Shown here in pieces: positions 1-32,216 of a stretch of 32,216 nt of DNA. The first letter of the stretch is position 1, and each line of letters begins with the position of its first letter. The stretch spans positions 1 through 32,216 of IMG/VR virus record IMGVR_UViG_3300004448_000182, one strand, 5' to 3'. This DNA is from a virus. A program made the position numbers and the translations under genes. The notes below the pieces were generated by a model, which ran no database searches, was not told the origin of the DNA, and saw nothing but the letters and a program-made list of their open reading frames with translations.

Positions 1-16
1 ATAATAAAAAAACATG

Positions 17-45
17 TTGACTTACAGAACATAACGTAGTATACT
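17..45 (+). promoter_or_regulatory. sigma70-type promoter of the replication operon
   Basis: TTGACT (17-22) and TATACT (40-45) are separated by 17 nt, close to the bacterial sigma70 consensus (5/6 each). The predicted +1 is about position 52, only about 5 nt before the first ATG at 57. This looks like an early host-polymerase promoter driving the exonuclease and the genes behind it. That the promoter is used is inference from sequence. Confidence 0.65.
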
Positions 46-56
46 GTATCTATATT

Positions 57-725
57 ATGGAAAATCAAATATCAATTTATGACCTAGAAGACTTACAGAA
101 GTCAATGACCCGTGTTCAAGAAGACGGGAAAAGGTTTTATCAAACACCCGAAGGTCAAAGATATCCAAGTGTCACAACAGTGACAGGACTACTTACAAGA
201 GACCACATCAAGTTGTGGAGAGAACGAGTAGGTGCTGAAGAGGCAAACAGAGTATCTACACAAGCTGCAAAGAGAGGGACAAAAATGCATTCTCTTTTTG
301 AACAGTATTTAAGACAAGAAGAAGAAATAGTTTTTGAGAATGTATTAGACCAATCTATGTTTAATGCAGTACAACCAGTGTTAGATGAAATCATTCCCTT
401 TGCACTAGAGGCAAGTATGTGGAGTGATTCATTACAGATGGCAGGACAAGTAGATTGTATTGGTGTTTGGGATAATAGACTTTGTATTATAGATTTTAAA
501 ACAAGTTCAAAGTATAAAGAAGAATACATGGCAGACCCATGGTTTCATCAGATGACTGCTTATGCAATCATGGTTGAGGAACTTACTGGGGAAGTTGTTG
601 AGGATATAGTTGCAATAGTAGCTGTAGATGGAGGAGGGGTTCAAGTCTTTGAGGCAGACCCTTTAGATTATGTTGACAAACTTTATGACCTTAGAAATAG
701 GTATAGAAGTTTACACGGAGTATAG
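57..725 (+). CDS. PD-(D/E)XK (RecB/Cas4-like) exonuclease
   Basis: This is a 222-residue predicted DNA nuclease. The PD-(D/E)XK pattern is visible: His78 in GTKMHSLFEQ, Asp133 in GQVDCIG, Asp146 and Lys148 in IIDFKTSSK, and a C-terminal Q165-x3-Y169 in QMTAY, the QxxxY motif of RecB/Cas4-type exonucleases. No helicase domain or Cys cluster for an iron-sulfur site is seen (only two cysteines). Proteins of this kind are common in marine T4-type phages next to replication genes and probably act in recombination or host-DNA degradation; the exact substrate is unknown. It is the first gene after the promoter at 17-45. The ATG at 57 has no Shine-Dalgarno. An in-frame ATG at 105 would still keep the whole conserved domain, so the start is uncertain. 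Confidence 0.85.
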   Translation: MENQISIYDLEDLQKSMTRVQEDGKRFYQTPEGQRYPSVTTVTGLLTRDHIKLWRERVGAEEANRVSTQAAKRGTKMHSLFEQYLRQEEEIVFENVLDQSMFNAVQPVLDEIIPFALEASMWSDSLQMAGQVDCIGVWDNRLCIIDFKTSSKYKEEYMADPWFHQMTAYAIMVEELTGEVVEDIVAIVAVDGGGVQVFEADPLDYVDKLYDLRNRYRSLHGV

Positions 726-726
726 A

Positions 727-993
727 ATGGGAATTAGATTTATAGAAAATGAATGGCATCAAACAAAACTTGCTAACCAAAAAGAAGTTGAGTTAGAAAT
801 GTTAACAGAGATTGGAGTCACAGAAGAAGAGTTTTTGGATTTCATTGATGGTGAGGAAGACAACTTATCAGATGAAAAGGAAAACGCAATCAACGACCTT
901 ATCAATGAGTTAGATACACTTGACCAATATGAGGACATGTGGACTATGAGAAAAGGTGGTTTTGATACTACTTACGAACTAGGCGAACTTTAA
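727..993 (+). CDS. small acidic protein of unknown function
   Basis: This 88-residue protein is very acidic in its middle (EEEFLDFIDGEEDN, then SDEKENAINDLINELD) and is likely helical. I do not recognise a family. The frame is open upstream to 670, but ATG 727 is chosen because GGAG (717-720) lies 6 nt before it and because it starts 1 nt after the upstream stop. It sits between the exonuclease and the gp33-like gene, with 1-nt gaps on both sides, so it is translated from the same operon. An acidic protein in an early operon could be a DNA mimic or a host-protein inhibitor, but nothing in the sequence proves this. Confidence 0.7.
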   Translation: MGIRFIENEWHQTKLANQKEVELEMLTEIGVTEEEFLDFIDGEEDNLSDEKENAINDLINELDTLDQYEDMWTMRKGGFDTTYELGEL

Positions 994-994
994 T

Positions 995-1240
995 ATGATA
1001 ACAAGAAAGGCCTTTACTGAACAAGTGGAAAAATTGCTTTCACGTGGAAAGGGTGTTGATGTTATGGGTGCAATAGTTAAAGTTTGTGAAGAACATAGGT
1101 TAGAACCCGAAAGTGCTAAGAGACTTTTAACACCACCTCTTAAAGAGAAGTTAGAAGCAGAAGCACAAAAACTAGGCCTAGTCAATCGTGGTAGGACTAG
1201 TCAAGGAACAATCACACGATTTTATGAGGAAAAAAAATAA
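995..1240 (+). CDS. 33: late-promoter transcription accessory protein, gp33-like
   Basis: This 81-residue protein resembles the C-terminal two thirds of T4 gp33, the coactivator that links the RNA-polymerase beta-flap to the gp45 sliding clamp during late transcription. The matching run is MGAIVKVCEEHRLEPESAKR followed by LLTPPLKEKLEAEAQKLGLV, comparable to T4 gp33's YLEATTAFLEENSIPETQFA and its IIEKIQSEAIDENLL. The short C-terminus TRFYEEKK has aromatic and acidic residues where T4 gp33 has its clamp-binding LDFLL. It is shorter than T4 gp33 (112 aa), as in marine relatives. TATAAATA late promoters elsewhere in the window fit with a gp33/gp55/gp45 late system. The match is by eye and the family is short, so moderate confidence. 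Confidence 0.65.
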   Translation: MITRKAFTEQVEKLLSRGKGVDVMGAIVKVCEEHRLEPESAKRLLTPPLKEKLEAEAQKLGLVNRGRTSQGTITRFYEEKK

Positions 1241-1542
1241 TGGAAATTAATGATATAGTCACGGTAGTGGCCACAAGTGGTGAATACATTGGTAAATTTA
1301 AAAGTTTAGAAAATGGTATACTGAATATTGAAGACCCTAGAATGGTCATCTCTCATCCAAATGGAGACGGTGGTATGGGATTTGCAAGAGGGATTGCAGT
1401 TACTGGACAAGAAAATCCAAGTGAAGTTACATTCAATGAATTTGTATTTGTTGTTGCAACAAACCAACCTATTCAAGAAGCATACCAACAAGCAACTGGG
1501 TCTATAGTGACACCACCAAAAACTCCTACTATCATAACTTAA
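1240..1542 (+). CDS. small beta-rich (Sm-like?) phage protein
   Basis: This 100-residue protein starts in a TAATG stop/start overlap with the gp33-like gene. Its first half (EINDIVTVVATSGEYIGKFK, then a short turn, then NGILNIEDPRMV) alternates short beta strands in a way reminiscent of Sm/Lsm-type barrels or other RNA-binding SH3-like barrels. The C-terminus is Pro/Thr-rich and probably disordered. I know of similar conserved small proteins between gp33 and gp59 in marine T4-type phages, but not of an established function. RNA binding is only an inference from the fold pattern. It shares the operon with replication genes and is followed by gp59 in another TAATG overlap. Confidence 0.65.
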   Translation: MEINDIVTVVATSGEYIGKFKSLENGILNIEDPRMVISHPNGDGGMGFARGIAVTGQENPSEVTFNEFVFVVATNQPIQEAYQQATGSIVTPPKTPTIIT

Positions 1543-2135
1543 TGACCAGTAGGGAAGGATATGATGCATACACTCTTTATCTTGGAATAAAACTACACTT
1601 CTATTCCAAGGACTACGACTTTATAAAGTACAATGGTAAAGTAAAGAGTGACATCAATTCATTCCTTAAAAGAAAGGACAAATTCCATTTTGGAAAATTG
1701 TTCAAAACATATAAACAAGACTTACAAGATTTCTACATTGCAAATCTTAGTCTTAAAGATAGTTGGGCTGGAGACTTATTAGATAATGAATGTGAACGAG
1801 TTTATAAAGACTGGAAAAAGAGACAACAAAAATTGTCATATATGTATGAAACAGAACTCTCTGATATCTTACTTAAAAAAACTATACAAAAGGTACTGGA
1901 AGTAAAGGACGGACAACATCCTATATTACTAAAAGAGTATATGGCAAAGAGCATATCGTTAGAGACACTTTGCATAATGGATACAATTATCGGGTTTAGT
2001 TCCGATTGGGAAAGACTCATATCAGAAAAAATAGTCTATCCCGAAATACACATAAAGATTCAAAAGTATAAATCATTCATAGATTTTGATTATACAAAAT
2101 ACAAAAATAAAACAATAGAGATATGTCAGAAGTAA
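1542..2135 (+). CDS. 59: gp59 loader of replicative helicase gp41
   Basis: This 197-residue protein matches the T4 gp59 helicase assembly factor (217 aa), which binds replication forks and gp32-coated ssDNA and loads the gp41 helicase. The N-terminal run AYTLYLGIKLHFYSKDYDFI followed by KYNGK aligns well with T4 VYKLYLMIKQHMNGKYDVIK YNW. RKDKFHFGKL aligns with RRDKYFFQKL, and the later DSWAGDL with DAWIGDI. It is all-alpha and basic, as expected. Its start overlaps the preceding stop (TAATG), and its end overlaps the next gene by 13 nt. Location just upstream of gp32 is the usual T4-type arrangement apart from the inserted GT42-like gene. Confidence 0.9.
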   Translation: MTSREGYDAYTLYLGIKLHFYSKDYDFIKYNGKVKSDINSFLKRKDKFHFGKLFKTYKQDLQDFYIANLSLKDSWAGDLLDNECERVYKDWKKRQQKLSYMYETELSDILLKKTIQKVLEVKDGQHPILLKEYMAKSISLETLCIMDTIIGFSSDWERLISEKIVYPEIHIKIQKYKSFIDFDYTKYKNKTIEICQK

Positions 2136-2845
2136 CCATCTTAGGAAACGGGCCTAGTAGAAAGGATTTTGATATTGACAATTGCATACATGAAGTATGG
2201 GGTTGTAATGCAATCTATAGGGACACTAATAAGTGTGATATAGTGTTTGCAGCTGATATGCCTTTACAAAAAGAAATTGTAGAGACAGGATATTATAAAG
2301 AAAACCTAGTGGGTTTTGCTGACATTGAACCCCTTCCAATAGAAATGTTGGAGTTAATGTCTGCAGGTTTCAACTACAGTCATGACGATATCCGAATAAG
2401 TAAAAAGGATAACGATACACACTTCATTATTCAAGGTAATGGAAACTATACAGATTTTTTAGGGTTAATAAATCCCGAAACAATAATCACATACAATGAC
2501 CCTATGTTTAGGAACTTGTTTACTGGAATGTCAGCATTAAGTTATGCTATGCATCACGGTTATGAGACTATAAACATGGTGGGATTTGATGCACTGGAAA
2601 ATGGTGTTTGTGAAAATATTTATGAGGGTAGTGATAACTATGCACATAAATACAATAAAGATTCTACAGTGCTTAATGCACAAAGGAGTCAGTTCATAGC
2701 ACTGCTAGAGTGGTACTATGGAAAAGGTTCAGTATATTGGAAAAACCCTCTAGACAAAGAGGATGAAATCAAGTATAATGAACTATCTTATTATGAAAGT
2801 AGTGAGAGATGGATTCTAGGTCAAGGCCTAGAGTCTTTGATATAA
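2123..2845 (+). CDS. GT42/CST-like (sialyltransferase-fold) protein
   Basis: This 240-residue protein resembles Campylobacter Cst-II-type sialyltransferases (GT42) and the related DUF115 proteins. It has GNGPS at residues 8-12 near the N-terminus, WGCNAIYRD at 26-34 (compare FRCNQFYF in Cst-II), and TGMSALSYAMHHGYETINMV then GFDALENG at 134-161 (compare the TSGVYMCAVAIALGYKEIYL SGIDF run). A later segment DNYAHKYNKD carries His175, where Cst-II has its catalytic His in SHYIGHSKNTD. GT42 enzymes transfer CMP-activated nonulosonic acids. A CMP-Kdo-synthetase-like gene lies at 10186-10899 in this window, so the two may act together. The gene overlaps gp59 by 13 nt and interrupts the usual gp59-gp32 pair, which suggests acquisition. 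A MptE-like pterin kinase relative is the main alternative. Confidence 0.65.
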   Translation: MSEVTILGNGPSRKDFDIDNCIHEVWGCNAIYRDTNKCDIVFAADMPLQKEIVETGYYKENLVGFADIEPLPIEMLELMSAGFNYSHDDIRISKKDNDTHFIIQGNGNYTDFLGLINPETIITYNDPMFRNLFTGMSALSYAMHHGYETINMVGFDALENGVCENIYEGSDNYAHKYNKDSTVLNAQRSQFIALLEWYYGKGSVYWKNPLDKEDEIKYNELSYYESSERWILGQGLESLI

Positions 2846-2846
2846 T
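2838..2846 (+). promoter_or_regulatory. extended -10 promoter of gp32
   Basis: TGATATAAT (TG-n-TATAAT) is a perfect extended -10 element ending just at the stop codon of the GT42-like gene. No good -35 is present 17 nt upstream and no T4 MotA box is visible. The predicted +1 near 2853 gives a leader of about 26 nt containing AGGAG (2868-2872), spaced 6 nt from the gp32 ATG. This would give gp32 its own strong transcript. A second TATAAT at 2851 has no extension. Inference only. Confidence 0.5.
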
Positions 2847-2878
2847 GCGATATAATTGTAATACAATAGGAGAATACA

Positions 2879-3769
2879 ATGTCAAGTTTAGATAAACTAA
2901 GAGCAGCCATGGAAACTGCTTCACCTACAGAAGGTGCAAAAAAATCCTACGGAGACGATAGTTATTGGAAACCCGAACTAGATAAAACTGGTAATGGATT
3001 TGCAGTAGTTAGATTCTTACCAACTCCCGAAGGAGAAGAGATGCCTTGGGTATCATACTTCGACCACGGGTTCCAAGGGCCAGGTGGCTGGTATATTGAG
3101 AAGTCTTTAACGACTCTTAATAAACAAGACCCTGTTTCCGAATACAATACTCAGTTGTGGAATACTGGAATTGAAGCAAACAAAGAGATTGCACGTAAAC
3201 AGAAAAGACGTTTACATTATGTGTCAAATGTCTATGTTGTTTCAGACCCTAAAAATCCTGCTAACGAAGGTAAAGTATTTAAATACAGATTTGGTAAAAA
3301 AATCTTTGAACAACTCAAAGAGGCTATATCACCTGCATTTGAAGATGAACAAGCAATCAACCCTTTTGATTTAAGGGAAGGTGCGAACTTCAAAATCAAA
3401 ATTAGAAAAGTGGACGGTTACTGGAACTATGATAAATCAGAGTTCGATTCAGTTTCACCATTATTCGAGGATGAGGATAAGTTGAACACTACATATGGTT
3501 CTGCATATTCTTTGACTGGTATTATTGCACCAAGTGAATTCAAAACATACGAGGAACTCAAAGAGAAACTCGATAGAGTGTTAGGATTAACTGGTTCAGT
3601 AAGTACATCAACTGCAGAGTCAGTTGCAGAAGACCTAGACGAAGTGCCTTGGTCTAATGTTAACACTGAGTCGGTTGCAGATGAACCTGTAATCTCATCA
3701 GCTGAGTCAACTCCACAAGTGGAAGAAGATGATGCGATGGATTACTTCAAAAAACTTGCTTCTGAGTAA
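2879..3769 (+). CDS. 32: gp32 single-stranded DNA-binding protein (cysteine-free)
   Basis: This 296-residue protein is the T4 gp32 counterpart: cooperative ssDNA binding in replication, recombination and repair. The N-terminal MSSLDKLRAAM is the cooperativity arm. The core has FAVVRFLPTP, FDHGFQGPGGWYIEKS, RRLHYVSNVYVVSDP and KVFKYRFGKKIFEQLK, all gp32-like. The Ser/Glu/Asp-rich linker and the end VEEDDAMDYFKKLASE form the acidic protein-interaction tail. T4 gp32 coordinates zinc with one His and three Cys. Here His63 remains, but there is no cysteine anywhere in the protein, so the zinc site is lost, as in marine relatives. AGGAG at 2868-2872 is a strong ribosome-binding site. The gene ends in an intrinsic terminator that overlaps its stop. 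Confidence 0.95.
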   Translation: MSSLDKLRAAMETASPTEGAKKSYGDDSYWKPELDKTGNGFAVVRFLPTPEGEEMPWVSYFDHGFQGPGGWYIEKSLTTLNKQDPVSEYNTQLWNTGIEANKEIARKQKRRLHYVSNVYVVSDPKNPANEGKVFKYRFGKKIFEQLKEAISPAFEDEQAINPFDLREGANFKIKIRKVDGYWNYDKSEFDSVSPLFEDEDKLNTTYGSAYSLTGIIAPSEFKTYEELKEKLDRVLGLTGSVSTSTAESVAEDLDEVPWSNVNTESVADEPVISSAESTPQVEEDDAMDYFKKLASE

Positions 3770-3780
3770 GTAAGTTTTTT
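3749..3780 (+). terminator. intrinsic terminator of the gp32 transcript
   Basis: The 5' arm (3749-3761, six A then CTTGCTT) pairs with the 3' arm (3768-3780, AAGTAAG then six T) around a 6-nt loop, with one G-U pair. The U-tract follows directly. The stem contains the last gp32 codons and the loop/3' arm contains the TAA stop (3767-3769), so terminator and coding end are superimposed. Confidence 0.75.
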
Positions 3781-3791
3781 AAATGGGGGTG

Positions 3792-3821
3792 TTGACATAT
3801 CATTATGTGTCCTTGAATAGT
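3792..3821 (+). promoter_or_regulatory. possible sigma70 promoter for the structured RNA / bS21
   Basis: A perfect TTGACA (3792-3797) is followed after 18 nt by AATAGT (3816-3821, 4/6 to TATAAT), which would start a transcript near 3828. The same bases form one arm of a 9-bp inverted repeat (GGTGTTGAC 3788-3796 with GTCAACACC 3820-3828), so promoter and hairpin are alternative readings of this stretch. Confidence 0.4.
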
Positions 3822-3827
3822 CAACAC

Positions 3828-3943
3828 CAAACTGATAACGAAGGATTGGGGTTAATCAGTAAGGGAAAGATTCATGGGGTCAAGCGGATGAATCGGTTAG
3901 GAGCGGGACTGCTGTAAAGCGTGGGGCGACTTAACACTTTTTT
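3828..3943 (+). ncRNA. candidate structured RNA or leader upstream of bS21
   Basis: This non-coding stretch is clearly richer in G than its AT-rich surroundings and contains successive complementary arms. Stem A is ACTGATAAC (3831-3839) with GTTAATCAGT (3851-3860), 9 bp with one bulged A. Stem B is GATTCAT (3869-3875) with ATGAATC (3888-3894), 7 bp with a 12-nt loop GGGGTCAAGCGG. Stem C is GTTAGG (3896-3901) with CTTAAC (3930-3935), one G-U pair. Inside C is a small hairpin ACTGCT-GTAA-AGCGT (3908-3922). A run of six T (3938-3943) follows stem C, so it may end as a terminator or attenuator. It could be a stand-alone sRNA or a regulatory leader of the bS21 gene, which starts 25 nt later. I do not recognise it as a tRNA or a named riboswitch. 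Boundaries are estimates. Confidence 0.5.
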
Positions 3944-3968
3944 AAATAATTAATAACAAGAGAAATTA

Positions 3969-4205
3969 ATGCCAGAAGTTAAACCAAGAGTAGATAAGAA
4001 AAGTAATAACACCGAGCCATTCGATAGGATGTTAAGAAGGTTTAAAAAAGAATGTGAGAACGCAGGTATAGTCCAAGAGGTTAGAGATAGAAAATATCAT
4101 GAGAAACCTAACGACACTAAGAACCAAAAGAATCAACAGTTAAAAAGACGTAAGAAACAAGACGCAGTTAAAAGAGCTGCACCAACGAGACAAAGAAGAA
4201 GATAA
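3969..4205 (+). CDS. rpsU: phage-encoded ribosomal protein bS21
   Basis: This 78-residue basic protein is a ribosomal protein bS21. [20 protein letters not shown] followed by [10 protein letters not shown] matches the bacterial core [30 protein letters not shown]. It is followed by a Lys/Arg-rich tail ([15 protein letters not shown], then TRQRRR) also typical of bS21. bS21 sits on the 30S platform near the anti-Shine-Dalgarno end of 16S rRNA and affects initiation. Phage versions are known from marine T4-type and other viruses and are thought to replace the host protein and bias translation to viral mRNAs; that role is inference here. Length is normal for the family. It is preceded by the structured RNA at 3828-3943, a possible regulatory leader, and has only a weak purine-rich AAGAG before its ATG. 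Confidence 0.9.
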
Positions 4206-4399
4206 TGAAACAATGGCATGGAGGAAAAGGTTCTGTACGAAGGAACTCAAACGAAGAATCCTATGCTGACAATTGGGAGAAAATCTTTGGTAAAAAGAAA
4301 CCCGATTTAAAAGTCAGAAAAGAAACACCGAGTCATGGTGTTACACAAGTCCATTCGGACAAAACAAAATACGATAGAAAAAAAATTAAGAATACTTAA
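4205..4399 (+). CDS. small basic phage protein (WHGGKGS family)
   Basis: This 64-residue, Lys/Arg-rich protein begins in a TAATG overlap with the bS21 stop. Its N-terminal pattern QWHGGKGSVRR, then YADNWEKIFGKKK, is one I have seen in small conserved proteins of many tailed phages, always short and of unknown function. Given its charge and coupling to bS21 it could bind nucleic acid or the ribosome; that is inference. Its 3' end overlaps the end of the opposite-strand tape-measure candidate by 14 bp, and both stop codons lie in the palindrome 4386-4399. Confidence 0.75.
   Translation: MKQWHGGKGSVRRNSNEESYADNWEKIFGKKKPDLKVRKETPSHGVTQVHSDKTKYDRKKIKNT
4378..4399 (-). terminator. intrinsic terminator of the minus-strand late operon
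   Basis: Read on the minus strand, TTAAG-TATT-CTTAA (4399-4386) forms a 5-bp hairpin followed by eight T (4385-4378). The palindrome contains the stop codons of both converging genes. The stem is short and AT-rich, so efficiency is uncertain. There is no T-tract for plus-strand transcripts. Confidence 0.5.
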
Positions 4400-6743
4400 C
4401 GTCTACTAGTCTTGCCGAGTCATCGGGATTTCTGAACAAAGGACGAGTGTTATTAATGGTAGTACTTCTATTATCTACATTAGTATTCATAGCAGTATTA
4501 TTCACTGCAGTGTTGTTAGTACCGTCCATACCTTTTGTATTAATGGTTAAGTCTCTCTGAGTATTGTTATCAACTATACCTTTGTACTTTCTAAGTGCAT
4601 CTGCAATTTTTGATTCCTTTTCTTCATTGGAAATATCCATACCATTTATTGATGCCAGTGTTGCAGTCAATTCTTGTGCCTGACCATCAAAGGTTGCAAG
4701 TTTATCACCACCCATGCCACCTAACATTGCACCACCAACACCACCTATCAAACTCAATGCAATTGCAGCCCAACCAACAGGGTTGGAACCTAGCAAAATT
4801 GCAGCTGCAGCTGGTGCGGCTGCACCCATTAATCCACCTGCCCAACTTCCAATACCACGTCCAACACTACCTCTTTTATTTGCAGATTGAGCTCCTTCAG
4901 CAGTCTTTAACATATCACCTGTTAGAAGGCCTTCTGATTCTAACCCCTCTATACCTTTACCATATTTGTTCTGTTCTCTATTATCAAAGAATACATCTAG
5001 ACCACTTCCAACGAGAGGTAATTTTGCACCTAAATTTTTCACAACTTGTCTATCAAAGTTTGCTGCAAGTCTCATTTTCTTGCTCCTCATTAATCCCTCA
5101 TCGAGAATGTCATCTAACTCTGAAGGGGATATGTTTAGCATTTTTTTCAGTTTTGCTGGGTCATTCAACTTATCCTTACCGTATATGTTAGAAAATTCTG
5201 CCTTCCAGTCTTTCCAAAACTTAGTTCTTTTATCTAACTTGCCATCTTTATTAAATAGTTTATCAACCTTTCTAGGGTCTTGGTCATCAAAATTTTTAAG
5301 TAGGTCTTTATAATTCGACCTTGCACTATAACTTTCATAAGATTCGGATGCAAGTTCATCAGGTCTAACCTTATCTGTTATTTTGTTGTTTTGGTATACG
5401 TCTAACCCTTTAGAAAGTGCAGAAAATTCACTGTTGTTATCTTCACTAGCACTTGCGTAGGCTGCTCCACCTAATCCTAATCCAGCAAGTCCACCAAGTA
5501 GTTTTCCTCTTCCACCCAGTTTAGGCATTTTACTTAGAAATCCTGCTCCTTTACCTGCTCCTTTACCTGCTGCTTTTCCTGCTTTCTTTCCACTCCCATC
5601 TCTAACTGCTTCTAAAGATGCCTGTGTTCCTTTAAACCCAAGAGCTCCTGCTACTGTTCCTACTGCGCCCGCTATTAATCTAGCAAATCCACCACCAAGA
5701 AACATTGCTGATAAAGAGTTCTTATCACCCCCACTCTTTGAGCTATTAATAGCCCCTCCAATTATTAATGTTCTTAATAGTTTATTAGTTGTTGCAACAC
5801 CTTCGTTAACTTCTTCAGTTTCTTTTAGTTCTTTCTTTGCAATTTTTATTGCAGGGTCTACCTCTTGACTATCTCCAGCTATGGATGACACGATATCGTC
5901 ATTGCCTCCAAAACCGAAAGAACTCATGATACTGCCAGATAGGTCTTTACTACCAAACAGTTTACCCACTGCATCTATCTTATTAACAGCACCATCTAAT
6001 GTGCCTAATAAATCTAAACCTGTAAGTTCTTTAAGTCCTTGACCGAACATAGTAAACTTAGTATCTTGGTCTGCTATTTCTTTTGACTGTTTTTCAACAG
6101 TTTCGTTGAGTTTCTCTAAATTAGATTTAGACTTACTCATTAAGTCTTTCTGTATTTCTAATTCTTCTCTTTTGGTATCATAGATTTCTGTTTCAAACTT
6201 TGTGAGTGCTAAAGATTGTTTTTTCTTTTCTGCTTCAAGTTTTTTCCCATACTCTACTTGACCCAAACCTTCTGCACGAAGTTGGTCTAACTCTAGTTTT
6301 TGTATCTTGTCTCGGTAGTCCTGAACCTCTTTACGATTTTCAATCTCTGCATTTGCAATTTCTTGTTCTAATATTAATGCTCTCTTTTGATTTGTACCAT
6401 AATTGTCTTGTGCAGTTTTTAGTTGGTCTAAGAACCCACTGGTTCCACTAAGTTTATCCAACCCTTCTGCAAGTTTCTTATATGTTTTTGTAGTTTTATC
6501 TGCATTGTCAGAGGTTGCTTGTACAACTTGTTTAGTATAATTCTGTAATTCTTTGGCATTGACAGCTGCTTTATAGGAACCTTTAGTAGTTTCCCTTAAA
6601 TCTGCAATAGTTTTTGCAAGAGGTGTGTTAACTTCCTGCATATTTCTAACAACCGATTTAAACTTCTTACTAAATTGTTCTGTAGTTTTAAGAAGTTCTT
6701 GTTCTCTCTGTTGTTTTAATTTACTTATACTATCATCTGCCAT
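4386..6743 (-). CDS. candidate tail tape-measure protein (gp29 position)
   Basis: This 785-residue protein has the build of a tape measure: long charged coiled-coil helices at about residues 1-230, a hydrophobic Gly/Ala-rich segment at about 343-370, a Gly-Lys run (AGKAAGKGAGKGAG) at about 387-401, another hydrophobic Gly-rich stretch at about 407-431, and a membrane-like segment at about 640-690. The C-terminus is Asn/Thr-rich (NNTAVNNTAMNTN). It lies downstream of gp54, gp26 and gp51 in a hub/tail-tube operon, the place expected for the T4 gp29 function (590 aa in T4) that sets tail length. I see no clear sequence identity to T4 gp29, so the call rests on composition and context. The start is ATG 6743 with AAGG upstream; it ends in a convergent overlap with the plus-strand gene. 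Confidence 0.55.
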   Translation of the reverse strand: MADDSISKLKQQREQELLKTTEQFSKKFKSVVRNMQEVNTPLAKTIADLRETTKGSYKAAVNAKELQNYTKQVVQATSDNADKTTKTYKKLAEGLDKLSGTSGFLDQLKTAQDNYGTNQKRALILEQEIANAEIENRKEVQDYRDKIQKLELDQLRAEGLGQVEYGKKLEAEKKKQSLALTKFETEIYDTKREELEIQKDLMSKSKSNLEKLNETVEKQSKEIADQDTKFTMFGQGLKELTGLDLLGTLDGAVNKIDAVGKLFGSKDLSGSIMSSFGFGGNDDIVSSIAGDSQEVDPAIKIAKKELKETEEVNEGVATTNKLLRTLIIGGAINSSKSGGDKNSLSAMFLGGGFARLIAGAVGTVAGALGFKGTQASLEAVRDGSGKKAGKAAGKGAGKGAGFLSKMPKLGGRGKLLGGLAGLGLGGAAYASASEDNNSEFSALSKGLDVYQNNKITDKVRPDELASESYESYSARSNYKDLLKNFDDQDPRKVDKLFNKDGKLDKRTKFWKDWKAEFSNIYGKDKLNDPAKLKKMLNISPSELDDILDEGLMRSKKMRLAANFDRQVVKNLGAKLPLVGSGLDVFFDNREQNKYGKGIEGLESEGLLTGDMLKTAEGAQSANKRGSVGRGIGSWAGGLMGAAAPAAAAILLGSNPVGWAAIALSLIGGVGGAMLGGMGGDKLATFDGQAQELTATLASINGMDISNEEKESKIADALRKYKGIVDNNTQRDLTINTKGMDGTNNTAVNNTAMNTNVDNRSTTINNTRPLFRNPDDSARLVDVKYS

Positions 6744-6755
6744 GGGGATACCTTA

Positions 6756-7079
6756 TTACTTACCTTTACTATATGCTTGTGAACCAAAGAATGCAGCTAC
6801 GATACCTGCAACTGCAACAAAGTATGTTGCGGCCATATCACCGAGTATTTTAGATGCTTGGTCTAGTCCGATTACATCTGCAAGAACAACTGCAAAAGGA
6901 TATAACAGTAATCCACCTAGTGCGAACCATGTCATATTTCTTTGTGCATCTCTCATTGCATCTGCATCTTCAAGTTCCTTTCTCTTAAACTCTAGATACA
7001 TTTGTTCTTCTTCTTTTGAAACCTTCCCATCACCATTTGTATCGGCAGGATGGAATTCTTTTTTGTCTTCATCACTCAT
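6756..7079 (-). CDS. EF-hand protein with two membrane segments
   Basis: This 107-residue protein has one canonical calcium-binding EF-hand/dockerin-type loop near the N-terminus (DTNGDGKVSKEE: D, N, D, G and final E in place). A charged helix follows (MYLEFKRKELEDADAMRDAQ), then two hydrophobic segments: about residues 50-70 (WFALGGLLLYPFAVVLADVI) and about 82-102 (AATYFVAVAGIVAAFFGSQA). Similar EF-hand proteins occur in marine T4-type phages and are reported as virion or hypothetical proteins. Lying between the gp26/gp51 pair and the tape-measure candidate, it may be a tail component that enters the host membrane, or a holin. Neither is shown. GAGGAC just upstream of ATG 7079 is a plausible ribosome-binding site. 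Confidence 0.75.
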   Translation of the reverse strand: MSDEDKKEFHPADTNGDGKVSKEEEQMYLEFKRKELEDADAMRDAQRNMTWFALGGLLLYPFAVVLADVIGLDQASKILGDMAATYFVAVAGIVAAFFGSQAYSKGK

Positions 7080-7124
7080 AATTTGTGTCCTCTATTATTA
7101 TGAATCACTTACACATAATGAAAA

Positions 7125-7361
7125 TTAACCGTGTTCTTGTTGTCTTATTCTCTCTCGTTCTTCTTCGAGGTAGTCAACAAGAAGTTTTATATAAATCTCC
7201 CTTTCCCATGGTATCATTTCTTCTAATTCTGTTAATGAGTACTTGTGTTCCTGCATTAACTGAAAGTTAGATTGATAATAACCAACTAAACTTTCATGAG
7301 AAAGAGCTATTAAAAAAAAGAGTTTAGTCCTTCTAATACTCTTTCTTGTTGAGTCCCACAT
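7125..7361 (-). CDS. 51: gp51-like baseplate hub assembly factor, probably expressed by -1 frameshift from gp26
   Basis: The C-terminal part (YSLTELEEMIPWEREIYIKL followed by LVDYLEEERERIRQQ) resembles the short gp51 hub-assembly proteins of marine T4-type phages and the second-frame part of tail-chaperone pairs (PxEREIY pattern). The nominal ORF opens at 7361, inside gp26, where the same bases encode the gp26 CELC zinc motif; no Shine-Dalgarno precedes this ATG. Only the part after the gp26 stop (7313-7125, 62 residues) is likely real. gp26 ends in a slippery T-TTT-TTT at 7319-7313, and the gp51 frame is -1 relative to gp26, so a gp26-gp51 fusion of about 295 residues is the likely product. 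An internal ATG at 7256 is an alternative start, also without a Shine-Dalgarno. Confidence 0.7.
   Translation of the reverse strand: MWDSTRKSIRRTKLFFLIALSHESLVGYYQSNFQLMQEHKYSLTELEEMIPWEREIYIKLLVDYLEEERERIRQQEHG
7291..7319 (-). promoter_or_regulatory. programmed -1 ribosomal frameshift signal (gp26 to gp51)
   Basis: On the minus strand the gp26 frame reads TCT TTT TTT TAA. The heptamer T-TTT-TTT (7319-7313) is a canonical X-XXY-YYZ slippery site. Eight nt further, CTTTC-TCAT-GAAAG (7304-7291) forms a 5-bp hairpin, the usual spacing for a stimulator. After a -1 slip the next codons are TTA ATA GCT, which is the gp51 frame. Sequence shown; function inferred. Confidence 0.65.
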
Positions 7362-8011
7362 AATTCACATGTGTACTCAACTGTTTCTTTTAATGAAGGT
7401 GTGTTCATGTAGTAATCGTTTATTTTCTCTAATTGGTCTATTGTTAGAGACTCAACAAACTCTTTTAAGTCTGCATCTGTTATATCGTTACTTTCATAAA
7501 CATCATTTTCATCAAATATGGATTCTATACCATACATTACTGTTGCAATTAACCGTTCATCTATGTTCATCATATCTTCTATTACGGATAACTCTTTGAC
7601 ACTAGGATATTTTAACACTAATCCTAAATTATCTGTTAACATTAACTTAGTATCTTGTGTATTTTCAGTAAGTTTGATATTTGCTAAATCAATATCTACA
7701 CTTCCACTACCCGTACAGTCTGTTTCGTTGCATAAAAACTTTATATTAGTAGTTTCACCTACCGATTTAGTTCTAATTTGTAAAAATAAGTACTCTAAAT
7801 CAAATAAAGGTAGTTTATTTGCATCAACTTTACCAAAAGTAACACTTTCAATCAATTGAGTTAGAGCGCCTGCGATTTCTTTACCGTCTTCACTCTCTTT
7901 TGCAATCAAAAGATACTTTTGTTCTTTAACTAAGAAGGGTCTGTACGTAACATCCCTTCCGTCACTTAATTTGCACACATATGTGGGTGCTGTTTGGATT
8001 GGTAATCCCAT
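7310..8011 (-). CDS. 26: gp26-like baseplate hub subunit with Cys4 zinc site
   Basis: This 233-residue protein fits the T4 gp26 baseplate hub family (T4 gp26 is 208 aa). It opens with PTYVCKLSDGRDVTYRPFLV and continues KEQKYLLIAKES, the typical start of this family. Four cysteines in two pairs (C94/C99 in CNETDC and C215/C218 in CELC) probably bind zinc. The middle carries the SVGETTNIKF segment, and the C-terminal half is helical (DLKEFVESLTIDQLEKINDY). gp26 and gp51 are needed for hub assembly in T4, and by position and size this gene resembles the tail-chaperone G gene before a tape measure. It follows the gp54-like gene with a 19-nt gap. Its last codons form the slippery site for a -1 shift into gp51. 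Confidence 0.8.
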   Translation of the reverse strand: MGLPIQTAPTYVCKLSDGRDVTYRPFLVKEQKYLLIAKESEDGKEIAGALTQLIESVTFGKVDANKLPLFDLEYLFLQIRTKSVGETTNIKFLCNETDCTGSGSVDIDLANIKLTENTQDTKLMLTDNLGLVLKYPSVKELSVIEDMMNIDERLIATVMYGIESIFDENDVYESNDITDADLKEFVESLTIDQLEKINDYYMNTPSLKETVEYTCELCGTQQERVLEGLNSFF

Positions 8012-8030
8012 AATTTACTCCATATTGTAA

Positions 8031-8972
8031 TTATCCACCGAATAGACTACTAAAATCCTTTATAGAATTCTTTAATCTACTTACTTGGGTATCATATTTA
8101 TTGAATTTCTTAAGATACTTCTCAGCACCATCGTCACCGAATTGAGCTGCAAGTCCAAGTCCTTCTAAAATACCATCAAATCTTCTTCTACCACTATTTA
8201 GTCCTACAGGAGATATCTTATCTGTTCCATTATAGACTCTATGAAGACTTGAAAGTGGTTTCACATCACTTTGGTCGTGGTATTTTGTTGTAAAATTTTG
8301 AAATGCCATAGTCACTGTAAATATTAACATGTCAGAATTGTCCATTGATAATTCTTGTGCAGCTATAGCAGTTGGGAATGCATTGTGTAGTGTGTTTTCT
8401 ACCGTTATACTACCCTTTCTATTGTCATCTCTTCGTAAATGTCTAATGATAACTGTGCCTTGATAGGATTTTGGATACTGAAATACTGGTAATATGTTTC
8501 GTTCGGACGAAACGATATCATTATCGCCAGATTGTAATGGTGCAGTGTCCGTAGAAACTACATAATCCATCCATGCTTGAAGTATTTTTCTATCTATAAA
8601 ATCGGTATCGCAGTAAAAACCAATATCCATTGTATGTTGGTCGTTCACAACTCCTGTTGGAACTATTTTTGTTTTTCCTACTGGAGAATATCCTTCAGTC
8701 TCTATTGTTCTTGAAGGTAATGAAGCACTCCTACATCTAACACCTTCTAATGCAAGAGACATATTTTTAGAATTATTTTTACTTTTTGTTACAGTGTTTT
8801 CAACCCCATTATCAGTGAATGTTCCTTCCATGAAAGAATCAGTCATAGTGTTTTTACTTCTGTATATATTAGGCCCTAGGAAATCTACTTCAAACTGATT
8901 GGTCATAGCAGGAGAAGTCATGTTTGCTATTAACTTATCTATTGAAAACTTTTTGTTTAAATAATCAGACAT
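8031..8972 (-). CDS. 54: baseplate tail-tube initiator, gp54-like
   Basis: This 313-residue protein is close in size to T4 gp54 (320 aa), which sits on top of the baseplate hub and starts tail-tube growth. It shows the tail-tube-like pattern MTSPAMTNQFEVDFLGPNIY near the N-terminus, then LALEGVRCRSASLPSRTIET (a hallmark of the gp19/gp54/gp48 tube fold), a mid-region IGFYCDTDFIDRKILQAWMD, and DMLIFTVTMAFQNF. The C-terminal 60 residues are helical. It overlaps the upstream gene by 8 nt and is followed by gp26, consistent with a hub/tube operon. The gp54 name is by fold and context. Confusion with gp48 is possible, but a better gp48 candidate lies at 11922. Confidence 0.75.
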   Translation of the reverse strand: MSDYLNKKFSIDKLIANMTSPAMTNQFEVDFLGPNIYRSKNTMTDSFMEGTFTDNGVENTVTKSKNNSKNMSLALEGVRCRSASLPSRTIETEGYSPVGKTKIVPTGVVNDQHTMDIGFYCDTDFIDRKILQAWMDYVVSTDTAPLQSGDNDIVSSERNILPVFQYPKSYQGTVIIRHLRRDDNRKGSITVENTLHNAFPTAIAAQELSMDNSDMLIFTVTMAFQNFTTKYHDQSDVKPLSSLHRVYNGTDKISPVGLNSGRRRFDGILEGLGLAAQFGDDGAEKYLKKFNKYDTQVSRLKNSIKDFSSLFGG

Positions 8973-9561
8973 AACTTTCTACCTTTTCCCTACTATGTTT
9001 ATAAACTGTATTTGCATTTATGTTAAATTTGTATGTTGGTAATAAACTTATTATATCCCAATCTTTATATGGCACTTCTCTTATATTTCCGTCAATATGA
9101 GTTGTAAGATATCTCTTGATGCATGGTCTAGCCCATTTAAGTCTACTTGTTGCTTTAATCAATTGATATGTCAATCTAATTCGTGTATCATCTTCAGTTC
9201 CTTCATCCAAATCTTTCGTGTATCTGAGAAGTTCTACTAACAACTCTGCTCTTTTAGCAGGGGAGATATAATGTAGATTCAACCCATAAAACCCATCTGT
9301 TTGTAATTGGAAAGGTATTACTAGTGGGTACCTATCCCAATACGGTAAGACATCTTTATACTTTGCATCATACTTAAACATATACATACCACCAAGGATA
9401 GTGTAAAATGTTTTTGGATACGACTCCATTACACCATCTGCATCTCTTTGAGATTGAGGTAATGTTGCAATTGCACGTCTAAACCATTCTAAAGATTGTT
9501 TAGTGTTTCTCTGTAAATCTTCAGGAGACATTTGAGATAAACGTGTAACAAGATTAATCAT
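8965..9561 (-). CDS. conserved T4-type phage protein, probably structural
   Basis: This 198-residue protein has a conserved core, TFYTILGGMYMFKYDAKYKD then VLPYWDRYPLVIPF, and GFYGLNLHYISPAKRAELLV, a pattern I recognise from many T4-type phage genomes but for which I cannot give an assigned role with certainty. Its position between the sugar-nucleotide genes and gp54 in a late operon suggests virion assembly (head or baseplate). It has its own T4-type late promoter (TATAAATA, 9574-9567 on the minus strand) whose predicted +1 falls on the A of the start codon at 9561. No Shine-Dalgarno is present, so translation may be leaderless. Met11 (9531) is a possible alternative start. Confidence 0.75.
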   Translation of the reverse strand: MINLVTRLSQMSPEDLQRNTKQSLEWFRRAIATLPQSQRDADGVMESYPKTFYTILGGMYMFKYDAKYKDVLPYWDRYPLVIPFQLQTDGFYGLNLHYISPAKRAELLVELLRYTKDLDEGTEDDTRIRLTYQLIKATSRLKWARPCIKRYLTTHIDGNIREVPYKDWDIISLLPTYKFNINANTVYKHSREKVESYV

Positions 9562-9566
9562 ATTAC

Positions 9567-9574
9567 TATTTATA
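9567..9574 (-). promoter_or_regulatory. T4-type late promoter TATAAATA
   Basis: Read on the minus strand this is CTATAAATAG, a perfect match to the T4 late -10 element recognised by gp55-type sigma. With the T4 geometry (-13 to -6), +1 is 9561, exactly the A of the next ATG. Confidence 0.75.
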
Positions 9575-9575
9575 G

Positions 9576-10199
9576 TTAAAAGGAATAATTTAGTAAAGAT
9601 TCTTTTGTAAATTTAATCTCTTTTACAGTTTGCATAACCTTAATACTGTTTGCATACATTTCAGGTCGGTCTTCTGCAACATGCATTTCAATCATGTTAG
9701 GTGTAAGAACTGCAAACATATTATTATCACTCTTAGTGTATAACTCAAACCATGTATCAAAATCAAGGGGTTCGTTAGAAGAGTCTTTGTCCCATAAGAC
9801 AAACTCTTGGTCTAACTTATTTAAATGTATAAGTGCATGGACTCTATGAGTGCCAGGATGTACAACCCATTTATCACCTTTCATGTATGCTTGAGGAACG
9901 GAATACAGTCCTTTAGTTTTAATCTCATTGATTAACCATATGAGTTTAGTTGCATGAAAGTTTTCATTATACTCATAGATATCCATTTTCTCTCTGAAGT
10001 TTTCTGCAACAACTGGTTCGAGTTCTTTGTTGTCTAATAAATGTTTTGCTAATCTGATATGGTCTTCGGGTCTAGGTTCCCAATCGTTTTCTAGTGCTTC
10101 ACCTAATGTAACTAATTTAGGTTTGACCATTAACCCATCAAATATTATTCTGAGCTCATCTATATCATTTTGAGTGTTTAAGTGTTTAACTTCTTCCAT
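9576..10199 (-). CDS. ParB/sulfiredoxin-fold protein in the sugar-nucleotide cassette
   Basis: This 207-residue protein has a ParB-N/sulfiredoxin-like signature: after a helical first half, YSVPQAYMKGDKWVVHPGTH continues RVHALIHLN, with the HPGTHR motif (residues 114-119) corresponding to the GxHR nucleotide-binding box of the superfamily. The fold is used by ParB CTPases, sulfiredoxin and small-molecule kinases. Overlap with kdsB (14 nt) argues for a metabolic or regulatory partner in CMP-sugar synthesis rather than DNA partition; this is inference. It has no HTH DNA-binding domain that I can see. Similar HPG-type proteins occur near glycan genes in marine phages as I recall them, without assigned function. 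Confidence 0.6.
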   Translation of the reverse strand: MEEVKHLNTQNDIDELRIIFDGLMVKPKLVTLGEALENDWEPRPEDHIRLAKHLLDNKELEPVVAENFREKMDIYEYNENFHATKLIWLINEIKTKGLYSVPQAYMKGDKWVVHPGTHRVHALIHLNKLDQEFVLWDKDSSNEPLDFDTWFELYTKSDNNMFAVLTPNMIEMHVAEDRPEMYANSIKVMQTVKEIKFTKESLLNYSF

Positions 10200-10899
10200 T
10201 TAAATGTTCCTCTACTAATTTTATATCGTTGGGTGTATCTACAGACAAACCTACATCATCTACATGCACCATCTGAACATCATATCCATTCTCTAAGTAT
10301 CTCAACATCTCTACACTTTCAGATTTCTCTAGACTCTGCATAGGTAGGTCTCTGAATAGTTTAAGTCGTTCTTTGGAGAATGCATAGAGTCCTAGTTGTT
10401 GATATTTTGATATTGGTAATCTAGAATAATACATTGCACAATGATGTGAGTCTATTACTGCCTTAACTACATTTACGTCTGTAAGTTTATACGGTTCATT
10501 AATCTTGACGTATGCATTTGCAGTACCAATATTAGGATTGTAGTATTCGACCAATCTATCAATTGCATCAGGGTCAATCAGGGGTTCATCACCTTGGATG
10601 TTAACATAGATGTCTGCATCAAGTGTATCAAGTGTAAGTGCAATTCGGTCAGTCCCCGTTTTTACATCCTGATTTATCCTGATTACATTCAGGGTATTTT
10701 CATTACAATAGTTTTCAATTCGGTCATCATCCGTAACCACGTAAACTTCGTCTAGTCTCTTTGACATCAATGCACGGTCATAGACACGTTGTATCATTGT
10801 TTGTCCACATATCATTGCAAGGGGTTTACCCTCGAACCTAGTGGAAGCCCAACGGGCAGGTATTAGACCGACTGTATTGATTTTGCTTTGTTCCAACAT
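10186..10899 (-). CDS. kdsB: CMP-Kdo synthetase-like cytidylyltransferase (KdsB)
   Basis: This 237-residue protein matches 3-deoxy-manno-octulosonate cytidylyltransferase (CTP + Kdo to CMP-Kdo + PPi; E. coli KdsB is about 248 aa). Motifs in order: LIPARWASTRFEGKPL (12-27, CTP loop), YVVTDD (53-58), GTDRIALT (82-89), YVNIQGDEPLIDP (98-110, metal-binding Asp104), YYSRLPI (157-163), QQLGLYAFSKERL (167-179), SVEMLRYLENG (195-205) and SVDTPNDI (219-226). All the main catalytic blocks are present, so the enzyme is probably active, though preference for Kdo over another ulosonic acid cannot be read from sequence. It overlaps the HAD gene by 37 nt and the ParB-fold gene by 14 nt. Confidence 0.88.
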   Translation of the reverse strand: MLEQSKINTVGLIPARWASTRFEGKPLAMICGQTMIQRVYDRALMSKRLDEVYVVTDDDRIENYCNENTLNVIRINQDVKTGTDRIALTLDTLDADIYVNIQGDEPLIDPDAIDRLVEYYNPNIGTANAYVKINEPYKLTDVNVVKAVIDSHHCAMYYSRLPISKYQQLGLYAFSKERLKLFRDLPMQSLEKSESVEMLRYLENGYDVQMVHVDDVGLSVDTPNDIKLVEEHLNGRS

Positions 10900-11441
10900 T
10901 CTACTTTACCATATCCATATTCTGCATGTATAAAATCTACACCCGATGCATCTGCACATTCTTTGTCTACTATCATGTCGCCAATATAGACTGCATCACT
11001 GGGACTTGTATTACAATGTGCAAGGGTATATAGTAGTTGGTCGGGTGAGGGTTTACCTCTTAGTCCTTCAGTAGGACAACAGATGAAATCAAACTCAACG
11101 TCCAACTTAGATAAGATGTCATGTGTTCTATCTACATGTTTAGATGTAACAATTGCAAGTTTCTTACCTTGAGACTTAAGTAGTTTCAGATGGTCTTCGA
11201 CACCATCATAGAACTTAATCATTTTACTATTCTTTGAAGAGAATGCATTGTACTCTTTCATAAGTTTATCTTGGTCAGTAAGTATACCAATCTCAGTTAG
11301 TATGTCTTTGAATGGTTTACCAATAAGTTTAAAGTAGTCTTCAAATGGTCTACCAGTTTTTAAAGAGTTAAACGACTTCTCCATATTTTTTTTAGAGTCT
11401 ATTAAGACCCCGTCTAAGTCAAACACATATAGTTTTTTCAT
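10863..11441 (-). CDS. HAD-family phosphatase
   Basis: This 192-residue protein is a haloacid-dehalogenase-type phosphatase. Motif I is FDLDGVLIDS (residues 7-16), with nucleophile Asp8 and acid Asp10. A helical cap follows. Motif II is the Ser/Thr in AIVTSK (96-101), motif III is Lys130 in RGKPSPD, and motif IV is GDMIVD (154-159). The C1-type cap makes it more like phosphoglycolate phosphatase (Gph) relatives than classic KdsC, which lacks a cap. Overlap with kdsB suggests it dephosphorylates a sugar-acid phosphate before CMP activation, as KdsC does before KdsB, but the substrate is not provable. It starts 2 nt after the gp4 stop, so it rides on the late gp4 transcript. Confidence 0.85.
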   Translation of the reverse strand: MKKLYVFDLDGVLIDSKKNMEKSFNSLKTGRPFEDYFKLIGKPFKDILTEIGILTDQDKLMKEYNAFSSKNSKMIKFYDGVEDHLKLLKSQGKKLAIVTSKHVDRTHDILSKLDVEFDFICCPTEGLRGKPSPDQLLYTLAHCNTSPSDAVYIGDMIVDKECADASGVDFIHAEYGYGKVECWNKAKSIQSV

Positions 11442-11443
11442 AT

Positions 11444-11884
11444 CTAAGTTAGGTGGTCTTCTGTTAATATTCTGAAGTTCAATCTTCTATCTTTACAATA
11501 CTCTTCTGCAGCTTTAAACTTTGCTTGGTTTACAGCATATGTTGCAATCTCGTTTAGATATCGTTTAGTTCTTCTTACAGGTTCCTTTGGAGGTTGTGTC
11601 TGTTTCTTAGGTTTAACTTCTATAATTTCTCTTATGGATTGACCCTTATCATTAACGTATTTGATATAGAAGTCAGGAAAGTATCTATGGGGTCTTTTGT
11701 CTAGTGGAGAGATATACGGAATAACCACTTCTTCACTACCCCATTCTATAATACTCGGGTTATTATCGCAGTAAACCATGAATCTTCTTTCCCAAAGTGA
11801 CCTGTAAAAAATTTTAGTGGGGTCTCCTCTGTATTTTTTGTAGTTCTTTGGTTTAAACTTGCCGCTATACGATTTTCTTGACAT
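11444..11884 (-). CDS. 4: head completion protein gp4 (TnsA-like nuclease fold)
   Basis: This 146-residue protein is the T4 gp4 counterpart (head completion, about 150 aa). It begins SYSGKFKPKNYKKYRGDPTK then IFYRSLWERRFM, closely matching T4 SYSGKFSPKNVSKYKGDYRK ITYRSSWELFFM. It continues EWGSEEVVIPYISP, RPHRYFPDFYIKY and REIIEVKPKKQTQPPK. Glu32, Asp71, Glu89 and Lys91 form a PD-(D/E)XK-like nuclease set, consistent with trimming or finishing DNA at the portal after packaging. It is the first gene of the minus-strand late operon, 23 nt downstream of the predicted late start point from the TATAAATA at 11913-11920, and divergent from gp48. Confidence 0.92.
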   Translation of the reverse strand: MSRKSYSGKFKPKNYKKYRGDPTKIFYRSLWERRFMVYCDNNPSIIEWGSEEVVIPYISPLDKRPHRYFPDFYIKYVNDKGQSIREIIEVKPKKQTQPPKEPVRRTKRYLNEIATYAVNQAKFKAAEEYCKDRRLNFRILTEDHLT

Positions 11885-11889
11885 AAATA
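11882..11889 (+). promoter_or_regulatory. T4-type late promoter (CATAAATA) for the gp48 operon
   Basis: CATAAATAG matches the late -10 element in 7 of 8 positions. Predicted +1 is 11895, leaving a 27-nt leader before the gp48 ATG at 11922. The element overlaps the start codon of the divergent gp4 gene. Confidence 0.55.
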
Positions 11890-11912
11890 GATAATATAAA
11901 GTTATTCATAGG

Positions 11913-11920
11913 TATTTATA
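11913..11920 (-). promoter_or_regulatory. T4-type late promoter TATAAATA for gp4 and the minus-strand operon
   Basis: TATTTATA on the plus strand reads TATAAATA on the minus strand. Predicted +1 is about 11907, giving a leader of roughly 23 nt before the gp4 ATG at 11884. It ends 1 nt before the gp48 ATG, so the two operons share a 37-bp control region. Confidence 0.7.
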
Positions 11921-11921
11921 C

Positions 11922-12971
11922 ATGGCAAATGTAAACAAAATTCTCTCAAAGTTAAACGAAGCAACAACTGCAATCTCATCTGTAAAAGGAATAGCGAGTA
12001 AGATATTTGGAACAGGGTATAATGTAAATGTTTCAGAATATGAAAAGGAATCTGAACTCGAACGGGAACGAATGGCTATTCGTTCTAAAGAACTTAAAAG
12101 TAGAAATGTTGGTTTAAATATGATTCCTAGAACTTTGGCTAAAGAAAACCCAACTGGGGTTTCTGCTGAATTGGTATATCCTAGGGATACTCTTTTAGAT
12201 AACTATATACACTTCAGTATTCTTCCTAGAAAAAAAAGATTTGTTGAGATTGATGGAGAGAAGAAGGACAACTTATTAAGTGATAAAGGGGTAGAAATAT
12301 ACATCTATGTTCCTAACGTTGCAAACAACTCACCGACTGTTAGTTACAAAACTCAAGACTTTGGTAATGTCGCAAGGAGTTTGATAGATGGTGGCGGACT
12401 TTTTTCGGGTGATGTTCTAAAAGGTTTAGGAGCAGAAGTTTCTGAAGGCCTCCAAAAAATGGTAAACGCTCTTGCATTATCAACCATTAATTTTAAAAAA
12501 CAACAAATTTTTAACCCACAACAGGAAATCATGTTTGACGGAATGTCCTTTAGAACATTTGATATGTCTTTTCAGTTTAGACCAAATTCAAAAGAGGAGG
12601 CACAAGTTATTAATGATATGATATGGACATTCAAAACTGCAATGTTGCCAGATACATTTTCAGGTGAAAAAGGTGGAACCGATTTTTCTGAAAACTATTT
12701 TAATGTCCCTAATGGTGTGGAGATAAGTTGGGAGGGTGATATTTCAAAAAAACTTGATGGATTCCTACCTTCTTTCATAACTGGTTGCAATGTTAAGTAC
12801 AACAATGGTGGTAAAATGGAAACCTTTGAAGACGGTCAACCATTAATTATTGATATGGATTTATCATTCCAAGAGGGAGTTCTATTAACACAATCAAATT
12901 ATCAATCAATATCACCTCTTGGAACTGGAACGGCTAAGATTAGTAATCCATCTTTAGAGGACGGTGAATAA
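11922..12971 (+). CDS. 48: baseplate tail-tube cap gp48-like
   Basis: This 349-residue protein is similar in length to T4 gp48 (364 aa), which joins the baseplate hub to the tail tube. It has an N-terminal helical part, then PRDTLLDNYIHFSILPRKKR and a tube-type domain with FNPQQEIMFDGMSFRTFDMS followed by FQFRPNSKEEAQVINDMIWT, the characteristic block of the gp48/gp54 family (beta strands followed by a helix ending in FKTAMLP). A second block, ISKKLDGFLPSFITGCNVKY, then MDLSFQEGVLLT, completes the fold. It is first in the long plus-strand baseplate operon and is followed by gp53 with 1 nt between stop and ATG. Distinguishing gp48 from gp54 relies on length and on gp54-like being elsewhere. 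Confidence 0.82.
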   Translation: MANVNKILSKLNEATTAISSVKGIASKIFGTGYNVNVSEYEKESELERERMAIRSKELKSRNVGLNMIPRTLAKENPTGVSAELVYPRDTLLDNYIHFSILPRKKRFVEIDGEKKDNLLSDKGVEIYIYVPNVANNSPTVSYKTQDFGNVARSLIDGGGLFSGDVLKGLGAEVSEGLQKMVNALALSTINFKKQQIFNPQQEIMFDGMSFRTFDMSFQFRPNSKEEAQVINDMIWTFKTAMLPDTFSGEKGGTDFSENYFNVPNGVEISWEGDISKKLDGFLPSFITGCNVKYNNGGKMETFEDGQPLIIDMDLSFQEGVLLTQSNYQSISPLGTGTAKISNPSLEDGE

Positions 12972-12972
12972 A

Positions 12973-13710
12973 ATGTCAAATAAGTTATATGAGAATTTTC
13001 CAACAATACAATATCGTTTATCAAATGGTAAACTAGTTACAATAAAAGATTTTTTTAGAAAGGCTAGAGTTAAGTCTTTCAATATGAACACTATTGTTGA
13101 TTATCAATACTATGAATTAGAAGAAGGGGAAAGACCCGATGTAGTTGCAACTAAACTATATGGAGATGGAGACTTACATTGGATTTTATTTCTAATCAAT
13201 GATATAGAAAACTATTATGATTGGCACATGAGTTCTGAAGTTTTTGAAAACCATATAGATACATATTATAAAGGTCAATACTTAACTTTTGCAACAAGTG
13301 ATGATGTTGTTCAATATCCAAACTATGATAGTCAAGGCAATCTATTGAATCTTAGAAAATATCTTTTGGGTGAAAAGGTTTCAACACCAAAGGGGACTGG
13401 ACATATCTTAGAAGTAGACCCCCTAAATAAAAGAGTAAGAGTTGAAAGAGGACAATGGGAAGCAGGTGAAACTTTAGTCGGGTCGACCAAGACTTCACAA
13501 ATAATAAGTGTCATTGAACCTAGAGATGTTATAGACCATTATATAAATGCAGAAGGAATAAAATCTAATGTAAGTGCATCAGGATTTACTTCCGTATCTC
13601 TCTGGCAGAATGAATACAATCTAAATGAAGCTAAACGAAAAATCAAAATTATACAACCAAAATTTATCGGAGAAGTTGTAAGAGAATTTGAAAGACTAAT
13701 GAGTACTTAA
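12973..13710 (+). CDS. 53: baseplate wedge protein gp53
   Basis: This protein of 245 residues is the gp53 counterpart (T4 gp53 is 196 aa), a wedge component that helps join wedges around the hub. The family N-terminus is clear: NKLYENFPTIQYRL, then IKDFFRKARVK, VDYQYYELEEGERPDVVATK and LYGDGDLHWILFLINDIENY followed by YDWHMS. It has an insert at about residues 105-185 (VSTPKGTGHILEVDPLNKRV, then ERGQWEAGETLVGS), an added beta domain. ATG 12973 is preferred over the in-frame GTG at 12964 because the family starts MSNKLYENFP and because 12964 lies inside the gp48 end. Confidence 0.9.
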   Translation: MSNKLYENFPTIQYRLSNGKLVTIKDFFRKARVKSFNMNTIVDYQYYELEEGERPDVVATKLYGDGDLHWILFLINDIENYYDWHMSSEVFENHIDTYYKGQYLTFATSDDVVQYPNYDSQGNLLNLRKYLLGEKVSTPKGTGHILEVDPLNKRVRVERGQWEAGETLVGSTKTSQIISVIEPRDVIDHYINAEGIKSNVSASGFTSVSLWQNEYNLNEAKRKIKIIQPKFIGEVVREFERLMST

Positions 13711-13714
13711 TAAT

Positions 13715-15139
13715 ATGGAGACTGCAACTCTAACTACTGATAATTCTCAACAGGGTAAGATATCCATTGAAAAGATTGAGATTATAAGCCCTTATCATAG
13801 TGACCCATGGGACATTACCAATTTAGCAAGTCGTATGGGTCTTTATGAAAGTATTTACAGTAAACATACTACTGGAGATATTTCATTTATTGACGGACGA
13901 AACTTAATTAAAAACTTATCTCTAACAGGTCAAGAAAAACTAAGAGTAGTACTTCAACCATTTGAAGGTAAAGAAAGTCCAACAGACGAAGTTCAAAGAA
14001 TAGATAGAACATTTAGAATCTATAAACTCTCTAATGTATCTAAAGTAGATGATATTGTTCAAACATATAACATACATTTTTGTGAGCAGTTAATGTTTAC
14101 TTCTAAAGAGACTAGACTTAGTAAAACCTTACGTGGTTCCCATAAGAAAATGCTGTTAGAGGTACTTTCGACAATAGTAGAAAGTGAATACGGTGGTGAA
14201 GGCATATCAATGGAGTCTGTAGGAAAAATAGATAATACCGAAGGAGATAATCATCAATTTTTGATTCCCAATTGGTCAGTAAATAAAACCTTTGACTGGA
14301 TAGTTAACAATTCAAATCCAATTACAAACAAAGTGGGTTATAAGAATAGTATGTTCTTCTATCAGACATTAACAGGACAGTATAATTTTAAATCTTTAGA
14401 CAGTATGTTAGACGGACAGTTCTCAGAAGTTTTTACATTTTATCCTACTATAGGGAATCTTACATCAAGTGCTAGTGAAAAAAATAAAACTATATTGGCC
14501 TCTCTAAAACCACAAGAGTTTGATACACTTCGTGGAACATCTGTTGGTGCATATGCATCTACATTAAAAGTTTACGACCCTGTAAGAAAGATTGAAGAGA
14601 TTAATACATTTGATATTGAGACACTATATGAAAAAAGAAAAGAAAATGGAGAGTATCCTCTTGTAAATTATGATAAAACGATTAGTGATATAAGTACGAA
14701 ATATAATTCATTGGTTATAAATGATTATACAACTACACATGTTTTTAGTAATAAGAAAACTATAACAGATGATGAAGAGTATATGGGAATTAAGAGTTCT
14801 GATAATTCTAAACTTGAACGACAAGCACTTATAGAGAATTTAGCACAAAACACTGTTGAGGTTTCATTGCCTGCTAGAACTGATGTGTCTGTAGGACAAA
14901 AAGTAAAATTTATATTACAAACAGGAGAAGCGGTCATTAATGAAAATCTTTTAGAATTGAGTGCTGATGATGTATATCTAATTACGGGGTTATCTCTTCA
15001 GATAAATGTAATAGAAAGTAATGGAACTTTGAACTTAGAGTGTTCAAAAGAAAGTAGATTTAAATCATATGATTCAGAACAAACTACTGAAAAAAGAATT
15101 GAAAGATTATTAGGGACTATAAGGACTAAAAAGAAATGA
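13715..15139 (+). CDS. 27: baseplate hub protein gp27-like
   Basis: This 474-residue protein precedes gp5 directly (ATGA overlap), as expected for the gp27-gp5 hub pair that forms the centre of the T4 baseplate. It shows IEIISPYHSDPWDITNLASR near the N-terminus, SIYSKHTTGDISFIDGRNLI, and a mid-part SMFFYQTLTGQYNFKSLDSM, a pattern typical of gp27-type hub proteins. The C-terminal beta-rich part (ETSLPARTDVSVG-type strand, then GLSLQINVIESNGTLNLECS) resembles the second tube-like domain. It is longer than T4 gp27 (391 aa). No Shine-Dalgarno stands before ATG 13715, which lies 4 nt after the gp53 stop. Confidence 0.75.
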   Translation: METATLTTDNSQQGKISIEKIEIISPYHSDPWDITNLASRMGLYESIYSKHTTGDISFIDGRNLIKNLSLTGQEKLRVVLQPFEGKESPTDEVQRIDRTFRIYKLSNVSKVDDIVQTYNIHFCEQLMFTSKETRLSKTLRGSHKKMLLEVLSTIVESEYGGEGISMESVGKIDNTEGDNHQFLIPNWSVNKTFDWIVNNSNPITNKVGYKNSMFFYQTLTGQYNFKSLDSMLDGQFSEVFTFYPTIGNLTSSASEKNKTILASLKPQEFDTLRGTSVGAYASTLKVYDPVRKIEEINTFDIETLYEKRKENGEYPLVNYDKTISDISTKYNSLVINDYTTTHVFSNKKTITDDEEYMGIKSSDNSKLERQALIENLAQNTVEVSLPARTDVSVGQKVKFILQTGEAVINENLLELSADDVYLITGLSLQINVIESNGTLNLECSKESRFKSYDSEQTTEKRIERLLGTIRTKKK

Positions 15140-16116
15140 ACCATTATTACGGAATAGTAGAAGATAGAAACGACCCTTTAGCAATAGGAAGAGTAAGAGT
15201 TCGTGTACATGGTGTTCACACTGATAACAAAAGTGATATTGCAACACCCGACCTTCCATGGTCACAAGTAATTTTACCGACCACAAGTGCAGGACTATCA
15301 GGATTTGGAACACAACATGGATTGGTTGAGGGGTCAACTGTTGTAGGTTTCTTTAGAGACGAAACCGATATGCAAGACTTTATTATTTTAGGGTCTATTG
15401 CTGGTATACCTGCAGATGGTTATCTAGAAAAAGAAAACGATGAACTTGAACCAAGAAGTGCCTCTAAAGGTTTTAATGACCCAAGAAGATTAACAGTTGC
15501 AGACTATAAAGGAACACCCGATGGTGCAAATTCCCCCGAAGCTCCTAACAGAAGTTTTGGATTAGAACATGCATTAGATACTGCACCAACTAAACCCGAA
15601 AAACTTGAAATCAAGTATGATGGAACGGAGAATAAAACTACAAACCCAACAGTTACTAAACTTCCGAAATATCCATTATACATAGACGAGTCAGACCTAT
15701 CTAAGTTTGCAAGAGGTGAGGGTGATTACACTTTAAGAGACACTAGTAGTGCAAATGGTATTCCATCAAAAGCAAAACCTGTTTATCCTTACAACAAAGT
15801 TTTAGAATCCGAATCAGGTCATGTATTGGAGATTGATGATACACTAGATGCAGAAAGAATTGCAGTAGAACACCGTTCAGGCACATTCCATGAAATACAT
15901 CCTGATGGCAGTCAGGTAACTAGAATAGTAAACGACAATTACACTGTAGTGTGTAAAGACGATGAAGTTTGGGTTGGTGGGAAAGTAAACATTACAGTTG
16001 GTGGAGATGCTAAGATTACAGTCGGTGGTAAAACTGATATTGAATCTACAGGTAATCTATCAGTTGTTGCACCTACTATAAGTTTAGATGGTACAGTTAT
16101 TAAGTTGAACTCATAA
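15136..16116 (+). CDS. 5: baseplate spike gp5 without lysozyme domain
   Basis: This 326-residue protein is the cell-puncturing hub spike. The N-terminal OB-fold (YYGIVEDRNDPLAIGRVRVR, then VHGVHT, and DLPWSQVILPTTSAGLSGFG) is typical of gp5/VgrG proteins. The C-terminus has a short-repeat beta-helix (VWVGGKVNITVGGDAKITVG, then GKTDIESTGNLSV), the needle. T4 gp5 (575 aa) carries a lysozyme domain between these parts. Here the linker (about residues 110-215) is Pro/Lys/Thr-rich and shows no T4-lysozyme motif, so murein digestion must come from elsewhere or not occur. It overlaps gp27 upstream (ATGA) and the next gene by 1 nt. Confidence 0.9.
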   Translation: MNHYYGIVEDRNDPLAIGRVRVRVHGVHTDNKSDIATPDLPWSQVILPTTSAGLSGFGTQHGLVEGSTVVGFFRDETDMQDFIILGSIAGIPADGYLEKENDELEPRSASKGFNDPRRLTVADYKGTPDGANSPEAPNRSFGLEHALDTAPTKPEKLEIKYDGTENKTTNPTVTKLPKYPLYIDESDLSKFARGEGDYTLRDTSSANGIPSKAKPVYPYNKVLESESGHVLEIDDTLDAERIAVEHRSGTFHEIHPDGSQVTRIVNDNYTVVCKDDEVWVGGKVNITVGGDAKITVGGKTDIESTGNLSVVAPTISLDGTVIKLNS

Positions 16117-17198
16117 TGGCAATGACACTTCCAATAATCCCTTCGGCATTCCCATGTCCCGATGGAACTATAATCAATCTACCAACTAAGGCAGACTTAA
16201 CAAATGCACTTGCAAAGATAGGAGATATACCCAGTCAACTAAAAGTCTATCTTGTAACAAATGCAAAAAAGATAACTGCAGAGGCAAGAGAAGAGATTGA
16301 AAAAGTTATTAAAGATGTAGAAGACTTTATGGACAAACTTGCAGATATAGCTTCTCCTTATTGGGAGAAAGGAACAATTCGTAATTGGGGTAAGGAAGCA
16401 AGAGACGCTGTAGAAGAAATGTTACAAGAGTTTCACATTTATGTCCCAGTAAAAATTATGGAACTAATATCTAAAATCATTCCAGTATCTTTTAAGGTAA
16501 ATCTTTTAGGAATAGAAATAGATGTTCTTAAAATTTTAACTAAAGAAGAACAAACAAATATCAAAACTCAGATTGGTAATAAAATTGATAAGTTTTATGC
16601 ATTACTTCCCGATTCATACAAAGTCTTTGACGGGGACTTTGGTATAGAGTGTAATGAATGGAAAGCGAAAGCTATATGGAAATATCTTAAGAGTGAGATT
16701 ATGGATTGGGTAACTAATTCAATATTCAAGTTGGGGGAGAAACTCATAGGTAAGTTTAAGGAGATATGGGATTCATTAGGACTTCCAAAGTTGCCAACTG
16801 CATTCGAATTTGATTTAGAGTCATTGATAGCAGGATGGAAGGCAATTGCAAAAGCAAAGTATGGAGAAAAGACAAAGGAGTATAGAGACTATATCAAAAA
16901 TAAACTTGATAGTTTAACGATAGCAGGGATTGACCTTGCAACTATTATAGGTGGAAAGATAGCACTATCTGTACAATCTATAGAAGATGAAATTAACAGT
17001 TTGATTTCAGACTTTAGAGATTTTAAGATTAATTGGAAAAAGAAACTACTATTCATGTGGGTTGAGACTGTAGAAAAGTTCTTTAAAGCGATAGGACTTG
17101 GTAAGATATTTGATTTTATCAACCTAACATTCTGTGATTTACTAAAACTTATAGGCTTTCCACAAACAATCGACATTACAGTTCCCAAGAGCGTATAA
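16116..17198 (+). CDS. conserved helical baseplate-operon protein of unknown function
   Basis: This 360-residue protein begins LPIIPSAFPCPDGTIINLPT and is then mostly long amphipathic helices with many Lys/Glu and regular hydrophobics (ITAEAREEIEKVIKDVEDFM, later SIEDEINSLISDFRDFKINW). The C-terminal third is rather hydrophobic (FFKAIGLGKIFDFINLTFCD). It shares one base (TAATGG) with gp5 and precedes gp25, the position where marine T4-type phages carry a large conserved but unassigned virion protein. A role in the hub or spike tip is a guess from location. I see no enzymatic motif. Confidence 0.75.
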   Translation: MAMTLPIIPSAFPCPDGTIINLPTKADLTNALAKIGDIPSQLKVYLVTNAKKITAEAREEIEKVIKDVEDFMDKLADIASPYWEKGTIRNWGKEARDAVEEMLQEFHIYVPVKIMELISKIIPVSFKVNLLGIEIDVLKILTKEEQTNIKTQIGNKIDKFYALLPDSYKVFDGDFGIECNEWKAKAIWKYLKSEIMDWVTNSIFKLGEKLIGKFKEIWDSLGLPKLPTAFEFDLESLIAGWKAIAKAKYGEKTKEYRDYIKNKLDSLTIAGIDLATIIGGKIALSVQSIEDEINSLISDFRDFKINWKKKLLFMWVETVEKFFKAIGLGKIFDFINLTFCDLLKLIGFPQTIDITVPKSV

Positions 17199-17201
17199 AT
17201 A
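17194..17201 (+). promoter_or_regulatory. T4-type late promoter TATAAATA before gp25
   Basis: GTATAAATAG is a perfect late -10 element. It overlaps the end of the upstream gene. With T4 geometry +1 is 17207, the A of the gp25 ATG, so the transcript from it would be leaderless. Confidence 0.75.
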
Positions 17202-17206
17202 GAAGT

Positions 17207-17626
17207 ATGGCTGAATATGTTAACAAAGGAAAAACGGTTGTAACTGAAAATAACTATTCAGATATCAACCTTTCATTTACTCCACACCCTATAACAGGAG
17301 ACATCACTAGGAAGACAGATGTCGAAGCAGTTAAAAGGTCAGTAAAAAATATTGTTTCCACAAATGCATATGAAAGACCATTTAAACCTAACTTTGGTGC
17401 AAACATAAGAACCATGTTATTTGAATTGGATACTACCATGTTTGGTAGTAAACGTGTTGGTACACAAATTGCCAGTATGATTGAGGCATATGAGCCTAGA
17501 GTTAATAACGTCCAAGTCAAATTAGAAGACGTAAACAGAAACGAGTTAAATATGACAATATTTTTCAATGTAATAAATAGTATTGAACCACAAGAGATGC
17601 AATACTTACTAACAAGGACACGATAA
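17207..17626 (+). CDS. 25: baseplate wedge protein gp25
   Basis: This 139-residue protein is the gp25/GpW_gp25 counterpart (T4 gp25 is 132 aa), the wedge core partner of gp6 and gp53 and a relative of type VI secretion TssE. It shows DLNLSF-like strand (SDINLSFTPHPITGDI), then VKNIVSTNAYERPFKPNFGA followed by NIRTMLFELDTTMF, where the ERPF..FG..I pattern is the family hallmark. The helix GTQIASMIEAYEPRVNNVQV follows. The last base overlaps gp6. A TATAAATA late promoter sits immediately upstream and the start has no Shine-Dalgarno. Confidence 0.93.
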   Translation: MAEYVNKGKTVVTENNYSDINLSFTPHPITGDITRKTDVEAVKRSVKNIVSTNAYERPFKPNFGANIRTMLFELDTTMFGSKRVGTQIASMIEAYEPRVNNVQVKLEDVNRNELNMTIFFNVINSIEPQEMQYLLTRTR

Positions 17627-19497
17627 TGGCAGTAAACAGTTCACAATTAAATATTACTGATTTAGATTTTGATGATATTTCAATCAACCTTAAAAACTAC
17701 CTAAAAGGACAAGAACAATTTAAAGACTATGACTTTGAAGGTTCTTCAATGTCTGTACTAGTTGACCTACTTGCATATGCATCACATATTAGTGCAGTCA
17801 ATACTAACATCGCAGCTTCAGAACTATTTTTAGATTCTGCACAAATTAGAAAGAATGTAGTATCTCGTGCAAAAGATTTAGGATTTATTCCCCAATCAGA
17901 AACAGGTGCAACTGCAATTATTGATATGACGCTATCGGGTGTAAAAAATGCAGATGATACATATCCTACAACTGCAGAAATGTCTATCTCTAGGGGAACA
18001 GTATTTAATACAACCTTTGATGGAACGACATATAAGTTTATAGTTCCAACTACATTAAAACCAACTCAAAGTGGAGATTCATATATCTACAATAATGTAT
18101 CATTAGTGCAAGGAACTTATGCAACAGATACATTCGTATATGATTCACAACTTTCAAATCCTAAGTTTGTATTATCTAATAAGAGAGTCGATAAATCAAG
18201 AATACAAATCAATGTAAACTCAAATGGTATTATAACAACCTATTCATTGTCCACTAATATATCTAACATAACAACAACTTCTAAAGTTTTTTATGAACAA
18301 GAAAATGAAGATGGACATAGAGAGATATATTTTGGAGATGGTGTATTAGGACAAAAACTATTAGATGGTGATATTATAACTGTTACCTACATTATAGTAG
18401 ATAGTGTACATGCAAATGGTGCTAAGACATTCTCAATGGTAAACTCTATTAATGGGTTTTCAAATACGTCTATTACGTCTTCACAAGTTGCACAAGGTGG
18501 TGCAGAGAAAGAGTCTATAGATTCTATCAAGTTTAAAGCAACGAAGTTCTATACTTCTCAAAACAGACTGGTAACACTGAATGACTACAAAGCAAAAGTC
18601 AGTGAGTATTACCCGAACGCAGATGCAGTTGCAGTGTGGGGTGGTGAAGACAACAATCCACCTGAGTATGGAAAAGTATTTGTTGCACTCAAACCTAAGA
18701 ACTCTGATTACTTATCTGATACTGAAAAAAGTAATGTTGTCAAAAAGTTAAACGCTTTGAATATGTTAACAGTTAGACCAACTATAGTTAATCCCGAAAT
18801 CATTAAGATATTAATTTCTACTGTATTTAAATACAACCCAAATGCAACTTCATTGTCAGAGGGTGAGTTGGAGACTGTAGTAACAAATGCAATTAACACA
18901 TTCGATAATCAAAACTTAAGTAATTTCGATTCAATCTTTAGACACTCTAATCTTATAAAAGATATAGACAGTTCAAATAATTCAATTCTTTCTAACACAA
19001 CAAATATTAGATTGAAAAAATCTCAAAAAGTTTTTACAGACACTACAAGAGGTGTGGTTGTTGAGTTCGGTAACGGACTTTTTAATCCACATGTAGGTCA
19101 TGCAAAGGCTAGTGGTGGTATATTGACCACTACTGGTTTTAAAGTTTCAGGTGATTCAGTAAATACTCAGTATTTCGATGATGACGGTGAAAGGAATCTA
19201 AGAAGATACTACCTTTCAGGGTCAACAAGAATCTATCAAGATAGTTCTGCAGGTACTGTAGACTATGCAACTGGAAAAATATCAATCAATACCATCTTCT
19301 TCACATCAGTTGTGAATGTAGATAGTACGATTGACTTTACCGTTATCCCTAATAGTTTGGATGTGGTTGCAACTAGAGGTAATCTAGTTGATATCGACCA
19401 ACAATCTATTGTGGTTAAAGGTGAAATAGACACCATCGCAAGTGGTGAATCAAGTGCTGGAGTTGGTTATACATCAACCTCTTCCAGTAGTTATTAA
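17626..19497 (+). CDS. 6: baseplate wedge protein gp6
   Basis: This 623-residue protein is the T4 gp6 counterpart (660 aa; baseplate J-like core), which dimerises to build the inner baseplate ring. N-terminal features: LDFDDISINLKNYLKGQEQF then KDYDFEGSSMSVLVDLLAYA followed by SHISAVNTNIAASELFLDSA, the conserved start of the family, and IRKNVVSRAKDLGFIPQS. The mid-domain has EDGHREIYFGDGVLGQKLLD and NGAKTFSMV; further on NDYKAKVSEYYPNADAVAVW with GGEDNNPPEYGKVFVALKP is the J-type block. The C-terminus is Ser/Thr-rich. It overlaps gp25 by one base and ends 75 nt before the next ORF, with a GC-rich hairpin in the gap. Confidence 0.93.
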   Translation: MAVNSSQLNITDLDFDDISINLKNYLKGQEQFKDYDFEGSSMSVLVDLLAYASHISAVNTNIAASELFLDSAQIRKNVVSRAKDLGFIPQSETGATAIIDMTLSGVKNADDTYPTTAEMSISRGTVFNTTFDGTTYKFIVPTTLKPTQSGDSYIYNNVSLVQGTYATDTFVYDSQLSNPKFVLSNKRVDKSRIQINVNSNGIITTYSLSTNISNITTTSKVFYEQENEDGHREIYFGDGVLGQKLLDGDIITVTYIIVDSVHANGAKTFSMVNSINGFSNTSITSSQVAQGGAEKESIDSIKFKATKFYTSQNRLVTLNDYKAKVSEYYPNADAVAVWGGEDNNPPEYGKVFVALKPKNSDYLSDTEKSNVVKKLNALNMLTVRPTIVNPEIIKILISTVFKYNPNATSLSEGELETVVTNAINTFDNQNLSNFDSIFRHSNLIKDIDSSNNSILSNTTNIRLKKSQKVFTDTTRGVVVEFGNGLFNPHVGHAKASGGILTTTGFKVSGDSVNTQYFDDDGERNLRRYYLSGSTRIYQDSSAGTVDYATGKISINTIFFTSVVNVDSTIDFTVIPNSLDVVATRGNLVDIDQQSIVVKGEIDTIASGESSAGVGYTSTSSSSY

Positions 19498-19515
19498 TCG
19501 TTATGTAGAAAGTGG

Positions 19516-19530
19516 TCGGGAGTCCCCCGA
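19516..19530 (+). other. GC-rich hairpin between gp6 and the next gene
   Basis: TCGGG (19516-19520) pairs with CCCGA (19526-19530) around AGTCC. No T-tract follows, so it is not a standard terminator. It may protect or punctuate the polycistronic mRNA. AGGAG (19558-19562) follows before the next ATG. Confidence 0.4.
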
Positions 19531-19572
19531 GTAGTTTCCCATTAATTTGGATTTTATAGGAGTAAAATTAAA

Positions 19573-20046
19573 ATGGCAGATAAAAAAATAAGTGCTTTAA
19601 CAGCAGTCGCAGATTCAGAAATCGGTGCTGATGATTTATTGCATATTGTAGACAATCCTGGCGGAACACCAGTAAATAAGAAAATGACAATTGGTCAATT
19701 GTTTGAGAACATCCCTACGCATTTAGCAGTAGATGATATCACAACTTTGACTGCAACAGCGTCAAACCTTGCATCATCATTCGCAACAGCGATTGACTTG
19801 TCGGGTGCTGGAGCTTCAGTTGCATTTACTTTAGATGACGGTACAGACGTTGGTCAGTTAAAAGTAATCTATGCAAAAACTGAACCTGCATCTACTTACA
19901 GTGCAAACATTGAAGTATCAAGTTGGGGTTATTCTTCAACTGCTGGTACTGAAATAGTATTGGACTCACAAGGTGAAGCAGTAATATGTTTTTGGGACGG
20001 TTCAAACTGGTACCCAATTTCTGTTTTCGGTGCAACAGTACAGTAA
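19573..20046 (+). CDS. small virion protein inserted between gp6 and gp7
   Basis: This 157-residue protein opens KKISALTAVADSEIGADDLL followed by HIVDNPGGTPVNKKMTIGQL, a short N-terminal motif widespread in phage structural proteins (needle, fibre or decoration proteins). It continues with a Ser/Thr/Ala-rich beta domain (DITTLTATASNLASSFATAI, later SWGYSSTAGTEIVLDSQGEA) and ends in CFWDGSNWYPIS, a capsid/fibre-like tail strand. T4 has no gene here, so it is an accessory baseplate or fibre-type protein. AGGAG stands 10 nt before the ATG. It precedes gp7 by 8 nt and must be part of the same late operon. Function not assigned. Confidence 0.75.
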   Translation: MADKKISALTAVADSEIGADDLLHIVDNPGGTPVNKKMTIGQLFENIPTHLAVDDITTLTATASNLASSFATAIDLSGAGASVAFTLDDGTDVGQLKVIYAKTEPASTYSANIEVSSWGYSSTAGTEIVLDSQGEAVICFWDGSNWYPISVFGATVQ

Positions 20047-20054
20047 GATAGAAT

Positions 20055-23000
20055 ATGAAGGAATATGCAACAGATAGTCTAAGTTCAAGACTTCCAAATC
20101 TCTTACCTGAATTTGTAAGAGAGGAAAGTCCTGCACTTGAGGCCTTTCTGAAATCATATTTCGAATACTTAGAAGCAGAGATAATTACATTATCTTCGCA
20201 ATCAGTTCTTGATAATTTAAGTTTGGAAGATGGTATCGGAGACCTATTATTGGAATCCGATACCAGTTTTTCACCGACTTCAGAGTCGTCTAAAATTATT
20301 ACAGAACAATCAATTTTAAATCCAACACTAAATGCCTCCCCTTTTACAAAAGGTGAGTTCATAGTTGGTACTAAATCTAAATCAGTTGCAAAGATTGATA
20401 TTGTAATTGGTGATAAGATTTATGTAGATACTATATCAGGTAATGGGTTTCTAAAAGGAGAAACAATTACTGGTAGAGAATCCAAACAAACAGGTGTAAT
20501 CGGAAGTTTTAAACAGAACTCAGTTCTTGCAAACAATAAGTTATTAGACTATTCCGATGTCGATAGAACCTCTGAAGAATTTTTACAATACTTCCAAAAT
20601 GATTTTATACCTGCATTAGATATAGGTTCCACTGTTGACCGAAGGTTAACAATCAAACACATTAAAGATTTATATCAGACAAAAGGGACTGCAGAATCTG
20701 TACAGTTCTTAATGAGACTCTTGTATGGACAAGACGCAACAATTAGATATCCCGACAACGAAACAATCTATCTAAACGAATCAGATTATAGTCAAGTAAG
20801 AAGAATGAGAGTGCAAGTTCAATCTGCACCTCCAACTGCAACAGATAGAATTATTCAGTACACAACTGGAACATCTATAATAGAGGCTGAGTCCGTAATA
20901 GAAAATGTATTTGTAGATTCTGTTGAAGATAAAAAATATTCTATAGAGATTACAGACAATCACATAGGAACATTTACACAAGGTTCTACAGTTGTATTCA
21001 TAGACCGAGATGGGTTAACCGAATATACTGGAACTGTTATAGGTGTCGTGAATGGTGTATCAGACGAATCATCATCAACGTATATATCCCACAATGATAG
21101 TGGAGACATCTTATTAGAAACAGGTGGTGGTCTACTATTAGAAGAATCATCTATAGGTTCATTGTATACTTTAAATGATAAAGTATTTTTTGCAGGTAGT
21201 AAGAATAACACGAATGCATCAGAATGTCAAGCAAGAGTTGACGGGTTATCAAAAGGTGGTGTTACACATATTTACATTGAAACTGGTGGAACGAACTACG
21301 AAGGTGGAGACCTAATCGTATTTGAAAATGCAGGAACACAAGGTAGTGGTGCAGAAGCAGTTATTGGTTCTGTAGGGGATGAAGTATTACTAGAAGGTGG
21401 TTCAGTATTTGGACACTATGAGTATACTGCAACTGGTGGAGAAAATCAAGTTGGTGGGCCTGGAGTTAGAGATGACAACGGTAATCTAATCATATTTAAT
21501 GATAACACACTTAAAGTTTTTGTTGATGATGTTCTTCAAACACCAAACACTTCATACACTACAAGAGACTATTCACACAAAAACGATAGAGTTGTATTTA
21601 CAAACTCACTAACAAACGGTCAAAGAGTCGACTTATACACAGAGTTCAACCAATTAGTATATGAAGATGGTGAAGAGATAAACTTAGAAACCACTGTTGG
21701 TAATATAAGAAGTGTAAAAATATTAAGTGGTGGTGCAGGTTATCAAACTGTTCCAACTGCATTCCCAGGCGGATACATTTACATGGACGACTTAACAGGA
21801 TTCCAAGTTAATGAAGTTGTTACTGGTGGAACTTCAGGTGCAACTGCAACTGTAATAAGAATAGAACCTAACAACAAAAGATTAGTTGTTAAAAGATTAT
21901 CAACTGATACAGGGGAATTCTCAAATGGAGAAACCATTAACGGTGGAACATCTCTTACTGCACGTGCAAACACACAAACAAATGTATCAAGTGGAACAGG
22001 TGGTAAAATATTCTGTTTCTCAGACGAGATTGGTGGAATCAAATCATTAAACATTATTGAACAGGGAAGAGACTATATAAACGATTCAGTAGTATCAAAC
22101 AAATCTGTATTCCCTATGTTGATTACTACACCAACAAACACACTGAACAAAGGTGTTACTATTACAGGTCAATCATCAGGAACAACTGCAGAGGTTGTAA
22201 GTTATGACGCAGATAGACACATATTAAAATACACAAATTTAGATGGTCATTTCCTAATAGATGAGGTTGTAATATATCAAAACACCGACCAGTTTGAGGT
22301 AATGAAATCCAATCCATACAATGCAAGAGGTAAGTTTGGTGGTGAAGGTATAATACAAGAACAGTTTTTAACAGACAAGGGACATGTAAACGCATCTGCA
22401 TCCAACATACAAGACAGCAAATATTATCAAACACATTCATACGTAATTAAGGTTGGTGAAAGTATAAACAAATATAGGTCTACAGTTAAAGACCTACTTC
22501 ATCCTGCTGGACATGTATTCTTTGGTGAAGTTGCATTAGAAAATTCTATTGGTGGAAATATCGCCTCTTCGAGATTCCAACCTACTATTATAATGGTGAT
22601 GGAACCTGTACTATCGGTATCAAACGCATTTGCAAATTCATTAAGAACATATCTATTACATGCAGATATGTCTGCAACGGGCCCCGAAGGTGGTATTGGT
22701 CTATTAACGCTTGACGAAGCAGGACAACCTGTATATAATACAGACCCTAGAACTGGTGGTTCAATAACAGAACCCGATACAGAATATGGTGACTCTAAAA
22801 TGAGAAACCGTCATATGAACATTCTCAAGATTGTAAACAAATCAATTCCTTCAGTAAGGACAGACAATGTAAGAGGTGTTATTCGTTCTGTAGGTTCAAT
22901 CAATTTAATGGATAATCAGATTACATTAGACTACCAAAACAGAAAGTTTGTCGCAGCCGACCAAGGAAAGATACAAGACTTGTATCAACCTTCAGAAGAA

Positions 23001-23582
23001 ACCCTAGTATTGGAAGATGGAAATAGAATTGAACTTGAAGAACAAGTAAGTCTTATGAGATTTGAAGAAAGGGAGTTTGCAGAAGTCAAGGGAGAGTTTG
23101 GAGATAGAATAATATCAGAAGATGGTGAGACATTATTAAGATTAGAGACTGCAACAACAACAAAAGAGATACAATATTTTGTATCAGAACGAAATCCCGA
23201 CTTAAATGACAAATTTACATTGTTTGAAGATGGTGATAGAATGGTTTTTGAAGACAATGGTGCAATGATTGATGAACAATCATCTGATTCCTCTGTACCT
23301 TCTACAACGTTTGCATCATTTGGGACAAACTTTAAATCCCTAAATACAATTACAGGACAGAGAACTTATAGAATATCGTACTACTTAAAGGATGAAACCG
23401 ATGAAGACGATATTATGTTAGAAAATGGTTATGGAAATATCTTAAGTGAAGAATCCGTACCCGAAGGTTTGAGACTTAATGACTTAAATGACTATTATCC
23501 AAACCTATTCATTCCCGAATTTGAAAAACGGGAGTTAAAAAGAACAAATATTACATATAGTGCATACATAAAGTCTGCATAA
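20055..23582 (+). CDS. 7: baseplate wedge initiator gp7
   Basis: This 1175-residue protein is the counterpart of T4 gp7 (1032 aa), the elongated wedge protein linking hub to rim. The N-terminus has SSRLPNLLPEFVREESPALE followed by AFLKSYFEYLEAE, then ILQYFQNDFIPALD-type helix (EFLQYFQNDFIPALDIGSTV) and HIKDLYQTKGTAESVQFLMR then LLYGQDATIRYP, all typical of marine gp7. The middle has repeated beta modules of GxFxxGExVxGxTSGATA type (about residues 95-155, 580-650 and 695-720) and Gly-rich GGTNYEGGDL and GGAGYQT segments. The C-terminus has LVLEDGNRIELEE, LRLETATTTKEI and FEDGDRMVFEDNGAM acidic strand repeats. Continuous with the small virion gene upstream; next gene is gp8. Confidence 0.88.
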   Translation: MKEYATDSLSSRLPNLLPEFVREESPALEAFLKSYFEYLEAEIITLSSQSVLDNLSLEDGIGDLLLESDTSFSPTSESSKIITEQSILNPTLNASPFTKGEFIVGTKSKSVAKIDIVIGDKIYVDTISGNGFLKGETITGRESKQTGVIGSFKQNSVLANNKLLDYSDVDRTSEEFLQYFQNDFIPALDIGSTVDRRLTIKHIKDLYQTKGTAESVQFLMRLLYGQDATIRYPDNETIYLNESDYSQVRRMRVQVQSAPPTATDRIIQYTTGTSIIEAESVIENVFVDSVEDKKYSIEITDNHIGTFTQGSTVVFIDRDGLTEYTGTVIGVVNGVSDESSSTYISHNDSGDILLETGGGLLLEESSIGSLYTLNDKVFFAGSKNNTNASECQARVDGLSKGGVTHIYIETGGTNYEGGDLIVFENAGTQGSGAEAVIGSVGDEVLLEGGSVFGHYEYTATGGENQVGGPGVRDDNGNLIIFNDNTLKVFVDDVLQTPNTSYTTRDYSHKNDRVVFTNSLTNGQRVDLYTEFNQLVYEDGEEINLETTVGNIRSVKILSGGAGYQTVPTAFPGGYIYMDDLTGFQVNEVVTGGTSGATATVIRIEPNNKRLVVKRLSTDTGEFSNGETINGGTSLTARANTQTNVSSGTGGKIFCFSDEIGGIKSLNIIEQGRDYINDSVVSNKSVFPMLITTPTNTLNKGVTITGQSSGTTAEVVSYDADRHILKYTNLDGHFLIDEVVIYQNTDQFEVMKSNPYNARGKFGGEGIIQEQFLTDKGHVNASASNIQDSKYYQTHSYVIKVGESINKYRSTVKDLLHPAGHVFFGEVALENSIGGNIASSRFQPTIIMVMEPVLSVSNAFANSLRTYLLHADMSATGPEGGIGLLTLDEAGQPVYNTDPRTGGSITEPDTEYGDSKMRNRHMNILKIVNKSIPSVRTDNVRGVIRSVGSINLMDNQITLDYQNRKFVAADQGKIQDLYQPSEETLVLEDGNRIELEEQVSLMRFEEREFAEVKGEFGDRIISEDGETLLRLETATTTKEIQYFVSERNPDLNDKFTLFEDGDRMVFEDNGAMIDEQSSDSSVPSTTFASFGTNFKSLNTITGQRTYRISYYLKDETDEDDIMLENGYGNILSEESVPEGLRLNDLNDYYPNLFIPEFEKRELKRTNITYSAYIKSA

Positions 23583-23585
23583 TGT

Positions 23586-23593
23586 TATAAATA
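23586..23593 (+). promoter_or_regulatory. T4-type late promoter TATAAATA (gp8, upstream copy)
   Basis: Perfect late -10 element right after the gp7 stop. Predicted +1 is 23599, which keeps the AGGAG at 23609-23613 in the gp8 leader. Confidence 0.75.
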
Positions 23594-23596
23594 GTA

Positions 23597-23604
23597 TATA
23601 AATA
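23597..23604 (+). promoter_or_regulatory. T4-type late promoter TATAAATA (gp8, downstream copy)
   Basis: A second perfect element, 11 nt after the first. Predicted +1 is 23610, which would remove most of the AGGAG site (23609-23613). The two copies would give mRNAs with and without a full ribosome-binding site. Confidence 0.65.
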
Positions 23605-23622
23605 TCGTAGGAGATTTTTAAA

Positions 23623-25092
23623 ATGGCAGCAATTATAACAGAAAAGTTTCGCACCCATAATGCAAAACAATTCAAAGAGGATTTTGGTGAATCAGCTTCA
23701 TCAACATATATTTTTATAGGTCGTTCCCACCCGTGGACGGACGACACTTCACCACCTGTTCCAATAAACGGAACTAGTGAGGAAATGGATTCATTTTCAG
23801 ATATGCTTTCTATGAAGAAAGTGTCTACTGCTGATGTATCACACGCATTAACAAGATACGACTGGACAACAGGAACTAATTATGATGAGTATGCACATGA
23901 CTATAGTTCATCAAACACTTCGCCAGGTACAACTGCAAACAATTTGTTTAGTGCTAAGTTTTTTGTTTTAACAGATGACTATAATGTATACAAATGTATC
24001 AGAACTGGAAGAAATTCTTCAGGTGGCGTTGTTGCATCAACTGTTAAACCAACTGGAACTAGTGCAACAGACTTAGTTTATACTTCAGACACTGGTGCTT
24101 CTGAAGGTTATATTTGGAAATACATGTATACTGTATCAGCTGCCGATACAATCAAGTATGTGACTTCAGACTTTATCCCAGTTAAAACATTAGGTGCAAA
24201 AACTGCTGTTTCAGGTACTGGAACAAATGGACAATTAGGTTCAAGTGCAGATAACGATTCTTCATCATTATGGGATGTTGAAAACTCTGCAACTGCTGGT
24301 GCAATTTATCACGTAAGAGTAGACAATGGTGGTTCAGGTTATACACCTGGCACATATACTTCAGTACCGATTGATGGTGACGGTTCAGGTGCTACTTGTT
24401 CAGTGACTGTTGGTGCTGGTGGTGCGATTACTTCTGTTGGAGTGACTACATCTGCATACGGTTCAGGTTATAACCGTGCTTCTATTGAAGTTTCTAATAG
24501 TAATATATCAGGTATCGGTTCAGGAAGTAGTGCAGTATTAACACCAATTATATCACCAATGAACGGACATGGTGCAGACCCAGTTGAAGAACTAGGTGGA
24601 AACTATGTAATCGTTAACTCAAGATTTGAGTTCAATGAAGGTTCGGGTGACTTCCCAACAGACAATGACTTTAGAAGAATCGGTCTTTTACAAGACCCAT
24701 TTAGTGCTGGAACGACTACAGTTGCAACTGCAACTACATTAGGTGCATATTATAAAATGACTCTATCAAGTGTCTCAGGTTTATCAGTAGATGATACTAT
24801 TTTAAGTGCATCTGCAGACGGAGACGGAGTTGCAGTATCAAGAATTATATCAATCACTGGTTCAGTAGTATCACATCAACCTATTGCAAACAGTGGTGGT
24901 GGGTATGTAAATTTTGCACAAAACGATACAGTTTACAAAGGTGGTGCAACCATTGGTAACGCAGATACAATAGATTCTACATTCCCCGAAGTTGAAAGAT
25001 TTACAGGAAATATTCTGTATGTTGAGAACAGGGGTGCTGTAACTAGGGCTGCAGACCAAATTGAAGATATTAAACTAATTATAGAAATGTAA
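23623..25092 (+). CDS. 8: baseplate wedge protein gp8
   Basis: This 489-residue protein is the gp8 counterpart (T4 334 aa). Conserved start: IITEKFRTHNAKQFKEDFGE then SASSTYIFIGRSHPWTDD; further DVSHALTRYDWTTGTNYDEY and DYNVYKCIRTGRNSSGG, then SEGYIWKYMYTVSAADTIKY followed by VTSDFIPVKTL. The extra length comes from a Gly-rich beta insert at about residues 225-305 (VDNGGSGYTPGTYTSVPIDG then DGSGATCSVTV), similar in style to modules in gp7 and the gp10-like protein, and a second insert near residues 375-415. Strong AGGAG at 23609-23613 with 9-nt spacing and tandem late promoters upstream. Confidence 0.9.
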   Translation: MAAIITEKFRTHNAKQFKEDFGESASSTYIFIGRSHPWTDDTSPPVPINGTSEEMDSFSDMLSMKKVSTADVSHALTRYDWTTGTNYDEYAHDYSSSNTSPGTTANNLFSAKFFVLTDDYNVYKCIRTGRNSSGGVVASTVKPTGTSATDLVYTSDTGASEGYIWKYMYTVSAADTIKYVTSDFIPVKTLGAKTAVSGTGTNGQLGSSADNDSSSLWDVENSATAGAIYHVRVDNGGSGYTPGTYTSVPIDGDGSGATCSVTVGAGGAITSVGVTTSAYGSGYNRASIEVSNSNISGIGSGSSAVLTPIISPMNGHGADPVEELGGNYVIVNSRFEFNEGSGDFPTDNDFRRIGLLQDPFSAGTTTVATATTLGAYYKMTLSSVSGLSVDDTILSASADGDGVAVSRIISITGSVVSHQPIANSGGGYVNFAQNDTVYKGGATIGNADTIDSTFPEVERFTGNILYVENRGAVTRAADQIEDIKLIIEM

Positions 25093-25096
25093 TTTC

Positions 25097-25113
25097 GGGG
25101 ACGCCATGTCCCC
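25097..25113 (+). other. GC-rich hairpin between gp8 and the gp10-like gene
   Basis: GGGGAC (25097-25102) and GTCCCC (25108-25113) pair perfectly around GCCAT. No T-tract follows, so complete termination is unlikely. It lies 4 nt after the gp8 stop and 18 nt before the next ATG. A similar GC hairpin lies after gp6. Confidence 0.45.
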
Positions 25114-25131
25114 ATTAACAGGTTAAGGAAT

Positions 25132-28100
25132 ATGCCAGAGAAAACTGATTTAAATATAGCACCGTATTACGATGATTTTGCTGAAGATAAGAAATTCAAT
25201 AAAGTTCTTTTTAAAGCGGGTCGTCCATTACAGTCAAGAGAATTAACCCAAACTCAATCTATTTTACAGAATCAAATTGAAAGATTTGGTTCTCATATGT
25301 TTGAAGAAGGTTCTTTAGTTACTGGTGCAGAATCAGATGTCGATTTAGAAGTATTCTATGTTAAAGTAAACTCTGCAAATCCTAATTCACTTGGTGATGC
25401 AAATGTTGAAGATTATAGAAAACTTTTTCATGGTAAATTTTTAAGAGGTAAATCTTCGGGTGTTGTTGGTAAAGTTTTTGAATCAAGTGCAGAAACCTCT
25501 GCTGATGCAATTACATTATTCGTAAAATTTCATTCACAAGGTACTGATGCAAATAACTCAATAGTTTTTTACTCGGGTGAAGAACTGCAAGAGTGTACAC
25601 TTGGTGAAGATGGAACAGTTACGGTAAACTCTGCAAACGCAAACGAATTTACAATAAAACCAAAAACAGATAACCCAGTTGGTCGTGCTTCTATTGCAAG
25701 TATATCAGAAGGTATCATATTTGCAAGAGGATTCTTTTGTAAGGTTGATGCACAAACATTAATTTTAGAAAAGTATTCAGGTAAACCAACATATAGAGTA
25801 GGTCTAACAATTGCAGAAAGTCTTTTATCTTCTGCAGACGACACAAGTCTTTTAGACAACTCTTCAGGTACAACAAACGAAAATGCAGCTGGTGCTGATA
25901 GACTTAAAATAGATTTTACATTATCTAAGTATACACTTGATACTGTAAATGACGTGGACTTTGTAGAACTTGTCAGGGTCAATCAGGGTATCATAGAATT
26001 AAAAATTACTAGACCGATATACAATGAGATTGAAAACTCAATGGCACGAAGAACATTTGATGCAAATGGTGATTTCGTTGTAAGACAATTCACACATAGT
26101 TTAAGAGAACATTTAGACGATACTACAAATAGAGGTTACTACACTTCAACAAATGGTGGAGATGTAAATAAATTTATAATGCAAGTATCGCCTGGTAAGG
26201 CATATGTAAAAGGATATGAGATAGACAAAATTGGAACAACACCAATACCTTTCAATAAGGCAAGGTCTACAGTTACATTAAACAATACAAACACTCCAGT
26301 AAGAATTGGAAACAAATTAAGAATTACAAACGTTCACTCTTTACCTGAGTTTGGTAACGAAAGTGGAGATGCAACTATATCACCATTTAAAGAAGTCACA
26401 CTTTGGGATACTACAATAACAAGTGATGGAACAGAACCTGCAAGTGGAAAGATTGGTTTTGCAAGATTAAGAAACATAGATTTACAAAGTGGTACTGCAT
26501 CATCACAAGAATATGATGCAACTTCTACTTGGAACTTATACTTATTTGATATTAAGATGTTAACAAAACTTAGTGGTACACTAAGTGGAACATTTACGGA
26601 AGGAGACCAAGTAGTTGGTGGAACTTCAGCTGCAACAGGTATTGTTTCATATACTGCAAGTGGACAATTATATGTTCATGATGTAGTTGGTACATTCGTA
26701 GTTGGAGATGCAATCACAACTAACGGTACAACTTCGGGAACAACTACAGTTACTGCAGTAAGAAATTACAACATTGACCGTGCAAGGGGTATATCACAAG
26801 ACCCAGTAGATGCAGGTTCAACTATATTTACTGCAAATGTAGAAGTAGATGCAAGTAAAACATTATTAGGAACCGTAACATTCACAAACAGTTCTACATC
26901 AGTCACTGGTTTTGCAACAAAATTTACAACAGAATTAAAAGAGGGTGATATAGTTATCAATCCTTCAAACTCTAACGAAGAATTAATAGTTTCAAGTATC
27001 ACTGATGATACTACACTTACACTTGCAGGTAATGCTGGTGGTTCGTATACTGGTAATGTCACAAGAAAACGTGCAAAAATATATGACCAAGACCAAACTT
27101 CTTCGGTCTTTGCATGGCCAAGAGACTGGGTAAAAACACATTCATGTGATTCTATTCAAGTAAGAAGACAACAAGTTGTTGATGTATCAGGTGGTTCATT
27201 CACAATATCAACAGGGTCAAACGCAACATTTGGTGCATTAAACACTGATAATTTTACAATTGCAGTAGTAGATGAATCAGCAGACGGAAGTGCGTATGGT
27301 TTAGGAGACCTATTAAATGTAGAAGACTTTACAGGAACTGCAGCTTCAGATGGTGGTTCAGGTCAAACACTTACTAAATCAATTGCAAACAATGACGGTG
27401 CAAAACTTAAAATTACATTTACAGTAAATAGAACAAATCCAGCTTCTAGAAATAAAACATTAAGACAATCAAGATTACTTGGAGTCGAGAGTGCAAGAAG
27501 TGCTGGTGGATACTATGGTACTGCATATGATGATAAAGAAATCACATTGGGTGTTGCAGATGTTCACAAGATTCATGCAATATATGAAGGAGTAGGAGGA
27601 ACAACACCTCTATCACCTTCATCATACTTCTCAGTAGATAGTGGAACATTCCAAGTATACGAAACAATCGTAGGTCAAACTTCAGATGCACGTGCAGTGT
27701 TAATCACATATAGTGGTTCACTTGCAACTTCATATTATAGAATGGTATCAGGTACCTTTACAGAAGGCGAAAGTATTGTTGGTCAAACTTCAAAAGCAGT
27801 CGCAACAATTACTAGTGTATCACAAGGTTCGCCAGATATTAAAAATAGATTCTTCTTTGACAACGGACAAAGAGACGGATTCTATGACCTTGCAAAACTT
27901 ACAAGAAAGGTTGGAGAACCAACTCCTTCAGGAAAAATATTAGTAGTGTTTGATTACTTCACTTCAGATAGTGGAGACTTCTTTGATGTTGAGTCATATA
28001 CTTCAATACCATATCAAGATATTCCAGTATACTCTCCAAGTAGAGTAGACTTAGGTGGTTTAGAACCCGATGGAACGTTTGAACTTTCAGACGCAGTTGA

Positions 28101-31100
28101 CTTTAGACCAGTTGTAGGACAAATTATTGGTACCTCAACATTCGGAACAACAAATACACAAGACCCAACTAACCCAGTAAACTTATCAAATAGTACAGAG
28201 GGTGCTGTCTTTGCACCATTCGGATATGATACAGGTAGAGATTTTGGCTCATCAAGAGTTGGTATATCATCTACTGGTGCAAGTGCAAACGATACTCCTG
28301 TTTCAGGTTCAAGTGTTGTTGGTGACATATCTTTCTATGTTGGTAGAATTGATAAAGTATTCTTACATAAGTCAGGTGCATTCCAAACTTCTGCAGGTAT
28401 ACCTTCACTATCACCGACTAAACCTAAGGCTATAGATGATGCGATAGAACTATTTGAAGTTCAAATTCCTGCATACACTAAAAACTTAAAGAACATAAGA
28501 GTTAGAACACAAGACCATAGACGATATACTATGAAAGATATCGGTAAGATTAATAACCGTGTGACTAACTTAGAAAGACTTACTGCATTATCTTTATTAG
28601 AAAGAGATACACAAACAAAACAAATTTTAGATGCAGATGGATTTGATAGATTTAAATCAGGGTTCCTTGTAGATAATTTCAGAGGACATAGAGTTGGTGA
28701 TGTAAACCATCCCGACTATCAAGTAGGTGTAGATACAAAACTTGGTGCAATGAGACCTAAGTCTTACTCACAATTTTTTGATATTGAATTCAATAGTACA
28801 TTGTCATCAAACTTTCAAAAGACTGGAGATTTGATTACACTACCTTATACACCTGCAACATATGTAAATCAAGATAAGGCCTCAAGAACAATCAATGTTA
28901 ACCCGTATCATGTATTCAATTTCTTCGGTACGGTTAAGTTATCGCCCGAAACAGATATTTGGAATGATACTGAACAACTACCCGAAGTAAGAATTAATAG
29001 AGAAGGAAACTTTGATGCTGTTCTTGCAGAAAATACAAATTCACTAGGAACAGTTTGGAACTCATGGCAGACAACATGGGTCGGTGAACCTAACGTAGTA
29101 TCTACAGAAGTTCAGGCAACTTCTAATGGTTCATGGAGTGGAGACCCAGCACAAGGTGGAGAATGGGTTGCAGGATTACAAGTATCAAGAGAAGTTACTG
29201 AAACTGTTGAAACACAAACAAGAACAGGTGTAACAACAAGTGTTGTAGAAGACTTCGTAGAATCAAGAAACGATAGAGTTGTAAGTATATCAATAGTACC
29301 TTTCATGAGGTCTAGAACAATTGAAGTTGATGCAACAAATTTAAAACCAAATTCAAATCATTACTTCTTCTTTGATGGAATTAGAGTTGATGGGTTTGTA
29401 AGACCATTTAGTACAACATATTCGCAAGACGGTGGAACAACTATTTCATCAAATTGTAAGTCAGATGGTAACGGTAGACTTCGTGCATACTTTGAATTAC
29501 CTAATAGTAATAAACAAAGATTCCCAACAGGACAGAGAGAACTTAGATTAACATCAAGTTTCTATGATTTATCAAACCCAGGCTCACAAGCAAGTGGTAT
29601 CTATCAGGCACAAGGTTTACTACAATCTAACCAAACAGAGATTACATCTACAAGAAATGGTAGGGTAATATTAGAAAGAACAAACAGTTCTAGACAAATT
29701 ACTAGAAGTGGTGAGAGATTGAATGCACAAGTATTCGATTCAGTTTCACCTCCTATACCTCCAGTGCCAGAATTGCCTGTTATACCTACAATTATACAAG
29801 ACCCTGTAGAAATACCAATTTCGCCACCAATACAACCACCCCAGTTACCACCTTTAGATGAGGAGCCACCATTTATAGCACCTCCTGCATTTATTCCTAC
29901 ATCAAGGGGATTGGATATAATAGATGTGCCTGATAGAAGGTTCTTTGATTTCCCATTAGAAAGAGGTTGGGGAGACCCACTTGCACAATCATTCTTGGTT
30001 GAAAAATCAGGTGGTATGTTCGTAACATCTATAGATTTATATTTTGAGAAGAAGGACACAACACTACCAGTTTCTGTAGAAATTAGAAACATGGTAAACG
30101 GTTATCCAGGCCAGACTGTAATACCTTTCTCAACAGTGACTAAGAATCCAGGCAATGTAAATACTTCAACTGATGGTTCAACTGCAACAACATTTACTTT
30201 TGAATCACCAGTTTACTTAGAAGAAGATTTTGAATACTCATTCGTTGTGTATTCTAACTCAAATGAGTATACTACATTCATATCTAGAATGGGTGAGAAA
30301 GACCTTGCAACAAGTCAGACAATTTCAGGACAACCATATGCAGGTTCATTGTTTGTATCTCAAAATGCATCAACATGGACTGCAACACAAGAAGACGACC
30401 TTAAATTCCATATGAAGATTGCATCATTTGATACATCAAAGAATCCTGTATTGAAATTTGAGAATAAGACATTACCAGTTTCTACATTACAGTCAAATCC
30501 TGTTGAGACATTTAGTGGTCAACAGTATGTAAAAGTTTATAACTATACACATGGTATGTACACAACAAATTCAAATGTAATCCTTGCAGGTATAACAGGA
30601 GATAAAGAAAACGGAGTTCTAAATATTGCAACTCCTTCAGTGAGTGGGACACCTAGTAATGGAACATACACTGTATCCTTAACTGGTGGGACTGGAACAG
30701 GTGCAAGTGCAGAATTTACAGTTTCAGGTAATGCGATAACCACTTCGTATATTACAGACCCAGGCACTGGATATGCAACAACAGATACATTAAGTGCAGT
30801 AAACTTTGACGGTGGAACTGCAGACTTAACAGTGGGTGTAGATGTGGTCGGAGATACACTAGGTGGTGTTCCAGTGGCTGCAATCAACCAATCATTTACT
30901 GCAATTGCAAATATTGGAATAGATTCATTTACAGTAATCCCCGATATTTCAAGTTATGATGTTAAAACAACTTATTCTGCAAATGACTCAACAGTCGGTG
31001 GTGGGGAAGTTGCAACTTCAACAAGAAACTATTACTACGATACCCTACACACATTGATACCAAGTTTAAATTATTCTATGACTAGAATAGTTGCAAGTGT

Positions 31101-31785
31101 ATTGAGAACCCCTATGGATTCACCCGAAGGGTATAGTAATGGAACTGCATATACTAAGAAAACATCAAGTGACTTTATCACTTTAAATGATAATGTATTC
31201 TTTGATTCTCCAAGTGTTATTGCATCTCCATTAAACGAAACAAATGAAATGTCTTCAGAGAAATCATTTACATGTACACTTCAATTACAATCTGTAAACG
31301 GAAACGTTTCACCAGTAATTGACGTTGGTACAATTGGTGCAATCGGTATATCTAATAGAATTAATAATATCAATAGTTCTTCAGATGTTCCTACTGGAAC
31401 TACATATACTGCATCAACAGACCCCGATGGAGATAACAATGCAATGGTATATTGCACAAGAAAAGTTAATCTAAAAACACCTGCAACTACACTTAAAGTA
31501 ATTGCAGATGTATTCAGACCACCAACAACGGGTGTTCAAGTATTATATAAAATTCTTAAGAATGATGAGTCAACACCGTTTGATGATTTAAATTGGGAAT
31601 ACTTTAACACATTAGGAACGCCTGATGTAACTACAGAGGCTGATGCAAGAAACTTTAAAGAATATGAGTGGACTGTTGATGACTTGCCAGAGTTCAGTGC
31701 ATTTGCAGTTAAAGTTGTAGGTAAAGGAAGTAACACTTCAGTAGTTCCTATGGTATCAGCATTAAGGTGCTTAGGACTTGCATAA
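25132..31785 (+). CDS. giant gp10-like baseplate/tail-pin protein (2217 aa)
   Basis: This protein follows gp8, where T4 has gp9/gp10 (gp10 is 602 aa). The N-terminus LNIAPYYDDFAEDKKFNKVL then FKAGRPLQSRELTQTQSILQ is the DUF4815-type start used for baseplate attachment in marine phages. Residues about 480-545 and 835-900 hold GTFTEGDQVVGGTSAATG- type repeats. A helix follows (KDIGKINNRVTNLERLTALS), then a part with two Trp-rich loops. A proline-rich hinge lies at about 1536-1600 (PPIPPVPELPVIPT and similar). After it, GWGDPLAQSFLVEKSGGMFV starts a C-terminal carbohydrate-binding-like region, with a Gly-rich insert at about 1835-1905. It may combine wedge pin and fibre functions. AAGGA precedes the ATG closely. 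Confidence 0.65.
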   Translation: MPEKTDLNIAPYYDDFAEDKKFNKVLFKAGRPLQSRELTQTQSILQNQIERFGSHMFEEGSLVTGAESDVDLEVFYVKVNSANPNSLGDANVEDYRKLFHGKFLRGKSSGVVGKVFESSAETSADAITLFVKFHSQGTDANNSIVFYSGEELQECTLGEDGTVTVNSANANEFTIKPKTDNPVGRASIASISEGIIFARGFFCKVDAQTLILEKYSGKPTYRVGLTIAESLLSSADDTSLLDNSSGTTNENAAGADRLKIDFTLSKYTLDTVNDVDFVELVRVNQGIIELKITRPIYNEIENSMARRTFDANGDFVVRQFTHSLREHLDDTTNRGYYTSTNGGDVNKFIMQVSPGKAYVKGYEIDKIGTTPIPFNKARSTVTLNNTNTPVRIGNKLRITNVHSLPEFGNESGDATISPFKEVTLWDTTITSDGTEPASGKIGFARLRNIDLQSGTASSQEYDATSTWNLYLFDIKMLTKLSGTLSGTFTEGDQVVGGTSAATGIVSYTASGQLYVHDVVGTFVVGDAITTNGTTSGTTTVTAVRNYNIDRARGISQDPVDAGSTIFTANVEVDASKTLLGTVTFTNSSTSVTGFATKFTTELKEGDIVINPSNSNEELIVSSITDDTTLTLAGNAGGSYTGNVTRKRAKIYDQDQTSSVFAWPRDWVKTHSCDSIQVRRQQVVDVSGGSFTISTGSNATFGALNTDNFTIAVVDESADGSAYGLGDLLNVEDFTGTAASDGGSGQTLTKSIANNDGAKLKITFTVNRTNPASRNKTLRQSRLLGVESARSAGGYYGTAYDDKEITLGVADVHKIHAIYEGVGGTTPLSPSSYFSVDSGTFQVYETIVGQTSDARAVLITYSGSLATSYYRMVSGTFTEGESIVGQTSKAVATITSVSQGSPDIKNRFFFDNGQRDGFYDLAKLTRKVGEPTPSGKILVVFDYFTSDSGDFFDVESYTSIPYQDIPVYSPSRVDLGGLEPDGTFELSDAVDFRPVVGQIIGTSTFGTTNTQDPTNPVNLSNSTEGAVFAPFGYDTGRDFGSSRVGISSTGASANDTPVSGSSVVGDISFYVGRIDKVFLHKSGAFQTSAGIPSLSPTKPKAIDDAIELFEVQIPAYTKNLKNIRVRTQDHRRYTMKDIGKINNRVTNLERLTALSLLERDTQTKQILDADGFDRFKSGFLVDNFRGHRVGDVNHPDYQVGVDTKLGAMRPKSYSQFFDIEFNSTLSSNFQKTGDLITLPYTPATYVNQDKASRTINVNPYHVFNFFGTVKLSPETDIWNDTEQLPEVRINREGNFDAVLAENTNSLGTVWNSWQTTWVGEPNVVSTEVQATSNGSWSGDPAQGGEWVAGLQVSREVTETVETQTRTGVTTSVVEDFVESRNDRVVSISIVPFMRSRTIEVDATNLKPNSNHYFFFDGIRVDGFVRPFSTTYSQDGGTTISSNCKSDGNGRLRAYFELPNSNKQRFPTGQRELRLTSSFYDLSNPGSQASGIYQAQGLLQSNQTEITSTRNGRVILERTNSSRQITRSGERLNAQVFDSVSPPIPPVPELPVIPTIIQDPVEIPISPPIQPPQLPPLDEEPPFIAPPAFIPTSRGLDIIDVPDRRFFDFPLERGWGDPLAQSFLVEKSGGMFVTSIDLYFEKKDTTLPVSVEIRNMVNGYPGQTVIPFSTVTKNPGNVNTSTDGSTATTFTFESPVYLEEDFEYSFVVYSNSNEYTTFISRMGEKDLATSQTISGQPYAGSLFVSQNASTWTATQEDDLKFHMKIASFDTSKNPVLKFENKTLPVSTLQSNPVETFSGQQYVKVYNYTHGMYTTNSNVILAGITGDKENGVLNIATPSVSGTPSNGTYTVSLTGGTGTGASAEFTVSGNAITTSYITDPGTGYATTDTLSAVNFDGGTADLTVGVDVVGDTLGGVPVAAINQSFTAIANIGIDSFTVIPDISSYDVKTTYSANDSTVGGGEVATSTRNYYYDTLHTLIPSLNYSMTRIVASVLRTPMDSPEGYSNGTAYTKKTSSDFITLNDNVFFDSPSVIASPLNETNEMSSEKSFTCTLQLQSVNGNVSPVIDVGTIGAIGISNRINNINSSSDVPTGTTYTASTDPDGDNNAMVYCTRKVNLKTPATTLKVIADVFRPPTTGVQVLYKILKNDESTPFDDLNWEYFNTLGTPDVTTEADARNFKEYEWTVDDLPEFSAFAVKVVGKGSNTSVVPMVSALRCLGLA

Positions 31786-31997
31786 TGTCTGAGTATGTCA
31801 AAGTAGAAGGACACACGTCTCTTGCAAGAGATGAACAGTCTTCTGCTATTGTCAATACAGATATTACTGCATGGAGATTGCAAAAACTTAGAAAAGAAAA
31901 TTATAAAAAACAGGCAGAAGAAATAAATAATATTAAGAGTGATATGACAGAAATTAAAAACATTCTTAATCAAATAGTGGAAAAGATAAATGGCTAA
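31785..31997 (+). CDS. small coiled-coil protein after the gp10-like gene
   Basis: This 70-residue protein starts at ATG 31785, sharing one base with the stop of the giant gene (TAATG). The first 25 residues (EYVKVEGHTSLARDEQSSAI) resemble a conserved start of small structural phage proteins. The rest is a likely coiled coil (RLQKLRKENYKKQAEEINNI then KSDMTEIKNILNQIVEKING). Such short proteins occur next to tail-fibre genes in marine T4-type phages and may trimerise or chaperone the fibre; this is inference. It overlaps the next gene by 8 nt. Confidence 0.75.
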   Translation: MSEYVKVEGHTSLARDEQSSAIVNTDITAWRLQKLRKENYKKQAEEINNIKSDMTEIKNILNQIVEKING

Positions 31998-32216
31998 ACA
32001 AGTAGACCAATTCAGTACTTTAGAAAATTTTAGAACAACTTTTAATGAAGTGTCCACAAACGTGGGCGATATTACGGGACTTAGAACTACAAGTCAAGGT
32101 ACTATTGTAGACGCAGTAAACAGTATTGAAGATAAGTCATTCTTCTTCCAAGAGTTTATTTTTATTGCAACTGCAGGACAAACTACATTTTCAGGAACAG
32201 ATAGTTTTGGTAATAC
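31990..32216 (+). CDS. tail-fibre-like/structural protein, N-terminal part (runs off window)
   Basis: An open frame from ATG 31990 continues to the window edge, at least 75 residues. It begins MAKQVDQFSTLENFRTTFNE, then VSTNVGDITGLRTTSQGTIV and DAVNSIEDKSFFFQEFIFIA followed by TAGQTTFSG. The pattern LENFRTTFNEVS..VGD...L.T....IV.AVN.I is typical of the N-terminal anchors of phage tail fibres, and the FIATAGQTTFSG strand of fibre or appendage proteins. It overlaps the preceding gene by 8 nt. The C-terminal receptor-binding part is outside the window. Confidence 0.7.
   Translation, partial: MAKQVDQFSTLENFRTTFNEVSTNVGDITGLRTTSQGTIVDAVNSIEDKSFFFQEFIFIATAGQTTFSGTDSFGN

Follow-up and report, generated by a model that had tools for sequence, protein, structure and literature searches.

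In phage lambda, the tail assembly chaperone (TAC) pair gpG/gpGT is produced by a -1 slip on the heptamer G_GGA_AAG. For T4-like phages, the abstract of Vladimirov, Gautam and Davidson (2022; Virology 566:9-15) reportedly states that frameshifting is conserved in several groups and that T4 itself uses genes 26 and 51. Two papers that cite this study describe parts of it: according to the PRFect paper, some T4-like phages carry short and fused long TAC genes instead of frameshifting (PMC10885494), and according to the paper on phage Adele, the TAC-N genes of T4-like phages contain poly-T slippery sequences (PMC12846349). T4 was excepted from the G-T frameshift rule by Atkins et al. 2016 (PMC5009743), and elsewhere T4 gp26 and gp51 are both listed as hub assembly chaperones (PMC3004832).

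We analyzed a 32,216-nucleotide stretch of viral DNA (IMG/VR record IMGVR_UViG_3300004448_000182; "the window"). Its gp26-gp51 region is very probably a cassette in which a T4-type TAC is expressed through -1 programmed ribosomal frameshifting. The support comes from the sequence: a slippery heptamer, the frame relation, the conservation of both, the many relatives in which gp51 lacks a usable start, and a fused homolog in T4. As far as the 2022 study is described in its abstract and in the citing papers, the locus does not differ from it in anything essential (same family, short gene and long fused form, poly-T slippery sequence), and our finding is a correct rediscovery, in an uncultured marine relative, of a frameshift that was already proposed for T4-like phages. 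We add a count over 212 junctions, the missing starts, and a folding signal downstream, although the 2022 paper might already contain these.

The locus resembles lambda gpG/gpGT in that a -1 slip is predicted shortly before the short gene ends, the downstream frame would be translated only as a fusion, and a tape-measure candidate follows. It differs in that its heptamer is U-rich and abuts the stop codon and in that there is a candidate downstream hairpin, and the likeness to lambda is one of layout rather than of shown homology. The TAC locus of Pseudomonas phage Adele and the Vandenendeviridae has a -1 shift at a conserved poly-T (GTTTTT) that leads from TAC-N to TAC-NC (PMC12846349); these are other phage families, and we liken them to the window by slip motif and layout.

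The predicted short and long products

The short product, gp26 or TAC-N, is encoded by an open reading frame of 233 amino acids on the minus strand (7310..8011) that ends in ..GLNSFF, with a TAA stop at 7312-7310. Profile searches identify it as a member of the T4_baseplate family (PF12322, 2e-53) and match it to PHROG 150 (3e-58), and it is homologous to T4 gp26 in a pairwise comparison (E = 3e-8). Relatives of gp26 are encoded in 873 phage records and relatives of gp51 in 569. The AlphaFold2 model of gp26 has a mean pLDDT of 90.8. When gp26 models (pLDDT about 91) were searched against the PDB, there was no significant match to a solved chaperone; the HK97 tail assembly chaperone (2OB9), which has the TAC fold, ranked 22nd and was below significance (E = 2.5, probability 0.20). 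The models were good and all PDB matches were non-significant, and we dropped the assignment of a TAC fold by structure search.

In the -1 frame, the gp51 or TAC-C extension (7125..7313, minus strand) begins by re-reading base 7313 and adds 62 residues (LIALSHE..RQQEHG) before a TAA stop at 7127-7125. Read from 7319, this frame matches PHROG 634 ("baseplate hub assembly catalyst"; 3e-26), and it also matches the final ~50 columns of PHROG 150. The predicted fusion, TAC-NC (7125..8011, minus strand), has 295 amino acids and the junction ..NSFFLIALSHE..; the original prediction was of a gp26-gp51 fusion of about 295 residues.

We propose that the majority of ribosomes would read gp26 to its stop and make TAC-N (233 amino acids), and that a minority would slip back by one base on U_UUU_UUU, continue in the gp51 frame, and make TAC-NC (295 amino acids). 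Both the slippage and its rate are what we infer from the sequence, and a downstream hairpin would be expected to raise the rate. By analogy with lambda gpG/gpGT, the short and long forms may cover the tape-measure protein and bring in the subunits of the tube.

Conservation of the slippery heptamer

On the minus strand, the 3' end of gp26 reads AAC TCT TTT TTT TAA. The run of eight T (7319-7312) contains the heptamer T_TTT_TTT, or U_UUU_UUU in the RNA (7313..7319, minus strand), whose final two codons are the last before the gp26 stop; after a -1 slip the reading would be TTT TTT TTA ATA GCT CTT TCT CAT GAA... Both the heptamer and the -1 relation of gp51 to gp26 had been pointed out, and both hold up in the window and in its relatives. 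Phage records and viral contigs together provided 212 different 3' ends of gp26; in 209 of these junctions, which share ancestry and are not independent events, there is an in-frame T_TTT_TTN. Its first six T are fixed, and its last base is C in 134 cases, T in 71, G in 3, and A in 1. The gp51 frame is -1 and spans 52-69 codons in every junction but one (L323), which is a T4-type gp51 gene that was picked up by the search.

The codon ahead of the heptamer always ends in T (AGT, GAT, TCT, AAT, GCT, or GGT). The residue that it encodes has changed repeatedly, among S, D, N, A, and G, yet the T in the third position was kept; as background, 25% of the codons before other phenylalanines end in T. 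Similarly, the T_TTT_TTN spelling is found at just 16 of 206 (7.8%) other Phe-(Phe/Leu) dipeptides within the bodies of gp26. By these comparisons, the heptamer occurs at the junctions more often than expected by chance. Synonymous codon choice is about 2-3-fold more constrained over a stretch that runs from the codon before the heptamer to about +15 nt, in part because a stop is needed out of frame. Overall, the region has an in-frame, conserved heptamer of the form X_XXY_YYZ and a conserved open -1 frame with protein conservation from the slip site on.

Within the 212-junction set, the heptamer is absent from the gp26/gp51 junctions of Salmonella phage S118 and Vibrio phage D504. Each has a gp51-like -1 frame after gp26: in S118 (L144, 3739-3902) there is no obvious early start, and in D504 (L147, 3721-3896) there is a TAATG overlap.

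Starts for gp51 and other explanations of the junction

The nominal ATG of gp51 (7359..7361, minus strand) lies inside the CxxC motif of gp26 (YTCELCG), and the sequence ahead of it, AAACAGTTGAGTACACATGTGAATT-ATG, has no Shine-Dalgarno; the original prediction was right in both respects. The -1 frame of close relatives is open from just 3-4 codons before the gp26 stop, and they have no start equivalent to 7361. We judge from these comparisons that the ATG at 7361 is not a real start.

Could gp51 nevertheless be an independent gene that is translated by reinitiation or from an internal start, with the T run being incidental? In databases, gp51 does appear as a short gene of its own. Also, 74 of 209 relatives have a -1-frame ATG upstream of +36 nt, and TGATG or TAATG overlaps are present at the gp26 stop in Rhizobium phages, phiM12, D482, and Yut2. 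Lineages with such overlaps or an early ATG may make free gp51 as well. However, 95 of the 209 junctions lack any ATG, GTG, or TTG in the -1 frame up to +36 nt past the heptamer, and 36 have this frame closed by a stop at most 6 nt upstream of it. The gp51 block (IALSHE.. in the clade of the window) is conserved from the slip site onward despite these missing starts. Since those 95 lack a start before the conserved block, frameshifting is the only ordinary route of translation that they would have. Furthermore, an incidental T run does not account for a heptamer spelling that is kept through changes of residue, and the records of S-WAM1, S-CAM4, DSL-LC03, and Sf-CH1b have an intact -1 frame but no annotated separate gp51 gene. 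We therefore give the independent-gene explanation very little credence.

Alternatively, the RNA polymerase rather than the ribosome might slip on the T8 run and so bring gp51 into frame. The window has eight consecutive T, which is close to the run length that makes bacterial polymerases slip. But 134 of the relatives have TTTTTTC, with only six T, and there are G and A variants too; the pattern fits X_XXY_YYZ and not a growing homopolymer. Transcriptional slippage is highly improbable. Homopolymers are error-prone in sequencing and assembly, but the idea that the gene is truly continuous can practically be dismissed, as the frame break is common to all relatives, with differing run lengths and following bases, and is also present in the finished isolate genomes of S-PM2, phiM12, and CC2; this disposes of an error in the T run, which had been raised as a way in which the original prediction might fail.

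A ribosomal frameshift also has consequences for annotation. Sullivan et al. 2010 noted, without an explanation, that cyanophage gp51 is only ~20% as long as T4 gp51 and is missing the first ~200 residues (PMC3037559). Under frameshifting, the missing ~200 residues would be gp26, to which gp51 is joined. Many public records omit gp51 or assign it a doubtful start, and either fault could be put right; for example, gp51 is unannotated in the record of Aeromonas phage CC2, and we can supply it.

Two observations concern individual junctions. In five relatives (L145, L146, L149, L151, and L153), an in-frame heptamer and an overlapping TGATG or TAATG are both present, so that two possible routes to gp51 lie side by side. 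And gp51 goes unannotated in five public records (L142, L148, L331, L332, and L333) that contain its intact -1 frame, which is a systematic gap.

RNA structure downstream of the heptamer

The original prediction included a 5-bp hairpin, CTTTC-TCAT-GAAAG (7291..7304, minus strand), 8 nt past the heptamer. It is present at 7304-7291, but it is not conserved: it is complete in just 18 of 123 relatives, and no compensatory changes in it were found among them. Thus, the suggested alignment of the junction in relatives bore out the slippery run and the frame relation but not this hairpin. In the window, a distal AACTTTC is a better pairing partner for GAAAG than the CTTTC of the 5-bp hairpin. We rejected the 5-bp hairpin as the stimulator; it is probably not the relevant element.

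That distal pairing belongs to a 14-bp hairpin (7261..7296, minus strand; -12.5 kcal/mol), which is a better fit than the 5-bp hairpin and which we consider to be a candidate stimulator. It has an outer stem of 8 bp (7296-7289/7268-7261) and an inner stem of 6 bp (7286-7281/7276-7271), and it shares GAAAG with the 5-bp hairpin, so the two are mutually exclusive. It starts 16 nt past the heptamer, the usual spacing being 5-9 nt.

We compared the folding of 123 sequences to controls that preserve the gp51 protein and the local codon usage. The RNA just past the heptamer is more stable than these codon-matched controls (mean z = -1.66, with p ≤ 0.05 in 44% of the 123), and for the window itself z is -2.1. 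In the same test, windows within gp26 have z of -0.10 to -0.26, and in later gp51 windows the excess fades to about -0.3 to -0.5. The hairpins themselves are lineage-specific, with 14 bp in S-PM2 and up to about 12 bp near the heptamer in other cyanophage groups. A single conserved, covarying stem was tried and rejected: the 8-bp outer stem of the window was paired in 81% of cells, which does not beat shuffles, and RNAalifold found no stable consensus structure over the relatives.

On the folding statistics, a stimulatory hairpin is likely as a class, and the exact structure in the window and its 16-nt spacing are uncertain. We tentatively suggest, with a little less than even confidence, that the slip site is old and fixed while the stimulatory RNA turns over. 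Every lineage would then possess a strong hairpin of its own, about 5-20 nt downstream and formed by different bases of the same coding stretch, and selection would maintain folding rather than a particular structure.

Comparison with T4 genes 26 and 51

T4 gp51 (249 amino acids) aligns with the predicted fusion at E = 3e-16 over 270 alignment columns, from residue 13 to residue 278, and so crosses the junction. PHROG 150, a profile of 282 columns, matches T4 gp51 from end to end and matches both halves of the fusion. T4 gp26 (208 amino acids) aligns with the short form and ends at the same place. In other words, T4 gp26 is homologous to the short form, and gp51 is homologous to the whole of the long form, C-terminal domain included. 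The difference is that in T4 these are two separate genes on opposite strands and the slippery site is absent: the 3' end of gp26 in the T4 group reads GAG TTC TTT (in T4 and its closest relatives) or is otherwise broken.

By homology, then, the short form corresponds to T4 gp26 and the fused long form to T4 gp51, which are encoded as separate divergent genes; a short/long TAC pair that is predicted to arise by -1 frameshifting here is made from two genes in T4. That the hub proteins are the equivalent of a tail-chaperone pair was part of the original prediction, and it is borne out in that T4 encodes both predicted forms, in agreement with the earlier work as cited in PMC10885494 and PMC12846349. 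Frameshifting phages and two-gene T4 offer a natural contrast for asking why a fixed ratio of short to long forms is needed.

The tape-measure candidate and other open reading frames in the window

Two genes downstream of gp51 is an open reading frame of 785 amino acids (4386..6743, minus strand), a candidate for the tape-measure protein given its position and weak profile matches in relatives. Its own match to tail proteins is weak (PHROG 1047, 1e-4), and the syntenic genes of phiM12 and D482 have weak matches to tape-measure families. Between gp51 and this candidate lies a 107-amino-acid open reading frame (6756-7079, minus strand) whose N-terminus weakly resembles an EF hand and which also has hydrophobic stretches; at this position, small open reading frames of varying length occur in other phages.

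Elsewhere in the window, an insert at 9576-11441 (minus strand), between the DNA end protector and head-closure genes, encodes a cytidylyltransferase (CTP_transf_3, 5e-39), a HAD hydrolase (1e-31), and an open reading frame of unknown function, and is possibly a sugar-nucleotide module. After the baseplate wedge genes, an open reading frame of 2217 amino acids (25132-31785, plus strand) matches PHROG 358 and PHROG 877, which are families of unknown function.
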